Shown here in pieces: positions 1-64,000 of a DNA stretch of 64,000 nt. Source of the DNA: Aeromicrobium yanjiei (GTDB lineage Bacteria > Actinomycetota > Actinomycetes > Propionibacteriales > Nocardioidaceae); NCBI RefSeq assembly GCF_009649075.1, contig NZ_CP045737.1:1178001-1242000 (forward strand), given 5' to 3'. The translations under genes were made by a program, and so were the position numbers. The notes beneath the pieces were generated by a model, which worked only from the letters and a program-made list of their open reading frames with translations, did no database searches and was not told the origin of the DNA. Each line of letters opens with the position of its first letter. Positions within the stretch are counted from its first letter, which is position 1.

Positions 1-3000
1 AGGGTGATGACCTCGGACGTGTTGGCGTCGACGCGAACGGTCTTGACCTTCTTGCCCTTGTCGGTGATGACGACCGAGCCTGCGGTCTTGACGCCGGGCG
101 CGATCAGCTTGACCGTGACCCGCGCCTTCCTGGCGTTCTTCCACTTCTTGACCTTCAGCGACAGCGACGTGCTTGCCTTGGCCACGCTGATCGAGGCCGG
201 GGCGCTCGTCGAGGAGCCGTAGCTCGCCGACGAAGGCTCGAACGTGGCGACCACGGAGGTGGTCCCGGGGCGCAGACCCTGCACCTTCAGGCTCGCCTTG
301 CCACCGCTGGTCGTACCGGTCGCCAGCACCTTGGTGCCGGCTCGCAGGGTGACGGTGCCGTCGAGAGCCGTGCCCTCGGCGTCCTCGGCGCGGACGGTCA
401 CGGTGGCCGCTCGCGGGTACGTGACCCCCTTGGCCGACGTGATGGTCACGCTCGACCCACCCGGGGCGACGACGGGGTCGCCCGCGGGGGCGGCCCAGAA
501 CAGACCGCGTGCGGCCTGGCTCATGCCGCCCTTGGTGTGGGTGCGGAAGAACACCGACGTGCCGAAGACCATCGAGCGGGCTCCGGTCGTGGCGTTCTCG
601 GACGACACGACCGAGGCCTGGCCTGCGGCCGTGCTCGGACCGTTCGTCGCCGCGGAGGCGCCGCTCGCACGCCAGTGGCCCGCGAGCAGCGGGTTCGCGG
701 CGTACCTCTGCTCGACCTTCACGTTCTCGCCGAGCGACGTGAACGAGTAGGCCGGGTAGATGAACGCGCTGTCCTGCTTGTACGGCGCGAGCACCGAGTC
801 CGCAGGCGTGTCGACCGCGACGATGCCGTTGCCGGAGCTGTTGCCGTTGACGACCGTGCCGCTCATGAGACCGAACGACGAGGCCGCGTTGAACGCAGCG
901 TTCGAGCGACCGAGCAGTGCGCCGCCCTCGTCGAGGAAGGCCTGCACGGCGCCACGGGCGGGGGCGAAGCTCACGGCCGGGTTCGAGCCGGAGGCGGCCC
1001 GGTCAGCGGTGTTGAACGTCGTCCCGATCCACAGGACGTCGATCCCGTCGAGCAGCTGCGGGTTGGCGTTGACCGCGTCCGCGGTCACCTGCACCAGATC
1101 GTCGAAGCCGAGCTGCTGCAGGGAGAGCCTGTCGTCCTGCGTGCCGACGTAGGCGATCGTGAGATCCTGCAGCGCCTTGGTGTCCTCGTCATCGAGGGCA
1201 TCGAGATCGGCCTTGGTGGCCGCCTCGACGTCGATGTCGTACGCCGAGGCAGCCTTCTTGGCTGCGTCGTACGCCTCGGGCCCGATCACGACCGAGCCGT
1301 CGGCGAGCATCGAGACGCGTGCGTCCTCCTCGAGGAGGGCATTGAGGGCCTGGTAGTCGGGGACGCCTGCGACGTCGAACGTCAGGTAGCCGGCCTTGGC
1401 GGGGACCGACTCCTGGGGAGTCGCCGCCTTGATCGGCGTGGTGGCTCCGACGGGAGCCTCCGTGGTCAGGCCGATCTTGTCGACCGTGGCGCCCCAGGTG
1501 TACGAGTAGCTCCACGCCGAGATGTCGTACATCGAGGGCACCTTGTTGGAGATGTCCTCACCGAGGTCGAGCAGGGAGTTGGCCAGTCCGCGCAGCGGCT
1601 GGTGCATGTCGATGACGTAGGAGCCCTCGGGGTACGTCGTGCCGTCGATCGTGGCGGCGGCGTCGAGCGTGCCGACCTCGATGTCGTGGGTGATCAGCTG
1701 ATCGACCAGGCGGGTCGCATCGCTCTTGGAGCGCTGTCCCTCGCCGACCGGGATGACGTACGCGCGCGGCAGGGTGATCTTGTCCTGGTCGTCCACGACG
1801 TCCCACAACGGCTGCCACTGGGTCGGTCCCGGGACGCTCTTGACCTTGTCGACGGTCAGGTTGTCCTTGGGCTCGCCCGCGAGGCCGCGACGGAAGGTCT
1901 CGATCTGGTTCTTGATCATGTCCCGCGCGTTGCCGGCGGTGTTCATGTAGTCGACGATGCTGTCCATCGTCTTGTACGCGACGGCGGAGTTGATGACCGC
2001 GTTCGCCGGCGACTGGCGTCCGCTCGGGGTGCCGTTGCGGCTCTTGGGCAGCTCGACCGTCGCTGCGGCGGCTCCGTAGAACGAGTTGTACTGCGCCGTG
2101 AAGATCGGCGGGAAGTCATCCCACCCGTCCGGGGTGTCGCGGTAGGGGATCTTGATGTGCGCGGTCTCGGCCGACGTGTTCTCGTTGACGACCCGTCCGG
2201 TCGTGGTGTTGAAGTACGTGTTGCCGGGGATGTCCGCGGCGACGACGTCCTTCTCGACCTTGAGCGCGAGCGCGTAGTTGTGCGGCATGATCAGGTCGTA
2301 CTCGTAGTTGGAGCCGTGCGGCGGGCCGGTGGGCTCCATCTGCAGCACGCTGGTGTACCCGTGGAAGTCCGCGGCGTAGATCGGCTGGATCGCCTGTGCC
2401 TGACGGATGAACGACTTCGTCTCGGGCGTCGAGTTGGTGATCATGTCGCGGTTGGGATCGAGTCCCAGCGCGGTGGCGCGGGTCGCGTTGGTGCGACCGT
2501 CAGGGTTGAGCGACGGCGAGAAGTACAGGCGGTTGTTCGCGAGGATGCTGCGCACCTCGGCGATGGGAGCCGTGGCGAGGTAGTCGATGTACTTCATCGC
2601 CGCGTCGGTGCCCTCCCACTCGTTGCCGTGGATGTTGTTGCTGATCCAGACCGGCGTCTTGTAGTTCTCGAGCAGCGCCTTGTCCGTCGCTGCAGCGGCC
2701 GGATCGGTCTTGATCTTGTTCTTCCAGGCGGTCTGCTGCGCGGTCTCGTCCGCACTCTCGGGCGCGGTGACCGTCACCAGGTAGAGATCGCGGCCCTCCG
2801 TCGACTGGCCCACGACCTGCGCCGACACCCGGTTGCTGGTCTCCATGAGATCGAGCAGCTTCGACGCGATCTCGGGATGCCCGATCAGCTCGGCCGAGCT
2901 CGCGGCGTCGTCGGCGTTCGGCCGGTAGATCTTCAGATCCGGCTGGTACGGGTACGACGTGGGCATGTCGATCGGATCGCCGGCGACCGCAGTCTCGGCG

Positions 3001-3191
3001 GCCCGGCGCACGACCTGGGCCTTGCTGAGCGGATCGACCTTCGCGGCGGTCGAGGGGCCGCGGCCGGGGGCCGGGCTGGAGGCGCTGGGGGACGGTTCGA
3101 CGGCGGACGCCGGGACGGCGGTGCTGGACAGCACACATGTCGCGGCGAGCGCCAGACCCGTCACACCGACGAGAGCGCGAGAGTTCCTCAC
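1..3191 (-). CDS. Secreted M14-family zinc carboxypeptidase, large, 3' end outside window
   Basis: Extracellular metallopeptidase expected to trim C-terminal residues from peptides. The GTG start at 3191 gives a short basic stretch and a hydrophobic segment ending VPASA, a plausible Sec signal peptide, then a Ser/Pro-rich linker. The M14 zinc site is visible: HGNEWEG at about residue 188 (His and Glu ligands) and HGYTS at about 277 (third ligand). The Glu in TVELPKS near 380 fits the catalytic base. A long middle region without recognised motifs follows. From about residue 905 there is a beta-rich Ig-like repeat region (GTVTLRAGTKVLATG-type), usual in secreted Gram-positive enzymes. At least 1063 residues are present and the gene runs off the left edge. 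M14 assignment is firm; substrate unknown. Confidence 0.9.
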   Translation of the reverse strand, partial: MRNSRALVGVTGLALAATCVLSSTAVPASAVEPSPSASSPAPGRGPSTAAKVDPLSKAQVVRRAAETAVAGDPIDMPTSYPYQPDLKIYRPNADDAASSAELIGHPEIASKLLDLMETSNRVSAQVVGQSTEGRDLYLVTVTAPESADETAQQTAWKNKIKTDPAAAATDKALLENYKTPVWISNNIHGNEWEGTDAAMKYIDYLATAPIAEVRSILANNRLYFSPSLNPDGRTNATRATALGLDPNRDMITNSTPETKSFIRQAQAIQPIYAADFHGYTSVLQMEPTGPPHGSNYEYDLIMPHNYALALKVEKDVVAADIPGNTYFNTTTGRVVNENTSAETAHIKIPYRDTPDGWDDFPPIFTAQYNSFYGAAAATVELPKSRNGTPSGRQSPANAVINSAVAYKTMDSIVDYMNTAGNARDMIKNQIETFRRGLAGEPKDNLTVDKVKSVPGPTQWQPLWDVVDDQDKITLPRAYVIPVGEGQRSKSDATRLVDQLITHDIEVGTLDAAATIDGTTYPEGSYVIDMHQPLRGLANSLLDLGEDISNKVPSMYDISAWSYSYTWGATVDKIGLTTEAPVGATTPIKAATPQESVPAKAGYLTFDVAGVPDYQALNALLEEDARVSMLADGSVVIGPEAYDAAKKAASAYDIDVEAATKADLDALDDEDTKALQDLTIAYVGTQDDRLSLQQLGFDDLVQVTADAVNANPQLLDGIDVLWIGTTFNTADRAASGSNPAVSFAPARGAVQAFLDEGGALLGRSNAAFNAASSFGLMSGTVVNGNSSGNGIVAVDTPADSVLAPYKQDSAFIYPAYSFTSLGENVKVEQRYAANPLLAGHWRASGASAATNGPSTAAGQASVVSSENATTGARSMVFGTSVFFRTHTKGGMSQAARGLFWAAPAGDPVVAPGGSSVTITSAKGVTYPRAATVTVRAEDAEGTALDGTVTLRAGTKVLATGTTSGGKASLKVQGLRPGTTSVVATFEPSSASYGSSTSAPASISVAKASTSLSLKVKKWKNARKARVTVKLIAPGVKTAGSVVITDKGKKVKTVRVDANTSEVIT

Positions 3192-3338
3192 GGATGGGCT
3201 CGTTCCTGTGGGGTGCGGAAGGGCGCCGTCCGGCACGGACGGCACCCCATGGTGAAGACAGACTGCCTGACTCGCCGCTCGTTTGGCTACGTTTTACGCA
3301 GCATTAACATGATCGTCGGGGGCGCGAGATGCCCCGGC

Positions 3339-3773
3339 TCAGTCGTGGATGACGGCCTTGCCCAGGCGTCGCAGCTCCGCCAGCCCGTCGATCATCGACC
3401 GGATCTGCGCGGGCGAGTGCCCCTGCCAGTCGTCCAGCTCGCCGACGATCCTGACCGGTTCGCGGGTGCGGAACGAGCGCGTCGGATTGCCCGGCATCTT
3501 CTTGTCCGTCACGTTGGGATCGTCCTCGAGCTCGCCGAGCGGCTCCACGACGTAGATGCGCGGACGTCCGTCGCCCGCGGCGAGCTCGGCACCCCACGCA
3601 GCGGCGTCCAGCGTCTGCGTGACGTACACGTGGTTCATGACCCGTCCCTCCTCGAAGTTGGAGAGTCGGCCGGGCACCAGCAGATCGCCGATCTCGAGCT
3701 GGGCCCTGGTCCCGTGGAGCAGCGATCCTGACGGGTGGACCTCGAACGGTGTGGGTCCTTGCGAGCTGCTCAC
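3339..3773 (-). CDS. arr: NAD(+)--rifampin ADP-ribosyltransferase (Arr)
   Basis: Transfers ADP-ribose from NAD+ to the C23 hydroxyl of rifamycins, inactivating them in the cytoplasm. The 144-residue length matches the family. Hallmark segments are present in order: HGT (His20), GDLLVPG, SNFEEGR, NHVY (Tyr50), LDAAAWGAELA, RIYVVEP and EDDPNVTDKKMPGNPTRS (Asp84/85). His20, Tyr50 and the Asp match the H-Y-D triad known in mycobacterial Arr with a one-residue offset. It is a single gene, divergent from the alkylation-repair operon, with base composition like its neighbours, so it looks like a resident chromosomal copy rather than a recent cassette. Whether it confers measurable resistance depends on expression. 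Confidence 0.95.
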   Translation of the reverse strand: MSSSQGPTPFEVHPSGSLLHGTRAQLEIGDLLVPGRLSNFEEGRVMNHVYVTQTLDAAAWGAELAAGDGRPRIYVVEPLGELEDDPNVTDKKMPGNPTRSFRTREPVRIVGELDDWQGHSPAQIRSMIDGLAELRRLGKAVIHD

Positions 3774-3873
3774 GAGGCCTCTTTCGTCGCGGGTCGTCGG
3801 CCGTGGGGACGATTGTGCCGTCCATGTCCGATAGCCGCCAGTGACTGTCGGCAGGGCGAGTCATGATGGAGTC

Positions 3874-5319
3874 ATGATCACCGACCACGAGCGCTGCTAC
3901 CGGGCCGTGCAGGCGCGCGACGCGCGCTTCGACGGGGTGTTCTACACCGCGGTGCGGACGACCGGCATCTATTGCCGTCCGTCGTGCCCGGCCGTCACCC
4001 CCAAGGCGCACAACGTCACCTTCCACCCGACGGCCGCGGCTGCGCAGGAGGCCGGCTACCGGGCGTGCCGACGCTGCCGCCCCGACACGACGCCCGGTTC
4101 GCCGGAGTGGAATGTCCGCGCGGACGCGGTCGGGCGGGCGATGCGGCTGATCTCCGACGGCGTCATCGAGCGCGAGGGTGTCGAGGGGCTGGCCGATCGG
4201 CTCGGCTACAGCCAGCGGCACGTGACCCGGATGCTCACCCAGGAGGTCGGCGCCGGACCGCTCGCCCTGGCGCGCAGCAACCGCGCTCAGGCCGCACGGG
4301 TGCTGATCGAGACCACCGAGATGCCGATGGGCGACATCGCCTTCGCTGCCGGATTCGCCTCGATCCGCCAGTTCAACGACTCGGTGCGCCAGGCGTACGC
4401 GCTGACGCCGACCGAGATGCGGGGGCGCCGGCGCGGCACGCCCACTGGACGCATCGCGGTGCGTCTCGCGGTCCGGCAGCCGTTCCATGGCGAGTCGTTG
4501 CTCGACTTCTTGGCTGCGCACGTCCTGCCGGGTGTCGAGACCGTGCAGGGTCGCACGTACGTTCGGGTGCTCCGCCTGCCCCACGGGCTCGGCGTGATGT
4601 CGCTGACGATCCACGACGACCGGGTCGACTGCGAGCTCGAGCTGGCCGATCTGCGTGACACCGCGGTCGCGATCGGGCGGGCCCGCCGCATGCTCGACCT
4701 CGACGCGGATCCGGTCGCGATCGACGAGGTGCTGCGCGCCGATCGCGTCCTGGCCCCGCTGGTCGCCGAGGCGCCCGGACTGCGGGTGCCCTCCCACGTC
4801 GACGCCTTCGAGCTCGCGGTGCGCACGATCGTCGGCCAGCAGGTCTCCGTCGCCGGGGCAAACACCGTGCTCGGGCGGCAGGTGCCCACCCGGGGCACCC
4901 CGGTCGACTTCGCCCTCGCCTCGGCCTTCGGCCTGACGCACGCCTTCCCGCCGCCCGAGGCGTTCGCCGACGCCGATCCCACCACCCTCGGCATGCCGCA
5001 GTCCCGTGCGAGGACGATCATCGGGCTGTCGCAGGCCGTGGCCGACGGCAAGCTCGATCTCGATCCCGGCGTCGACCGCGATGCGGTCCGCGAGCAGCTG
5101 CTCGAGATGCGCGGCATCGGCCCCTGGACGGCCGACTACATCGTGATGCGCGGCCTCGGCCATCCCGACGTCCTGCTCACGACCGATCTGGTCCTGAGGC
5201 GCGAGCTCGAGCGCCACGGCCTGACCCCGGACGACACCGACCGATGGCGTCCCTGGCGCTCCTACGCCGGCATGCACCTGTGGCGTGCCACCTCCGCCAG
5301 CGAAAGGACAGCACCATGA
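3874..5319 (+). CDS. Ada N-terminal / AraC HTH / AlkA fusion: 3-methyladenine DNA glycosylase II and regulator
   Basis: Three domains. Residues 1-75 form the Ada zinc domain with Cys34, Cys38, Cys65 and Cys68, where the first Cys accepts methyl groups from DNA methylphosphotriesters. About 80-185 is an AraC-type helix-turn-helix. About 195-482 is an AlkA-type HhH-GPD glycosylase, with the hairpin [14 protein letters not shown] and an Asp in VLLTTDLVL at the place of the catalytic Asp of E. coli AlkA. It should sense methylation damage, activate transcription and excise alkylated bases. I chose ATG 3874 (MITDHERCY) because the Ada domain begins there; the frame is open back to GTG 3841. Its stop overlaps the ogt start (ATGA). 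Confidence 0.93.
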
Positions 5320-5780
5320 CCACTCGATGGATGAGCTCACCGATCGGCGCTCTGCGGCTGCACGCGTCCGCCGGCCTGATCACCGCGATCCGCTTCGACG
5401 CCGGGCCACCCGTGGGCCGGCGGTGCGCCGATCCGCTCCTGGATCGCGCCGAGGAGCAGCTGGGGGAGTACTTCGCGGGCGACCGCACCGAGTTCGACCT
5501 GCCCCTGGCCAGCGACGGGACCGAGTTCCAACGCAAGGTGTGGGCCGAGCTCCAGCGCATCCCGTACGGCGAGACCGCGAGCTACGGCGACATCGCCCGT
5601 CGCCTCGGCTACGAGCCGGTGATCTCCCGTGCGGTCGGCGCGGCCAACGGCGCCAACCCGATTCCGATCGTGGTGCCGTGCCACCGGGTCATCGGGTCCA
5701 ACGGGACGTTGACCGGCTACGCGGGCGGCGTCGAGCGCAAGCGCACCCTGCTCGACCTCGAGCGTCCCGGCCTCTTCTGA
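5316..5780 (+). CDS. ogt: Methylated-DNA--protein-cysteine methyltransferase (Ogt/AdaB-like)
   Basis: Suicide repair enzyme that moves alkyl groups from O6-alkylguanine to its own cysteine. The 154-residue protein has the active site PCHRV with Cys122, preceded by the DNA-binding segment [10 protein letters not shown] and the recognition Arg in [11 protein letters not shown]. The ATG at 5316 overlaps the TGA of the upstream Ada-AlkA gene and has an AAAGGA ribosome-binding site about 7 bases upstream, so the two are translationally coupled. Together they form an adaptive-response operon. Confidence 0.95.
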
Positions 5781-5874
5781 CGGCGGATGCCAGCACCGAC
5801 ACGGCCGATCTGACCCCGCTGCTCATCTGGGGATGGCACGATCTGGAGCAACCCCGTCCCGTCTGAGGAGCGCC

Positions 5875-6351
5875 ATGGCCACCAAGAGCAAGACCGCGAC
5901 CAGCACGAAGTCCAAGCGGTCGAAGAAGTCCGCCGACACCGAGCTGGACATCGCCCGCGCCACGATCAAGAAGCTCAAGAGCACGATCGCCGGGCTCGAG
6001 AAGAACGTCGGCAAGCTCGAGAAGAAGACCTCCGGGCTCAAGGCGGAGGCCAAGAAGCTGCGGGCGTCCGCGAGCTCGGCGGCCAAGAAGACCAAGAAGG
6101 TCAAGAAGGCCAATGAGGCCAAGGCGAGCAAGCAGGCCGATGTGGAAGGGGCCGCGAAGGTGACGGTTCCCGCCGAGACCGCTGCACCGGCCCCCGTCGA
6201 GACCGCATCGACGGCCGACTCGGCGCTTCCCCTCGAGACCGTCCCGATCGCCGAGCGTACGGTCGCCCAGCTGCGCGCCGCGGCCCGCGAGCAGGGCATC
6301 CCGGGCTACTCGCGGATGCGCAAGGACGAGCTCGTCGCCGCCCTGTCCTGA
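5875..6351 (+). CDS. Lys/Ala-rich coiled-coil protein with C-terminal Rho_N (SAP-like) domain
   Basis: A 158-residue protein of unknown exact role. The first 25 residues are Lys/Ser/Thr-rich. Residues about 27-90 form a heptad-like, Lys-rich coiled coil (TIKKLKSTIAGLEKNVGKLE), then a short Ala/Pro/Thr linker. The last 30 residues (TVAQLRAAAREQGIPGYSRM, then RKDELVAAL) match the Rho N-terminal fold, a small helical domain often tied to nucleic-acid binding. The mix of basic tail, coiled coil and Rho_N suggests a nucleoid- or RNA-associated protein (inference). ATG 5875 follows GAGGAG and is preferred over an upstream in-frame start. Confidence 0.75.
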   Translation: MATKSKTATSTKSKRSKKSADTELDIARATIKKLKSTIAGLEKNVGKLEKKTSGLKAEAKKLRASASSAAKKTKKVKKANEAKASKQADVEGAAKVTVPAETAAPAPVETASTADSALPLETVPIAERTVAQLRAAAREQGIPGYSRMRKDELVAALS

Positions 6352-6420
6352 CCCAGGGCGTCCGGGCCCGCCTGTGGACGATCGTTCGACGTGCCCCGCG
6401 AATCGGAGCAGGGTCGGGGC

Positions 6421-6861
6421 ATGACCGACGAGATCCCTCCGCTCCTGCCGCCCGACCAGATGCCACCTCTGCGCGTCGTCGCCGATCTCGACCGCTTCTG
6501 GCGATCCCTCAAGGGTCCGTGGGGCTTCACGCGACCGCAGCTGTGGTGCGTGATGCTCGGGCCCGAGGGGGAGTGGACCTCGGTGTTCATGAAGATCGAG
6601 GACTGCCCCGATCGTCCCGATCCCGCCATGGTCCGCAGCCTGTTCGGGACGTTGACGTCCGTGGTCCTCGACCACGCGCCCGGCGGATCTCTCGCGCTGA
6701 TGTACGCCCGCCCGGGTCCCGACGACCACCGCGCGGACGATCGCTGCTGGGCACGTGGGCTCGACGAGGCCGGACGCCGGGCACCCGTCGACGTCTGGCC
6801 GGTGTTCCTCGCCAACGACGTGTGCGTCCGCATCGCGGCCCCCGACGACCTCGCGGCCTAG
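6421..6861 (+). CDS. Conserved hypothetical protein, 146 residues
   Basis: Not recognised. The predicted product is soluble with no signal peptide, membrane segment or known catalytic motif. Features are a Pro-rich N-terminus (EIPPLLPPDQMPPL), an aromatic segment FWRSLKGPWGFTRPQLWCVM and a hydrophobic C-terminal strand VDVWPVFLANDVCVRIAAP. The ATG at 6421 follows GGGTCGGGGC; the frame is also open from 6391. Codon use is typical of the chromosome, so I take it as a real gene. It ends 7 bases from the converging IclR regulator. Confidence 0.6.
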   Translation: MTDEIPPLLPPDQMPPLRVVADLDRFWRSLKGPWGFTRPQLWCVMLGPEGEWTSVFMKIEDCPDRPDPAMVRSLFGTLTSVVLDHAPGGSLALMYARPGPDDHRADDRCWARGLDEAGRRAPVDVWPVFLANDVCVRIAAPDDLAA

Positions 6862-6868
6862 CGAGCCG

Positions 6869-7585
6869 TCAGCTGCTGCGGCGCAGGCTCTGCGAGAGCC
6901 GCTCGGCCGCGGCGACGACTGCGGGGGCGTGCATGCGGCCGGGCTGGCGGGTGAGGCGCTCGAGCGGGCCGGAGACCGAGACCGCTGCGACGACCTTGCC
7001 GGAGGGTGAGCGGACGGGCGCCGACACCGACCCCACACCGTTCTCGCGCTCGCCGACGCTCTGGGCCCAGCCGCGACGGCGTACGGCGGACAGCTCGGCG
7101 GCGGAGAAGGTGGCCTTGAGCAGCCCCTTGTTCATGCGCTCGGGATCCTCCCAGGACAGCAGCACCTGAGCGGCCGAGCCGGCGCTCATGGTCAGCTGAC
7201 CGCCGACGGGGATCGAGTCCCGCAGACCGGTGGGGCGATCCGCGGCCGCGACGCAGACCCGGAAGTCGCCCTGGCGGCGGAACAGCTGGGCCGACTCGCC
7301 CGTGATGTCACGCAACCGGGCCAGGACGGGGCCGGCTGCCGCCAGCAGGCGGTCCTCGCCGGCCGCCGCGGCGAGCTCGCCGAGCCGGGGTCCGAGGATG
7401 AACCTTCCTTGCATGTCGCGGGCGACGAGCCGATGATGTTCGAGAGCGACGGCGAGGCGATGCGCGGTCGGTCGGGCGAGGCCGGTGCTGGCCACGAGGC
7501 CTGCGAGTGTCGCCGGTCCGGGCTCGAGCGCTGCGAGCACCATGGCCGCTTTGTCGAGAACGCCGACTCCGCTAGAGTTGTCCAT
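6869..7585 (-). CDS. IclR-family regulator next to leuCD (NdgR/LtbR-like)
   Basis: A 238-residue IclR-family regulator: winged helix-turn-helix over about residues 8-60 ([20 protein letters not shown]) and an IclR effector-binding domain from about 75 to the end. Divergent placement directly upstream of leuC is the hallmark of the actinobacterial amino-acid regulator known as NdgR in Streptomyces and LtbR in Corynebacterium, which controls leuCD. I infer the same job. The ATG at 7585 begins [13 protein letters not shown], the usual N-terminus of the group. It probably also regulates itself from the shared 98-bp spacer. Confidence 0.88.
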
Positions 7586-7590
7586 GTCTT

Positions 7591-7604
7591 GATACTGCCG
7601 TATC
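7591..7604. promoter_or_regulatory. Inverted repeat in the iclR-leuC spacer, candidate regulator operator
   Basis: GATAC-TGCC-GTATC is a perfect 5-bp inverted repeat six bases upstream of the regulator start codon, in the divergent control region. Position and symmetry fit an operator for the dimeric IclR-type protein controlling itself and leuCD. No binding data; inference only. Confidence 0.4.
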
Positions 7605-7683
7605 GCATTGTGAGACGCAAGCGGCGAGATCGCCGAGCTACGAACCCACAGCCCCGCATGCGGGGGACCCCGAGGAGAGCGCC

Positions 7684-9105
7684 ATGGGCAAGACACTTGC
7701 CGAGAAGATCTGGGAAGAGCACGTCGTACGCCGTCACGAGGGCGAGCCGGACCTCCTCTACATCGATCTTCACCTCATCCACGAGGTCACGAGCCCGCAG
7801 GCGTTCGACGGTCTGCGCCTCTCCGGCCGTACGGTTCGTCGCCCCGACCTGACCCTCGCGACCGAGGACCACAACATCCCGACGACCGACTTGGACAAGC
7901 CGATCGCGGATCTCGTGTCGCGCACGCAGGTCGAGACGCTGCGCCGCAACTGCGAGGAGTTCGGCGTCCGGCTGCACCCCATGGGCGACATCGACCAAGG
8001 CATCGTCCACGTCGTCGGTCCCCAGCTCGGCCTGACCCAGCCGGGCATGACGATCGTGTGCGGCGACTCGCACACCTCGACCCACGGCGCGTTCGGCTCG
8101 ATCGCGTTCGGGATCGGGACGTCCGAGGTCGAGCACGTCCTTGCGACGCAGTCCCTGTCGCAGGCCAAGCCCAAGATGATGGCCGTCGAGGTCGTCGGCG
8201 AGCTGCCGGCCGGTTCGACCGCCAAGGACCTGATCCTCGCGCTGATCACCCAGGAGACCACCGGCGGCGGCCAGGGCTACATCGTGGAGTACCGCGGCGA
8301 GGCGATCCGCAAGCTGTCGATGGAAGCCCGCATGACGATCTGCAACATGTCGATCGAGTGGGGCGCCAAGGCCGGGCTCATCGCGCCCGACCAGACGACG
8401 TACGACTACCTCAAGGGCCGCCCGTCGGCCCCGACCGGTGCCGACTGGGACGCGGCGGTCGCGCACTGGGACAGCCTGGTCACCGACGAGGACGCCGAGT
8501 TCGACAAGGTCATCACGATCGACGCCTCGACGATCACGCCGTTCGTCACCTGGGGCACCAACCCCGGTCAGGGCGTCGCGCTGTCGGGCAACGTCCCCGA
8601 CCCGGCCACGTTCGAGGACGACAACGAGCGGGTCGCCGCCGAGAACGCCCTGCGGTACATGGGGCTCGAGGCCGGCACCCCGATGAAGGACATCAAGGTC
8701 GACACGGTCTTCATCGGCTCCTGCACCAACGGACGCATCGAGGACCTGCGCGTCGCAGCCGACCTGATCAAGGGTCACAAGGTCGCCGACGACACCCGCA
8801 TCCTCGTGGTGCCGGGCTCGGTGCGCGTACGTCTGCAGGCCGAGCAGGAGGGCCTCGACGTGATCTTCAAGGACGCGGGCGCCGAGTGGCGCGGAGCGGG
8901 CTGCTCGATGTGCCTCGGCATGAACCCCGACCAGCTCGTCCCGGGGGAGCGCAGCGCGTCGACGTCCAACCGCAACTTCGAGGGACGCCAGGGCAAGGGC
9001 GGGCGTACGCACCTCGTGTCGCCCGACGTCGCCGTCGCGACCGGCGTGCTCGGCCACCTGGCCGGGCCGGCCGACCTCGCTCAGCTCGAGAAGGCAGGAG
9101 CCTGA
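7684..9105 (+). CDS. leuC: 3-isopropylmalate dehydratase large subunit
   Basis: With LeuD it isomerises 2-isopropylmalate to 3-isopropylmalate in leucine synthesis, using a 4Fe-4S cluster. The 473-residue aconitase-type subunit carries the three cluster cysteines: Cys347 in IGSCTNGR, and Cys407 and Cys410 in CSMCLGMN. Other signature segments are [12 protein letters not shown] and the N-terminal [24 protein letters not shown] lies 7 bases before the ATG. leuD follows after a 2-base gap, so both subunits come from one transcript, divergent from the IclR regulator. Confidence 0.98.
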
Positions 9106-9107
9106 CC

Positions 9108-9707
9108 ATGGAGAAGTTCTCGTCCCACACCGGCGTCGGTGCACCGCTGCGCCGCAGCAATGTCGACACCGACCAGATCATCCCGGCGGTCTGGCTCAAG
9201 AAGGTCACCCGCGACGGCTTCGAGGAGGGATTGTTCTCCGCGTGGCGCAACGACCCCGACTTCGTCCTCAACCAGCACGCGTACAAGGACGCGACGGTCC
9301 TGGTCGCGGGTCCCGACTTCGGCACGGGCTCGTCGCGTGAGCACGCGGTCTGGGCGCTGCAGAACTACGGCTTCAAGGTCGTCATCTCGCCGCGCTTCGC
9401 CGACATCTTCCGGGGCAACTCGGGCAAGGCCGGGCTGCTCGCCGCGCAGGTCGACGAGAAGGTCGTCCAGCGACTGTGGGACTACCTCGACGAGAACCCG
9501 GGTGCGTCCATCACGGTCGACCTGGAGACCCGGACGGTCAAGGCGGGTGAGGGCGTCGATGCGATCGAGGACTCGTTCACGATCGACGACTACACGCGCT
9601 GGCGCCTGCTGGAGGGCCTCGACGACGTGGGGATCACGCTGAGCCACGAGGACGACATCGTCGCGTACGAAGCCGCCCGCCCCTCCTTCAAGCCCGCCAC
9701 CCTCTAA
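9108..9707 (+). CDS. leuD: 3-isopropylmalate dehydratase small subunit
   Basis: Partner of LeuC; forms the swivelling domain of the isomerase. The 199-residue protein begins with the family N-terminus [20 protein letters not shown] and contains the active-site stretch [13 protein letters not shown]. The ATG lies 2 bases after the leuC stop, with GCAGGAG upstream. The gene is followed by a long repeat array rather than a simple terminator. Confidence 0.97.
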
Positions 9708-9710
9708 CCC

Positions 9711-10103
9711 CCACCGCTGACGCGCGCCTCCGGTCCGCCGAGGCGCGCCCCCGGTCCGCCGAGGGGAGCCTCCGGTCCGCCGAGGGGAGCCCCCGGTCCG
9801 CCGAGGGGAGCCCCCGGTCCGCCGAGGCGCGCCTCCGGTACGCCGCGAAGCGGACGGAACCCTCCCGTCACCGGACGGAACCCTCCCGTCACCGGACGGA
9901 ACCCGCGCGTCAGCGGACGTGAGGCGCGCGTCAGCGGACGTGAGGCGCGCGTCGGCGGACGGGAGGCGCGCGTCGGCGGACGGGAGGCGCGCGTCAGCGG
10001 ACGGGAGGCGCGCGTCAGCGGGCGGGAGGCGCGCGTCGGCGGACGTGAGGCGCGCGTCAGCGGACGGGAGGCGCGCGTCAGCGGACGGGAGGCGCGCTTC
10101 AGC
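9711..10103. repeat. 21-bp tandem repeat array arranged as two inverted arms (about 18 units)
   Basis: This 391-bp gap between leuD and the converging cold-shock-like gene holds a 21-bp-period array. The left arm (about 9716-9850) has six units of the type GCGCGCCTCCGGTCCGCCGAG on the plus strand. The right arm has twelve units starting at 9852 and every 21 bases to 10083, of the type GGACGGGAGGCGCGCGTCAGC. The reverse complement of a right-arm unit matches a left-arm unit at about 18 of 21 positions, so the arms form a large inverted repeat. Because 21 is a multiple of 3, open frames run through the array and encode low-complexity RASRPLT-type repeats. I regard these as by-products, not a gene. 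The last unit overlaps the 3' end of the minus-strand gene. Confidence 0.9.
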
Positions 10104-10299
10104 GGGGGGTGGGGAAGATGCTGATCGAGGAGGCGGTGTCGGTGGGGCCGTCGGTCTCGACGAAGACCCGCTGGCCGATCCGCAGGTGGCGGATGTGGTC
10201 GGCGAGGGACTCGGCAGCGAACGTGATCGACATGCCCTGGTCGGTCAGCAGATGACCTGATCGGGTCGTCTCGTCGAAGCTCGCCACGGTGCCCTGCAT
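10099..10299 (-). CDS. Small cold-shock-domain-like protein
   Basis: A 66-residue protein beginning MQGTVASFDETTRSGHLLTD, which resembles the start of cold-shock domains (strand 1 and the turn before RNP1). The aromatic RNP motifs of true CspA proteins are not conserved here. The middle (MSITFAAESLADHIRHLRIG) and the strand QRVFVETDG fit a five-stranded OB fold. Nucleic-acid binding is an inference. The stop codon is embedded in the last unit of the 21-bp array, so the repeats have reached the end of this gene. Divergent from plsC. Confidence 0.7.
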   Translation of the reverse strand: MQGTVASFDETTRSGHLLTDQGMSITFAAESLADHIRHLRIGQRVFVETDGPTDTASSISIFPTPR

Positions 10300-10342
10300 G
10301 TCCCACACCCTAGTCCCGAGCACTCGGGACTAGGCTCCCCTC

Positions 10343-11071
10343 ATGGAGCGTCGTCACTTCCCGAAGACCTTGCGGGTCATCGTGTTCTTCCTTCGGCCCG
10401 TGCTGATGCTGATCACCAAGCGTGACTGGCAGGGCCAGGACAAGCTCCCCACGGGCGGATACGTGCTGGCGCCCAACCACCTCTCGCACCTCGACCCGTT
10501 CCTGATCTCGCACTTCATGGTCGACCAAGGCATCCCGCCGCGGTTCCTCGCCAAGGACACGTTGATGTCGCTGCCCGTGGCCGGCCGCATCCTGCGCAAC
10601 GCCGAGCAGATCCCGGTCTACCGCAGCACCGCGGGCGCGGCGGAGTCGCTGCGCGCCGCGATCGCCGCGGTCGAGGCAGGCAGCGTCGTCACGATCTACC
10701 CCGAGGGGACGATCACCCGCGATCCGGCGGCGTGGCCGATGTCCGGGCGTACGGGAGCGGTGCGCGTGGCGCTGGCCACCGGCCGACCGCTCGTCCCGGT
10801 CATGCAGTGGGGACCGCAGGAGATCCTGTGGCCCTACACGAAGCGCCCGCGATTCTTCCCCCGCAAGACGATCCACGTCCGGGTCGGCGATCCGCTCGAT
10901 CTCTCCGAGCTCGAGGGCAAGCCGCTCACCGAGGAGCTGCTCTCCAAGGCGACCTCCCAGCTGATGGACGCCCTGACTGAGATGATGGCCGAGGTGCGCG
11001 GCGAGGTACCCTCGACGCCCCGCATCGACGTGCACGCACTGAGCAGGCCCAAGACCAAGTACCAGGGCTGA
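10343..11071 (+). CDS. plsC: 1-acyl-sn-glycerol-3-phosphate acyltransferase
   Basis: Adds the second acyl chain to lysophosphatidic acid to form phosphatidic acid at the inner membrane face. The 242-residue protein has the acyltransferase motif NHLSHLD (His and Asp catalytic), the substrate motif YPEGTITRD and a hydrophobic N-terminal segment (IVFFLRPVLMLI) for membrane association. gpsA follows 25 bases downstream and makes the glycerol-3-phosphate backbone, so the pair is a phospholipid-precursor operon. Confidence 0.93.
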   Translation: MERRHFPKTLRVIVFFLRPVLMLITKRDWQGQDKLPTGGYVLAPNHLSHLDPFLISHFMVDQGIPPRFLAKDTLMSLPVAGRILRNAEQIPVYRSTAGAAESLRAAIAAVEAGSVVTIYPEGTITRDPAAWPMSGRTGAVRVALATGRPLVPVMQWGPQEILWPYTKRPRFFPRKTIHVRVGDPLDLSELEGKPLTEELLSKATSQLMDALTEMMAEVRGEVPSTPRIDVHALSRPKTKYQG

Positions 11072-11096
11072 GCCCTCCAACAGATGGGAATCGTGA

Positions 11097-12098
11097 ATGG
11101 CGCAGATCGCCGTGATGGGCGCAGGATCCTGGGGAACTGCGTTCGCCCTGGTGCTGGCTGACGCCGGCAACGACGTACGCCTCTGGGGCCGTCGGCCCGA
11201 GCTCTGCGACACGATCAACGACAAGCACGAGAACTCGGAGTACCTGCCGGGCGTCGAGCTCCCCGAGGCGATCTCGGCGACCCCCGATCCTGCGGACGCC
11301 CTTGCCGGCGCGGAGGTCGTCGTCCTGGCCGTCCCGTCGCAGCAGCTGCGCTCCAACCTGGAGTCGTGGGCCGAGCACATCCCCGCCGACGCGATCCTCG
11401 TCAGCCTCATGAAGGGTGTCGAGCTCGGCACCCACAAGCGCATGAGCGAGGTCATCGCCGAGCTGACCGGAGCGGGCCCCGAGCGGATCGCCGTCGTCTC
11501 CGGGCCCAACCTCGCCCGGGAGATCGCCAACCGTGAGCCCGCCGCGAGCGTCGTGGCGTGCGAGGACCAGTCGGTCGCGGAGCACCTGCAGAAGCTCATG
11601 CACTCCGCGGCGTTCCGCCCCTACTCGATGACGGACGTCGTGGGCTGCGAGCTGGCCGGCACCGCCAAGAACATCATCGGCCTCGCCGTCGGCGTGTGCG
11701 TGGGCCTCGGCTTCGGCGACAACACCAAGGCGTCGGTGATCACTCGCGGCCTGGCCGAGACCGCGCGCCTCGGCGTCGCGATCGGCGCGGACCCCGTCAC
11801 GTTCATGGGACTGGCCGGCATGGGTGACCTCGTCGCGACGTGCTCGTCGCCGCTGTCCCGCAACCGGACGTTCGGTGAGAAGCTCGGCGAGGGCATGAGC
11901 GTCGAGGAGGTCACCTCCCAGACACGTCAGGTGGCCGAGGGGGTGAAGTCCTGCCAGTCCGTCAGCGAGCTCGCGAAGATCAACGGCGTCGAGATGCCGA
12001 TCGTCGAGCACGTCGCAGCGCTGGTGGCAGGCGAGCTGAGCCCCGACGAGCTCGTGCGCCGGCTCATCTCGCGCCAGGCCAAGCCCGAGACCGTCTGA
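11097..12098 (+). CDS. gpsA: Glycerol-3-phosphate dehydrogenase [NAD(P)+]
   Basis: Reduces dihydroxyacetone phosphate to sn-glycerol-3-phosphate for phospholipid synthesis; cytoplasmic. The 333-residue protein starts with the Rossmann motif GAGSWGTA at residues 8-15. It has the conserved SGPNLAREIA and the catalytic Lys191 in GTAKNIIGLAVGV. Length and motifs are standard. GATGGGA lies just upstream of the ATG. Co-directional with plsC. Confidence 0.97.
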   Translation: MAQIAVMGAGSWGTAFALVLADAGNDVRLWGRRPELCDTINDKHENSEYLPGVELPEAISATPDPADALAGAEVVVLAVPSQQLRSNLESWAEHIPADAILVSLMKGVELGTHKRMSEVIAELTGAGPERIAVVSGPNLAREIANREPAASVVACEDQSVAEHLQKLMHSAAFRPYSMTDVVGCELAGTAKNIIGLAVGVCVGLGFGDNTKASVITRGLAETARLGVAIGADPVTFMGLAGMGDLVATCSSPLSRNRTFGEKLGEGMSVEEVTSQTRQVAEGVKSCQSVSELAKINGVEMPIVEHVAALVAGELSPDELVRRLISRQAKPETV

Positions 12099-12113
12099 CC
12101 GCTCCGCGCTCCG

Positions 12114-13181
12114 TCAGGAGCAGGCTGCGAGGACGTTCTGGATGTCGGCCCACAGGTCGTCGACGTCCTCGATGCCGACCGAGAACCGGATCAGTCCCTC
12201 AGGGACGCTCTCCGGCTCGCCCGCGTGGCGACGCCGGCGCTCCCACGTCGACTCCACGCCGCCGAGGCTCGTGGCGTACGTGATGATCTCGCTCTGCTCG
12301 GTCATCTTCTGGGCGACCGCTGCGCCGCCCTCGACCTCGAAGGCGATCATCGTGCCGAAGCCCGGATAGCGGCTGCGGGTCACCTGAGGGGCCGCGGAGA
12401 GCCGTTCGTGCAGCTCGCGGGCATTGGCCTCGGCCCGCTCCAGGCGCACGTGCAGGGTGCGGACGCCGCGGGTGGCCAGCCAGGTCTCCATGGCCCCCGG
12501 GATCGCGCCGAGCACCGAGCGGCGCTTCTCGATCGCGGTGAAGGCCCGGTCGTCGTTGGTGACGACCGCCCCGAGGATGAGATCGCTGTGACCTGCGAGC
12601 AGCTTGGACGCCGAGTGCACGACGAAGTCGGCGCCCAGGTCGAGTGGTCGCTGCCGCAGGGGAGTCGCGAACGTGTTGTCGACCGCGACCACGGCACCGG
12701 CCTCGGCGGCGGCGCGGGCGATCGTCTCGATGTCGGCGACCTCGAGGGCAGGGTTGGTCGGTGACTCGATCCACACCAGCGCGGCTCCCTCGAGCGCGGC
12801 GAGCACCTGCTGGGTGTCGTGGATGTCGACGAGCCTCAGGTCGATCTGGTCACGGCGGTTGCGCTCGACGAGCTGCTCGATCGTGCCGTAGTACGCGTGC
12901 CGGGGTGCCACGACGATCGACTTCGCGGGCACCAGGTCGAACAGCGCGCCGGAGGCTGCGACCCCGGAGGAGAAGGCCAGGGCACGTCCCCCCTCGAGGG
13001 CGCCCAGCACCGCCTCGAAGGAGTCCCACGTGGGATTGCCGGCCCGTCCGTACTCGGATCCGCCGCCCGGCACGAGGGCGCTGGCCATCGTGATCGGCGC
13101 GTTGAGCGGTCCCCCCGGGACCCTGTCCGGACGCCCCGCGGAGACTGCGAGGGTCGCGGGCGAGAGATCGTGTCCATGCAT
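12114..13181 (-). CDS. Cys/Met-metabolism PLP enzyme (cystathionine gamma-synthase/lyase type)
   Basis: Pyridoxal-phosphate enzyme of the MetB/MetC fold, expected to make or cleave cystathionine. In 355 residues it shows the PLP phosphate-binding region FSSGVAAS, the aromatic stacking region HAYYGT, the Asp in VAVDNTFATP and the Schiff-base Lys193 in HSASKLLAGHSD. The C-terminus GLIRFSVGIEDVDDLWADI is typical. The ATG at 13181 (MHGHDLSPATLAVSAGRP) is supported by homology-like sequence from the first residues. Synthase versus lyase cannot be decided here. It ends 15 bases from gpsA and is divergent from ddl. Confidence 0.88.
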   Translation of the reverse strand: MHGHDLSPATLAVSAGRPDRVPGGPLNAPITMASALVPGGGSEYGRAGNPTWDSFEAVLGALEGGRALAFSSGVAASGALFDLVPAKSIVVAPRHAYYGTIEQLVERNRRDQIDLRLVDIHDTQQVLAALEGAALVWIESPTNPALEVADIETIARAAAEAGAVVAVDNTFATPLRQRPLDLGADFVVHSASKLLAGHSDLILGAVVTNDDRAFTAIEKRRSVLGAIPGAMETWLATRGVRTLHVRLERAEANARELHERLSAAPQVTRSRYPGFGTMIAFEVEGGAAVAQKMTEQSEIITYATSLGGVESTWERRRRHAGEPESVPEGLIRFSVGIEDVDDLWADIQNVLAACS

Positions 13182-13217
13182 CGATCCATTGTGCACCGAA
13201 CGATAAGGTGCTGGGCA

Positions 13218-14285
13218 ATGAGCCTCGTCAACGATTCCCTCGACAAGCCCCGTCTGGCCGTGATCTTCGGCGGCCGATCCAGCGAGCACGGCGTGTCCTG
13301 CCTCACCGCGCGCGAGATCCTCGCGGTCATCGACCGCGACCGCTACCACGTGGTGCCGATCGGCATCACCCGCGACGGCGCCTGGGTCCACGAGACCGCG
13401 GAGTGGGACGGCGTCCCGGCCGGCACCCTGCCGTCGGTGCGCGACGACCGGCCCCCGTTCGCGTGGGAGGGCCTGCGTGACATCGACGTGGCGTTCCCCG
13501 TGCTGCACGGCCCGTGGGGCGAGGACGGCACGATCCAAGGGCTCCTCGAGATGGCCGACGTCCGCTACGTCGGCGCGGGCGTGCTCGCGAGCGCGGTCAG
13601 CATGGACAAGCCGTTCACCAAGACGGTGTTCTCCGCCGCGGGCCTGCCCCAGCTGCCCTACGTCACGATCCGTCCCTGGGAGTGGAAGCAGGAGCGGTCG
13701 AAGGTCGAGGACCGCATCCGCGCCCTCGGGCTGCCGGTGTTCGTCAAGCCCGCACGTGCCGGCTCGAGCTCGGGCGTCATGATGGTCGACTCCTGGGACG
13801 TCCTCGAGACCGCGGTCCTGACCGCGCGCGAGTTCGACCCCAAGGTCATCGTGGAGTCCGCCGCCCGGGGCAAGCGCGAGCTGGAGTGTGCCGTGATCCA
13901 GCGGCCCACCGGCAAGCCGACCGCGAGCGTCGTCGGCGAGATCACGGTCGCCGAGGAGTCCGAGCACGAGTTCTACGACTTCGAGGCCAAATATCTCGAC
14001 GGCACGAGCAGCAACGTCGTGCCGGCCGACATCTCGGTGACGCTGAGCGAGCGCATCCGGGCGTACGCCGTGCAGGCCTTCGAGGCCGTGGGCTGCGAGG
14101 GCCTGGCCCGGGTCGACTTCTTCCTGACGGACGACGGCCTGGTCATCAACGAGATCAACACGATGCCTGGATTCACGCCGTACTCGATGTTCCCGCGGCT
14201 CTGGGAGGCCAGCGGCGTCCGGTACGCAGATCTGGTCGACCGGCTCATCCAGCTCGGGTTGCAGCGCGACAAGGGCCTGCGCTGA
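13218..14285 (+). CDS. ddl: D-alanine--D-alanine ligase
   Basis: Joins two D-Ala with ATP to make the peptidoglycan dipeptide; cytoplasmic. The 355-residue ATP-grasp protein opens with AVIFGGRSSEHGVSC. It has the HGPWGEDGTIQG region, the ATP-grasp lysine stretch VFVKPARAGSSSGV and the metal-binding end EINTMPGFTPYSMFP. The 36-bp spacer to the divergent PLP enzyme holds the promoters of both. The position near thiL and rpmB is a common actinobacterial arrangement. Confidence 0.97.
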   Translation: MSLVNDSLDKPRLAVIFGGRSSEHGVSCLTAREILAVIDRDRYHVVPIGITRDGAWVHETAEWDGVPAGTLPSVRDDRPPFAWEGLRDIDVAFPVLHGPWGEDGTIQGLLEMADVRYVGAGVLASAVSMDKPFTKTVFSAAGLPQLPYVTIRPWEWKQERSKVEDRIRALGLPVFVKPARAGSSSGVMMVDSWDVLETAVLTAREFDPKVIVESAARGKRELECAVIQRPTGKPTASVVGEITVAEESEHEFYDFEAKYLDGTSSNVVPADISVTLSERIRAYAVQAFEAVGCEGLARVDFFLTDDGLVINEINTMPGFTPYSMFPRLWEASGVRYADLVDRLIQLGLQRDKGLR

Positions 14286-14304
14286 CCGACCGCACCGCCA
14301 GGCA

Positions 14305-14757
14305 CTAGACGCAGGGCTTGACCAGGGGATCGTGCTTGGTGATGGACGGTGCCAGGTCGGCGAGGGCGTCGGCCTGGGGGTCGTAGGCGTTCGGCACCTC
14401 GACGCTGACGAAGAACGTGCGGCCGATCGTGGTGAACAGATATCCGTCGGACGTCGTCTCGACGAACCAGCCGACGTCCTTGACCGGATAGCACTCCGAC
14501 GACGGGGTCAGGTCGGCCGGCTTCTCGACCCCGCAGCGCATGATGATGGGCGGCGCTCCCCAGGCGACTGCATTGTCACCGTCGACCCGGATCGTGTCCT
14601 CACCCGCGACCTCACGGGGCGCGTCGGCGAACAGGGCCTGGCAGTCGACGTCGGTGCCCGGCTCGGTCGGGTAGGCGTCGACGCCGAGGCCCGGGCTGCA
14701 GGCGGACACGGTCAGCAGCGCGCCCAGCAGGACGCCGCCGGGCAGGAACGAGCGCAT
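14305..14757 (-). CDS. DUF3515 lipoprotein
   Basis: A 150-residue predicted lipoprotein with signal peptide and lipobox VSAC (Cys20), so it should be anchored to the outer face of the membrane. The mature part has paired cysteines (CQALF, IIMRCG, SECYP, KPC) and the block YPVKDVGWFVETTSDGYLFT, which fits DUF3515, an actinobacterial family of unknown function. It lies directly downstream of the RAM-domain gene (3-base gap), a linkage often seen between ddl and thiL. Confidence 0.8.
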   Translation of the reverse strand: MRSFLPGGVLLGALLTVSACSPGLGVDAYPTEPGTDVDCQALFADAPREVAGEDTIRVDGDNAVAWGAPPIIMRCGVEKPADLTPSSECYPVKDVGWFVETTSDGYLFTTIGRTFFVSVEVPNAYDPQADALADLAPSITKHDPLVKPCV

Positions 14758-14760
14758 GGC

Positions 14761-14997
14761 TCAGATGCGCACGATCGGGCAGGTCAGCGTGCGCGTGATG
14801 CCCGGGACGGTCTGGATCCGGGACACGACCAGCGAGCCGAGCTCGTCCATCGAGGGACCCTCCGCGCGGGCGATGACGTCGTACGGACCGGTGACGTCCT
14901 CGGCGAGGGTCACACCGGGGATCTCACCGATCGCCACGGCGACGTCGGCGGCCTTGCCTACCTCGGTCTGGACGAGGATGTAAGCCTGAACGGCCAT
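14761..14997 (-). CDS. Stand-alone Lrp/AsnC ligand-binding (RAM) domain protein
   Basis: A 78-residue protein consisting only of the RAM domain of Lrp/AsnC regulators, without the helix-turn-helix. The sequence AYILVQTEVGKAADVAVAI, the GPYDVIARAEG strand and the end TRTLTCPIVRI match the ligand-binding beta-alpha-beta-beta-alpha-beta fold. Such proteins form dimers or octamers and may bind amino acids; a direct DNA-binding role is unlikely. GAAGGAGC lies before the start. Co-transcribed with the DUF3515 gene. Confidence 0.85.
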   Translation of the reverse strand: MAVQAYILVQTEVGKAADVAVAIGEIPGVTLAEDVTGPYDVIARAEGPSMDELGSLVVSRIQTVPGITRTLTCPIVRI

Positions 14998-15083
14998 CGG
15001 GTGCTCCTTCGGTGTGACGGGGACTGTGCCACGCTACCGGATGTCGCGCGGAGATCGAGTCCCGGCTGCGAGAAGATGGACCC

Positions 15084-16040
15084 ATGAACGCGAGCGCGAC
15101 GAACGACCCCACGATCGGCGACATCGGGGAGTTCGGCCTCATCGACCGGTTGCGCGAGCGGATCGGCCACAACCGCCACGTGCTGCTGGGCCCGGGCGAC
15201 GACGCCGCCCACGTGTCGACCCAGGACGGGACCTTCCTCGTGTCGTCGGACCTCCTCATCGAGGGACGGCACTTCCGCCGTGACTGGTCGTCCCCGCGCG
15301 ACATCGGGCGCAAGGCCGCGGCCTGCAATCTCTCCGACATCAGCGCGATGGGCGGGGTCGCCACCGCGCTCACGGTGGGCTTCGGCGCGCCCGCCGACCT
15401 GCCGGTCTCATGGGCCCTGGAGATGGTGCGGGGCTTCGAGGACGAGTGCGCCCACGTCGGTGCCCACATCGTCGGTGGCGACGTCACGGAGTCGGACAAG
15501 ATCATCATCGCGGTCACCGCGATGGGCGATGCCGCCCGTCCTGTCCGCAGGTCCGGGGCGCTGCCGGGCGACTACGTCGCGTACTCGGGCCAGCTCGGCC
15601 TGGCCGGCGCAGGGTTCGCGACGCTCAGCCGCGGCTTCCGCTCGCCCAAGGCGGCCGTCGAGGCCCACCGCGTGCCGAGCCCGCCGTACGCCGCGGGTCC
15701 TCAAGCGGCGGGTGTGGGTGCGACCTCGATGACCGACGTGAGCGACGGCCTGCTCGCCGACCTCGGCCACATCGCGGACGCGAGCGGGGTCGCGATCGAC
15801 CTGGACTCCCACCTGATCGTCGTGCCGGAGCCGGTCGCGACCGTCTCCGAGGCGCTCGGGCGCAACGCGATGGACTTCATGCTGACCGGCGGTGACGACT
15901 ACGCCCTCGTCGCGACGTTCAGCTCCGAGACCACGGTCCCGGCCGGCTGGACCCGCATCGGGCAGGTCGCCGACGGCAGCGGCGTGACGGTCGACGGAGC
16001 TCCCTACGAGGGCGCTTCGGGCCACCAGCACTTCCGCTGA
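15084..16040 (+). CDS. thiL: Thiamine-monophosphate kinase
   Basis: Phosphorylates thiamine monophosphate to thiamine diphosphate, the cofactor of AceE and PoxB encoded later in this window. The 318-residue AIR-synthase-fold protein has LLGPGDDAAHV, the substrate loop LIEGRHFRRDW, NLSDISAMGG, DVSDGLLADL and the nucleotide-end motif GGDDYALV. The end lies 1 base from the stop of the converging amidase. Confidence 0.95.
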   Translation: MNASATNDPTIGDIGEFGLIDRLRERIGHNRHVLLGPGDDAAHVSTQDGTFLVSSDLLIEGRHFRRDWSSPRDIGRKAAACNLSDISAMGGVATALTVGFGAPADLPVSWALEMVRGFEDECAHVGAHIVGGDVTESDKIIIAVTAMGDAARPVRRSGALPGDYVAYSGQLGLAGAGFATLSRGFRSPKAAVEAHRVPSPPYAAGPQAAGVGATSMTDVSDGLLADLGHIADASGVAIDLDSHLIVVPEPVATVSEALGRNAMDFMLTGGDDYALVATFSSETTVPAGWTRIGQVADGSGVTVDGAPYEGASGHQHFR

Positions 16041-16041
16041 C

Positions 16042-17463
16042 TCAGTCCTGGATCCGGGCGAACGGCTGGGCCGCCTCGAGCTCGTACGCGATCTCGAGCA
16101 GGGTCTGCTCGTCGCCGTGATCGGCCGAGAAGTGGATGCCGACCGGCATGTCGGCCGACGAGCGTCCGAGCGGGAGCGAGATGGCGGGGCCGCCCGACGC
16201 GTTGTTGAGCGGGGTGAACGCCGCGTACTGCACGAGCCGATGGAACATCAGCGAGAACGGCTCGACCGCGGGGGAGAGGTAGCCGAGCTCGGGAGTCGTG
16301 TAGCCGAGCGTCGGTGACACGATCAGGTCGACGTCGTCGAAGGCTGCACGATATGCGCGCGTCGAGCGCTTGAGGCCCGTGATCGCCATGGGCGTGCGCC
16401 AGGCCTGGCGCACGAAACGCCTGGCCAGCCCGCGGGTCAGCGGGTCCGTCAACGTCTTGTCGAAGTCCGGGCCCATCACCTGTCGGCCGAAGTGCTGGGT
16501 CGAGAAGGCGAGCAGCGCCCAGTAGTGCTTGAAGTCCTCCATGAACCGGTGGTCCACGGGCAGCCCGACCTCCATGACGTCGTGACCCAGCGAGCCCAGC
16601 AGGTCCGCGGTCGCGAGCACCGCCTTGCGGGTGTCCTCGTCGGTGGGGATGCCGGTCACCGAGTCGAGGATGAGGCCGATGCGCAGTCGTCGGTCGGAGG
16701 GGCCCTCGACGAGTCCGAGGGGGCGGAGGTCGGGAGCGGGCCGGTACGCCTGGGTCGCGGCGAGGAAGTGCGCGGTGTCGCGGACGGTCCGGGTGAGGAC
16801 GCCGTTCGAGATGATGTCGATCGGCAGGCTGGCGGCCTCCGCGGCGGCGGCGACGCGGTCACGGGTCGGCTTGAGGCCCACCAGCCCGCAGGCCGCGGCG
16901 GGGATGCGGATCGAGCCACCGCCGTCGTTCGCGTGAGCGATCGGCACCACCCCGGACGCGACCAGGGCGGCCGAGCCCCCGGACGAGGCGCCCGCCGAGT
17001 AGCCCGTGTGCCACGGGTTGCGGGTCGGTGGCAGTGTCGCGTACTCGGTCGTCGCGTTGAAGCCGAACTCGGGCATCGTCGACTTGCCGAGCACCGTCAG
17101 CCCCGTCGACAGCAGCTGTTCGGTGAACGGTGCGTGGGCGGGGGCCGGGCGGGCCCGCACCGCGAGCGAGCCTTGGTCCGACGGCAGCCCCGCGACGTCG
17201 GTGTTGTCCTTGACGAACGTCGGAACGCCCGCGAGCGCACCGGCCGGCTCGGCGGCGAGGGCGGCGAGGGCGCGCTCGTAGTCGGGCCGCTGGATCGCGT
17301 TCAGCAGCGGGTTGACCCGCTCCGCGCGGGCGATCGCCGCCTCGGCGGCCTCGCGCGCGCTGATGTCGCCTGCAGCAACGGCAGCGGCGACCCCGACAGA
17401 GTCGAGGTCGCCGAGTGCGTCGTCGCCGAAGGCATGGACACGGGGCGTCATCTCGTCGTTCAC
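16042..17463 (-). CDS. Amidase-signature-family hydrolase
   Basis: A 473-residue amidase-signature enzyme that hydrolyses amide bonds through a Ser-cisSer-Lys triad. FVKDNTDVAG carries the Lys and the Gly/Ser-rich signature around GYSAGASSGGSAALVASG carries the serines, followed by NDGGGSIRIPAAACGLVGLK. Length is typical. It is not the GatA of a gatCAB set, since no gatB or gatC is nearby. Substrate unknown. Confidence 0.88.
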   Translation of the reverse strand: MNDEMTPRVHAFGDDALGDLDSVGVAAAVAAGDISAREAAEAAIARAERVNPLLNAIQRPDYERALAALAAEPAGALAGVPTFVKDNTDVAGLPSDQGSLAVRARPAPAHAPFTEQLLSTGLTVLGKSTMPEFGFNATTEYATLPPTRNPWHTGYSAGASSGGSAALVASGVVPIAHANDGGGSIRIPAAACGLVGLKPTRDRVAAAAEAASLPIDIISNGVLTRTVRDTAHFLAATQAYRPAPDLRPLGLVEGPSDRRLRIGLILDSVTGIPTDEDTRKAVLATADLLGSLGHDVMEVGLPVDHRFMEDFKHYWALLAFSTQHFGRQVMGPDFDKTLTDPLTRGLARRFVRQAWRTPMAITGLKRSTRAYRAAFDDVDLIVSPTLGYTTPELGYLSPAVEPFSLMFHRLVQYAAFTPLNNASGGPAISLPLGRSSADMPVGIHFSADHGDEQTLLEIAYELEAAQPFARIQD

Positions 17464-17525
17464 GAGATGACTGTAGGTTCACCCCGATCAGGTGAACAGG
17501 GCCCAGTGTCCGGGCACAGCCAGCC

Positions 17526-17711
17526 TCAGCGGCTGACCTTGCCTGCCTTCAGGCACGAGGTGCAGACGTTGACGCGCTGCGGGGTGCCGTTGATCACCGC
17601 GCGCACGCGCTGGATGTTGGGATCGAAACGACGCTTCGTGCGTCGGTGCGAGTGGGAGACGTTGTGGCCGAAACCAGGTCCCTTGGCACACACATCACAG
17701 ACCGCAGCCAT
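17526..17711 (-). CDS. rpmB: 50S ribosomal protein L28
   Basis: A 61-residue large-subunit protein. It retains both CxxC pairs (Cys5/Cys8 and Cys50/Cys53), so it is the zinc-binding C+ form. [20 protein letters not shown] and the [11 protein letters not shown] core are diagnostic. Actinobacteria often carry a second, zinc-free L28 controlled by Zur; none is seen here. CAGGAGT precedes the start. Divergent from the FakA-like kinase gene, as in many bacteria. Confidence 0.97.
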
Positions 17712-17868
17712 GGCGAACTCCTGAAACTTGAGACTTACCGAGAATGGGGAGACTCCTGAACTGAATCGCCAGAAGTCAACCGCTCAAGGATAGCCGACGA
17801 CCCGACGCCGACGCCAATCAGCACCGTCGGTCCCTCGGACGGGAGGTGTCGGACGATAGCCTCCCCCC

Positions 17869-19455
17869 ATGGGCCTCACCCTCAGCGCCGCGGGCTTCCG
17901 GGCGTGGACGCAGCTGTGCGCGGGTGCGTTGTCGTCCGCGCGCGCCGAGATCGACGCCCTCAACGTGTTCCCCGTGCCCGACGGCGACACGGGCACGAAC
18001 GCCTACCTGACCTTCATGTCCGGTGCCGACGCGGTCGAGGCGCTCGGACCGGAGGCCTCCTTCGAGCAGCTGGTCAAGACGTACGTCGACGGCCTCCTCA
18101 CCGGCGCCAAGGGCAACACCGGCGTGATCTTGTCCCAGCTCGTGCGGGCCTGCTTCCGTGACCTCTCGCTCGTGGGGCCGGTCGAGGCCGCGGACGTCGC
18201 CCGGGCGTTCGTCGCGGCCTCGGACGCGGCGTGGGCCGCGGTCGGTGCCCCTGTCGAGGGCACCATCCTGTCGGTCGCGAAGGCCGCCGCGGTGGGCGCC
18301 GAGGACGCGGCCGAGGCCGGCGTCGACGGGCGCACGGTCTTCGGCAAGGCGGCGACCGCCGCCCGTGAGGCGCTCGCGCGCACGCCGTCGCAGATGGAGG
18401 TGCTGGCCCGTGCCGGCGTCGTCGACGCGGGCGGACGGGCGCTGGTCGTCGTGCTCGACGCCACGGAGCAGGCGCTCACCGGCCGGATCCCCGAGCAGGT
18501 CCGGGCCCACGTGCCGCAGCCGATCCGCGACGCCGACGACCTGCTGAGCGCGGACGGTCCGTCGTACGAGGTGATGTACCTCCTGGAGGCGGACGACGAC
18601 CGCATCCCCGGGCTGCGGACCGACCTGATGGCGCTCGGCGACTCCCTCGTCGTCGTCGGCGGCGAGCGGCTCTGGAACGTCCACGTGCACGTCGACGACG
18701 TGGGCGCCGCGATCGAGGCCGGCATCGCGGCGGGCCGGCCGTACCGGATCGCGGTGACGCACTTCGCCGACCAGGTCGCGCGAGGGCCGCAGAAGGGCCG
18801 GGTCGTCATCACCGCGACCACCGGCGCGGGTCTGACCGCGCTCTGCGAGGAGGCCGGCGCGCGCACCCTGGAGTTCACCCGCGACACCCCGCTGACCGTC
18901 GCCGAGATGAGCGCGTCCCTGCGTGACGTGGGCGCCGACGAGATCATCGTGCTGCCCAACAACTTCCGCTACATCCGCCAGTTCGAGGCTGCGGCCCAGG
19001 CCGCCCGCCAGGACGGCGTGCGGGTCGCGGTCATCCCCACGAACGCCCAGGTGCAGGGCCTCGCGGCACTCGCGGTCCACGACCCGGGGCTCGGCTTCGA
19101 CGAGGTCGTCGTCGCGATGTCGAGCGCTGCCGCGCACACCCAGCACGGCGCGGTGACGGTCGCGACGGAGCACGGCATCACGATGGCCGGACCGGTCGGT
19201 CCCGGCGACGTCCTCGGCGTGGTCACGGGCGACTTCACGGTGATCGGCGACGACGTGCTCGAGGTGGCGTACGAGGTCATCGACAAGATCTTGTCCCCGG
19301 CGGGTGAGATGGTGACTGTCGTGCTGGGCGAAGGGTCGGATCCGAGCTACGAGGCGTCGCTGCGCGCCTATCTCCGCACGATCCGCCCCGACGTCGACCT
19401 CCTGGTCTACGACGGCGGGCAGGAGAACTACCCGCTCTTCATCGCGGTCGAGTGA
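17869..19455 (+). CDS. DAK2-domain protein, fatty-acid kinase FakA-like (YloV)
   Basis: A 528-residue protein with an N-terminal DAK2 kinase domain (FPVPDGDTGTN, residues 34-44, metal/nucleotide Asp residues; GAKGNTGVILSQ) and the C-terminal YloV-type domain (about 310-528). FakA phosphorylates fatty acids bound to FakB/DegV-type carriers so they can enter phospholipid synthesis; that role is inferred by family. The recG start overlaps its stop (TGATG), a linkage conserved across Gram-positives. Confidence 0.88.
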   Translation: MGLTLSAAGFRAWTQLCAGALSSARAEIDALNVFPVPDGDTGTNAYLTFMSGADAVEALGPEASFEQLVKTYVDGLLTGAKGNTGVILSQLVRACFRDLSLVGPVEAADVARAFVAASDAAWAAVGAPVEGTILSVAKAAAVGAEDAAEAGVDGRTVFGKAATAAREALARTPSQMEVLARAGVVDAGGRALVVVLDATEQALTGRIPEQVRAHVPQPIRDADDLLSADGPSYEVMYLLEADDDRIPGLRTDLMALGDSLVVVGGERLWNVHVHVDDVGAAIEAGIAAGRPYRIAVTHFADQVARGPQKGRVVITATTGAGLTALCEEAGARTLEFTRDTPLTVAEMSASLRDVGADEIIVLPNNFRYIRQFEAAAQAARQDGVRVAVIPTNAQVQGLAALAVHDPGLGFDEVVVAMSSAAAHTQHGAVTVATEHGITMAGPVGPGDVLGVVTGDFTVIGDDVLEVAYEVIDKILSPAGEMVTVVLGEGSDPSYEASLRAYLRTIRPDVDLLVYDGGQENYPLFIAVE

Positions 19456-21590
19456 TGGTCGACCTCACCACCAAGCTCGTCAACGTCCTCGGGGACAAGA
19501 CCGCCACCCCCCTGGCCAAGGCCTTCGACATGCACGTCGTGGGCGATCTCCTGCGGCACTACCCGCGCCGCTACGTCGAGCTCGGCAAGCCGACCAACAT
19601 GTCGGACCTGCGGGTCGGTCAGCACGCGACCGTCCTCGCCCGGGTCGTCGAGGCCAAGAACTACTCCTTCGGTCCGGGTGGCAAGCGCACGCGGACCGAG
19701 GTCATCGTGACGGACGACTCCGGGGCGCGGTTGTCGTTGACGTTCTTCCAGCAGCGCTGGCTCCAGGACCGCATGAAGCCGGGCAAGATGTGCCTGTTCT
19801 CCGGCGAGGTCGGCCAGTTCAACGGCCGGCTGCAGCTGACCCACCCCGACTACGACCTCTTCGACGAGGACGGTGACACCGCCGCATCGCGCCTGTCGCG
19901 CGGTGTGCTCCCGATCTATCGCGCGACCGCGAAGATCCCGACCTGGAAGCTCGAGAGCTTCATCGCGCTGTGCCTCGACAGCCTCGACGAGGTGGACGAC
20001 CCGCTGCCCGAGCAGGTGCGGACCGCTCACGGCTTCGCCGGCACCCGCGCGGCGCTGGAGTCGATCCACCGCCCCCACACGATGGGCGAGGCGGTCACGG
20101 CGCGCGCCCGCTTCCGCTTCGAGGAGGCATTCATCGTCCAGACCGTGTTCGCCCAGCGGCGGCACGCCCTCGAGGACGACCGCGCGGCCGCCCGTCCAGC
20201 CGTCGACGGCGGCCTGCGCACGCGCTTCGAGCAGCAGCTCCCGTTCACCCTGACCGCCGGCCAGCGCGCGGTCGTGGAGGAGGTCGGAGCCGATCTCGCG
20301 CGTACGCACCCGATGCACCGGCTGCTGCAGGGAGAGGTCGGCTCGGGCAAGACCGTGGTCGCCCTGATGGCGATGCTGCAGGTCGTCGACGCCGGGGGAC
20401 AGGCCGCGCTCCTGGCACCGACCGAGGTGCTCGCCTCGCAGCACTTCCGCGGCATCACGGCGCTGCTCGGCGACCTGGCCAAGGGCGGGATGCTCGGCGG
20501 GGCGGACGGCGCGACCCGCGTACGCCTGCTCACCGGATCGATGGGCGCCAAGGCCCGCAACGAGGCGCTGCTCGACGCCGCGTCCGGCGAGGCCGGCATC
20601 GTGATCGGCACCCACGCGCTGATCCAGGACCATGTGCAGTTCGCCGAGCTCGGGCTGCTGGTCGTCGACGAGCAGCACCGCTTCGGCGTCGAGCAGCGGG
20701 CCGCCCTGGTGGATCGCTCCGACGTCACCCCCCACGTGCTGGTGATGACGGCCACCCCCATCCCGCGGACCATCGCGATGTCGGTGTTCGGTGACCTCGA
20801 GGTCTCCACGCTGCGCGAGCTCCCCGCCGGTCGGCAGCCGATCCAGACCAACGTCGTCCCCTACGCCGAGCGACCCGGCTGGCTCGCCCGCGCGTGGGAG
20901 CGGGTGCGCGAAGAGGTCGGCAAGGGCCGCCAGGCGTACGTCGTGGTGTCACGCATCGGCGACGAGCCGTCCGAGAGCGACACGTCCTCGCTGGTCGAGC
21001 TGCACGAGGAGCTCGTGCACGGGCCGCTGCACGGGCTGCGGGTCGGCACGCTGCACGGTCGCATGAGCGCCGACGACAAGGACGCCGCGATGAACGCCTT
21101 CGCTGCCGGCACGATCGACGTGCTCGTCGCGACGACCGTGGTCGAGGTCGGTGTCGACGTCCCCAACGCCACGGTCATGGTCGTGATGGACGCCGACCGG
21201 TTCGGCGTGTCCCAGCTGCACCAGCTGCGCGGCCGGGTCGGGCGGGGGAGCGAGGCCGGGCTGTGCCTGCTCGTGACCGGCGCCGAGATCGACTCGCCGG
21301 CACGCGAGCGGCTCGACGCGGTCGCCTCCACGACCGACGGATTCGAGTTGTCGAAGCTCGATGTCGAGCTGCGCCGGGAGGGCGACGTGCTGGGCGCCCG
21401 CCAGTCCGGCGTACGGTCCAGCCTGCGGCTGCTGTCGGTGGTCAAGGACGAGGCGGTCATCGAGCAGGCCCGGGCGGCGGCCGACGAGATCGTCCTCGCC
21501 GATCCGACGCTGTCCCACCACCCGACACTGGCGGCCGCGGTCCACGAGCTCGAGCACTCCGAGCAGGCCGACTACCTGGAGCGGACATGA
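19455..21590 (+). CDS. recG: ATP-dependent DNA helicase RecG
   Basis: Remodels stalled replication forks and branch-migrates Holliday junctions. In 711 residues it shows the N-terminal wedge/OB region (RRYVELGKPTNMSDLRVGQH), Walker A GEVGSGKT, the RecG-type Walker B VVDEQHRFGVEQR, the TATPIPRT motif and helicase motif VI QLHQLRGRVGRG. ATG 19455 overlaps the upstream stop codon. rsmD overlaps its stop (ATGA). The operon is dak-recG-rsmD-coaD. Confidence 0.97.
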   Translation: MVDLTTKLVNVLGDKTATPLAKAFDMHVVGDLLRHYPRRYVELGKPTNMSDLRVGQHATVLARVVEAKNYSFGPGGKRTRTEVIVTDDSGARLSLTFFQQRWLQDRMKPGKMCLFSGEVGQFNGRLQLTHPDYDLFDEDGDTAASRLSRGVLPIYRATAKIPTWKLESFIALCLDSLDEVDDPLPEQVRTAHGFAGTRAALESIHRPHTMGEAVTARARFRFEEAFIVQTVFAQRRHALEDDRAAARPAVDGGLRTRFEQQLPFTLTAGQRAVVEEVGADLARTHPMHRLLQGEVGSGKTVVALMAMLQVVDAGGQAALLAPTEVLASQHFRGITALLGDLAKGGMLGGADGATRVRLLTGSMGAKARNEALLDAASGEAGIVIGTHALIQDHVQFAELGLLVVDEQHRFGVEQRAALVDRSDVTPHVLVMTATPIPRTIAMSVFGDLEVSTLRELPAGRQPIQTNVVPYAERPGWLARAWERVREEVGKGRQAYVVVSRIGDEPSESDTSSLVELHEELVHGPLHGLRVGTLHGRMSADDKDAAMNAFAAGTIDVLVATTVVEVGVDVPNATVMVVMDADRFGVSQLHQLRGRVGRGSEAGLCLLVTGAEIDSPARERLDAVASTTDGFELSKLDVELRREGDVLGARQSGVRSSLRLLSVVKDEAVIEQARAAADEIVLADPTLSHHPTLAAAVHELEHSEQADYLERT

Positions 21591-22153
21591 CACGCATCAT
21601 CGCCGGACGACACGGCGGCCGACAGATCAAGACCCCCAAGGGCGACGGCACCCGGCCCACCTCCGACCGGGTCCGGGAGGCGATGTTCTCCTCGATCGAG
21701 TCCGAGCTGGGCGGGCTCGAGGGCATCGCGGTGCTCGACCTCTACGCGGGCTCGGGCGCGCTCGGCATCGAGGCGATCTCCCGCGGCGCGGGGCACGCGG
21801 TGTTCGTCGAGGCGCACACCCAGACCGCCGCCGTGATCACCCGCAACCTGCGCGATCTCGGCGCCGACGGTGTCGTGGAGCGCACCAAGGCCGAGCGGTG
21901 GGTCGAGGACGGCGACCGGGACGTCTTCGACCTGGTGCTGATCGACCCGCCCTACGCGGTGCCGACCGACGCGGTGACGGCTCTCGTCCAAGGCGTCCTG
22001 GAGTCCTTCTCGCACGAGGACACCCTCTTCGTGGTCGAGCGCGCGACCCGCGACCCGTTCGTGTGGCCTGAGGGCGTCGAGGGCCTGCGCAACAAGAAGT
22101 ACGGGGAGACCACGGTGTGGTTCGGACGCCCTGCGGTACGGTCACTGCCATGA
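21587..22153 (+). CDS. rsmD: 16S rRNA (guanine(966)-N(2))-methyltransferase
   Basis: SAM-dependent methylation of G966 (E. coli numbering) in 16S rRNA during 30S assembly. The 188-residue Rossmann methyltransferase begins [17 protein letters not shown] and has the SAM motif [14 protein letters not shown] and the catalytic DPPY at about residue 120. Start and stop overlap recG and coaD by four bases each, so translation is coupled throughout. Confidence 0.95.
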
Positions 22154-22623
22154 CGAAGGTCGTGTGCCCCGGGTCCTTCGACCCCGTGACCAATGGCCAC
22201 CTCGACATCGTGGAGCGCTCGGCGCACCTGTTCGACGAGGTCGTGGTCGCGGTCCTGGTCAACGAGAACAAGCGGGGGCTGTTCTCGATCGACGAGCGGC
22301 TCGAGCTGCTCACCGAGGCGACCAAGCACCTGCCCAACGTCACGACGGCGTCCTTCACGGGCCTGCTCGTCGACTTCTGCACGACCAACGGCGTCGACGC
22401 GATCGTCAAGGGCCTGCGGGCGGTCACCGATTTCGACTACGAGCTGCAGATGGCGCAGATGAACGGCAGCCTGACCGACGTCGACACGGTCTTCATCCCG
22501 ACGTCGCCGGAGTACTCGTTCCTGGCCTCCAGCCTGGTCAAGGAGGTCGCCAAGCACGGAGGCGACGTCTCGGGACTGGTGCCCGGATTCGTCAACGACG
22601 AGCTGAAGGCCAAGTACGCCTGA
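22150..22623 (+). CDS. coaD: Phosphopantetheine adenylyltransferase
   Basis: Penultimate step of coenzyme A synthesis: ATP plus 4'-phosphopantetheine gives dephospho-CoA. The 157-residue nucleotidyltransferase has [15 protein letters not shown] with the T/HxGH signature, [19 protein letters not shown] and the [17 protein letters not shown] segment. It links with panB later in the window, which acts earlier in the same route. Last gene of the recG operon. Confidence 0.97.
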
Positions 22624-22703
22624 GGGATCACCGCCTCCGTGCGGTCACATCCGGCCCCGCCCATTCGTCAGGTGAGTGACAATGGCGACGAGAGGTGGAC
22701 CGG

Positions 22704-23585
22704 ATGGATCCCACGCACGCATTCGAGCTCGAGCGGCCGAGGCTGCTGAGCATCGCGGCCCGCGTGCTGGGCGATCCGGTCGAGGCCGAGGACGTGGTGC
22801 AGCAGGCCTGGCTGCGGCTGGACGCCGCTGAGGCTGACATCGCGAGCGCGCCCGCATGGCTGACGACCGTGACGACGCGGCTGTGCCTGGACCGGCTGCG
22901 TGCCCGCGTGCCCGTCCCGACCGAGCAGACGGCAGCTGTCGTCGAGACGGCTCCGGACCCGGCAGACGACGTCGCTCTGGCGGACTCCGTCGGGATCGCC
23001 CTCCACGTGGTGCTGGAGAGGCTGTCGCCCGCCGAGCGGGTCGCCTTCGTGCTCCACGACAGCTTCGGGTTCGAGTTCGCCACGATCGCGGTGATGCTGG
23101 AGACCACCCCCGCTGCGGCGCGCAAGCTGGCGTCACGGGCGCGGGCGAAGGTCAGGCAGCCGGCCTCCGAGGGCGGCCCGGCTGACTGGGAGGTCGTCGA
23201 CGCGTTCATGGCCGCAGCCCGCGAGGGCGACTTCGAGCGTCTCCTCGCGATCCTCGCGCCGGACGCACAGGTGACAGCCGATGCGGCAGCGGTGGGGCAG
23301 GGCACGCCGGAGCTGATCCGCGGCCGGCAGCAGGTGGCGGAGTTCTTCAACGGCAGTGCCCACGCCGCGCTCCCGGTGTTCGTCGGGGACCGGCCGGGGG
23401 CCGCGTGGTTCAACCGCGGCGAGGCCAAGGTCCTGTTCGACTTCGACGTCGTCGACGGCCTGGTGCGCGGCATCGTGTTCCGCGCCGACGCCGACGTCCT
23501 CGCCCGCGTGACGCGGCGCGACCGCAGCGAGCGTCGCGGACCTGCCGACGCCTCCACCAGTGAGAGAGAAGGGGATCGACGATGA
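22704..23585 (+). CDS. SigJ/ECF41-like sigma factor with C-terminal SnoaL-like domain
   Basis: RNA polymerase sigma factor with region 2 (about residues 5-75, VEAEDVVQQAWLRL) and region 4 (about 100-150, LSPAERVAFVLHDSFGFEFA). A C-terminal SnoaL/NTF2-like domain (about 165-270, VDAFMAAAREGDFERLLAIL) is typical of SigJ/ECF41 factors, where it tunes activity in place of an anti-sigma factor. Start ATG 22704 has AGAGG 8 bases upstream; GTG 22695 also fits the frame. The next gene overlaps by 4 bases and is a likely co-regulated partner. The inducing signal is unknown. Confidence 0.88.
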   Translation: MDPTHAFELERPRLLSIAARVLGDPVEAEDVVQQAWLRLDAAEADIASAPAWLTTVTTRLCLDRLRARVPVPTEQTAAVVETAPDPADDVALADSVGIALHVVLERLSPAERVAFVLHDSFGFEFATIAVMLETTPAAARKLASRARAKVRQPASEGGPADWEVVDAFMAAAREGDFERLLAILAPDAQVTADAAAVGQGTPELIRGRQQVAEFFNGSAHAALPVFVGDRPGAAWFNRGEAKVLFDFDVVDGLVRGIVFRADADVLARVTRRDRSERRGPADASTSEREGDRR

Positions 23586-23818
23586 AGACCATGACCTGCC
23601 GCCAGCTCGGGGGGCCCTGCGACCTGCAGCACCGCGGAGAGACCGCCGATGACGTCATCAACGCCCAGGACCAGCACCTGAAGGAGGCGGAGAAGGCCGG
23701 CGACGCCACGCACCAGGAGGCCCGCGACGCCATGAAGAGCCGCTGGCGCCACCCGAAGAAGTCGCTCGGCTGGTACAACGACGCGAAGAAGGCGTTCGCC
23801 GCCCTGCCCGAGTCCTGA
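23582..23818 (+). CDS. DUF1059-like small protein coupled to the sigma factor
   Basis: A 78-residue soluble protein. The N-terminus MKTMTCRQLGGPCDLQHRGE with paired cysteines and the following TADDVINAQDQHLKEAEKAG match DUF1059, whose members are short and of unknown function. The C-terminal half (KSRWRHPKKSLGWYNDAKKAF) is basic and aromatic. It starts inside the stop codon of the ECF sigma gene, so it probably belongs to its regulon or modulates it (inference). Confidence 0.75.
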   Translation: MKTMTCRQLGGPCDLQHRGETADDVINAQDQHLKEAEKAGDATHQEARDAMKSRWRHPKKSLGWYNDAKKAFAALPES

Positions 23819-23821
23819 CGC

Positions 23822-23840
23822 TCCGCCCGGCTCGGGCGGG
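23822..23840 (+). terminator. GC-rich hairpin after the sigma/DUF1059 operon
   Basis: GCCCG-GCT-CGGGC forms a short strong stem 3 to 20 bases past the stop codon. There is no U-tract, as is common in high-GC actinobacteria. Confidence 0.45.
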
Positions 23841-23846
23841 ACGGAC

Positions 23847-23968
23847 CGATCTTTCGACGTTGACGTCGTCCCAGCAGCGCGAACGCCGAAAGATCCGTGC
23901 GGCGTACGACCGAAGTCTCGGCGTTGACGTCGCCCCAGCAGCGCGAACGTCGAAAGATCCGTGCGGCG
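23847..23968. repeat. Two 46-bp direct repeats with an inverted-repeat core, between convergent genes
   Basis: Copies at 23859-23904 and 23923-23968 agree at about 44 of 46 positions (GTTGACGTCG, CCCAGCAGCGCGAACG, CGAAAGATCCGTGCGGCG). The first copy is preceded by GATCTTTCGACGTT, the reverse complement of the AACGYCGAAAGATC in each copy, so a 14-bp hairpin stem can form. Located between DUF1059 (+) and dinB (-). Function unknown; bidirectional terminator or REP-like element are both plausible. Confidence 0.85.
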
Positions 23969-23975
23969 CGGGGGC

Positions 23976-25160
23976 TCAGTCGGGCAGGTGGGGTGCCGCG
24001 ACGGGGTCGCTCCGGCCGAGCTGGACGGCCCGGCGCAGCGCCGTCGAGCCGAACTTGTCGCGCACCGCGTCGATCGCGTCGTCGAGCTCGGCCCCGCTCG
24101 TGACGTCGAGCGGCAGCGCGAGCTGCGCGGGCTGGTCGTCGAGCGAGCCGACCGAGACCCCGACCAGGGTGATGCCCTTGTCCTTGATGACGCCGGCGCG
24201 CGAGGCCAGCAGCTGCCGGGCGACCTCGAGCACCGTCACGGTGTGGGCGGTGGGCCGCGCCAGGGTGTGCGACGACGTCGACCGGGTGAAGTCGCCGAAC
24301 CGCAGCCGGATCGTCACGGTGCTGCCGGTACGTCCGGCGGCGCGCATGCGTCGGGTGACCCGGTCGACCAGCGTGAGCAGGACGAGGTCGAGATCGGCGG
24401 GGGAGTGATCGCCTCGGCCCATCGCGTGCTGGGCCCCCATCGAGCCGCGCCGCTTGCCGGTCTGCACCGGCCGCGGGTCGCGGTTGTGGGCGAGGGCGTG
24501 CAGGTGGCGCCCCGCGCCCGGTCCGAGCAGCTGGACGAGCTCGCCCTCGAACATCTCGGCCACGTCGCCGACGGTCGTCAGGCGGGCCTCGCGCAGCTTG
24601 GCGGACGTGACCTTGCCGACACCCCACAGGCGTTCGACGGGAAGGGCGTGCAGGAAGGTGAGCTCCTGCTCGACCGGCACGACCAGCATCCCCTCGGGCT
24701 TGGAGACCGCCGAGGCGACCTTGGCGAGGTACTTGGTGCGGGCCACCCCCACCGAGATCGGCAGGCCCACCCGGTCGCGGACGTCCGCGCGCAGCTGGGT
24801 CGCGATCGTCGACGGGGCGCCGCGGATGCGCCGCAGACCACCCACCTCGAGGAACGCCTCGTCGATCGAGATGCCCTCCACGAGGGGCGTCGTGTCGTGG
24901 AAGACGTCGAAAACTGCCCGGCTCGCCTCGGTGTAGGCGTTGAACCTGGCCGGCACCACGATCGCGTCGGGACACACCTGCAGCGCCTGGCGTCCACCCA
25001 TAGCGGTGCGCACGCCACGCGCCTTGGCCTCATAGCTCGCGGCCAGGACCACCCCACCGCCCACGATGACCGGGCGGCCACGCAGGGCGGGGTCGTCGCG
25101 CTGCTCGACCGACGCGTAGAACGCGTCGAGGTCGGCGTGCAGGACGGTGCCCTCGGTCAT
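23976..25160 (-). CDS. dinB: DNA polymerase IV (Y-family)
   Basis: Error-prone translesion polymerase. The 394-residue protein has the Y-family metal sites in LHADLDAFYASVEQ (Asp8/Asp10 region) and GISIDEAFLEV, then the HhH segment LWGVGKVTSAKL and a little-finger domain (STVTIRLRFGDFTRS). The C-terminus lacks an obvious beta-clamp motif and ends PVAAPHLPD. The ATG at 25160 begins the conserved core directly (MTEGTVLHADLDAF). I see no clear actinobacterial SOS box upstream. Confidence 0.95.
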   Translation of the reverse strand: MTEGTVLHADLDAFYASVEQRDDPALRGRPVIVGGGVVLAASYEAKARGVRTAMGGRQALQVCPDAIVVPARFNAYTEASRAVFDVFHDTTPLVEGISIDEAFLEVGGLRRIRGAPSTIATQLRADVRDRVGLPISVGVARTKYLAKVASAVSKPEGMLVVPVEQELTFLHALPVERLWGVGKVTSAKLREARLTTVGDVAEMFEGELVQLLGPGAGRHLHALAHNRDPRPVQTGKRRGSMGAQHAMGRGDHSPADLDLVLLTLVDRVTRRMRAAGRTGSTVTIRLRFGDFTRSTSSHTLARPTAHTVTVLEVARQLLASRAGVIKDKGITLVGVSVGSLDDQPAQLALPLDVTSGAELDDAIDAVRDKFGSTALRRAVQLGRSDPVAAPHLPD

Positions 25161-25295
25161 GCTGGCATGCTGCCACCCGCCGCCGACACCTGCGCGTCCC
25201 GGGCGATTGGCCTCGGCGTGTGCCGGGGGGTTACGATTGACCTCGGCCTGCTTGCAGGTCTGTCTCTTGTCGTGCTCTTGGATGGATGGTTGATC

Positions 25296-25880
25296 GTGCT
25301 GTCCGGACCGCTGGTCTTCGATACCCACGAGATGGGTCGCAAGCCCGGTGCCGAACGTACCTTCACCCGCACCATCGAGGCGCCGGCAGAGATGGGTTAC
25401 GACGTCTACGCCGTGCCCGAGGGCTCCACGATCGAGCTCGAGCTCCGGCTCGAGGCGATCATGGAGGGCGTCCTGGCGACAGGAACTTTCTCGGCGCGGG
25501 CCGTGGGCGAGTGTGTGCGGTGCCTGGAGCCCATCGACGAAGCTGTCGTGGTCGGCTTCCAGGAGCTCTTCCTCTACGAAGCACCCTCCAGCCAGGAGGA
25601 GGCGGACGAGGAGGATCATGTCCTCGAGGACGAGCTGCTCGACCTCGAACCCGTTCTGCGGGACGCGGTGGTGCTCGCACTCCCGCACAACCCGTTGTGT
25701 GGTCCGGACTGTCCGGGACTGTGCCCCGAGTGTGGGGCGCGACTCGCGGATGACCCAGATCACACACACGGTGAAGCGATCGACCCACGGTGGTCGGCGC
25801 TGAGCCAGCTGGCGGAGCAACCGGTCCCGTCAGCCGACCAGTCAGAGTCGGACATCGCGTCCGACCCCAGCAAGGAGTAG
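25296..25880 (+). CDS. YceD/DUF177 protein upstream of rpmF
   Basis: A protein of about 194 residues of the DUF177/YceD family, linked to 23S rRNA accumulation and nearly always encoded just before rpmF. Visible features are [15 protein letters not shown] at the start, [12 protein letters not shown], an acidic stretch ([20 protein letters not shown]) and a C-terminal cysteine cluster ([13 protein letters not shown]) that could bind zinc. The GTG at 25296 is chosen because family members begin a few residues before PLVFDT; GGATGG lies upstream. rpmF starts 3 bases after the stop. Confidence 0.88.
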
Positions 25881-25883
25881 ATC

Positions 25884-26069
25884 GTGGCCGTTCCGAAGAG
25901 GAAGATGTCGCGCAGCAACACGCGTCACCGTCGTTCGCAGTGGAAGACCACCGCGACGGCGATCGTCGACTGCGCCAACCCCGCGTGCGACTCCAAGGTG
26001 CAGCCGCACCACGCGTGCACCAAGTGTGGACAGTACGGAGCTCGCGGCGAGCGTCGCCAGGTCCTCTGA
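25884..26069 (+). CDS. rpmF: 50S ribosomal protein L32
   Basis: A 61-residue large-subunit protein with the L32 N-terminus [20 protein letters not shown]. Four zinc cysteines (Cys30, Cys35, Cys45, Cys48) make it the zinc-binding form. AAGGAG lies just upstream. The 3' end overlaps the most likely rnc reading frame. Confidence 0.97.
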
Positions 26070-26779
26070 TCTCTGCCGCAGCTGACGCTGGGGCGCTCCG
26101 GGAGGTCCTGGGAGTCCAGGACCTCGACCCGGAGCTGCTCCAGCATGCGCTGACACACCGCTCGTACGCGTACGAGAACGGCGGTGTGCCCAACAACGAG
26201 CGCCTGGAGTTCCTGGGGGACTCGGTGCTCGGCCTCGTCGTCACCGACACCCTCTTCACCGAGCATCCCGACCTGCCCGAGGGGCAGCTCGCGAAGCTCC
26301 GTGCGGCGGTCGTGAGCGCCAAGGCGCTGGCCGAGGTCGCGCGCACCCTCGGCATCGGCGAGCACGTGCGCCTGGGCCGCGGTGAGGAGACCACCGGGGG
26401 TCGCGACAAGGCCTCGATCCTGTCCGACACGGTCGAGGCCATCCTGGGCGCGATCTACGTCCAGTTCGGCATCGAACGTGCCGCGATGGTGATCCACCGG
26501 GTCTTCGACCCCGTGATCGCCGACGCCGCCAAGCTCGGTGCGGGCCTGGACTGGAAGACGTCGCTGCAGGAGATCTCCGCCAACAACGATCTCGGCGTGC
26601 CGCACTACGTCCTGGTGGGCACGGGGCCCGATCACAACAAGAGCTTCACCGCCGAGGTCGTCGTCGGCGAGCGGACGTTCAGCGGTGGCGCCGGCCGGTC
26701 CAAGAAGGAAGCCGAGCAGATGGTCGCCGAGATCGCCTGGCGCGAGATCAACGCCGGACTCGACCAGCCCGTCTCCTAG
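26024..26779 (+). CDS. rnc: Ribonuclease III (start uncertain)
   Basis: Cleaves double-stranded RNA in rRNA maturation and mRNA decay. The RNase III signature [18 protein letters not shown], the second catalytic Asp/Glu region ([11 protein letters not shown]) and a C-terminal double-stranded-RNA-binding domain ([14 protein letters not shown], then [19 protein letters not shown]) are all clear. The start is not. No ATG or TTG precedes the conserved region, so the nearest standard start is GTG 26024, overlapping rpmF by 46 bases. A CTG at 26066 that nearly abuts the rpmF stop would give a more usual N-terminus ([15 protein letters not shown]). Confidence 0.9.
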
Positions 26780-26783
26780 AGCC

Positions 26784-27650
26784 GTGCCCGAGCTGCCCGA
26801 GGTCGAGGTCGTCCGGCGCGGCATCGCCGACCACGTCGTCGGCCGCACCATCACGGGCGTGACGGTCCACGACGTCCGCTCGGTCCGTCGCCACCTCGCG
26901 GGCCCGGCCGACTTCCGCCACCGGCTCGAGGGCCGGACGGTCGTCGGCGCCGCCCGCCGCGGCAAGTACCTGTGGATCCAGCTCGCAGATCCCGAGGGCG
27001 GGGCGAGCGACGCGATCCTGTGCCACCTCGGCATGAGCGGGCAGTTCCTCGTCTCCGACGCGTCCGCGCCCCCGCAGCGGCACCTGCGCATCACGCTGGA
27101 GCTCGACGACGGGAATGAGCTCCGCTTCGCCGACCAGCGCATCTTCGGCGGCATGTCGTTCAGCGAGGACGGTGCCGAGCTGCCGCCCGAGATCGCCCAC
27201 ATCGCCCGTGACCCGCTCGACCCGTTGTTCGACCCCGCGGAGTTCGCGGCGCGGATCCGCAGGCGCCAGACCGGCGTCAAGCGCGCGATCCTCGACCAGA
27301 CCCTCATCTCCGGCGTGGGCAACATCTACGCCGACGAGGCGCTGTGGCGCACACCGCTGCACTACGCCCGCAACACGCGGCACCTGCGCACGCGGGAGAT
27401 CGAGTCGCTGCTCGGGCACATCGGCGACGTCATGCGTGAGGCGCTTGCGCAGGGTGGCACGTCGTTCGACGCGCTGTACGTCAACGTCAACGGCAACAGC
27501 GGCTACTTCGACCGGTCGCTGCAGGCGTACGGACAGGAGGGGGGGCCGTGCCAGCGGTGCGGCACGCCGATCCGCCGTGACCCGTTCATGAACCGGTCGT
27601 CGTTCTGGTGCCCGGTGTGCCAGCCGCGTCCGCGCAACGGCCGGTTCTGA
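26784..27650 (+). CDS. mutM: Formamidopyrimidine-DNA glycosylase
   Basis: Base-excision repair of 8-oxoguanine and formamidopyrimidines with AP-lyase activity. The 288-residue protein begins [12 protein letters not shown] after the initiator, giving the catalytic Pro1/Glu2 of the mature enzyme, and has Lys in RRGKYLWIQ. The helix-two-turn-helix is in [17 protein letters not shown], with a C-terminal zinc finger [13 protein letters not shown]...CPVCQ. GTG start at 26784, 4 bases after rnc; rnc-mutM linkage is standard in actinobacteria. Confidence 0.97.
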
Positions 27651-27663
27651 CTACGCTGGCGAC

Positions 27664-28134
27664 ATGAGCCTGACCCTGGAGCCCATGGGCGCCGCGCAGT
27701 TCGCGTCGTGGATGAACCACGTGATGCAGTGGTACGCGCAGGGCAAGGTCGACGCCGGCAGCTGGCCCGAGGAGGGCGCGTTCGAGCGGGCACGGCGGGA
27801 GAACGCCGAGCAGCTGCCCGACGGGGTGCAGACCCCCGGCAACCACTTCTTCGTGGGCACGGTGGACGGCAGGGAGGTGGGATTCCTCTGGCTCCACAGC
27901 GATCCGGACCAGTCCCCGCCGACGGCGACGATCGAGGCGATCGAGGTCCTCGAGAGCGAGCGCGGGCAGGGCCTCGGACGCGCGCTGCTCGAGGCGGCCG
28001 AAGGATGGTGCGCCGACCACAGCATCGCCACGCTGCGCCTGCACGTCTTCGGCCGCAACACCGCGGCGATCAACCTGTACGAGTCGGCCGGCTTCGAGGC
28101 CACCAACGTCCTGATGGCCAAGACGATCCGATGA
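27664..28134 (+). CDS. GNAT-family N-acetyltransferase
   Basis: A 156-residue GCN5-related acetyltransferase. The acetyl-CoA loop ERGQGLGRALLEAAE and the C-terminal motif B region TAAINLYESAGFEAT are typical. The substrate cannot be told from sequence. Its stop overlaps the dgt start (ATGA), so the two are co-translated; a functional link is not evident. Confidence 0.88.
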   Translation: MSLTLEPMGAAQFASWMNHVMQWYAQGKVDAGSWPEEGAFERARRENAEQLPDGVQTPGNHFFVGTVDGREVGFLWLHSDPDQSPPTATIEAIEVLESERGQGLGRALLEAAEGWCADHSIATLRLHVFGRNTAAINLYESAGFEATNVLMAKTIR

Positions 28135-29363
28135 CCGACCAGCCCTACGGCGACGAGGCGTACGAACGTTTCGTCGACGAGCCGCCGAAACGTTCGGGAC
28201 GTACGTCGTTCGAGCGCGACCGGGCCCGTGTCGTGCACTCCGCGGCCCTGCGACGGCTGTCGGCCAAGACCCAGGTCATGGGCGCAGGGTTCGACGACTT
28301 CGTGCGCAACCGGCTGACGCACTCGCTCGAGGTCGCCCAGGTCGCGCGCGAGCTCGGCAAGTCGCTCGGCTGTGACCCGGACGTCGTGGACTCCGCGGCA
28401 CTGGCCCACGACCTGGGCCACCCGCCCTTCGGCCACAACGGCGAGGTCGCGCTCGACGAGGCGGCGCAGAACTGCGGCGGCTTCGAGGGCAACGCCCAGA
28501 CGCTGCGGATCCTCAGCCGCCTGGAGTCCAAGGCGTTCGGGCCCGACGGTCGCAGCGTCGGGCTCAACCTCACCCGGGCCACGCTCTCGGCGTGCGTGAA
28601 GTATCCGTGGCGGCGGGGCGAGGTACCGGAGGCTGCGGGCAAGTTCGGGGTCTACACCGACGACCTGCCGGTCTTCGACTGGCTGCGTGACGGCGCCCCA
28701 GCCCGGCGCCGGCCGATCGAGGCACAGGTCATGGATCTGGCGGACGACATCGCATACTCGGTGCACGACGTCGAGGACGGCGTCGTGGGCGGCTGGTTCG
28801 GGCTGCGCGCCGGCGAGCTCGACATCGCGGCGATCCACGCGGTCGCACGGGACTGGTACGACGGGACCGCGACCGACGACCGGCTCGGCGCGGCGCTCGA
28901 GCGGCTGCAGGACCTGCCGGAGTGGCCCACCACGAGCTTCGACGGCAGCCGGGCCGAGCGGGCGGTCCTGAAGAGCCTCACGAGCGCCCTGATCGGACGC
29001 TTCGCCCACGCGGCCGAGGTCGCGACGGTCGAGGCCTGGGGTGGGGGACCGCTGACCCGCTTCGGTGCAGACCTGGAGGTCCCGGTCGGCACGCGCGACG
29101 AGATCACGGTGCTGAAGTCCATCGCAGCGCACTACGTGATGCGCGCGCACGACCGAGCGGGGCCGCTGGGACGCCAGCGCGAGCTGCTGCTGGCCCTCGT
29201 CGAGGCCCTGGACAGGTCCGAGGGCCGGGCGCTGGAGGCGGAGTTCGCGCAGGACTTCGCCCGCGCCGAGGACGATGCGGCCCGCCGCCGGGTCGTGATC
29301 GACCAGGTCGCGAGCCTCACCGACGTCTCGGCCCGCGCCTGGGGCCTGCGCCTGCTGGGATGA
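28131..29363 (+). CDS. dgt: Deoxyguanosinetriphosphate triphosphohydrolase-like protein
   Basis: HD-domain enzyme that hydrolyses dNTPs to deoxynucleosides and triphosphate. In 410 residues: RTSFERDRARVVHSAALRRL at the start, His64 in RLTHSLEVAQ, the paired His93-Asp94 in LAHDLGHPPFGHNGE and a later HD ligand Asp in DLADDIAYSVHDVEDG. It sits directly before dnaG, an arrangement kept in most actinobacteria. Confidence 0.93.
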   Translation: MTDQPYGDEAYERFVDEPPKRSGRTSFERDRARVVHSAALRRLSAKTQVMGAGFDDFVRNRLTHSLEVAQVARELGKSLGCDPDVVDSAALAHDLGHPPFGHNGEVALDEAAQNCGGFEGNAQTLRILSRLESKAFGPDGRSVGLNLTRATLSACVKYPWRRGEVPEAAGKFGVYTDDLPVFDWLRDGAPARRRPIEAQVMDLADDIAYSVHDVEDGVVGGWFGLRAGELDIAAIHAVARDWYDGTATDDRLGAALERLQDLPEWPTTSFDGSRAERAVLKSLTSALIGRFAHAAEVATVEAWGGGPLTRFGADLEVPVGTRDEITVLKSIAAHYVMRAHDRAGPLGRQRELLLALVEALDRSEGRALEAEFAQDFARAEDDAARRRVVIDQVASLTDVSARAWGLRLLG

Positions 29364-29414
29364 GCGGTCTTGCCGCTGGCGGACGGGTGGGCGGGGCCGA
29401 CTAACATTCACCCC

Positions 29415-31304
29415 ATGGCCGGGCGAATCAAGGACGAGGACATCCAGCTCGTCCGCGAACGTACCCGCATCGATGAGGTCGTCGAGCAGTACGTGACCCT
29501 CAAGAACGCCGGCGGTGGATCCCGCAAGGGGCTGTGCCCGTTCCACGACGAGAAGTCCCCGTCCTTCAACGTACGGCCGTCGGTGGGCTCCTACCACTGC
29601 TTCGGCTGCGGGGCCGGCGGTGACGTCTTCAAGTTCGTGATGGAGCTCGAGGGGCTCAGCTTCGTCGAGACCGTCGAGCGCCTCGCCGCCAAGGCGGGCA
29701 TCACGCTGCGCTACGAGGAGGGCATCGGTCCGAGCGGACCGCGACGCGACCCCAACCAGCGCAATCGTCTGCTCGAGGCCCACCGCGAGGCGGGCGCCTT
29801 CTACGCCGCGGCGTTGCAGTCGTCGCCCGACGCGCAGGCGGGTCGCCAGTTCGTCCAGGACCGCGGCTTCGACCAGGCGGCCGCCGAGATGTTCGGCATG
29901 GGGTTCGCGCCGCGCGGGGGAGAGGCGCTGGTCGCCCATCTGCGCGGCAAGGGCTTCTCCGAGGACGAGCTCGTCACGGGAGGGCTCGCCAACCGCGGCA
30001 CCCGCGGCCTCTACGACAAGTTCCGGGGCCGGCTGCTCTGGCCCATCCGGGAGATGACCGGTGAGATCATCGGCTTCGGCGCGCGTCGCATGTTCGACGA
30101 CGACCGGGTCGAGGCGAAGTACCTCAACAGCCCCGAGACGCCCATCTACAAGAAGTCCCAGGTCCTCTACGGCATCGACCTGGCCCGCCGCTCGATCTCG
30201 TCCTCGAGCCAGGCGGTCATCGTCGAGGGCTACACCGACGTCATGGCCTGCCACCTGGCGGGTGTCACGACCGCGGTCGCCACGTGCGGCACCGCGTTCG
30301 GCGAGGACCACGCGCGGGTCATGCGCCGGCTCATGCTCGACGACCAGGCCTTCCATGGCGAGGTCATCTTCACCTTCGACGGCGACGAGGCCGGCCAGCG
30401 CGCGGCACTCAAGACGTTCAGCGGCGATCAGCAGTTCGTCGCCCAGACGTACGTCGCGGTCGAGCCGCGCGGCATGGACCCGTGCGATCTGCGCCTCGCC
30501 GACGGCGATGCGGCCGTACGCGACCTGGTGGCCTCGCGCATCCCGCTGTACCGCTTCGTGCTGGACAACCTGCTCGGCAAGTACGACCTCGACCGCGGCG
30601 ATCAGCGCGTCGACGCCGTCCGCGAGGCCGTGGGCCTGGCCTCGGCCATCCGTGACAAGTCCAAGGTCGACGCGCTGCTGCGGGAGATCGCCGGGCGCGT
30701 CGGCACCGACGTCGACCAGGTGCGGGCCGAGCACCGCCGACGTGTCGCGTCCGCGCCCAAGGGCGCCGGTCAGCCGGCGACCCAGGAGGCGCCCACGGAT
30801 GCGCTGCCGTCGCCCGCCGTCAACTTCGGCCAGCCGCAGTTCGCCGACGAGCGCGAGGCGTTGAAGGCGATCGTCCAGCACCCGCACCTGGCCGCCAGGT
30901 TCGCCGACGACATCGACGACAACGACTTCACCCACCCGATCTCCAAGCTGCTCTGGAAGCACATCGAGGCCATGCCGTGGCCGACCGGGCCCAACGCCAA
31001 CTGGTTGCCGCAGCTGTCCGACTCGGTCCACGACGAGGACGCCAAGCGCATCCTGTCCATCGCGGCGGTCGAGCCGATGCGTGCCCGTGAGGGCAACACC
31101 GGCGCGGTCGTGTCGTCGATCCTCATGCGGCTGCAGCTGCTCACGCTGGGGCGCCGGATCGCGGAGATCAAGTCCAAGCTGCAGCGCACCAACCCGATCG
31201 ACGAGGCGGAGAGCTACAACCGCATGTTCGGCGACCTGATCGCGCTCGAGCAGCAGTTCCGCACCCTGCGTGACCGATCGCTGAGTGGCGACGTCCCCAG
31301 CTGA
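29415..31304 (+). CDS. dnaG: DNA primase
   Basis: Synthesises RNA primers for replication. The 629-residue protein has a CHC2 zinc-binding domain with Cys41, His44, Cys62 and Cys65 (CPFHDEKSPSF...CFGCGAGGD), and a TOPRIM domain with VIVEGYTDV near residue 267 and FTFDGDEAGQ. A C-terminal helicase-interaction region follows a Pro/Ala linker near 470. Start ATG 29415 (MAGRIKDEDIQLVRERT) is the conserved N-terminus. Confidence 0.97.
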   Translation: MAGRIKDEDIQLVRERTRIDEVVEQYVTLKNAGGGSRKGLCPFHDEKSPSFNVRPSVGSYHCFGCGAGGDVFKFVMELEGLSFVETVERLAAKAGITLRYEEGIGPSGPRRDPNQRNRLLEAHREAGAFYAAALQSSPDAQAGRQFVQDRGFDQAAAEMFGMGFAPRGGEALVAHLRGKGFSEDELVTGGLANRGTRGLYDKFRGRLLWPIREMTGEIIGFGARRMFDDDRVEAKYLNSPETPIYKKSQVLYGIDLARRSISSSSQAVIVEGYTDVMACHLAGVTTAVATCGTAFGEDHARVMRRLMLDDQAFHGEVIFTFDGDEAGQRAALKTFSGDQQFVAQTYVAVEPRGMDPCDLRLADGDAAVRDLVASRIPLYRFVLDNLLGKYDLDRGDQRVDAVREAVGLASAIRDKSKVDALLREIAGRVGTDVDQVRAEHRRRVASAPKGAGQPATQEAPTDALPSPAVNFGQPQFADEREALKAIVQHPHLAARFADDIDDNDFTHPISKLLWKHIEAMPWPTGPNANWLPQLSDSVHDEDAKRILSIAAVEPMRAREGNTGAVVSSILMRLQLLTLGRRIAEIKSKLQRTNPIDEAESYNRMFGDLIALEQQFRTLRDRSLSGDVPS

Positions 31305-31379
31305 CGGCGGGCTCTCTCGCGATCCACAGGCGGGTCCTGGCGGGCTGACGGGCACGCGCCGGCGCCGCAGGGTGGTGGC

Positions 31380-31973
31380 GTGGATCGATTCGTCCGAGAG
31401 CTCCTGTCCCTGCCGTCGCTCGACGCCGAGCAGGAACGGGCCCTGGCCGTCCGTGCCGGTGAGGGCGATCGCGATGCCCGGGCAGACCTGATCACCGCAG
31501 GCCTGCGGCTCGTGGCTCTGCGGGCCTGTCTGCTGGGTCTGACGGGGGAGGACATGCGGGACGCCGTGCAAGCCGGCGCGGTCGGGCTGATCCGCGCGGT
31601 CGACCGATTCGACCCCGATCGCGGTGCGCGCCTCGCGACGTACGCCTGGCACTGGATCGGCGCCGAGATGTCGGTCGCCCGCCCACGCGACGTCCCGCTG
31701 GGCGAGGTCGATCCGCCGTACGCCGAGCCCGATGTGCTCGGCGACTCCCTGCTGGACGGTCTGTCCGACGACGCGGTGGCCGTGCTGAGCCTGCGGTTCG
31801 GAATCGGCCCCGGCGGCGGCTCGCCGATGCCGAGAATCGCCGTGGCACAGCGCCTGGGGGTGAGTGTGACGAGGATCCGGACGATCGAGGGTGAGGCGAT
31901 GCGACAACTCCGTGAGGGGCTTGCTAAAGTTGTCGACCGTGCTCCTCTTCAACGAGAAGCCGATCCCCCATAG
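31380..31973 (+). CDS. Small sigma-70-family sigma factor, 3' end overlaps tRNA-Asn
   Basis: A 197-residue sigma factor. Region 2 is clear: QAGAVGLIRAVDRFDPDRGA then LATYAWHWIGAEM, the core-binding and -10 recognition helices of group 3/4 factors. A linker (PRDVPLGEVDPPYAEPD) and region 4 (SDDAVAVLSLRFGIG, then AVAQRLGVSVTRIRTIEGEA) follow. GTG 31380 is preceded by CAGGGTGG. The TAG stop at 31971-31973 lies inside the 5' end of tRNA-Asn on the same strand, so the last ten bases are shared. Which genes it controls is unknown. Confidence 0.85.
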   Translation: MDRFVRELLSLPSLDAEQERALAVRAGEGDRDARADLITAGLRLVALRACLLGLTGEDMRDAVQAGAVGLIRAVDRFDPDRGARLATYAWHWIGAEMSVARPRDVPLGEVDPPYAEPDVLGDSLLDGLSDDAVAVLSLRFGIGPGGGSPMPRIAVAQRLGVSVTRIRTIEGEAMRQLREGLAKVVDRAPLQREADPP

Positions 31974-32036
31974 CTCAATTGGCAGAGCATTCGACTGTTA
32001 ATCGGAGGGTTCTTGGTTCGAGTCCAAGTGGGGGAG
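31964..32036 (+). tRNA. tRNA-Asn (GTT)
   Basis: Full cloverleaf: acceptor TCCCCCA paired with TGGGGGA, D arm GCTCAATTGGCAGAGC, anticodon loop CTGTTAA with GTT at 31997-31999, T loop TTCGAGT, discriminator G at 32036. CCA is not encoded. The 5' end overlaps the stop codon of the upstream sigma-factor gene. Confidence 0.97.
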
Positions 32037-32048
32037 CAGGACCCACGA

Positions 32049-32071
32049 GACCCCCGCTCCGGCGGGGGTTT
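32049..32071 (+). terminator. Rho-independent terminator after tRNA-Asn
   Basis: ACCCCCGC-TCC-GGCGGGGGT forms a strong stem followed by TTCGTCGTTTC, 13 bases past the tRNA. Confidence 0.8.
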
Positions 32072-32097
32072 CGTCGTTTCCGGCCCCGCCCCGGTGG

Positions 32098-32190
32098 TCG
32101 GTTTCCCACGGGACCGTGGGGTTTCGTCACTTCCCTCGCGTCACAACACGAGGGAAGTGACCAATTCCCACGGGACCGTGGGAAACCGCG
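32098..32190. repeat. Nested palindromic element
   Basis: Symmetrical structure. GGTTTCCCACGGGACCGTGGG at the left and TTCCCACGGGACCGTGGGAA followed by ACC at the right are each self-complementary and complementary to one another. Between them a perfect 13-bp hairpin is formed by 32126-32138 (GTCACTTCCCTCG) and 32149-32161. The ends, TTTCCCA and TGGGAAACCGCG, resemble those of the palindromic elements at 42575 and 49273. Confidence 0.85.
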
Positions 32191-32286
32191 AAAGCGGGGC
32201 GGGGCGGAGCGGGTTGGGGTGCGGGGGGCGGGGTAAGCCCTCGGGCACGTCGGCCGGCCGTGGTCGGCGGGATCGGGGGGACCGAC

Positions 32287-32952
32287 ATGGGTGACGTGCT
32301 GACGGGACCTGCGCGAGGGCTGTTCGACGCCGGTGGACGCGCGTTGGCCGCCGCGTTCGGCGGGCTGGCGCGCGTGCGACCTGCGGCCAAGCCCCTGCAC
32401 CCACGCGGCCGGCTGTACGACGCTGCGATCGAGCGGCGGGGGATGGACGAACTCGTCGGGGTCCCGTGGATCGACGAGGCCGGGGTGACGACGGGCCTGG
32501 TCCGGCTGTCGCGCGCCGCAGGGCTCCCGTCCGCCCTTCCGGACATCCACGGCATGGCGATCCGCCTGCCCACGGACGGAGGCGGCCACGGCGACCTCCT
32601 CCTGGCCACGACGGGCCTCGGCCGCATCACGCGCTACGTGCTCGTCCCCGGTGCGACGGCGGACCACCGGTCCTACTCGACCCTCATCCCGTACAGGACG
32701 CAGGCGGGTCCGCTCAACCTCGCTGCGATGCCTGCTCCCGACGAGGACCGCGCCTTCGATCTCGCCTGTGCCACGACGCGCGGCACGTGGACGGTCTTCG
32801 CTCGCATGCAGCTGGCCCAGTCGCCCTCCGAGGACTCGCCGTCGTTCGACCCGGTGCTCAACACCCTCCCGGGCCTTGCCTACTACGACTGGGCGACGCG
32901 GTTGCGCGAGAGGTCCTACCGGGCCGCGCGGCACTCCCGGGCGGACCGCTGA
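32287..32952 (+). CDS. Catalase-fold-like protein of unknown function
   Basis: A 221-residue protein resembling actinobacterial catalase-superfamily-like proteins. The segment RPAAKPLHPRGRLYDAAIER, the VPWIDEAGVTTGLVRLSRA strand with GLPSALPDIHGMAIRLP, and HGDLLLATTGLGRITRYVLVP recall the heme-catalase beta barrel. The canonical catalase heme-ligand region is not obvious, so catalase activity should not be assumed. ATG 32287 has GGGGGGA upstream. It ends 1 base before the converging PIG-L gene. Confidence 0.6.
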   Translation: MGDVLTGPARGLFDAGGRALAAAFGGLARVRPAAKPLHPRGRLYDAAIERRGMDELVGVPWIDEAGVTTGLVRLSRAAGLPSALPDIHGMAIRLPTDGGGHGDLLLATTGLGRITRYVLVPGATADHRSYSTLIPYRTQAGPLNLAAMPAPDEDRAFDLACATTRGTWTVFARMQLAQSPSEDSPSFDPVLNTLPGLAYYDWATRLRERSYRAARHSRADR

Positions 32953-32953
32953 C

Positions 32954-33694
32954 TCACTCGCCCCAGGTGAGCCCGAAGACCTCGAACGACGCCGCGTGCG
33001 TGGTGCCCAGGCGCGAGCCGGTCGGCCGTGACATGCCCTCGAGAAACTCCGCGGGGTCGAAGTGCTCCCACCCCAGACCCTCGATGTACGCCCGATGGGC
33101 CGCGAGTGACTCGACGCCGCGGTCGAACGTCTCGGTGGTGTCCACCGCGTGCGTTGCGTCGGGCGACCCGGCCGCCCACACCTGCCTGACCCCACCCCAG
33201 GGCTCGAGGCCCTCGACGAGCTGCTCGGAGAAGATCCACCGGTTGCCCGCGTCGCCGGCCGCGTTGAGAGCGGCCCGGCCGACCGCCATGTGATCGGGCT
33301 GATTGGGCGCCGAACCGCCCCACGACTCGCGGAAGTTGTTGGTCACGATGATCTCGGGACGGTGCCGCCGCACGACCGCGGTGATCGCGCGGCGCAGCGA
33401 CACCCCGTACTCCAGCACCCCGTCGGGCAGCCCCAGGAACTCGACGGTCTCGACGCCGACGATCCGCGCGGACTCGATCTGCTCGTCCATCCGCACCTCA
33501 CGGCACTCGTCCGGCGGCAGGGCGTCGATGCCGGCCTCGCCGCTCGTGACCATGCAGTAGACGACGGTCTTGCCCTGCGCGGTCCATCTCGCGACGGCCG
33601 CCGCGGCGCCGAACTCGACATCGTCGGGATGTGCCACGACGACGAGAGCGCGTTCCCAGCTCTCGTCGACGGGTTCGAGGGGTGTGGGCTCCAT
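32954..33694 (-). CDS. PIG-L-family zinc-dependent N-deacetylase
   Basis: A 246-residue LmbE/PIG-L deacetylase. The metal/catalytic motif AHPDDVEFG lies near residue 21, the later His in NQPDHMAVGRAAL completes the zinc site, and the core begins VVVAHPDD as in MshB and Mca. Substrates in this family are N-acetyl sugars or conjugates; mycothiol-related roles are possible but not shown by context. Confidence 0.88.
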   Translation of the reverse strand: MEPTPLEPVDESWERALVVVAHPDDVEFGAAAAVARWTAQGKTVVYCMVTSGEAGIDALPPDECREVRMDEQIESARIVGVETVEFLGLPDGVLEYGVSLRRAITAVVRRHRPEIIVTNNFRESWGGSAPNQPDHMAVGRAALNAAGDAGNRWIFSEQLVEGLEPWGGVRQVWAAGSPDATHAVDTTETFDRGVESLAAHRAYIEGLGWEHFDPAEFLEGMSRPTGSRLGTTHAASFEVFGLTWGE

Positions 33695-33721
33695 GTCGAT
33701 AGGCTAAGCCCGCATTCCCTA

Positions 33722-33795
33722 GGGGAGGTAGCTCAGCTGGTTAGAGCAGGGGACTCATAATCCCTGGGTCGCGGGTTCGAGCCCCGCCCTCCCTA
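33722..33795 (+). tRNA. tRNA with anticodon CAT (elongator Met or Ile2)
   Basis: Cloverleaf: acceptor GGGGAGG with CCTCCCT, D arm GCTCAGCTGGTTAGAGC, anticodon loop CTCATAA with CAT at 33756-33758, T arm GCGGG-TTCGAGC-CCCGC, discriminator A at 33795. CCA is not encoded. The T8 and D-arm structure excludes initiator features, but Met and lysidine-modified Ile2 cannot be told apart with certainty here. Confidence 0.93.
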
Positions 33796-33813
33796 CCGAC
33801 AGAAGGGCCGGCC

Positions 33814-34242
33814 ATGCGCGATGCGGTGATCTTCGACATGGACGGCACGCTGTGCGACACGAGCAGCATCCAGCACATGGTGGAGGGCGACGACAAGGAC
33901 TTCGCCGCGTTCCACGCCGCGTCCGCCGACTGTCCTGCGCACGCGGACGTGGTCGAGGCCGCGAGGGCGCAGCATGAGCAAGGCCGTGCCGTGCTGGTCG
34001 TGACGTCGCGCGAGTTCATCTGGCGCGACCTGACGCTCGACTGGCTCGTCGCGCACGACGTCCCGTACGACGCGCTCTACATGCGGATCGTGGGGGACTA
34101 CCGCAAGGACGTGGTGATCAAGTCCGAGATCTTGCAGCGCATCGCGGACGACGGCTACACGGTCCTCGAGGCCTGGGACGACAAGCCTGCGGTCGTCAAC
34201 CTCTGGCGCGAGCACGACATCGTCGTGCACGTCGTCGGCTGA
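33814..34242 (+). CDS. HAD-superfamily phosphatase, polynucleotide kinase 3'-phosphatase-like
   Basis: A 142-residue HAD hydrolase with FDMDGTLCD (nucleophile Asp8, Asp10), VLVVTSREF (motif II Thr/Ser) and a late Lys/Asp region (GDYRKDVVIKSEIL, then VLEAWDDKPAVV). The block YMRIVGDYRKDVVIKSEIL is very like the phosphatase domain of T4 Pnkp and its relatives, suggesting action on 3' phosphates or phosphorylated nucleic-acid ends (inference). It starts only 19 bases after the tRNA. Confidence 0.8.
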   Translation: MRDAVIFDMDGTLCDTSSIQHMVEGDDKDFAAFHAASADCPAHADVVEAARAQHEQGRAVLVVTSREFIWRDLTLDWLVAHDVPYDALYMRIVGDYRKDVVIKSEILQRIADDGYTVLEAWDDKPAVVNLWREHDIVVHVVG

Positions 34243-34246
34243 AGAG

Positions 34247-34552
34247 CTACAGGCCGAATGTGGCGCGCTGGTCGACCGGGACCAGGTCGAGGAACGTCGG
34301 GTTGTCGCGGATGACCTTGGGCACGAACGGGCAGTAGGGGAGCACGCTGCCGCCACGGGCGGCGATCTCCTCGAGCGCGCCGGTGATCAGCCGGCCGCCG
34401 ATGCCCTGCCCCTCGAACTGCGAGAACACGCGAGTGTGCGGGAGGGCGTACTCGTCGCCGTCCTTGCGGTAGTCGACGAAGCCTGCCAGCTCGCCGTCCA
34501 CCGTGATCTCGAAGCGGGAATCGCCGGGATTGTCCTGCACGGAGGTCGTCAT
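34247..34552 (-). CDS. GNAT-family acetyltransferase, short YjdJ type
   Basis: A 101-residue minimal GNAT of the Yjdj/NAT_SF_3 type: strands FEITVDGELAGFVDYRKDGD, His/Thr in ALPHTRV, CoA loop SQFEGQGIGGRLITGALEEI and terminal SVLPYCPFVPKVIRDNP. Such proteins usually acetylate small molecules or proteins with unknown targets. The ATG at 34552 has GAGGAGAG upstream, much better than the longer frame. Confidence 0.9.
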   Translation of the reverse strand: MTTSVQDNPGDSRFEITVDGELAGFVDYRKDGDEYALPHTRVFSQFEGQGIGGRLITGALEEIAARGGSVLPYCPFVPKVIRDNPTFLDLVPVDQRATFGL

Positions 34553-34657
34553 CGGACACTCTCCTCGGGTGAGATGTTGTCTGCGGACGTGGAAGTACGA
34601 CACAATGGTCGCAGGTGCACCCAAGACGCTGGGGAAGGCGACACTAGGGAGGCACCG

Positions 34658-35173
34658 ATGAACATGTCTTCGCCGACGATCCCCACGCGGGGAGTGCTGT
34701 TTGTGCACTCATCCGCGTCTGCGCTGTGCCCGCACGTCGAGTGGGCGGTGGCCGGAGTGCTGGGCGGTACGCCCGACCTCTCCTGGGTGCCGCAGCCCGT
34801 CGAGCCCGGTACGTACCGGGCCGAGCTCTCGTGGCAGGCGCCCGCGGGCACCGCGGCGGCGCTGGCCTCTGCCCTGCGGGGCTGGGAGCAGCTGCGGTAC
34901 GAGGTCACCGAGGAGCCGACGGCGTCCAGCGAGGGCGCCCGCTACTCCTACACGCCCAAGCTCGGGATCTTCCACGCGATGACCGGCCTCCACGGCGACA
35001 TCCTCATCCCCGAGGACCGCATCAAGGCGTTCCGGGTGAAGGCCTCGCTCGGCGAGGTCGACATCGAGACCGCGCTCGACGGTCTGCTGGGCGTGGCGTG
35101 GGACGCCGAGCTGGAGCCGTTCCGGCACGCCGGCGACGGTGCCCCGGTGCGCTGGCTGCACCAGGTGATCTGA
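34658..35173 (+). CDS. DUF3145 protein
   Basis: A 171-residue soluble protein of the DUF3145 family, confined to actinobacteria and of unknown function. Characteristic stretches are TRGVLFVHSSASALCPHVEW, RYSYTPKLGIFHAMTGLHGD and the C-terminus PVRWLHQVI. AGGGAGG lies 6 bases before the ATG. Divergent from the GNAT gene with a 105-bp shared control region. Confidence 0.88.
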   Translation: MNMSSPTIPTRGVLFVHSSASALCPHVEWAVAGVLGGTPDLSWVPQPVEPGTYRAELSWQAPAGTAAALASALRGWEQLRYEVTEEPTASSEGARYSYTPKLGIFHAMTGLHGDILIPEDRIKAFRVKASLGEVDIETALDGLLGVAWDAELEPFRHAGDGAPVRWLHQVI

Positions 35174-35185
35174 CGGGGTCGTACG

Positions 35186-35701
35186 TCAGCCGATCTCGAC
35201 CTCGACCGTCGGGGTCGACAGGCCGGTGACGACGTTCTTGATCCTGAACTCGCGCCCGCCCGTGCGGGAGGTGTAGAGCTCGGCCTTGAACTCGCCGCCG
35301 TCGCGGGTCTTGGTCTGGATCGGGAAGTCGTCCCAGTCCTGGTCCTCGCCGACGTCGCGCACCTCGACCTGGAGGGTCTGTCCCGCGTCGCTGTCGGGGA
35401 ACTCGCCGGTCAGGAAGAAGCGCTCGCCCGGCGACACCTGCGTGCTGGACGCCTCGATGGACGGCTTGGGCGCCTCCTCGGGGGACTTCGGCTTGGGCGC
35501 GGGCTTGGGCTTGGCGGCCTTGGTGGGCTCGGGGGTCGTCGGCGCCGCGATGGGCGGCAGGTCGACCCCGCCGATGCCGCTGGCGCTGACGAGCGCAGCC
35601 CCACCGAGGCCCAGCACACTGCCGATGACCAGTCCGGTCAGCGCGAATCGCGTGGCGAACCAGGCGGGGTTGCCACGGCGCTCGCGCTCGTCAGGGGTCA
35701 C
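35186..35701 (-). CDS. Membrane-anchored protein with Pro-rich stalk and extracytoplasmic beta domain
   Basis: A 171-residue protein: short cytoplasmic N-terminus rich in Arg/Glu, one transmembrane helix (about 17-39), a Pro/Lys-rich linker (about 52-80) and a C-terminal beta-rich domain (STQVSPGERFFLTGEFPDSD, QTLQVEVRDVG) resembling an Ig-like fold. It should sit outside the membrane. Function not recognised. Its GTG start overlaps the stop of the acyl carrier protein gene (GTGA), which is an unexpected partnership. Confidence 0.7.
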   Translation of the reverse strand: MTPDERERRGNPAWFATRFALTGLVIGSVLGLGGAALVSASGIGGVDLPPIAAPTTPEPTKAAKPKPAPKPKSPEEAPKPSIEASSTQVSPGERFFLTGEFPDSDAGQTLQVEVRDVGEDQDWDDFPIQTKTRDGGEFKAELYTSRTGGREFRIKNVVTGLSTPTVEVEIG

Positions 35702-36018
35702 GTCTCATACCTCGTTGCTCGCGGTGGAGTGGTCGCCACGGACGACGGCACGCGCGGTGCGTCGGCGGGCGGTTGGGAACCATCATGCCGGACCACGGCG
35801 TCGATCGCGTCCTGCACCGTGACCATCGAGTCGATCGTGTCGTCGGACAGGTGGACGTCGAACCGGCGTCCCAGCTCCTCACCCACCTCGACGAGGGTCA
35901 GGGAGTCGGTGCCGAGGTCCGCAAGGACTGCGCCGGGCCTCACGTCACGTGCGTGGCAGCCCACCGCGCCGACGAGGATGTCGGTCAGCTGGTCTTGGAC
36001 TGCGGACGACGACGGCAC
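35698..36018 (-). CDS. Stand-alone acyl carrier protein
   Basis: A 106-residue carrier protein. ADLGTDSLTLVEVGEELGRR has the 4'-phosphopantetheine attachment Ser39 in the DSL motif, followed by the usual helices (LSDDTIDSMVTVQDAIDAVV). The last 30 residues are an added Pro/Thr-rich tail not needed for the fold. No fatty-acid or polyketide synthase gene is near, so it may serve a specialised acyl transfer. GTG start at 36018. Translationally coupled to the membrane-anchored protein. Confidence 0.88.
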   Translation of the reverse strand: MPSSSAVQDQLTDILVGAVGCHARDVRPGAVLADLGTDSLTLVEVGEELGRRFDVHLSDDTIDSMVTVQDAIDAVVRHDGSQPPADAPRVPSSVATTPPRATRYET

Positions 36019-36109
36019 GCGGCCAGTCTACCGACGGGGTGCGACGGGTCACGTCCCCGTGGAGATCGTTCGTCGTACCCCCAGCGCCGCCCAGACCTAG
36101 ACTGGATCG

Positions 36110-37039
36110 ATGGAGAGCATCGAGGACGTGCAGCACGTCGTGGTGCACGGCCACCGCCGGGCGTACCGCATGTGCGGCTCCGGCCCGGCCCTCCTTCTGG
36201 TGCACGGCCTGGCCTGTGACTCCTCGACCTGGCTCGAGGTCATGCCCACGCTGGCCGAACGCTTCACGGTGATCGCACCCGATCTGCTCGGGCACGGCCA
36301 GTCCGACAAGCCCGACGCCGACTACTCCCTCGGCGGCTACGCCAACGGCATGCGTGACCTGCTGACGGTGCTGGGCATCGACAAGGTCACGGTCGTGGGC
36401 CACAGCTTCGGGGGAGGGGTCGCGATGCAGTTCGCGTACCAGTTCCCCGACCGCACCGAGCGGGTCGTCCTGGTGGCGACCGGCGGGCTCGGCAGGGAGG
36501 TCACGCCGCTCATCCGCTTCCTCACGGTCCCGGGCAGCGGGCTCGCGATCGGCGCGGCCACGAGCAGCCCGCTGCGTCCTGTCGTGAGCGCGGCGATGCG
36601 TACGCTCGCGCGTCTGCCGGTCCGCGCGACCCGCGACCTCGGCGAGGTCGCCACCATCTACGAGGCCCTCGCCGATCCGGCCCAGCGGCGGGCGGTGCAG
36701 CGGGTCACCAGCCACGTGCTCAACTGGCACGGCCAGTCCGTCACGATGACGGACCGCAGCTACCTGGCCCGGCTCATGCCCGTGCTCGTGATCTGGGGAC
36801 GCGACGACGTGGTCATCCCCGCCTCGCACGCCGACCTCGCGCCCACCCAGGTCTCCGACGTCCACGTGCTCGAGGACTCCGGGCACTTCCCGCACAAGGA
36901 CCACCCCGAGAAGGTCGCCCGCCTCGTGACGGAGTTCGTCGACAGCACAGAGCCGGCCCACTACCACCGCGGACGGTGGAGGGCGCTGCTGCGCCGCGGT
37001 GGCGAGTACGAGCTGGAGAGCGTCACGCCGTCGGCTTGA
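36110..37039 (+). CDS. Alpha/beta-hydrolase
   Basis: A 309-residue hydrolase with oxyanion region LLVHGLACDSSTW, nucleophile elbow GHSFGGG (Ser99), Asp in VIWGRDDVVIP and His in EDSGHFPHKDHPE. An uncommon basic tail (YHRGRWRALLRRGGEYELES) follows the core. Substrate unknown. It converges on the PAP2 gene and the two coding regions overlap by 17 bases at their 3' ends. Confidence 0.88.
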   Translation: MESIEDVQHVVVHGHRRAYRMCGSGPALLLVHGLACDSSTWLEVMPTLAERFTVIAPDLLGHGQSDKPDADYSLGGYANGMRDLLTVLGIDKVTVVGHSFGGGVAMQFAYQFPDRTERVVLVATGGLGREVTPLIRFLTVPGSGLAIGAATSSPLRPVVSAAMRTLARLPVRATRDLGEVATIYEALADPAQRRAVQRVTSHVLNWHGQSVTMTDRSYLARLMPVLVIWGRDDVVIPASHADLAPTQVSDVHVLEDSGHFPHKDHPEKVARLVTEFVDSTEPAHYHRGRWRALLRRGGEYELESVTPSA

Positions 37040-38138
37040 CGGTGGCCGCCTCGGACGCGTCCGCCGCCTCGGACTCGAGCTGCGGCGACTCGTCGTCGGT
37101 GTGCGCCGTCGCTGCCCGTTTGCGTTTCTGCCGTCGGGTGTTGCCGGTGACCAGCGCGCCGATGTAGACCGCGAGGGCGCCGATGACCAGACCGCCGATG
37201 TCGTCGGCGATGTAGTGCCAGCCGAGGTACAGCGTGGCCAGGATCGTGAAGCCGAGGTAGATCCACGCGGTGTAGCGGACCGCGCGGGCGATGCCCGCGA
37301 AGTGCAGGAACAGTGCGAGCGTGAAGACGACCGAGACGTGCAGCGAGGCGAAGCCCGCGATGCCGTAGATCTTGTCGCCCTGCGGGTCCTCCTTGAAGCC
37401 GAACGCGCCACGCAGCAAGGACATCTGCAGCTGGGTCGCCCCGTTGTCGGGGAGATCGGCGAATCGCTGGGGCTCGTAGAACGCCGGGCCGAGGGTGGGC
37501 AGCGAGTAGTAGCTGACGACCCCGAGGACCCAGTTGAGGCTGACGGCTGTCGCGTACCAGGCGCCGACCGTGAAGTCGCGGTGCAGCACGAGGACCGCGC
37601 CGACCGTGATCGGCACGATCGGCAGGTACAGCACGTACAGGATGGCAAGCACCTGTGCAGTGATCGTCGTGCCCAGCAGATCGTGCAGCACCGTGGCCGG
37701 GTTGTTGCCGAAGAACATCCAGTGGTCGAGCTCGAGCAGCTCCCGGTCGTGCAGGGTGTCGCCCGCGAGAAGCGGGAGATAGCTCTTCAGGTTCCGGTAG
37801 CTGACGTAGCAGATGTAGAACGAGATCATGCCCGTCGCGACGTACAGCACGCGGCGCATGCTCCACTCGTCACGGACGATCGTGGCGACCCCGCGAAACG
37901 CGTTCTTGAACCCGTAGCGATAGATCGACTGGGGCACGATCGCGACGCCGAAGATCAGCAGACCGATCAGCGGCAGCCGGATGTAGGCGGGCCCGAGGAA
38001 CCCCTCGGGGTCCTTCAGACCCACGTCCAGGTGCTGCGAGTAGTAGATGGTCACGACGCCGACCAGGAGGGACAGGCAGAACGCGAACGCGTACGGCCAG
38101 CGGAGGAACGCAGCAGGCCAACGGAGCATGGACGTCAT
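37023..38138 (-). CDS. PAP2-superfamily integral membrane phosphatase/phosphotransferase
   Basis: A 371-residue polytopic protein with about six to seven hydrophobic segments. C-terminal PAP2-type motifs are ASLHVSVVFTLALFLHF and LGWHYIADDIGGLVIGA (catalytic His/Asp arrangement), like the inositol-phosphorylceramide-synthase/PAP2_3 group. Likely acts on lipid phosphates or transfers phosphoinositol head groups at the membrane (inference). A charged Glu/Lys-rich cytoplasmic tail ends it. Start ATG 38138 chosen (MTSMLRWP); ATG 38129 also possible. Confidence 0.8.
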   Translation of the reverse strand: MTSMLRWPAAFLRWPYAFAFCLSLLVGVVTIYYSQHLDVGLKDPEGFLGPAYIRLPLIGLLIFGVAIVPQSIYRYGFKNAFRGVATIVRDEWSMRRVLYVATGMISFYICYVSYRNLKSYLPLLAGDTLHDRELLELDHWMFFGNNPATVLHDLLGTTITAQVLAILYVLYLPIVPITVGAVLVLHRDFTVGAWYATAVSLNWVLGVVSYYSLPTLGPAFYEPQRFADLPDNGATQLQMSLLRGAFGFKEDPQGDKIYGIAGFASLHVSVVFTLALFLHFAGIARAVRYTAWIYLGFTILATLYLGWHYIADDIGGLVIGALAVYIGALVTGNTRRQKRKRAATAHTDDESPQLESEAADASEAATVKPTA

Positions 38139-38178
38139 CTTAAACGCCCATGCTGAGAGCCTGCTGCGAACCCCGGTG

Positions 38179-40935
38179 TCAGGCGTCGCCTCCCACCTGC
38201 TGAACCCCTGCGACCGCAGTCGGGTCGTCGATGCGGAATGTGGCGAAGGCCTCACGAACCGTCTCCGACGGGATCGAACCCTGCTGAGCCAGGCTCTGCA
38301 GGACGCCCACCACGATCGACTCGGCGTCGACCTGGAACGTCCGTCGTGCGGCCGCGCGGGTGTCGGCGAAGCCGAAACCGTCCGTGCCGAGCGACTGCCA
38401 CGGTCCGGGGACCCAGCGGGCGATCTGGTCGGGCACCGCGCGCATGTAGTCGCTGACCGCGACCGTGACCGCGGAGGTGTCCATGAGTCGGGACGTGATG
38501 TACGGCACGCGGCTGTACTCGCCCGGGTGGTTGAGGTTCCACTTCTCGGCGGCGACAGCGTCGCGCGCCAGCTCGTTCCACGAGGTCACCGACCAGACGT
38601 CGGCGGCGACGCCGAACTGCGAGGCGAGGATCTCCTGGGCCTTCAGCGCCCACGGCACCGCGACGCCGGACGCCATGATGCGCGCCGTGACGTTGCCCTC
38701 GGTCGCCTTCTTGTAGACGTACGCACCCTTGAGCATGCCCTCGACGTCCACGCCCTCCGGCTCGGCGGGCTGGTTGAACGCCTCGTTGTAGACCGTGAGG
38801 TAGTAGATGATGTCCTCGCCGTGCGGGTGCGCATCGGTCGAGCCGTACATCCGCTCGAGGCCGGCCTTGACGATGTGGCTGATCTCGAAGCTGAACGCCG
38901 GGTCGTAGTGCACGACCGCGGGATTGGTCTGCGCGATGAGCGGCGAGTGACCGTCCGCGTGCTGCAGACCCTCACCCGTCAGCGTCGTACGTCCCGCGGT
39001 GGCGCCGATGAGGAAGCCACGCGCGAGCTGGTCGGCCATCGCCCAGATCGAGTCGGCGGTCCGCTGGAAGCCGAACATCGAGTAGAAGAGGTAGACCGGG
39101 ATCATCGGCTCGCCGTGCGTGGAGTACGCGCTGCCGGCCGCGATCGTCGACGCCATCGCGCCGGCCTCGCTGATGCCCTCGTGCAGCAGCTGACCCTGGG
39201 CGGACTCCTTGTACGCCAGGAGCAGCTTGCGGTCGACCGACTCGTACGTCTGGCCGGCCGGGTTGTAGATCTTGGCCGACGGGAACATCGAGTCCATGCC
39301 GAACGTGCGGTACTCGTCGGGCGCGATCGGGACGATGCGACGTCCGATCTCCGGATCCTTCATGAGGTCACGGAGCAGGCGGACGAACGCCATCGTGGTG
39401 GCGATCTGCTGCTTGCCCGAGCCCTTCTTGAGCTCCTCGTAGACCGACGGGTCGGGCAGCTTGACCGACGTCGGGTTGACGATGCGCTGGGGCAGACCGC
39501 CGCCGAGAGCCTCCCGGCGGGCCTTCATGTACTGGATCTCCTCGGAGTCCTCACCCGGGTGGTAGAACGGCGCGATGTCGCTGCCGTCGATCTGCTCGTC
39601 CGTGACGGGGATGTTGAGGCGGTCGCGGAAGCCCTTGAGGTCGTCCTTGGTGAGCTTCTTCATCTGGTGGGTCGCGTTGCGGCCCGCGAACGACTCGAGG
39701 AGCCAGCCCTTGATGGTGTGGGCGAGGATCACGGTCGGCTGGCCGGTGTGCTTCTGCGCGGCCTCGAATGCGGCGTAGACCTTGCGGTAGTCGTGACCGC
39801 CGCGGGGGAGACGCTCGATGTCCTCGTCGCTGAGGTGCTCCACGATCTTGCGCAGGCGCGGGTCGGGACCGAAGAAGTTCTCCCGGTTGTAGGCGCCGGT
39901 CTCGACCGAGAGGGTCTGGAACTCGCCGTCGGGCGTGCGGTTCATCTGGTTGACGAGCACGCCGTCGGTGTCACGGGCCAGCAGGTCGTCCCACTCACGT
40001 CCCCAGACGACCTTGATGACGTTCCAGCCGGCTCCACGGAACGTCGACTCCAGCTCCTGGATGATCTTGCCGTTGCCGCGGACGGGTCCGTCGAGCTGCT
40101 GCAGGTTGCAGTTGACCACGAAGGTCAGGTTGTCGAGCTCTTCACGAGCCGCCACGCCGATCGCACCGAGCGACTCGACCTCGCCCATCTCGCCGTCGCC
40201 GAGGAACGCCCAGACGTGCTGCTGGCTCGTGTCCTTGATGCCGCGGTTGTGCAGGTAGCGGTTGAAGCGCGCCTGGTAGATCGCGTTGATCGCACCGAGG
40301 CCCATCGAGACCGTGGGGAACTCCCAGTAGTCCGACATGAGGCGCGGGTGCGGGTACGACGACAGGCCCTTGCCGACGCCGTGCGAGCGCTCCTGGCGGA
40401 AGCGGTCGAGGGTCTCCTCGTCGAAGCGGCCCTCCAAGAACGAACGCGCGTAGATGCCGGGCGCGGCGTGACCCTGGAAGTAGATCTGGTCGCCACCACC
40501 GGGGTGGTTCTTGCCCCGGAAGAAGTGGTTGAAGCCGACCTCGTACAGGCTCGCTGCCGACTGGTACGACGCGATGTGACCGCCGACGCCGAGGCCGGGA
40601 CGGTTGGCGCGCGAGACCATGACGGCCGCATTCCACCGGATGAACGCGCGGATGCGGCGCTCGATCGCCTCGTTGCCCGGGAACCACGGCTCACGCTCGG
40701 GCGGGATGGTGTTGATGAAGTCGGTGCTCCGCAGCGCGGGCACCCCGACGTTCTGCTCACGTGCCCGCTCAAGAAGCTTCAGCATCACGTAGCGGGCACG
40801 ACTCCGTCCGCGGCTGTCGACCATCTCGTCGAGGGAGCTGAGCCACTCAGCGGTCTCGTCGGGGTCGATGTCAGGCAGTTGGGTCGGGAGACCCTCGTGG
40901 ATGACGGTCGGACGTTCCTGGCCGGATTGCGGCAT
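38179..40935 (-). CDS. aceE: Pyruvate dehydrogenase E1 component, homodimeric type
   Basis: Thiamine-diphosphate enzyme that decarboxylates pyruvate and passes the acetyl group to E2 lipoyl domains. About 918 residues, standard for the single-chain actinobacterial E1. It has [23 protein letters not shown] (active-site His), the TPP motif [14 protein letters not shown] with [15 protein letters not shown], and the transketolase-like central domain ([20 protein letters not shown]). GGGAGAG lies 5 bases before ATG 40935, so the upstream in-frame ATGs are rejected. Divergent from the DUF3052 gene; E2 and E3 are not in this window. Confidence 0.97.
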
Positions 40936-41015
40936 GTTCTCTCCCAGATGTCTTATGGACGTGTCCATCATTCCACTCCGAGTTCGCTACTGTGAGACCG
41001 GCAACGTTGCTGATC

Positions 41016-41035
41016 AACCTACTTTTGAGTAGGTT
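41016..41035. promoter_or_regulatory. Inverted repeat in the aceE-DUF3052 divergent region
   Basis: AACCTACT-TTTG-AGTAGGTT is a perfect 8-bp inverted repeat, AT-rich against a GC-rich background. It is 80 bases upstream of aceE and 26 bases before DUF3052. It may be an operator for a dimeric regulator or a short attenuator hairpin in the DUF3052 leader. Untested. Confidence 0.5.
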
Positions 41036-41061
41036 TTCGTCGAACTTGAGGAGACATACCG

Positions 41062-41448
41062 GTGGACGCGGGCAAGCTGGGCTTCGATCCTGACACCGTC
41101 ATCCAGGAACTTGGCTGGGATGAGGACGTCGATGAAGAGCTTCGGGTCGAGATCGAGCGTCACACCGGCAACAACCTGGTGGACGGCGAGCACGGCGACG
41201 ATGTCGAAGGTGTGATCCTGTGGTGGCGCGACGGCGACGGTGATCTCACCGATGCGCTCGTCGACTCGCTCGCCGACCTGGTCGAGGGTGGCTCGGTCTG
41301 GCTGCTGACGCCGAAGGTGGGGCGCGACAACTACGTGCCGGGCGCCGACGTGGTCGAGGCGGCGGAGATCGCCGGCCTCTCGGTCACGACGACGTCCTCA
41401 GCCACGGCCGACTGGGCCGCCACCAAGCTCACCGCGCACAAGCGCTGA
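41062..41448 (+). CDS. DUF3052 protein
   Basis: A 128-residue actinobacterial protein of unknown function with the family pattern GKLGFDPDTVIQELGWDEDV, an acidic middle (EHGDDVEGVILWWRDGDGD) and the C-terminus GLSVTTTSSATADWAATKL. The fold looks like a small regulator or methyltransferase-derived domain, but no catalytic motif is seen. GTG start with GAGGAG upstream. Head-to-head with aceE, a conserved linkage that hints at a role in central metabolism (inference). Confidence 0.9.
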   Translation: MDAGKLGFDPDTVIQELGWDEDVDEELRVEIERHTGNNLVDGEHGDDVEGVILWWRDGDGDLTDALVDSLADLVEGGSVWLLTPKVGRDNYVPGADVVEAAEIAGLSVTTTSSATADWAATKLTAHKR

Positions 41449-41632
41449 GGCCGAGCGAGCGCAGCGAGGGAGCGCCGAGGCGCGCCAGCGAAGCGTGAGC
41501 GTTCGCGGCGAAGCCGCCAGCCGCGAGGCGTGGTGGGGGGAAGGGCTCGCCCAACCCCTAAAGGGCTAGCCCAACCCAAACCCAACCCCAACTCATCACG
41601 CCGAACGCGACGACCTCTCGTACGCTGTCGCC
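41449..41632. other. Intergenic region with low-complexity repeats
   Basis: Holds short GC-rich near-palindromes (CGCGGCGAAGCCGCCAGCCGCG) and then CCCAACCC-type reiterations around 41545-41592 (GGGCTCGCCCAACCCC, GGGCTAGCCCAACCC). These may act as terminator for DUF3052; no gene is visible. Confidence 0.5.
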
Positions 41633-42094
41633 ATGACTCTCACGATCGGCGACTCCGCCCCCGACTTCACGCTCAAGAACCAGCACGGCGAGGACGTCTC
41701 GCTGTCGTCGTTCCGCGGTGAGAAGAACGTCGTCCTGGTGTTCTTCCCGTTCGCGTTCAGCGGCATCTGCACCGGCGAGCTGTGCGAGATCCGCGACAAC
41801 CTCAGCGCGTTCGAGACCGATGACGCCGAGGTGCTGGCGGTCTCGTGCGACCACTTCTTCTCCAATCGGGCCTTCGCGGACCGCGACGGCTACGAGTTCT
41901 CGATCCTCAGCGACTTCTGGCCGCACGGTGAGGTCTCGCGCGCGTACGGCACGTTCAACGACGGCGCGGGCGCCCCGAACCGCGGCACGTTCGTGATCGA
42001 TCGCGACGGCATCCTGCGCTGGCAGGTCGTCAACGGCATCGGCGACGCGCGCGACTTCGGCGCCTACCGTGCGGCTCTGGCCGACCTGTCCTAG
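41633..42094 (+). CDS. ahpE: Peroxiredoxin, AhpE type
   Basis: Thiol peroxidase reducing hydroperoxides. The 153-residue protein matches AhpE: FPFAFSGICTGELCEIRDNL with the peroxidatic Cys46, LLSDFWPHGEVSRAYG-like segment and NRGTFVIDRDGILRW. Mycobacterial AhpE is a 1-Cys enzyme. Here a second cysteine, Cys51, lies five residues on, as in atypical 2-Cys Bcp proteins, so an internal disulfide is possible (inference). Confidence 0.93.
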   Translation: MTLTIGDSAPDFTLKNQHGEDVSLSSFRGEKNVVLVFFPFAFSGICTGELCEIRDNLSAFETDDAEVLAVSCDHFFSNRAFADRDGYEFSILSDFWPHGEVSRAYGTFNDGAGAPNRGTFVIDRDGILRWQVVNGIGDARDFGAYRAALADLS

Positions 42095-42159
42095 ACATTC
42101 GTCCCAGTCCGTCTAATCGGCTGCGGCCCGATGGTCGGATGGACCATGATGAGCGTGCT

Positions 42160-42193
42160 GCGGCTGCCAGGGACCCGAGACCTTGGCAGCCGC
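42160..42193 (+). terminator. Strong hairpin after ahpE
   Basis: GCGGCTGCCA and TGGCAGCCGC form a perfect 10-bp stem with a 14-base loop. No U-tract follows. Likely the ahpE terminator, about 65 bases past its stop. Confidence 0.55.
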
Positions 42194-42265
42194 CGCTTGC
42201 GTCCGGGCCCGACCCCGCTGATGGGTTCGGCTGCGCCGGCTGGGGTAGTCTTCCGCTGGTCCTGA

Positions 42266-42339
42266 GGGCGAATAGCTCAGTTGGTTAGAGCATCCGGTTT
42301 ACACCCGGAAGGTCGGGGGTTCGAGTCCCTCTTCGCCCA
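42266..42339 (+). tRNA. tRNA-Val (TAC)
   Basis: Cloverleaf: acceptor GGGCGAA with TTCGCCC, D arm GCTCAGTTGGTTAGAGC, anticodon stem TCCGG/CCGGA, loop TTTACAC with TAC at 42300-42302, T loop TTCGAGT, discriminator A at 42339. CCA not encoded. A patch of small accessory genes and repeats begins right after it. Confidence 0.97.
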
Positions 42340-42413
42340 CCGTCGAACGTCGCCGAGAACGGCTCCGCGCGGATACCGCCTCGCGGATGCCCGGCCCCTC
42401 GTAGCATCGGCTG

Positions 42414-42536
42414 ATGCTGTCCTGCCTGGCCCGGCAGAGTGTGTTCTTCCATCCGGTGTCGGTCGCGGTCCTGGTCGTCGCTGCGGCGCAGCATCCCGAC
42501 TACGATCCGGGGGACGACGACTCGGTGCCGAAGTGA
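42414..42536 (+). pseudogene. Shortened copy of the small membrane protein at 43310
   Basis: The 40-residue frame MLSCLARQSVFFHPVSVAVL is a paralogue of the 85-residue protein at 43310. The first 24 and last 16 residues align without gaps (MLSxxARQSVFFxPxSVAxLVVAA and QxPDYxPxxDxSVPx), while the central 45 codons are missing cleanly in frame. The missing part includes the second hydrophobic helix. The sequence around the start codon is also shared (TCGTAGSATCGGCSG before ATG), so this is a segmental duplication followed by deletion. Probably non-functional, but the frame is intact and it could still make a single-pass micropeptide. Confidence 0.65.
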
Positions 42537-42574
42537 GCCGCAAGCCCGTAGCGGCCCGGCGGTGGAGGCGGGGA

Positions 42575-42656
42575 TTCCCAGGAGAACCCCGAAACCTGGC
42601 ACCCGACACAGGTTGCGCGCGGGGTGAGGTGTCGGATTCCTGGGTTCTCCTGGGAA
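42575..42656. repeat. Palindromic element, copy A (15-bp terminal inverted repeats)
   Basis: An 82-bp element bounded by TTCCCAGGAGAACCC (42575-42589) and its exact reverse complement (42642-42656). The interior carries nested complementary pieces (ACCTG/CAGGT, CCGACA/TGTCGG). No coding capacity. Related copies at 43587 and 49273. Confidence 0.9.
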
Positions 42657-42687
42657 ACTGCGCTGCGGTGGCAGCCCGCCTGTTAGA

Positions 42688-42888
42688 TCACCGCGTCGCT
42701 TCGCGGCGTCCCACCCTCTTGCGGCGCTGGTAGGTCTCCCAGGCCCAAATGCCGCCGGCGATGGCGAGGGCCAACGAGATCGTGTACCTCAGCACGAGCC
42801 ACCACCCGTGGTCGAGGAACTCCAAGTCCAGCCACCTGACCAGCACCATGGCGGTCACCCACTGGATGCCGAAGAGGCCCCAGAACAA
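42688..42888 (-). CDS. Small two-helix membrane protein, start unclear
   Basis: The frame encodes a plausible membrane protein: GLFGIQWVTAMVLVRWLDLE then WWLVLRYTISLALAIAGGIW and a basic tail WETYQRRKRVGRREATR. The coding-like sequence extends upstream (RRPIDPGRRSPRAETARG) but has no ATG or GTG there. A well-placed ATG at 42951 (MTIVVR) is in another frame and stops after six codons. Either TTG 42888 is used or a frameshift has separated the start from the gene. Not recognised. Confidence 0.4.
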   Translation of the reverse strand: MFWGLFGIQWVTAMVLVRWLDLEFLDHGWWLVLRYTISLALAIAGGIWAWETYQRRKRVGRREATR

Positions 42889-42970
42889 TCCGCGCGCGGT
42901 CTCGGCACGCGGTGAACGTCGTCCGGGGTCTATCGGACGACGATCGTCATGACATGTTCGGGCTGGGCGT

Positions 42971-43189
42971 TCACACGCCTCCGCCGCCGAAGGGGTTGAT
43001 CTTGGACTCGGTGCCCGCCGCGCCGTGGAAGCTGGCCCTGGACGCGGCCTGAGCGGACCTGATCGAGGCGATCTCCTCGCGGGTGCGGCCGTCCCAGTAA
43101 GACGGTCGCTTGACCGCCCGGTAAGCGGCCCAGGCGAAGCAACCAACGAGCAGGACGGCGACGGCGGCGACCAGAATCCACATGAACAT
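42971..43189 (-). CDS. Small single-pass membrane protein
   Basis: A 72-residue protein with one N-terminal transmembrane helix (WILVAAVAVLLVGCFAWAAY), a cytoplasmic middle (RPSYWDGRTREEIASIRSAQ) and a Gly-rich end INPFGGGGV. ATG 43189 has GAGGAA 6 bases upstream; ATG 43183 is an alternative. Function unknown. It lies between the two copies of the duplicated gene, on the opposite strand. Confidence 0.65.
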   Translation of the reverse strand: MFMWILVAAVAVLLVGCFAWAAYRAVKRPSYWDGRTREEIASIRSAQAASRASFHGAAGTESKINPFGGGGV

Positions 43190-43309
43190 GATTGGTTCCT
43201 CACGCGAGAGACGTGCGGCGGTTGGGTGGCCAGTGTAACGCTCATCACCTCTATGCGCGGTGATAAGAACAACCTCTCGCGAATGCCTATCCCATCGTAG
43301 GATCGGCGG

Positions 43310-43567
43310 ATGCTGTCCTACATGGCCCGACAGAGCGTGTTCTTCTACCCGCTGTCGGTCGCGGCCCTGGTCGTCGCAGCGGGGTACTGCGCGGTGACGG
43401 GCCGTTGGGGCTTGGTGGCAGGCATCGTCATGTTGGCGGTCTTCTCTTGGTTCCAGCACCTGATCGCGCAGGGATGGATCAGGGCGGGCGAGGACAAGGA
43501 CATCAGCGAGTGGCTCCGGCAGAATCCCGACTACGAGCCGGACAGTGACGGCTCGGTGCCGGAATGA
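43310..43567 (+). CDS. Small two-helix membrane protein (intact copy of duplicated gene)
   Basis: An 85-residue protein with two hydrophobic helices (FFYPLSVAALVVAAGYCAVT and WGLVAGIVMLAVFSWFQHLI) and a charged cytoplasmic tail (GEDKDISEWLRQNPDYEPDS). Not recognised. A truncated paralogue lies 0.9 kb upstream, and both copies are followed by the same palindromic element. Lower GC just upstream than elsewhere in the window. Confidence 0.65.
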   Translation: MLSYMARQSVFFYPLSVAALVVAAGYCAVTGRWGLVAGIVMLAVFSWFQHLIAQGWIRAGEDKDISEWLRQNPDYEPDSDGSVPE

Positions 43568-43586
43568 CCCTCGCCGCCGGCGGACT

Positions 43587-43668
43587 TTCCCAGGAGAACC
43601 CCGAAACCTGGCATCCGGATCAGGTTGCTCGCGGGGTGAACTGCCGGATTTCTGCGTTCAGCCTGCTT
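43587..43668. repeat. Palindromic element, copy B (right end decayed)
   Basis: Left terminal repeat TTCCCAGGAGAACCC is intact (43587-43601) and the next bases CGAAACCTGGCA also match copy A. The right end reads TCTGCGTTCAGCCTG instead of CCTGGGTTCTCCTGGG, so the palindrome is broken. It sits 20 bases after the small membrane-protein gene, as copy A sits after the truncated paralogue. Confidence 0.85.
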
Positions 43669-43696
43669 GTTCGTGGCACCGAACGTCGGGGTCAGG

Positions 43697-43948
43697 ATGG
43701 CCGAGAGCATGCGTAGAGGAGATGGGGCGGGAACGACGTCCCGGGAGTGGTCGTGGGCCCGATTCTTGACGTTCTTCGGGGTGGGCGGTCTCGCTGTGGC
43801 AGCGCTGGCGCGTCTCGCGTCAGACACGAGGCTGGGCAGCTTGATCCAGGCGGTGCTGGCATTCGCAGCTCTCGCAGCAGCTGTTGCGTTCATTTACATC
43901 GTCGTCAATGCGATGGGCAGCTTGTACGGACGCAGCTGGAGGAAGTGA
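43697..43948 (+). CDS. Small two-helix membrane protein
   Basis: An 83-residue product from ATG 43697 (MAESMRRGDGAGTTSREW), with hydrophobic helices FLTFFGVGGLAVAALARLAS and AVLAFAALAAAVAFIYIVVN and a short basic end YGRSWRK. No family recognised. A TTG ten codons upstream also fits the frame, but GGGGTCAGG supports the ATG. Confidence 0.55.
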   Translation: MAESMRRGDGAGTTSREWSWARFLTFFGVGGLAVAALARLASDTRLGSLIQAVLAFAALAAAVAFIYIVVNAMGSLYGRSWRK

Positions 43949-43988
43949 CCTGCGGGCTTGCAGACCGTCTCAGCATTGCCCTGGCCGC

Positions 43989-44522
43989 TCAAGAGTCTGA
44001 TTTGACGATCGTGACGACCTGGGAGACGACGGTGACGTCCTGGCTGGTGCCCTTGGTGGTCACCCAAGTGGGCTCCGGGACGTCGGGACCGGCGATGCCC
44101 GACCCCTCCCTGCCGATGTCCATCGTGTAGCGCGGGGCGTACGGGACGGTGATGGTCATCTTGGACTCGCACGCGCCCATGCTCAGCTGTGCCTCGAAGG
44201 GGATCTCGAACGACTTCAACGTGGTGATCCCGTTGTCACCGTCCGGCCCGCCGACGACGAGGCGATGAGGGAACTCCTTCGGCGCGTTCGAGAGGCATCG
44301 AGTCTCTCCCGCCCTGTACTCGTTGACCCCGCGGACGTCACGGATCGTCACGCGGAACGTGTGGGTCCTGCCGTCGCTGGGAGCAGAGGGCGGGCCGCTG
44401 GGGCTCGTCGATGCGGCAACCGGGTTCGACGCCGACTTCGGCTCGGTCCCGGCGTCGTTGTCACTGCATGCGGCGAGCGCGGTCAACGCGACGGCCCCGA
44501 CCAGGATCCCGGCTCTTCTCAT
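43989..44522 (-). CDS. Predicted lipoprotein, unknown function
   Basis: A 177-residue lipoprotein: signal peptide with lipobox LAAC (Cys19), a Ser/Pro/Ala-rich linker to about residue 50, then a beta-rich mature domain (THTFRVTIRDVRGVNEYRAG, KSFEIPFEAQLSMGACESKM). Two cysteines (ETRCLS and GACES) may form a disulfide. Should be attached to the outer face of the cytoplasmic membrane. No family recognised. Confidence 0.7.
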   Translation of the reverse strand: MRRAGILVGAVALTALAACSDNDAGTEPKSASNPVAASTSPSGPPSAPSDGRTHTFRVTIRDVRGVNEYRAGETRCLSNAPKEFPHRLVVGGPDGDNGITTLKSFEIPFEAQLSMGACESKMTITVPYAPRYTMDIGREGSGIAGPDVPEPTWVTTKGTSQDVTVVSQVVTIVKSDS

Positions 44523-44590
44523 GGGCCTGACGGTAGCCCCGCACCGCCTGATCCGGCTGTGAATCGCCGATCACGATCCAGGACCGGGCG

Positions 44591-46345
44591 TCAGGGACGC
44601 GGGACGTTGCGCAGATTGGAGCGGGCCATCTGCAGCGCCTCGCCCACGCCGCCGTTGAGCACGACCTTGCTCAGCGCCATCGCGAACCCGCGCACCTGCT
44701 CGCCGGTGACCGTGGGCGGGATCGACAGCGCCATCGGGTCGGTGACGAGCTGGACGAGCGCGGGGCCGTCCACCGCGAAGGCGGTCTCGAGCGCCTCTCG
44801 GATCGCGCTGGGGTCCTCCACCCGCTGGGAGTGGATGCCGGCAGCGGCAGCGATCGCGGTGTAGTCGACCGGCGGGACGTCGACGCCGAAGTCGGGCAGG
44901 CCGTCGACCAGCATCTCGGCCTTGACCATGCCCAGCGTCGAGTTGTCGAACAGGACGATCTTGACCGGGAGCTTGTACATCGCGACCGTCAGCAGCTCGG
45001 ACAGCATCATCGACAGGCCGCCGTCGCCGGAGATGGACACGACCTGCCGTCCCGGGTGGGACATCTGCGCGCCGACCGCGTGAGGGAGCGCATTGGCCAT
45101 CGAGCCGTGGAGCATCGAGGCGATGAAGCGGCGCTGTCCCGTCGGGTTGATGTAGCGCGCGGTCCACACGTTGCACATGCCGGTGTCGGTCGTGAAGATC
45201 GCGTCGTCCGCCGCGACCTCGTCGAGGATCGACGCGGCGTACTCGGGGTGGATGGGCACGAGGGTGTCGGCCGACCGGGTGTACGCGCCGACGACGCGGT
45301 GCATCATCTTGTCGTGCTTGCCGAGCCACCGCTCGAGGAAGCTGCGGTCGTCCTTGCGCTCCACGAGCGGCGCGAGCGCCCGCAGGGTCGCCAGCACGTC
45401 GCCGTGCACCGGCACGTCGACACGGGTACGGCGTCCGATGACGCCGGCGTTGACGTCCACCTGTGCGGTGGTCACGTCGCCCGGCAGGAACTGCGAGTAC
45501 GGGAAGTCGGTGCCGAGCATCACCAGCAGGTCGGCGTCGTGCATCCCTGCGTGGGCGGCGCCGTAGCCGAGGAGCCCGGTCATGCCGACGTCGTACGGGT
45601 TGTCGTACTGGATGAACTCCTTGCCGCGCAGCGAGTGGCCGATCGGGGCACCGATCTGCTCGGCCAGGGCGATGACCTCGTCGTGCGCGCCACGCACCCC
45701 GTACCCGGCGAAGATCGCGACCCGCTCGGCCCGGTTGATCGCCTCGGCGAGGCGTTCGACAGAGGCCTGGTCGGGGACGATCGTGGGCGGGTCGGGGAGC
45801 AGCAGCGGGACGATGTCGCCGACTGCGGGCAGCTCGGCGATGTCGCCGGGCAGGGTCACGACGGAGACGCCGTGGCCGGCGGTCGCTGAGCGGATCGCGG
45901 CGCGGAACATCCGCGGTGCCTGCTCGGCGGTCAGGACCAGCTCGTTGAACGTCGAGCACTCGCCGAAGATCCGGTCGGGGTGGGTCTCCTGGAAGTATCC
46001 CGAGCCGATCTCGTTGCTCGGGATGTGCGAGGCGATCGCCAGGACGGGGGCGCCGGAACGGTGCGCGTCGTAGAGACCGTTGATGAGGTGCAGGTTGCCC
46101 GGGCCGCAGGACCCCGCGCAGACGGCGAGCTCGCCGGTCAGCTGGGCGTCCGCCGAGGCAGCGAACGCTGCGGCCTCCTCGTGCCGGACGTGGATCCAGT
46201 CGATCCCGCCCTTGGCCGATCCGCCGGTGCGACGGACCTCGTCGACGACGGGGTTGAGGCTGTCGCCCACGATCCCGTAGATCCGGCGGACACCTGCCTC
46301 GACGAGATACTCGACCAGCTGTCCGGCGACGGTGCTCGAGCTCAT
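44591..46345 (-). CDS. poxB: Pyruvate dehydrogenase (quinone)/pyruvate oxidase type, TPP- and FAD-dependent
   Basis: Decarboxylates pyruvate to acetate and CO2, passing electrons to quinone at the membrane. The 584-residue protein has the N-terminal TPP domain (GIVGDSLNPVVDEVR, HVRHEEAAAFAAS with the catalytic Glu), a central FAD/Rossmann-like domain (VAIFAGYGVRGAHDEVIALA) and the TPP motif ISGDGGLSMMLSELLT...FDNSTLGM. Resemblance to PoxB is close. It is divergent from the guanidine-responsive SMR gene and offers a bypass of AceE. Confidence 0.92.
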   Translation of the reverse strand: MSSSTVAGQLVEYLVEAGVRRIYGIVGDSLNPVVDEVRRTGGSAKGGIDWIHVRHEEAAAFAASADAQLTGELAVCAGSCGPGNLHLINGLYDAHRSGAPVLAIASHIPSNEIGSGYFQETHPDRIFGECSTFNELVLTAEQAPRMFRAAIRSATAGHGVSVVTLPGDIAELPAVGDIVPLLLPDPPTIVPDQASVERLAEAINRAERVAIFAGYGVRGAHDEVIALAEQIGAPIGHSLRGKEFIQYDNPYDVGMTGLLGYGAAHAGMHDADLLVMLGTDFPYSQFLPGDVTTAQVDVNAGVIGRRTRVDVPVHGDVLATLRALAPLVERKDDRSFLERWLGKHDKMMHRVVGAYTRSADTLVPIHPEYAASILDEVAADDAIFTTDTGMCNVWTARYINPTGQRRFIASMLHGSMANALPHAVGAQMSHPGRQVVSISGDGGLSMMLSELLTVAMYKLPVKIVLFDNSTLGMVKAEMLVDGLPDFGVDVPPVDYTAIAAAAGIHSQRVEDPSAIREALETAFAVDGPALVQLVTDPMALSIPPTVTGEQVRGFAMALSKVVLNGGVGEALQMARSNLRNVPRP

Positions 46346-46481
46346 CGGTGTGAATCCGTGGTCATGTCGTCTCCTCGTTCACGGGCCGGGACGCCCCGTC
46401 TCAGTATGTGCCGGAGGCCAAGGATCTGGCATCAGCGCGCTCAGCGCAGGGGTGAGAGACTGGGGGAGCCACCACAGGCAC

Positions 46482-46523
46482 CCGGACGAGGTGCGCCGTA
46501 CCCGGCCAGCGACAAGACGGCGC
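46482..46523 (+). promoter_or_regulatory. Guanidine-III riboswitch (ykkC-III)
   Basis: The 42-nt segment starts CCGGACGAGGTGCGCCGTAC and ends GACAAGACGGCGC. It is almost identical to the guanidine-III aptamer known from Thermobifida fusca. The diagnostic pseudoknot is present: GCGCCGT (46493-46499) pairs with ACGGCGC (46517-46523). The 5' CCGG pairs with CCGG at 46502-46505. The ribosome-binding site GGAGG (46526-46530) follows directly, so ligand binding should control translation start of the SMR gene. Recognised by memory of the motif and its pairing, not by a covariance search. Confidence 0.93.
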
Positions 46524-46538
46524 GTGGAGGTTTTCGTC

Positions 46539-46853
46539 ATGGCATGGGCCGTTCTGATCGTCTCGGGTCTTCTCGAAGGTGTGTGGGCCACGGCCCTCGG
46601 CCGATCCGACGGATTGACTCGGGTCACCCCGACGATTGTTTTCGGTGTCGGGCTGGTGCTGAGCATGATCGGCCTCGCCGTCGCGATGCGTGACCTGCCG
46701 ACCGGCACGGCGTACGCGGTGTGGGTCGGGATCGGTGCGACGGTCACGGTCTGCGTCGCGATGGCCACCGGGCAGGAGACCGTGAGCCTGGTCAAGATCC
46801 TGCTCCTCGCCGGGATCGTGGCGTGCGTCGTGGGGCTCAAGCTCGCGCACTGA
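46539..46853 (+). CDS. gdx: SMR-family guanidinium exporter (Gdx/SugE type)
   Basis: A 104-residue, four-helix proton-coupled exporter that works as an antiparallel dimer. The first helix MAWAVLIVSGLLEGVWATAL carries the essential Glu13. The Gdx/SugE signature follows (TRVTPTIVFGVGLVLSMIGL, then LPTGTAYAVWVGIGA). The guanidine-III riboswitch just upstream makes guanidinium the expected substrate, rather than quaternary ammonium drugs. It starts 8 bases after GGAGG. Confidence 0.93.
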   Translation: MAWAVLIVSGLLEGVWATALGRSDGLTRVTPTIVFGVGLVLSMIGLAVAMRDLPTGTAYAVWVGIGATVTVCVAMATGQETVSLVKILLLAGIVACVVGLKLAH

Positions 46854-46865
46854 CCGGACGGTGTG

Positions 46866-47261
46866 TCAGCGCGGCTCGGATCCGTCGCAGGCGTCGTCGA
46901 CGAGCTCGCGCACCTGGGTCAGTCCCGAGACGGTGCGCGCCCCGTCGTCCTCCAGGGGCGCCACGACCGCGACCCCGTACGTGCCGTTGAGCTCCTCGAA
47001 TGCCTTGCGCGCATCGCCCTCGACGAGCGCCACGACGCCGAGTCGCGTGCTCTCGGTGAGCTTGACGACGAAGTCGTCGGTGACGAGTCCGCCGATCCGC
47101 TCCACGGTGTCCTTGTCCTCGTCGGAGGAGAAGTCGTGGTCGCAGACGAGACGCTCGTCCTGGAAGACTCGCGCGTCCTGGTCTGCATCCGACGAGCACC
47201 CCGACAGCGCGAGCACGGCGGCGCCGGCGACCAACCACGCGGGGAACGTCCATCGGGCCAT
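46866..47261 (-). CDS. Predicted lipoprotein, unknown function
   Basis: A 131-residue lipoprotein with signal peptide and lipobox LSGC (Cys22). The mature domain is acidic (SSDADQDARVFQDERLVCDH, SSDEDKDTVERIGG) and has three further cysteines or polar pairs, with a strand-rich end LTQVRELVDDACDGSEPR. No family recognised. Divergent from the methyltransferase gene. Confidence 0.65.
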   Translation of the reverse strand: MARWTFPAWLVAGAAVLALSGCSSDADQDARVFQDERLVCDHDFSSDEDKDTVERIGGLVTDDFVVKLTESTRLGVVALVEGDARKAFEELNGTYGVAVVAPLEDDGARTVSGLTQVRELVDDACDGSEPR

Positions 47262-47332
47262 GCCCCACTCTGGCTCACAGACGGCACGCCCGACAAGGCA
47301 TCCGGGCCGGCCGGGTCTGGCACGATGGCGCC

Positions 47333-48112
47333 ATGGTCGAGGTCTTCGACGTGTCCGACGTGGTCGCCCGGTTGCGCGCCGCCGGCAGTGTGTACGCCGA
47401 GGACGAGGCCGCCGTGCTCCGCGCTGCCGCCGGCTCGCAGGACGACCTGGAGTCGATGGTCCGCCGGCGGGTCGCGGGGGAGCCGCTCGAGGTCGTCGTC
47501 GGCTGGGCCGAGTTCTGCGGCCACCGTGTGGTCGTCGAGCCCGGTGTCTTCGTGCCCCGCACCCGCACGGGAGTCCTGGTCGACCAGGGCGCACGCCTCA
47601 TCGGGCCCGGGGCCGTCGTGGTGGACCTGTGCTGCGGCACCGGCGCCGTGGGACTCGCGCTGCACGCCCGGGTCGACGGCATCGAGCTCCACGCGGCCGA
47701 CATCGATCCGGCGGCCGTACGCTGCGCCCGCCGCAACCTCGAGCCGCTCGGCGCCGCGGTCCACCAGGGCGACCTGTTCGACGCGCTGCCCGGGACGCTG
47801 CAGGGTGCCGTGGACCTGCTCGTGGTCAATGCGCCGTACGTGCCGACCGCGGCGATCTCCACCATGCCGCCCGAGGCGCGTGAGCACGAGCCCCTGGCCG
47901 CGCTGGACGGGGGAGGGGACGGTGTGGACCTGCATCGACGCGTCGCCGCGCACGCGCTCACGTGGCTGGCACCGGGCGGCCATCTCCTCATCGAGACGAG
48001 CCCGCGGCAGGCTGCGCTGACGACTGCGGCGATGGCGACCGGAGCGCTCGCGTCGAGGGTCGTGACCGATGCGGTCATCGATGGATCCGTTGCCATCGGA
48101 TGGGCGCGATGA
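47333..48112 (+). CDS. PrmC/HemK-like protein N5-glutamine methyltransferase homologue
   Basis: A 259-residue SAM-dependent methyltransferase with motif I VVDLCCGTGAVGLALHA, acidic motif II AADIDPAAVRCARRN and NAPYVPT in place of the NPPY motif of PrmC. The N-terminal helical region is shorter than in true release-factor methyltransferases and the Pro-to-Ala change is notable, so the glutamine target is only probable. True PrmC is expected elsewhere. Confidence 0.8.
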   Translation: MVEVFDVSDVVARLRAAGSVYAEDEAAVLRAAAGSQDDLESMVRRRVAGEPLEVVVGWAEFCGHRVVVEPGVFVPRTRTGVLVDQGARLIGPGAVVVDLCCGTGAVGLALHARVDGIELHAADIDPAAVRCARRNLEPLGAAVHQGDLFDALPGTLQGAVDLLVVNAPYVPTAAISTMPPEAREHEPLAALDGGGDGVDLHRRVAAHALTWLAPGGHLLIETSPRQAALTTAAMATGALASRVVTDAVIDGSVAIGWAR

Positions 48113-48116
48113 CATC

Positions 48117-49247
48117 ATGTCTCGAATGAGGTTGGCTCCCGGGGTGTCAGTGCTCCTCGCCCTCCTGGTCGCGGGCTGCGCCTCCGGGATCGAGGACCCC
48201 GCGCCGAGGACGGCGTCTCCGCGCACGAGGGTCATCCCCGCGCAGTCCGCTGCTGCGCTGAAGGACGGCCGGGACGTCGAGCTGGTCGCCACCCTGCCCG
48301 CCTCGATCGACGGCAACAGGACCTTCTGGCTGGGTGCGGACGCCAGGGGCACCGTCTACGGCGAGATCGTCGTCCCGGCCCCGAAGGTCGCTCCTGGCAG
48401 CATGGCGGAAGTCGACTCGTACTCCCAGCCGGTCCTGATCGACCTGGCGGGCAAGGTCACGCACCTGACGCCCCCCAGGACCTCCGGCACCACCACCCAG
48501 ATGACGGGCGCCGACGCCGATGACGAGTGGGTCACCTGGCTCGAGTCCGCGTCCGTGCAGGCCGGCAGTGGGGAGTGGACGCTGTACTCGTACGAGCGCG
48601 CGACGCAGAAGCTGCGCGTCCTCGGATCGTACGAGGACGAGGTCGCCGGTGAGGACTCCTTCCTCGACTACGACGGTCGCCCCGAGATCCTCGGCGGCGA
48701 CGTGGTGATGGGCATCGGGTCGACGAACAGGGGCGGAAAGGGGAGTGCGGTGCTCAGCGCCCCGCTCGACGGTTCGAGGCCGCTGGAGGTGCTGGTGCCC
48801 ACGGCCAACGATCCCGACGCCGACGAGGACGGGTTCAGCTACGTGCAGGGCAAGGACGCCCTGATGTATCGCGATGCCGCGACGGGCAGGACGCGGCAGC
48901 TGGCCCCCGGCGACGACGAGTGCCAGCGCTTCCGGTTCGGCGTCCTGCTCACCTGCGACAGGACCGATGAGGGCGTCGTGGTCCGCCTCAAGGGCACCGA
49001 CATCGACACCCGCCTCGGACCGTTCGGCGCCCACGTCGGCTACGTCGAGCTCGAGGACGGCTGGGCCTCGTTCGTGACGGACCCGGACGGCGACCCGAGG
49101 ATCTACGCGGTGGAGCTCGCGACGTCGACGATGTACGAGACGTCCCGGTCCCAAAACGATTGGAACCTGATGGGCCACGGGTACGCGATGGTGACGCACC
49201 GCGACGGCGACACGGTCACCGGCAACGACCTCGTCAAGCTGCTCTGA
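48117..49247 (+). CDS. Predicted lipoprotein with beta-propeller-like repeats
   Basis: A 376-residue lipoprotein with lipobox VAGC (Cys21). The mature part contains repeating strand-turn-strand units with WVTWLESASVQAG, WTLYSYERATQKLRVLGSYE and IYAVELATSTMYETS, which look like blades of a beta-propeller or TolB-like surface protein. Not assigned to a family. Start ATG 48117 or 48126. Confidence 0.65.
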   Translation: MSRMRLAPGVSVLLALLVAGCASGIEDPAPRTASPRTRVIPAQSAAALKDGRDVELVATLPASIDGNRTFWLGADARGTVYGEIVVPAPKVAPGSMAEVDSYSQPVLIDLAGKVTHLTPPRTSGTTTQMTGADADDEWVTWLESASVQAGSGEWTLYSYERATQKLRVLGSYEDEVAGEDSFLDYDGRPEILGGDVVMGIGSTNRGGKGSAVLSAPLDGSRPLEVLVPTANDPDADEDGFSYVQGKDALMYRDAATGRTRQLAPGDDECQRFRFGVLLTCDRTDEGVVVRLKGTDIDTRLGPFGAHVGYVELEDGWASFVTDPDGDPRIYAVELATSTMYETSRSQNDWNLMGHGYAMVTHRDGDTVTGNDLVKLL

Positions 49248-49272
49248 CCCCCCCGCCCGCTCGCCCTCGCTC

Positions 49273-49395
49273 GCGGATTCCCAGGAGAACCCCGGAAACC
49301 GACGCCTGGCGTCCGTCGCAACAAGGGTGAGGTGCCGGCTTTCGGGGTCAGGCCCCGAACCTCCGACAATTCCGGGGTTCTCCTGGGAAACCGCG
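49273..49395. repeat. Palindromic element, copy C (extended terminal inverted repeats)
   Basis: Bounded by CGCGGATTCCCAGGAGAACC (49273-49292, then CCGG) and its near-perfect complement ending TCCTGGGAAACCGCG at 49395. The core 15-bp ends at 49278-49292 and 49375-49389 are identical to copy A. The interior differs: it is longer and carries its own hairpins (TTTCGGGGTCAGGCCCCGAA). Lies 26 bases past the lipoprotein stop and upstream of the RecQ gene. Confidence 0.92.
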
Positions 49396-49469
49396 GCAGG
49401 GCGACCGCCCGCGGGCGGGGCGGCAGGGCGAGGCGGGGGCGTGTCGGGGGCGCCTGACACGATGGCGGC

Positions 49470-51569
49470 ATGACCACCGAAGCCGACGCCACGACCGCTC
49501 TGCGACGCCTGACCGGGCGGGACGACGCGGTCTTCCACGACGGCCAGCTGGAGGCGATCGAGGCGCTGGTGGACGGTCACCGGCGCGCGCTGGTCGTGCA
49601 GCGCACCGGCTGGGGCAAGTCCGCGGTCTACTTCATCTCCACCCTGCTGCTGCGTCAGCGCGGGGCGGGCCCGACGCTGCTGGTGTCGCCCCTGCTCGCC
49701 CTGATGCGCGACCAGGTCGCGGCAGCCGCCCGCGCCGGGGTGCGGGCCGTGGCGATCAACTCGGCCAACCCGCACGAGTGGGAGGAGACCCGGGCCAAGC
49801 TGGCGGCCGACGAGGTCGACATCCTGCTCGTCTCTCCCGAGCGGCTCAACAACCCCCGCTTCCGTGACGAGCAGCTGCCGGCCCTGGTCGAGCGCATGGG
49901 CATGCTGGTCGTCGACGAGGCCCACTGCATCTCTGACTGGGGCCACGACTTCCGTCCCGACTACCGCCGGCTCGCCGAGCTCATCGCCAAGCTGCCCGAC
50001 GACCTGCCGGTGCTGGCGACGACCGCGACGGCCAACGCCCGCGTGGTGACCGACGTCGCGGAGCAGCTGGGGGCCGAGGGCGAGGTGCTGACGATCCGCG
50101 GCTCCCTGGCGCGTACGTCGCTGCGACTCGGCGTCCTCGAGCTGCCCGGCGCGCGCGACCGGCTCGGCTGGTTGCTCAGCCACCTGGCCGAGCTGCCCGG
50201 CAGCGGCATCATCTACGCGCTGACGGTCTCGAACGCCGAGGACACCGCGCGGCTGCTGCGCGAGGGCGGCCACGCGGTGCGCGCCTACACCGGCCGCACC
50301 GATCCCGAGCAGCGCGAGGAGCTCGAGCGCCAGCTCAAGGACAACGAGATCAAGGCGCTCGTGGCGACCAGCGCCCTCGGCATGGGGTTCGACAAGCCCG
50401 ATCTCGGTTTCGTGATCCACCTCGGGGCACCGTCGTCGCCGGTCGCGTACTACCAGCAGGTCGGCCGTGCGGGCCGCGCCACCGACAACGCCGACGTGCT
50501 GCTGCTGCCCGGCCGCGAGGACCGCGACATCTGGACCTACTTCGCGACGTCCTCGATGCCGAGCGAGGAACGTGCGGCGGCCGTGATCGACGCGCTGGGC
50601 GACGAGACGCTCTCGACGCCCGCTCTGGAGGCCAGGGTCAACCTGCGCCGTTCGCCGCTCGAGCTGCTGCTCAAGGTGCTCGACGTCGACGGTGCGGTCC
50701 GCCGCGTGCAGGGCGGCTGGGTCGCGACCGGCGTCCCGTGGACGTACGACCGCGAGCGCTATGAGCGCATCGCCGCGGCCCGCGACGCCGAGCAGCAGTC
50801 GATGCTCACCTACCAGCGCGACACCACGTGCCGTATGGAGATGCTGCAGCGAGACCTCGACGACCCGACCGCGTCGCCGTGCGGTCGCTGCGACAACTGC
50901 ACGACCCCTTGGTACCCGACCGGCATCGACCCCGCCGCGACCCAGGCCGCGTCCAGCACGCTGGACAAGGTCGGCGTCGAGATCGAGCCACGCGCCCAGT
51001 GGCCCTCGGGGGCCGAGCGGCTCGGCGTCGAGGCCAAGGGCAAGATCCCTGTCGACGACCGCGCCGAGCCCGGTCGCGCGGTCGCGCGCTTGACCGACCT
51101 CGGCTGGGGCAACGTGCTGCGCGAGCTGTTCGCGGCCGGGGCGCCCGACGGACCCGTCACCGACGAGCTGCTCGGCGCCTGCGTGCGCGTGCTGAAGGAC
51201 TGGGGCTGGGACGAGCGTCCCGCGGCCGTCGTGAGCATCCCGTCGCGATCGCGCCCCCAGCTCGTCGACTCCCTGGCCCGCGGCATCGCCCGCATCGGCC
51301 GGCTCACCGACCTGGGCTCGCTCGACCAGGTCGGTCCCGAGCCGCGCGGGGGGCCCGGCGGCAACAGTGCCTACCGGCTCGCCGACGTGTGGGGGACGTT
51401 CGCGGTGGGCCCCGCCCTCGCGGACGGTCTGCGCGAGCTCGGCGGCAGGCCCGTGCTCCTGATCGACGACCGGGTCGACAGCCGCTGGACGCTGACCGTC
51501 GCGGCCCGCGAGCTGCGCCGCAGCGGCGCCGGGGCGGTGCTCCCGCTCGCTCTCGCGGTGGTCGCCTGA
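49470..51569 (+). CDS. RecQ-family DNA helicase with C-terminal phosphoribosyltransferase-like domain
   Basis: A 699-residue helicase. Residues 1-480 are RecQ-like: FHDGQLEAIEALV (motif 0), QRTGWGKSAVYF (Walker A), VVDEAHCISDWGHDFRPDYR (DEAH box and aromatic loop), TATATA, SALGMGFDKPDL and QQVGRAGRA. A zinc cluster follows (TTCRMEML, ASPCGRCDNCT). From about 560 comes a PRTase-like region (RPQLVDSLARGIARIGRLT, then RPVLLIDDRVDSRWTLTVAA) in place of the usual HRDC domain. This layout is known in actinobacterial RecQ-like proteins. The PRTase part may be a sensor rather than an enzyme (inference). Confidence 0.88.
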   Translation: MTTEADATTALRRLTGRDDAVFHDGQLEAIEALVDGHRRALVVQRTGWGKSAVYFISTLLLRQRGAGPTLLVSPLLALMRDQVAAAARAGVRAVAINSANPHEWEETRAKLAADEVDILLVSPERLNNPRFRDEQLPALVERMGMLVVDEAHCISDWGHDFRPDYRRLAELIAKLPDDLPVLATTATANARVVTDVAEQLGAEGEVLTIRGSLARTSLRLGVLELPGARDRLGWLLSHLAELPGSGIIYALTVSNAEDTARLLREGGHAVRAYTGRTDPEQREELERQLKDNEIKALVATSALGMGFDKPDLGFVIHLGAPSSPVAYYQQVGRAGRATDNADVLLLPGREDRDIWTYFATSSMPSEERAAAVIDALGDETLSTPALEARVNLRRSPLELLLKVLDVDGAVRRVQGGWVATGVPWTYDRERYERIAAARDAEQQSMLTYQRDTTCRMEMLQRDLDDPTASPCGRCDNCTTPWYPTGIDPAATQAASSTLDKVGVEIEPRAQWPSGAERLGVEAKGKIPVDDRAEPGRAVARLTDLGWGNVLRELFAAGAPDGPVTDELLGACVRVLKDWGWDERPAAVVSIPSRSRPQLVDSLARGIARIGRLTDLGSLDQVGPEPRGGPGGNSAYRLADVWGTFAVGPALADGLRELGGRPVLLIDDRVDSRWTLTVAARELRRSGAGAVLPLALAVVA

Positions 51570-51590
51570 CATCGGCGGTACGTTGACAGC

Positions 51591-52601
51591 ATGGAGCATC
51601 GATACCTTGGCAACAGTGGTCTCAAGATCTCGGAGATCGCCTACGGCAACTGGCTGACCCACGGCTCGCAGGTCGAGGAGGACGCTGCGACGGCCTGCGT
51701 GAGGCAGGCGCTCGACGAGGGCATCACGACCTTCGACACCGCCGACGTCTACGCCAACACCAAGGCGGAGTCGGTCCTCGGCCGTGCGCTGGCCGGCCAG
51801 CGCCGTGAGTCGCTGGAGATCCTCACGAAGGTCTACTGGACCACCGGACCCGGCGGGCCCAACGACTCGGGCCTGTCGCGCAAGCACATCATGGAGTCGA
51901 TCAACGGCTCGCTGACCCGTCTGCAGACCGACTATGTCGACCTCTACCAGGCCCACCGCTACGACATCGAGACCCCGCTCGAGGAGACGATGCAGGCGTT
52001 CGCCGACGTCGTCCGTGCCGGCAAGGCGCTCTACATCGGTGTCTCGGAGTGGACCGCCGACCAGATCCGCGATGGCCAGGAGCTGGCCCACCAGCTCGGC
52101 TTCTCCTTGATCTCGAGCCAGCCGCAGTACTCGATGCTGTGGCGGGTCATCGAGGACGAGGTGGTGCCGGCGAGCGAGGAGCTGGGGCTCAGCCAGATCG
52201 TCTGGTCGCCGATCGCCCAGGGTGTGCTGACGGGCAAGTACAAGCCCGGCCAGCCCGTGCCCGAGGGCTCGCGCGCCACCGACGACCAGGGCGGCGCGCA
52301 GAACATCAGCCGGTGGATGAAGGACCACGTGCTGGAGGCCGTGCAGCGGCTGCAGCCGATCGCCCACGCGGCCGACCTCACGATGGCGCAGCTCGCCGTG
52401 GCGTGGGTGCTGCGCCGGCCCAACATCGCCGCCGCGATCATCGGTGCCTCACGGCCCGAGCAGGTCACCGACAACGCCAAGGCGTCCGGCGTCGTGCTGG
52501 GCGATGACGTGATGGAGGCGATCGACGACGCGCTGGGCGACGTAGTGGTCCGGGATGCGTCGTTCACGGCCCGCCAGACGCCGGACACCCGCCCGACCTG
52601 A
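51591..52601 (+). CDS. Aldo/keto reductase, Kv-beta-like family
   Basis: A 336-residue NADPH-dependent oxidoreductase. FDTADVYANTKAESVLGRAL contains the catalytic Asp/Tyr, ILTKVYWTTG the catalytic Lys and LYQAHRYDIETPLEETM the His. The cofactor end ASRPEQVTDNAKASG is conserved. Resembles the voltage-gated potassium-channel beta-subunit group; physiological substrate unknown. Confidence 0.9.
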   Translation: MEHRYLGNSGLKISEIAYGNWLTHGSQVEEDAATACVRQALDEGITTFDTADVYANTKAESVLGRALAGQRRESLEILTKVYWTTGPGGPNDSGLSRKHIMESINGSLTRLQTDYVDLYQAHRYDIETPLEETMQAFADVVRAGKALYIGVSEWTADQIRDGQELAHQLGFSLISSQPQYSMLWRVIEDEVVPASEELGLSQIVWSPIAQGVLTGKYKPGQPVPEGSRATDDQGGAQNISRWMKDHVLEAVQRLQPIAHAADLTMAQLAVAWVLRRPNIAAAIIGASRPEQVTDNAKASGVVLGDDVMEAIDDALGDVVVRDASFTARQTPDTRPT

Positions 52602-52641
52602 TCGCCACGGGGTGGGCGTGGCCGCTCGATAGAGTGCGGCC

Positions 52642-53469
52642 ATGCCTACCCCTCTGCTGCGTGACGTCGTCGCGGTCCTCGACGAGCTCTACGATCCGTC
52701 GTGGGCGGACGACTGGGACGCGGTGGGCACCGTCGCGGGCGATCCGCAGGCCGAGGTCGGCCGGGTGCTGCTCGCGGTCGACCCGGTCAGTGCCGTCGTC
52801 GACGAGGCGATCGCGTGGGGCGCCGACCTCATCGTGACCCACCACCCGCTGTGGCTCAAGGGCGTGACCTCCGTCGCCGCGACCTCGCCGAAGGGTCGCG
52901 TCGTGCACAACCTCATCACCCACGGGATCGCGCTCCACGCGTGCCACACGAACGCCGACAGTCCTCGCCTCGGCGTGTCGGAGTCGATGGCGTACGCGCT
53001 GGGACTCTTCGACGTCCGCCCGCTCGAGCCCGACACCGACGACGAGCAGCCCGACCGTGGCAGCGGGCGCATCGGCGTCCTCCAGAGCCCCACGACCCTG
53101 GCGGCGTTCTCCGAGCACGTCGCCCGGAGCCTGCCGTCCCACCGAAGCGCCGTTCGCGTCGCGGGCGACCCCGGCCGGCCGGTCCGCACGGTCGCCCTGT
53201 GCGGCGGCTCGGGCGACTTCCTGCTCGGCGCGGCGCAGGCGCAGGGTGCCGACGTCTACGTGACGTCCGATCTGCGACACCACCCCGTCAGCGAGCATCT
53301 CGAGCAGCCCGATCCGTGCGCCGTGATCGACGTGCCGCACTGGTCGGCGGAGTGGACGTGGCTGCCGGTCGCCGCGTCAGCGCTGGCAGAACGGCTGCCA
53401 GAAGTGGAGGTCAAGGTCTCCACGATCGTGACCGATCCATGGACCGCGATCGTGCCGGGTACGGTGTGA
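52642..53469 (+). CDS. NIF3-like metal-binding protein (GTP cyclohydrolase 1 type 2 homologue)
   Basis: A 275-residue NIF3/YbgI-family protein with a dinuclear metal site: TNADSPRLGVSES, THHPLWLKG near residue 72 and HHPVSEH plus VIDVPHWSAEW at the C-terminal side. Cellular role unresolved in the family. It overlaps the zinc-ribbon coiled-coil gene by a GTGA junction; this pairing is conserved among actinobacteria and reaches the RNase H gene. Confidence 0.9.
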   Translation: MPTPLLRDVVAVLDELYDPSWADDWDAVGTVAGDPQAEVGRVLLAVDPVSAVVDEAIAWGADLIVTHHPLWLKGVTSVAATSPKGRVVHNLITHGIALHACHTNADSPRLGVSESMAYALGLFDVRPLEPDTDDEQPDRGSGRIGVLQSPTTLAAFSEHVARSLPSHRSAVRVAGDPGRPVRTVALCGGSGDFLLGAAQAQGADVYVTSDLRHHPVSEHLEQPDPCAVIDVPHWSAEWTWLPVAASALAERLPEVEVKVSTIVTDPWTAIVPGTV

Positions 53470-54212
53470 GGGTGAAAGCCGATCCCACCGCCCAGGCCGC
53501 GCTGCTCGCGCTGCAGTCCACGGACGCGATCCTCAGCCAGCTCCAGCACCGCCGCAACAACCTTCCCGAGCATGCCCGCATCAAGGAGCTCGAGGCCCAG
53601 ATCAAGGACGTCGACGGCACCCGCATCGAGCTCGACACGCAGGTCTCCGATCTGAGCCGTGCCCAGAAGAAGGCCGACGCCGAGGTCGAGCAGGTCAAGG
53701 CGCGACGGACTCGCGACGAGGAGCGGCTCAACTCCGGCGCGGTGAAGAACCCCAAGGACCTCGAGAGCCTCCAGCACGAGCTCGTCGCGCTCGAGCGCCG
53801 CATCTCGACCCTCGAGGACGATGAGCTCGAGGTCATGGAGAAGCTCGAGGACGCCCAGACCGGGCTCGCCTCGGTCCAGGCCGATCTCGACAGCCTCAAG
53901 ACCGAGCTCGCCGAGCAGGTCTCCGCACGCGACACCGCGATCGAGGTCATCGACCAGCAGGTCGCCGAGGCCCAGTCCGAGCGTGGCTCGACCGCCGAGG
54001 TCATCCCCGCCGATCTCATCACCCTCTACGACAAGCTGCGTGGCCAGTACGGCACGGGTGCCGCTGCGCTGCGTGCTCGCCGTTGTGAGGGCTGCCGCCT
54101 CGAGCTCAACGGTGCCGACCTGCGCGAGCTCGCCGCGGCGCCCGAGGACGACGTCCTGCGCTGCCCCGAGTGCAGCCGCATCCTGGTGCGTACGCCCGAA
54201 TCCGGCCTGTGA
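53466..54212 (+). CDS. Coiled-coil protein with C-terminal zinc ribbon (CT398-like)
   Basis: A 248-residue protein: an extended coiled coil (about residues 30-185, with ARIKELEAQIKDVDGTRIEL and ESLQHELVALERRISTLEDD) and a terminal zinc ribbon (CEGCRLELNG...CPECSRIL). Homologues such as chlamydial CT398 have been linked to secretion or RNA-related roles. Here it lies in an operon with NIF3 and RNase H. GTG 53466 overlaps the NIF3 stop; GTG 53472 is the alternative. Confidence 0.88.
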   Translation: MRVKADPTAQAALLALQSTDAILSQLQHRRNNLPEHARIKELEAQIKDVDGTRIELDTQVSDLSRAQKKADAEVEQVKARRTRDEERLNSGAVKNPKDLESLQHELVALERRISTLEDDELEVMEKLEDAQTGLASVQADLDSLKTELAEQVSARDTAIEVIDQQVAEAQSERGSTAEVIPADLITLYDKLRGQYGTGAAALRARRCEGCRLELNGADLRELAAAPEDDVLRCPECSRILVRTPESGL

Positions 54213-55309
54213 CCGATCGGGTCATCCTCGAGGCCGACGGCGGTTCACGCGGCAATCCGGGCCCCGCGTCGTACGGTGCGCTGATCCGTGACGCCGGCAC
54301 CGGACGGGTCATCGCCCAGCGGGGCGAGACGATCGGGCGGGCGACCAACAACGTCGCCGAGTACTCCGGGCTGATCGCAGGGCTCGAGCTCTATCGCGAG
54401 CACACGCCCGACGCCCGGCTGGAGGTCCGCATGGACTCCAAGCTCGTCATCGAGCAGATGGCCGGACGGTGGAGGATCAAGCACGCCGACATGATCCCGC
54501 TGGCCGAGAAGGCCCGCAGGCTCGCGCCCGCGGACGTCACCTGGACCTGGGTGCCGCGCGAGCGCAACAAGGACGCCGACGCGCTGGCCAACGCCGCGCT
54601 GGACGACGAACGTGACGGCGGCTCGGGTGTCGTGTCGGGCAGCGGCACGAGCGCTGCCGCCCCGTCCGCCCCGTCCACCGGATGGTCCGCGGCCGGTGGG
54701 CGCCCCACGACCCTCGTGCTGGTGCGTCACGGCGTCACGTCCGCGACCGAGCGCAAGGCCTTCTCCGGCAGCACGGGCGACGACCACGGCCTGACCGACG
54801 CGGGCCGCCAGCAGGCCGATCGAGCCGCGGCGTGGATCGCCGAGCGCGGTCCGGTCGACGCGATCGTCACGTCACCGCTGCTCCGCACCCGCGAGACCGC
54901 CGCCGTGATCGGCAGCGACCTCGGCCTGGACGTGAGCGTCGAGAGCGGACTGGCCGAGACGTCGTTCGGCGACTGGGACGGCTACACGTTCGCGGAGATC
55001 CAGGAGCGCTGGCCCGAGGAGATGTCCGCGTGGCTGGCCTCGACCGACGTCGCGCCGCCGGGCGGGGAGTCGTTCGCCGAGGTCGATCGGCGCATCACCG
55101 CGACCCGCGAGGCGTTGCTGGCGGCACATCCCGGCGAGACGGTGGTCGCGGTGAGCCACGTGACGCCCATCAAGCTGCTCGTGCGCCATGCGCTCGGCGC
55201 GCCCCTCGCCTCGATCTACAAGATGGAGCTGTCGCCGGCGTCGATCACGACGGTCGCGTGGTGGCCCGACGGCAACGCGTCGCTGCGCGGGTTCAACATC
55301 GTCCCGTAG
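54209..55309 (+). CDS. Bifunctional RNase H / histidine-phosphatase fusion
   Basis: A 366-residue fusion. Residues 1-135 are a type I RNase H (LEADGGSRGNPGPASYGALI, AEYSGLIAGLEL, MDSKLVIEQM, ERNKDADALANAALD; the acidic site is complete). A Ser/Ala/Pro linker follows, then a CobC/phosphoglycerate-mutase-like phosphatase from about 165 (LVLVRHGVTS with catalytic His, SPLLRTRETA, AVSHVTPIK). This matches the mycobacterial RnhC-CobC protein, which degrades RNA in hybrids and dephosphorylates alpha-ribazole phosphate. GTG start overlaps the previous stop. Confidence 0.93.
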   Translation: MTDRVILEADGGSRGNPGPASYGALIRDAGTGRVIAQRGETIGRATNNVAEYSGLIAGLELYREHTPDARLEVRMDSKLVIEQMAGRWRIKHADMIPLAEKARRLAPADVTWTWVPRERNKDADALANAALDDERDGGSGVVSGSGTSAAAPSAPSTGWSAAGGRPTTLVLVRHGVTSATERKAFSGSTGDDHGLTDAGRQQADRAAAWIAERGPVDAIVTSPLLRTRETAAVIGSDLGLDVSVESGLAETSFGDWDGYTFAEIQERWPEEMSAWLASTDVAPPGGESFAEVDRRITATREALLAAHPGETVVAVSHVTPIKLLVRHALGAPLASIYKMELSPASITTVAWWPDGNASLRGFNIVP

Positions 55310-55325
55310 AACTGGCCCGGCGCCG

Positions 55326-56099
55326 TCAGGACGTCGCGACCTCGTCGACCACGACGTCGAGCCGTCCGCCGTGACGCTCGACCGTCCAGCCCAGATCCTG
55401 CAGCACGCCCTGGAGCTCGTCGACGCTTCGAGGATCGGCGCCCGACTCCATCAGCCCGCGGACGATGCGTCCCTTGGTGGCCTTGTTGAAGTGGCTGACG
55501 ACCTTGCGCTTGCCCTGGTGCTCGTGGAGCACCCGCATCGTGGCCGTACGTCCCGTGATGTCGGCCGGAGGCTTGCCGAGCGCCGTGTAGGTGCCTGAGC
55601 GCAGGTCGACCAGCAGGCCGTCGCCGACCTCGTCCTGCATGACCTGGGGGAGGGTCGTGCGCCACCGGGCCGCGACCGTGCCGAGTCGGGGGAGCGTGAC
55701 GGTGCCGGACAACCGGTACGCCGGGATGTGGTCGTCGGGGCGGACGAGGCCGAACAGTGCGCTCGCGATCGCGATCGTGGAGTCCGCTCGGCCGCGTGCG
55801 GCCTCGTCGAGCGATGGCAGGTCCAGGGCCGAGAACAGGACGCCGGTGTAGATCGCGTCGGCGCGCGCCGTGGGCTCGTTGGTCAGGGCCGCGTTGACGG
55901 CGATCGCGCCGGCCTGGGTCGGACCGAGACCGAGCACCTCGGCGGCATGCTCAGGCTTGCCGTTGCAGAGCTTGACGAGGCTGCGCAGCAGCACCTCGCG
56001 CACGGGGGTCAGGGCGGGGAAGGACAGCGTCTCGAGGTCGAGCGGGGATCCGGACTCCGGCCGGGTCTTGCCTTCGGACGGGGGAAGCAGGATCAGCAC
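55326..56099 (-). CDS. yaaA: YaaA (DUF328) peroxide-stress protein
   Basis: A 257-residue member of the YaaA family, which limits free iron during peroxide stress in E. coli. The N-terminus MLILLPPSEGKTRPESGSPL, YTGVLFSALDLPSL and the C-terminal KVVSHFNKATKGRIVRGLME are diagnostic. Converges with the RNase H gene with a 16-base gap. AhpE elsewhere in the window is a functional relative. Confidence 0.9.
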   Translation of the reverse strand: MLILLPPSEGKTRPESGSPLDLETLSFPALTPVREVLLRSLVKLCNGKPEHAAEVLGLGPTQAGAIAVNAALTNEPTARADAIYTGVLFSALDLPSLDEAARGRADSTIAIASALFGLVRPDDHIPAYRLSGTVTLPRLGTVAARWRTTLPQVMQDEVGDGLLVDLRSGTYTALGKPPADITGRTATMRVLHEHQGKRKVVSHFNKATKGRIVRGLMESGADPRSVDELQGVLQDLGWTVERHGGRLDVVVDEVATS

Positions 56100-56124
56100 G
56101 TGACGACCCTAGCCGGGCGGGTCC

Positions 56125-57186
56125 TCACCAGATCAGGGACGTCCATGCCCACAGGACGACCGTGCACAGCAGCACGAGCGGCGGCGTCGTGAGGACGCCC
56201 AGCAGGTGGAACTCGCGCACCGACGACACCGCCTTGCCACCGGCCTGACGCCACAGCAGGTTGGCGACCGAGCCGATCAGGGTCAGGTTGGCGCCGACGT
56301 TGACGCCGACGAGGAGCGCGAGCACCGCGGCGGGGCCTGCGGCGTCCGCTGCCGGCAGCAGCAGGAGCGTCGCGGGCAGGTTGTTGACGACGTTGGCCGC
56401 GATCATCGCGACCACCGCGACGATCAGCAGCGAGCCGAGCCCGGTCCCGGACGGCATCGCGTCGTCGAACCACGCGCCGACCGGCGTCGAGCCGAGCCAC
56501 GACACCACGAACGCCCACGTGAGGACCAGGGCTGCGAGGGGAAGGTTCGCGGCGGCGCGCAGGTCACGCCAGCTCGTCCGGCGCCTCACGAGCGCGTACG
56601 TCCCGACGAGGATCGCGCCCGCGGTCGCCGGGATCCACGGATCGGTGCCTCCGGCCAGGGCCAGCAGCACGACGACGACCACCGCAAGGGGGAACAGGGG
56701 GAGCGCGAAGTCGTCCTCGAGGGCCGGCGCAGGTGTCCGCAGCTCGTCGGCGAACCAGAACCGCAGGATGACGTACTCCGCCGCGACCGCCACCACCCAG
56801 ACCGGCAGCATGGCCCACGCGAAGCCGAGGAAGGTCAGGCCCGTGGACCCGAACACCAGCAGGTTCGTCAGGTTGGAGACGGGCAGCAGGGTCGAGCCGG
56901 AGTTGGCGAGCCGCACGGTCGCGTAGGCGTACGAGCGCCGGGCCGATGCCGCGAGCAGGACGGGCGTCAGCAGCACGACCGTCGCGTCGAGGCTCATGGT
57001 CGCGGTGACCACCGCTGCCAGGCCCACCGCCAGCGCGAGCAACCGGTGGGCGGAGCCGTGGGACCAGCTCGCGATGTGGCGGCCGAGGACGTCGAACAGT
57101 CCCTCGTCCGCGCACGCCCGGGCCAGCACCATCATCGCGACGAGGAAGGCGACGATCGCCGTCAGGGAGCCCAGGTCGTGTGTCAC
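56125..57186 (-). CDS. SLC13/ArsB-type ion permease
   Basis: A 353-residue integral membrane protein with about ten hydrophobic segments. Two re-entrant-type motifs are visible: VRLANSGSTLLPVSNLTNLL and AANVVNNLPATLLLLPAADA, with LVGVNVGANLTLIGSVANLL, typical of the ArsB/citrate-type anion transporter superfamily. Substrate (anion, arsenite or dicarboxylate) cannot be set; no arsenic genes are adjacent. Confidence 0.85.
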   Translation of the reverse strand: MTHDLGSLTAIVAFLVAMMVLARACADEGLFDVLGRHIASWSHGSAHRLLALAVGLAAVVTATMSLDATVVLLTPVLLAASARRSYAYATVRLANSGSTLLPVSNLTNLLVFGSTGLTFLGFAWAMLPVWVVAVAAEYVILRFWFADELRTPAPALEDDFALPLFPLAVVVVVLLALAGGTDPWIPATAGAILVGTYALVRRRTSWRDLRAAANLPLAALVLTWAFVVSWLGSTPVGAWFDDAMPSGTGLGSLLIVAVVAMIAANVVNNLPATLLLLPAADAAGPAAVLALLVGVNVGANLTLIGSVANLLWRQAGGKAVSSVREFHLLGVLTTPPLVLLCTVVLWAWTSLIW

Positions 57187-57205
57187 GCCGCGAATCTACT
57201 GATCG

Positions 57206-57778
57206 TCACAGCACGCCCTCGAGGATCAGCAGCACGCCGAACACGACGAACGCCGCCGTGGCGCCGATCTTGATGGCCCGATCGGGCAGGTGCTTGCCGA
57301 GGATCGCGCCGACGCCGATCGCGAGGGCGTCGGCCGCGACCATGCCGACCGTGCTGCCGATCCACGTGCCGAGCCAGCCCTCCTGCGTCGCGAGGGTGAT
57401 CGTCGCGAGCATGGTCTTGTCACCGAGCTCGGCGAGGAAGAACGCGACGCCGACGGCCAGGATCGCCGCGCCCTGGCTGAGCCGCGCCTTGTCCGCCTCG
57501 CCCTCGGTGAGCTCGTCGCCGCGCCAGGTCCACGCCGCGAACAGCAGGAAGGCGACGCCGGCGACGATCGAGATGATGTGCTGGCTGTCTGCGAAGCTGT
57601 CGCCGATCCACGCCCCGATGCCGACCGATGCCAGGTGCACGATCGCGGTGGCCACGCTGATGCCGATGATGACGTCGCGCACCTTGTAGCGCGTCGCGAA
57701 CGTCATCGCCATGAGCTGGCTCTTGTCACCGAGCTCGGCCACGAAGATCACGGCAGTGCTCAGCAGGAAGGCGTACAT
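57206..57778 (-). CDS. GDT1/TMEM165-family manganese exporter (MneA-like)
   Basis: A 190-residue protein with six membrane helices in two homologous halves, each with the family motif: FVAELGDKSQLMAM near residue 15 and FFLAELGDKTMLATIT near 115. UPF0016/GDT1 proteins move Mn2+ (or Ca2+) out of the cytosol. The riboswitch upstream, of the Mn2+-sensing class, supports manganese export. ATG 57778 (MYAFLLSTAVIF) is right after the leader; the much longer open frame upstream is the riboswitch, not protein. Confidence 0.92.
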   Translation of the reverse strand: MYAFLLSTAVIFVAELGDKSQLMAMTFATRYKVRDVIIGISVATAIVHLASVGIGAWIGDSFADSQHIISIVAGVAFLLFAAWTWRGDELTEGEADKARLSQGAAILAVGVAFFLAELGDKTMLATITLATQEGWLGTWIGSTVGMVAADALAIGVGAILGKHLPDRAIKIGATAAFVVFGVLLILEGVL

Positions 57779-57784
57779 GAAAGA

Positions 57785-57830
57785 AAAAGACCCCTCGTCC
57801 GCCTGGACGAAGAGCCTGGACGACGAGTCT
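57785..57830 (-). terminator. Leader hairpin with U-tract before the manganese exporter
   Basis: Read on the minus strand, a GC-rich imperfect hairpin (GACTCGTC...GACGAGGGGTC) is followed by TTTTTCTTTC that runs up to the ATG. It lies between the Mn2+ aptamer and the gene, so it is a candidate for the expression platform. Pairing is imperfect; low certainty. Confidence 0.45.
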
Positions 57831-57860
57831 TCGACCAGGTACGTCAATGACACATCTGGT

Positions 57861-57959
57861 CGAAAGTCTCGTCCGCCACCGAGGTGGCCTGCTGCACCGG
57901 ACTCCACAGCCTCGTGGGGTCAGTATGTCGACACAGCCGTTGGGGACTACTCCCTTTCG
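57861..57959 (-). promoter_or_regulatory. yybP-ykoY manganese riboswitch
   Basis: Read on the minus strand, the leader starts CGAAAGGGAGTAG and ends GGCGGACGAGACTTTCG. These are the two conserved halves of the yybP-ykoY motif around the P1 stem (CGAAAG paired with CTTTCG). Conserved internal loops (CGACATACTGACC, GGCCACCTCGGTGGCGGAC) lie between. The class senses Mn2+ and commonly precedes GDT1-type exporters, as here. Recognised by eye; a covariance search was not possible. Confidence 0.88.
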
Positions 57960-58017
57960 CGCCTGAAGCCTATCGGACGTCGGTGCACCCCTTGGCAGGC
58001 GGTAGGATCGGGGACGC

Positions 58018-58439
58018 GAATGAGTCGGCCGGGCGGCCGCGGCACCGGGTCGTACGACCACGGTGTCGAGGAAAGTCCGGACTCCGCAGAGCGACGGTGG
58101 TGGCTAACGGCCACCCACGGCGACGTGCGGGACAGTGCCACAGAGAACAGACCGCCAGCGGCCTGCGCCTTCGGGCGCAGGTGCGGGTAAGGGTGAAACG
58201 GTGAGGTAAGAGCTCACCAGCGCTCCGGGTGACCGGGGCGGCTAGGTAAACCCCACCGGGAGCAAGACCAAGAGGACTCCTCCGCGTGCGGAGGGGTCTG
58301 CGCTGACGGGCTGCTCGTCCGATGTCAGCGGGTAGGTTGCACGAGGCGTCCAGCAATGGGCGTCCCAGATGGATGGTCGCCCGGGCCGGTGGAGTGATCC
58401 GCTGGTCTGACAGGATCCGGCTTACAGGCCGGCTCATTC
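58018..58439 (+). ncRNA. rnpB: RNase P RNA, bacterial class A
   Basis: Catalytic RNA that matures the 5' ends of tRNAs. The 422-nt region shows the class A hallmarks in order: GAGGAAAGTCCGGACTCC (CR I), CAGAGAACAGACCGCC, GGGTAAGGGTGAAACGGTGAG (CR II/III), GGTAAACCCC, AGATGGATGGTCGCC and the terminal ACAGGATCCGGCTTACAGGC (CR V). The ends pair (GAATGAG with CTCATTC), closing helix P1. A small open frame begins 5 bases after it. Confidence 0.98.
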
Positions 58440-58444
58440 GCCCC

Positions 58445-58621
58445 ATGACCACGACGTTCACGCCCCAGGACGTGGCCGATCCCGGTGACGACCTGCTCGG
58501 CCGCATCCGTCTGCGCAAGGTGTTCGCCGGCACCCTGCTCGAGCCGTCCTGGAAGTTCCCGAGCTCCTACGAGCCGGCTGCGGAGCAGACACTGGGGTCT
58601 CTGCGCGTCGAGCAAGCCTGA
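58445..58621 (+). CDS. Possible 58-residue protein directly after rnpB
   Basis: ATG 58445 opens MTTTFTPQDVADPGDDLLGR and ends GSLRVEQA. No known family, signal or membrane segment. No good ribosome-binding site exists apart from the 3' end of RNase P RNA itself. It could be a real small gene, or chance in GC-rich sequence. Listed at low confidence because codon use looks acceptable. Confidence 0.35.
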   Translation: MTTTFTPQDVADPGDDLLGRIRLRKVFAGTLLEPSWKFPSSYEPAAEQTLGSLRVEQA

Positions 58622-58781
58622 GCAGCGGTCGGGCGGGGACGTACTCCCTCGCGCCATGGTGTGGAATGTTGTCGCCAGTGGTCGGGTGACAGTTTGACGG
58701 GGAGGGGGCGTGGGTACGCCAGACCACGGCCCCTCTTCGGAGGCGAGGCTCCCACCCACCGATCTTCTTTCAGGAGTACGC

Positions 58782-59615
58782 ATGACCGTGCCCAACATTG
58801 CCCTCAACAACGGCGTCGAGATCCCGCAGCTGGGGTTCGGTGTCTTCCAGATCGATCCGTCCGAGACCAAGGACGCGACGCTCACGGCCCTCGAGGTCGG
58901 CTACCGGCACATCGACACGGCCGAGATGTACGGCAACGAGAAGGAGGTCGGCGAGGCGATCCGCGAGTCCGGCATCCCGCGTGACGAGATCTTCGTGACG
59001 AGCAAGCTCAACAACGGTTTCCACGCGCCCGACGATGCGGTCAAGGCGTTCGAGGGCACCCTTGAGGCGCTCGGTCTGGACAAGATCGACCTGTTCCTCA
59101 TCCACTGGCCGCTGCCGGGCATCGACGTCGACTTCGTCGACACCTGGAAGACCCTCGAGGGGTTCTACCGCGACGGCCGCGCTCGCTCGATCGGCGTCTC
59201 CAACTTCCAGCCGACCCACCTGCGTCGCGTGATCCAGGAGGGCGAGATCGTTCCGGCCGTCAACCAGATCGAGGTGCACCCCTACCTGACGCAGGACGAG
59301 GTCCGCGCGGTCAACACCGAGCACGGCGTCGCGACCGAGGCCTGGTCGCCGATCGCCCAGGGCCTCGTGCTGGACAACCCCGTCGTCACGGGGCTGGCCA
59401 ACGACAAGGGCAAGACGCCCGCCCAGGTGGTCCTGCGCTGGCACGTGCAGCGCGGCGACATCATCTTCCCCAAGTCGGTGACGCGCAGCCGCGTCGAGGA
59501 GAACTTCGACATCTTCGACTTCGAGCTCACCGACGGTGAGATGGGCACGATCAGCGCTCTCAACAAGGACGAGCGCACCGGCCCCGACCCGGACGTGTTC
59601 AACTACATCCCCTGA
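58782..59615 (+). CDS. Aldo/keto reductase (2,5-diketo-D-gluconate reductase type)
   Basis: A 277-residue AKR of the DkgA/B group. FQIDPSETKDATLTALEVGY then RHIDTAEMYGNEKEVG (catalytic Asp, Tyr), FVTSKLNN (Lys) and LFLIHWPLPG (His) form the tetrad. The cofactor tail is FPKSVTRSRVEENFDIFDF. ATG 58782 follows CAGGAGT. NADPH-dependent reduction of keto sugars or aldehydes is expected. Confidence 0.93.
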   Translation: MTVPNIALNNGVEIPQLGFGVFQIDPSETKDATLTALEVGYRHIDTAEMYGNEKEVGEAIRESGIPRDEIFVTSKLNNGFHAPDDAVKAFEGTLEALGLDKIDLFLIHWPLPGIDVDFVDTWKTLEGFYRDGRARSIGVSNFQPTHLRRVIQEGEIVPAVNQIEVHPYLTQDEVRAVNTEHGVATEAWSPIAQGLVLDNPVVTGLANDKGKTPAQVVLRWHVQRGDIIFPKSVTRSRVEENFDIFDFELTDGEMGTISALNKDERTGPDPDVFNYIP

Positions 59616-59645
59616 CACCGGAGCCCCTCCGGCGCGCCCGGGGAC

Positions 59646-59760
59646 CGACGATGAGGGTTTGGGGTAGCTAGCGCAGCCGCAACCCCTCACCCTCGGGCGC
59701 GGCCGGCACCGACGATGAGGGTTTGGGGTAGTCACCGCTACCGCAAACCCTCATCGTTCG
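59646..59760. repeat. Two GATGAGGGTTT hairpin units between convergent genes
   Basis: Unit 1 begins at 59650 (GATGAGGGTTTGGGGTAG) with a degraded right arm (AACCCCTCACCCTCGG). Unit 2 has a perfect stem of GATGAGGGTTT (59714-59724) and AAACCCTCATC (59745-59755). Both share the 5' half and the GGGGTAG loop start. Found between the AKR (+) and map (-), so they may act as a bidirectional terminator. Related units lie at 62203 and 62267. Confidence 0.88.
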
Positions 59761-59808
59761 TCCTCCTCCGGCGCGGAGCCACGCAGACCACGGCGCCGGG
59801 ATCCCGAC

Positions 59809-60657
59809 CTACGACAGGGTCAGGATCTCGGCGCCGTTCGACGTCACCAGCAGGGTGTGCTCGAACTGCGCGGTCCGGGACCGGTCTCGGGTCGTGGCGG
59901 TCCACCCGTCGTCCCACATGTCCCAGTCGATCGAGCCCAGCGTGAGCATCGGCTCGATCGTGAACGTCATGCCGGGCTGCATCACGGTGTCGGCCGACGG
60001 GTCGTCGTAGTGGGGGATGACGAGCCCGTCGTGGAAGGCCGGGCCGACCCCGTGCCCGGTGAAGTCACGCACGACGCCGTAGCCGAACCGCTTGGCGTAC
60101 GTCTCGATGACCCGGCCGATCACGTTGATCTCCCGACCCGGCTTGACCGCGCGGATCGCCCGCATCGTGGCCTCCTGCGTGCGCTCGACCAGCAGTCGCG
60201 ACTCCTGGTCGACGTCGCCCACGAGATAGGTCTTGTTGGTGTCCCCGTGGACGCCCCCGATGTACGCCGTGATGTCGATGTTGACGATGTCGCCGTCCTC
60301 GAGCGGACGATCGTCGGGGATGCCGTGGCAGATGACCTCGTTGACGCTGCTGCACAAGGACTTGGGATAGCCCCGGTAGCCCAGCGTCGACGGATAGGCG
60401 CCCTGCGCGACGATGAACTCGTGGCCGATCCGGTCCAGCTCGTCGGTCGTGACGCCCGGTGCGATCGCGGCCTCGACGGCGTCCAGCGCCTGCGCCGCGA
60501 TCCGGCCGGCGATCCGCATGGCCTCGATCGTCTCGGCGTCCCGCACGAGCGGGCCGCGATAGGGCAGGGGAGCGATCTGTCCGACGTACTCGGGACGTTC
60601 GATCGAGGCGGGGACGGGGCGGCGGGCCGAGACACGGCCGGCGGTCAGGACACTCAC
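59809..60657 (-). CDS. map: Methionine aminopeptidase, type I
   Basis: Removes N-terminal Met from nascent proteins; dinuclear-metal pita-bread enzyme. The 282-residue protein has the ligands in [19 protein letters not shown] (two Asp), [14 protein letters not shown] (His), [10 protein letters not shown] (Glu) and QFEHTLLVT (Glu). An N-terminal extension of about 40 residues ([20 protein letters not shown]) resembles the SH3-ligand-type extension of mycobacterial MapB. A second map copy near the ribosomal operons is typical for actinobacteria. Confidence 0.95.
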
Positions 60658-60708
60658 GCGGGGAGTTTAGTGGGAGCACCCGAGCCCGGGTTGGGGCAGG
60701 ATGGGCAC

Positions 60709-60915
60709 ATGAGTGACGCCAAGTTCTACTACTGCACCAAGCACGGCACGGTCGAGGGTGAGGACGGCTGCCGGGCGGCGGACCGCCTCGGGCCGTACGA
60801 CACCGCGGAGGAGGCCGCCCGCGCTCTGGAGATCGCCGCGGAGCGCACCAAGAGCTGGGACAACGACCCCGACTGGAACGACGACGCGACCCCGGACGAA
60901 CCCACGAAGGAATGA
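60709..60915 (+). CDS. Small conserved actinobacterial protein
   Basis: A 68-residue acidic protein: FYYCTKHGTVEGEDGCRAAD, RLGPYDTAEEAARALEIAAE and the Asp/Asn-rich end NDPDWNDDATPDEPTKE. It looks like a member of a short soluble family common in Nocardioidaceae and relatives. Two cysteines flank a His/Glu stretch that could bind metal. Function unknown. Overlaps the next gene by 4 bases and is divergent from map. Confidence 0.75.
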   Translation: MSDAKFYYCTKHGTVEGEDGCRAADRLGPYDTAEEAARALEIAAERTKSWDNDPDWNDDATPDEPTKE

Positions 60916-61202
60916 GACGCCGACGCAGACGCAGGTCCGGTGGTCTGCGCCTCGAACGTTCGGGTCCGTGGATCGCGGTCGGCGGGCTGTTCGTCCTGCT
61001 GTGGCTCGCGATCTCGACGTCGATCTACGCGCCGTGGTGGGGCGTCGTCCTGCACGTGCTGATCCTCGCCCCGCTCGTCGGCTGGGTCGTCAGCTGGGCG
61101 AGGACCCGCCCGGCGGCATGCACCTTCGTGCCACTGGCGGGCCTGCCCCTGCTGGCGCTGGTGACCGCAGTGGGCGTCGGCCCGGGCGGCTGGAGCGCCT
61201 GA
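60912..61202 (+). CDS. Small membrane protein
   Basis: A 96-residue protein with a run of seven Arg at the N-terminus (MRRRRRRRSGGL) and three hydrophobic helices (GPWIAVGGLFVLLWLAISTS, VVLHVLILAPLVGWVVSWA, FVPLAGLPLLALVTAVGVG). Topology by the positive-inside rule places the N-terminus in the cytoplasm. Translationally coupled to the small acidic protein. No family recognised. Confidence 0.65.
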   Translation: MRRRRRRRSGGLRLERSGPWIAVGGLFVLLWLAISTSIYAPWWGVVLHVLILAPLVGWVVSWARTRPAACTFVPLAGLPLLALVTAVGVGPGGWSA

Positions 61203-61205
61203 GGT

Positions 61206-62075
61206 CTACTCGGCGAAGCTGTGCTCGTCGTCGGGGAAGGTGCCGCCCTTGACGTCCGAGACGTACGCCTGCGTCGCCTGGAGCATCACGGCGTGCAGGT
61301 CGGCGTACTTCTTGACGAAACGCGGGGTGCGGCCGGAGTTGAGGCCCAGCATGTCCTGCCACACCAGCACCTGGGCGTCGCACTCGACGCCTGCGCCGAT
61401 GCCGACCGTGGGGATGCGCAACGCCTTGGTGACCTCTGCGGCGACCGGGGACGGGACCATCTCCATGACGATCGCGAACGCCCCGGCGGCCTCGAGCGCC
61501 CTGGCCTCCTCGACCATGCGGGCGGCACCGTCACCACGGCCCTGCACGCGGTAGCCGCCGAGATTGTGCTCGGCCTGCGGGGTGAACCCGATGTGGGCGC
61601 ACACGGGGATGCCCGCGTCGGTCAGGAGCTTGACCTGCGGCACCATCGCGAGACCGCCCTCGAGCTTGACCGCGTGCGCACCGGCCTCCTTCATGAACCG
61701 GACAGCGGTGTGGAACGCCTGCTCGGGGGAGCCCTGGTAGGAGCCGAACGGCAGATCGGCCAGCACGAGCGCGTGCGGCGCGGAGCGGGACACGGCCCGC
61801 ACGAGGGGGATGAGCTCGTCCACCGTGACCGGCAGTGAGGTCTCGTTGCCGTAGACGTTGTTGGATGCGGAGTCGCCGACCAGCAGCACCTCGACGCCGG
61901 CCTCGTCGAACGTGGCTGCGGTGTACTGGTCGTACGCGGTCAGCATGGTCCACTTCTCGCCGCGTTCCTTCATCTGCTGCAGCGTGTGGGTGCGGACGCG
62001 CTTGCGGGCTGCCGGGGCAGGTGAGGCAGGCCCGGTGCCGTACGGCGCGGTCTCTTCAGGGGTGGCGTCGGCCAT
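61206..62075 (-). CDS. panB: 3-methyl-2-oxobutanoate hydroxymethyltransferase
   Basis: First committed step of pantothenate synthesis: transfers a hydroxymethyl group to 2-oxoisovalerate. The 289-residue TIM-barrel protein has [20 protein letters not shown], the metal-binding [13 protein letters not shown], the AHIGFTPQ region and [23 protein letters not shown] 62075 ([15 protein letters not shown]) is chosen over a longer open frame; AGGAGC lies upstream. CoaD earlier in the window acts later in the same pathway. Confidence 0.96.
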
Positions 62076-62194
62076 GGGAATGCTCCTGTTCGTCTCGCAG
62101 CTCCTGGCGGAGTCCACGGATGGCACCAGCGTGCCAGATCCGCGTAGGAGCAGCGGCGGAGTGTGAACCAACTCACCCGTCCGACTGCCGACGG

Positions 62195-62320
62195 GGACCA
62201 AGGATGAGGGTTTGCGGTTGCTGGAGCTGCCCCGAACCCTCATCGCGCCGGACGGGGCGCACCGAGGATGAGGGTTAGTGGTCGCCGCAGCTGCCGGAAA
62301 CCCTCATCGTCGGTCCCCCG
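62195..62320. repeat. Two GATGAGGGTTT-family hairpin units
   Basis: Unit 3: GATGAGGGTTT at 62203-62213 pairs with GAACCCTCATC near 62234-62244. Unit 4: GATGAGGGTTA at 62267-62277 pairs with AAACCCTCATC at 62298-62308. The arms match those at 59650-59760; loops differ. They lie 3' of the NAD synthase gene and 5' of panB. Confidence 0.88.
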
Positions 62321-62343
62321 GAGGGCGACGACCGGGGTGGGCG

Positions 62344-64000
62344 TCAGAGCTTCTCGCGCCACCGGTGGGTGATGGGCACGCGCCGGTCGCGGCCGAAGTT
62401 GCGCCGCGAGACCTTGGGTCCCGGCGGGTACTGGCGACGCTTGTACTCCGCGCGGTCGACCAGGCCGATGACGCGCTCGACGAGTGCGGGGTCGAAGCCC
62501 TCGGCGATGACGTCCGCGGAGCCGAGATCGCGCTCGACGTACGCGTCGAGCACGGCGTCGAGCTGGTCGTAGGGCGGCAGCGAGTCCGAGTCGAGCTGAC
62601 CGGGCCGCAGCTCGGCCGACGGGGGCTTGGAGATCGTCCCCTCGGGGATGGGCGGGGTCTCGCCGCGCTCGACCGCGTACGCGTTGCGCCACCGCGCGAG
62701 CTCCCACACGAGGGTCTTGGGGACGTCCTTGATCGGGGCGTAGCCGCCGACCGCGTCGCCGTAGATCGTGGAGTAGCCCGTGGCCAGCTCGGACTTGTTG
62801 CCGCACGCGAGCACGAGGTGGCCGTGCTGGTTGGACAGCCCCATCCAGATGACCGCGCGGATGCGTGCCTGCAAGTTCTCCTCTGCGAGGCCGTCGAGGT
62901 GCAGCGCCTCCTGGTACGCATCGAAGATCGGCGCGATCGGCACGGTCTGCAGGGTGAGGCCGGTGCGGCGTGCCTGCTCCGCGGCGTCGCTGCGGGAGTG
63001 CTCGGTCGACCACGCGCTCGGGTTGGAGACGCCGAAGACCTTGTCGGCGCCCAAGGCGTCCACCGCGATCGCCGCGACGAGGGTGGAGTCGATGCCGCCG
63101 GACATGCCGAACAGGACCGACGAGAAGCCGTTCTTGTGCACGTAGTCGCGCAGCCCCGTGACGAGCGCGGTCCAGATCTCCTGGTGGCGCGGCATCCGCT
63201 CGGCCTGGGTGACGGGCAGGGGCTCGTACGCCGCGAAGGGCTCGGAGCTGATGATCGTGCGCCTGATCGCGAGGCCACCGAAGCGCTCCTCGGCATCCGG
63301 CATCGCCGGTGTCGCAGCAGGCAGGTCGAGATCGACGACGAGCAGCTCGGGGTCGAACTGGCCCGACCGGCCGAGGACGCTCCCGTCCTGGTCGACCACG
63401 AGCGAGTCGCCGTCGAAGACGAGCTCGTCCTGGCCGCCGACCAGGTTGACGTACGCGAGGACGCACTCGCCCTCGCGGGCCCGGCGCGAGCACAGCTCGA
63501 GGCGTACGTCGTCCTTGTCGGCCTCGTACGGCGAGCCGTTGGGGACGACCAGGAGGGCCGCCTCGGCTGCCTTCGCCGCGGCGGAGGGGCCGTCACGCCA
63601 CAGGTCCTCGCAGATCGCCAGTGCGACGTCGATGCCGCCGATCTGCAGGATGTTGATCTCGTGGCCGGGGACGAAGTTGCGGATCTCGTCGCCGACGCCG
63701 TAGTTCCACAGGTGGTGCTTGGCCTGGCGCGCGACGATCCGGCCGCCGTGCATCACCGCGACGGAGTTGAGTGGCGCGTTCTTGGGGATGCCGAATCCCT
63801 GCGAGGAGTCCTCGGCATGGTCGAGGAAGCCGACGACCGCCACGACGTCGCCGCAGCCCTCGTCCTGCAGGCGGGTGGCGAGGGACTCCGCGGTCGCGCG
63901 TGACGCCTTGATGAGCGAGGCCCGCATCGCGAGATCCTCGATCGGGTAGCCGGTCAGCATCATCTCGGGGAAGACGACCAGGTGCACGCCCCGGGCGGCG
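62344..64000 (-). CDS. nadE: Glutamine-dependent NAD(+) synthase, 5' end outside window
   Basis: Amidates nicotinate-adenine dinucleotide to NAD+, with ammonia from glutamine. The N-terminal nitrilase-type glutaminase domain shows the catalytic Lys region (RIVARQAKHHLWNYG) and Cys (VALAICEDLWRDG); the first catalytic Glu is in VFPEMMLTGYP. The synthetase domain has the P-loop SVLFGMSGGIDSTLVAAIAV, IRAVIWMGLSNQHGHLVLAC and the end YPPGPKVSRRNFGRDRRVPI. About 550 residues are present; the first residues lie beyond the right edge. Confidence 0.95.
   Translation of the reverse strand, partial: AARGVHLVVFPEMMLTGYPIEDLAMRASLIKASRATAESLATRLQDEGCGDVVAVVGFLDHAEDSSQGFGIPKNAPLNSVAVMHGGRIVARQAKHHLWNYGVGDEIRNFVPGHEINILQIGGIDVALAICEDLWRDGPSAAAKAAEAALLVVPNGSPYEADKDDVRLELCSRRAREGECVLAYVNLVGGQDELVFDGDSLVVDQDGSVLGRSGQFDPELLVVDLDLPAATPAMPDAEERFGGLAIRRTIISSEPFAAYEPLPVTQAERMPRHQEIWTALVTGLRDYVHKNGFSSVLFGMSGGIDSTLVAAIAVDALGADKVFGVSNPSAWSTEHSRSDAAEQARRTGLTLQTVPIAPIFDAYQEALHLDGLAEENLQARIRAVIWMGLSNQHGHLVLACGNKSELATGYSTIYGDAVGGYAPIKDVPKTLVWELARWRNAYAVERGETPPIPEGTISKPPSAELRPGQLDSDSLPPYDQLDAVLDAYVERDLGSADVIAEGFDPALVERVIGLVDRAEYKRRQYPPGPKVSRRNFGRDRRVPITHRWREKL

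Follow-up and report, generated by a model that had tools for sequence, protein, structure and literature searches.

A guanidine-III riboswitch very probably acts in cis to turn on a gene for a guanidinium exporter in Aeromicrobium yanjiei. Both lie in the window, by which we mean the whole stretch of 64,000 nucleotides that was analysed. The riboswitch is real and conserved, an intact and ordinary copy of a known RNA class, and we hold the assignment to guanidine-III and the ON sense at this locus with high confidence. The parts of the locus, in positions of the window, are as follows.

46453..46461, plus strand: extended −10-like promoter element TGNNANNNT (here TGAGAGACT), proposed from a pattern count across leaders
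46463..46481, plus strand: P0, upstream hairpin region, included in the RF01763 model
46482..46523, plus strand: guanidine-III aptamer, 42 nt, located by Rfam, core scan, alignment and covariation
46482-46485 with 46502-46505, plus strand: P1
46493-46499 with 46517-46523, plus strand: P2, the pseudoknot helix
46487, 46488 and 46498, plus strand: equivalents of the ligand-contact bases C6, G7 and G17, in the numbering of PMC5696562
46526..46530, plus strand: Shine-Dalgarno (SD) sequence GGAGG, two bases past P2 and eight before the ATG
46539..46853, plus strand: Gdx-type SMR exporter gene, predicted, 104 aa, from ATG (46539-46541) to TGA

When the 64-kb window was scanned against 4227 Rfam families, RF01763 (Guanidine-III) matched at 46463-46526 on the plus strand; the match scored 64.9 bits, where the gathering score is 36, had an E-value of 3.9e-11 and covered the full model, positions 1-67 of 67. 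The sequence-only reading of this locus had called the element guanidine-III and named an Rfam covariance search as a check; that search and the P2 covariation described below both support the call. Its interval, 46482-46541, was right in letters and coordinates from P1 to the start codon but omitted P0, and because the Rfam model takes in this upstream hairpin, the element begins 19 bases earlier. The 7-bp GCGCCGT/ACGGCGC pseudoknot that it described is present, 46493-46499 and 46517-46523 being perfectly complementary, and its placing of GGAGG two bases past the aptamer is likewise correct, with GT between P2 and GGAGG. All three ligand-contact bases, C6, G7 and G17, are found in the aptamer. 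Allowing up to 3 mismatches, a scan for the 24-nt core CCGGACGAGGTGCGCCGTACCCGG found a single occurrence in the window and none in 100 dinucleotide shuffles. A search of the genome returned this one guanidine-III match; genome searches for guanidine-I and guanidine-II found none, and the Rfam scan found no guanidine-IV within the window. The same scan placed a class A RNase P RNA at 58021-58440 on the plus strand (268.6 bits) and three tRNA genes at 31964, 33722 and 42266.

The aptamer is an H-type pseudoknot of P1 and P2 with compensatory changes in relatives, and the covariation of P2 is strong. Relatives were collected as 82 leaders: 30 belong to the genus, a pattern modeled on the window's aptamer retrieved 16 from named genomes, and family and phylum draws supplied 36 as their best hits; the 16 pattern-scan stretches, Thermobifida fusca included, share letters by choice, having been selected as near-identical aptamers. 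Eight of 90 loci (L077-L079, L083, L084, L086-L088) stand outside all counts of 82, their variant core having escaped the core pattern; this pattern required GGACGA, and invariance there is therefore partly by construction. In an alignment of the 52 distinct aptamers among the 82 leaders, 94.6% of the 572 pair cells of P1 and P2 held standard pairs, a share that reached at most 49.8% when the partner was slid by 1-3 columns. Double-changed cells numbered 29, against 5.3 in shuffles and with 0 of 500 shuffles reaching 29, and they were seen in 6 of the 11 pairs. The two outermost P2 pairs were unpaired in 10 and 17 of the 52 relatives, which speaks against a uniform helix. Variant aptamers from the same genus (L027-L029, at about 1520-1570) read GCGCAAAGACGG where most have GCGACAAGACGG, and in compensation a C-G pair of P1 has become U-A; eight phylum loci (part of L077-L088) likewise read CAAAGACG.

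The riboswitch was found in 32 of the 49 genomes of the genus, in 110 of 197 genomes of a family draw and in 51 of 396 genomes of a phylum draw (42 above the cut-off), the family and phylum searches having run under stricter filters that lost some weak matches. A second element in genome G040 (28.5 bits, below the cut-off) apparently lies within coding sequence and was treated as a chance match.

The protein encoded directly after the riboswitch is supported as a Gdx-type SMR protein by its sequence. The 104-aa product matched Pfam PF00893 (Multi_Drug_Res) with 67.1 bits, and its closest solved relative is the guanidinium-type protein Gdx-Clo (6wk5, E 5.5e-18), the EmrE entries scoring 2.9e-5 or weaker. 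Gdx-Clo and the product align without gaps over residues 1-102 and have E13, W16, S42, Y59 and W62 in common; their overall similarity is moderate, and transport by the product is predicted from sequence. The SugE equivalog NF008512 of NCBIfam was the best of 20 models, yet it scored 86.4 bits against a cut-off of 126, and we therefore do not file the product as SugE in the NCBIfam sense. W16 is reported as conserved in Gdx proteins and replaced by Gly or Ala in the Qac subtype (PMC7695847). The complete five-residue set was present in the best SMR match of all 75 riboswitch loci that have one, and among 15 weaker SMR homologues of the genus lying away from riboswitch hits, nine had A16, five another residue and one W16.

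Guanidinium as the predicted substrate is favored by W16 and by the linkage across the genus. The sequence-only reading had named the same substrate but held that the family alone would not settle it; that part needs amending, since W16 is present as in the riboswitch-linked SMR set and the protein itself, beyond the riboswitch, therefore points to guanidinium. It is very unlikely that the exporter is instead a broad multidrug or quaternary ammonium pump: the Pfam and NCBIfam names would suggest one, but the product has W16 where 9 of 15 genus homologues away from the riboswitch have A16, and riboswitch and Gdx homologue are linked in the genus. A likely substrate can thus be given to an SMR exporter which databases would label a multidrug protein.

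This linkage is close. A close Gdx homologue is present in each of the 32 genus genomes that carry the riboswitch (SMR E 4.7e-31 or better) and in 2 of the 17 that gave no riboswitch hit (G015 and G020), several of these 17 genomes being incomplete; of the other 15, nine had no SMR hit at 0.001 and six only hits of 4.2e-10 or weaker. Among the 82 leaders, 75 are followed by an SMR gene on the same strand; in L072, the best match lies 353 nt away. Three of the seven leaders lacking such a gene were searched and are followed by a CBU_0592-family membrane protein (L049), an arginase family protein (L063) and Sm_multidrug_ex (L068); the remaining four (L050, L074, L075 and L085) were compared by eye only. 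In L049 and L050, a small membrane protein gene stands first after the riboswitch in place of the SMR gene and might have a guanidine-linked function; a Pfam search with the L049 gene gave no hit. The neighbors of ykkC-III named at its discovery include emrE and speB (PMC2864571).

Several gene arrangements were recorded alongside. In G020 (L112, 1-1026), two Gdx-type genes in tandem with no riboswitch hit lie beside a divergent TetR-type frame, an arrangement in which protein-based control may stand in place of RNA control. The Gdx-type gene of G015 (L113, 3-715), likewise lacking a riboswitch hit, begins right on the stop codon of the preceding gene, which gave a weak, sub-threshold luciferase-like match. 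In G044 (L114, 120-775), a tandem pair of SMR genes lies downstream of the riboswitch, and the first of the two contains an in-frame TAG. Searches of the A. yanjiei genome found no second SMR gene and no arginase family member, and no urea carboxylase above the cut-off, with partial carboxylase-type matches only. The divergent neighbor at 44594-46345 on the minus strand is a TPP enzyme of the pyruvate dehydrogenase (quinone) type (NF005114, 997.6 bits).

The leader itself is very short. We found the extended −10 pattern in 59 of 82 leaders within the 33 nt examined, against a mean of 3.1 and a maximum of 9 in 200 shuffles; a strict sigma-70 consensus scan gave no promoter at the A. yanjiei leader. 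Because of the usual distance of the pattern to P1, we infer that the mRNA starts near 46467, close to the base of P0. The 22 nt before P1 folded better than shuffles (mean z −1.55 over 82 loci, z < −1 in 56), with a weak folding signal in the window (z −0.30), and the upstream fold ended no more than 2 nt from P1 in 72 of the 82 leaders. An SD-like word lay 0-4 nt past P2 in 71 leaders and further on in six, and was not found in five. A search for intrinsic terminators returned a single terminator-like hairpin, at 46619-46632 within the coding region (shuffles gave an expectation of 0.1).

The sequence-only reading had drawn control of translation initiation from the closeness of the SD. The spacing is compatible with such control, but closeness alone is no proof; what we found on predicted pairing did not strengthen the claim, and the class is also reported to act on mRNA stability (PMC12186494). 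The pairing tests covered 76, 74, 74 and 67 loci, with relatedness between loci uncorrected. No shared anti-SD emerged when upstream, aptamer and early coding segments were paired with the SD (mean z −0.08 to 0.35, 76 loci), a test in which the P2 end was misplaced in T. fusca-type leaders, the SD distances above coming from a separate count. Pairing between the spacer and the early coding region was avoided (z +0.84 on average over 74 loci). When the aptamer was masked in ViennaRNA, predicted SD accessibility fell from 0.55 to 0.40 (mean of 74 leaders) and from 0.35 to 0.20 in the window; this drop speaks against simple opening of the SD on aptamer folding, within a model that holds neither pseudoknot nor ligand, and we set that candidate aside. 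Pairing of the coding region with the first 11 nt of the aptamer was also considered and dropped, the signal (mean z −0.25, sem 0.13) being too small to build on.

Control mainly through mRNA stability, with the closeness of the SD incidental, is possible but doubtful. A pseudoknot locked by guanidine near the 5′ end would block 5′-end scanning by RNase E; protection of mRNA against RNase E by guanidine-III is described in a 2025 review citing Richards and Belasco 2021 (PMC12186494), and the extended −10 pattern puts the aptamer near the 5′ end of the mRNA. However, the recurrence of SD-like words just past P2 suggests a tie to initiation, and a P0 hairpin at the 5′ terminus might impede the entry of RNase E whether or not the ligand is bound.

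A lineage-specific switch, in which the ligand-free P0 region at 46464-46475 pairs with GTGGAGGTTTTC (46524-46535) and covers the SD until the folded pseudoknot holds the ends far apart and breaks the helix, is improbable. The predicted duplex in the window is strong (−16.2 kcal/mol), the SD core reaches z −2.5 to −3.4 in the window and L006, and both show the helix in their masked fold. Yet it still forms in the masked fold that stands in for the bound state, and its breakage by the pseudoknot is our own steric argument. The association of CCAC with GTGG is weak (7/21 versus 6/61, p = 0.018, uncorrected for relatedness), and across 67 loci a leader's own P0 and spacer paired no better than permuted partners (P = 0.75). 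We therefore rejected the helix as a family feature; it could be a local OFF state in the window and L006, as modeled.

For the actinobacterial element as a whole, we tentatively suggest that it is nearly the entire 5′ leader, with promoter, 5′-terminal P0, aptamer and SD in about 90 bases, and that the pseudoknot between the mRNA 5′ end and the ribosome site may itself be the expression platform, acting jointly on mRNA decay and initiation. So short a leader makes a clean system in which to ask how guanidine-III RNAs regulate their genes, a mode of control described as less well established in the T. fusca paper (PMC5696562).

Returning to the cis-acting ON switch, we picture its course as follows. 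The mRNA probably begins at P0, so that the leader would consist almost entirely of P0, the aptamer with its pseudoknot, and the SD. Rising guanidinium would bind at C6, G7 and G17 and stabilize the pseudoknot with its triplex, as near identity to the T. fusca RNA suggests; such binding and stabilization were shown by others in T. fusca (PMC5696562). The folded leader would then yield more Gdx protein, the adjacent SD being kept free, the mRNA protected, or both, and the exporter, judging from its subtype and linkage, would remove guanidinium. Since the riboswitch stands directly before a guanidinium-type exporter gene, the exporter most likely rises as guanidine builds up, and the ON sense is stated for the guanidine-III class (PMC5696562). 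The T. fusca authors proposed that the ligand stabilizes the fold, does away with competing structures and uncovers the ribosome binding site (PMC5696562). The in-line probing that they cite found both helices, P1 and P2, already formed in ligand-free RNA and changes confined to the third strand; a large rearrangement is thus harder to accommodate.

The obstacle to RNase E of Richards and Belasco 2021 belongs to the same riboswitch class as the element in the window, for which an effect on decay would follow by analogy. Their guanidine-III example is reportedly from Legionella pneumophila.

The 42-nt aptamer is identical in 9 of the 82 leaders, the window counted, and named carriers include Arthrobacter cryoconiti, three further Arthrobacter, a Specibacter and a Renibacterium MAG. 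In a MAG named Chloroflexia (L044, 6343-6384), the P2 of the aptamer is identical to that in the window, as a result of transfer or mis-binning. The closest comparison is with the T. fusca guanidine-III (ykkC-III) RNA (PDB 5NWQ, RF01763), whose P1, P2, third strand and ligand-contact bases are the same in the window. The near identity claimed by the sequence-only reading is correct: the T. fusca aptamer (L036:7612-7652) has 41 nt and the window's 42, and a single substitution, at position 25, and a single base inserted before G29 set the latter apart. C6, G7 and G17 are the ligand contacts in the T. fusca structure (PMC5696562). The two leaders differ beyond the aptamer, where the ribosome binding site of T. 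fusca lies 16 nt away (PMC5696562) and that of A. yanjiei two bases.
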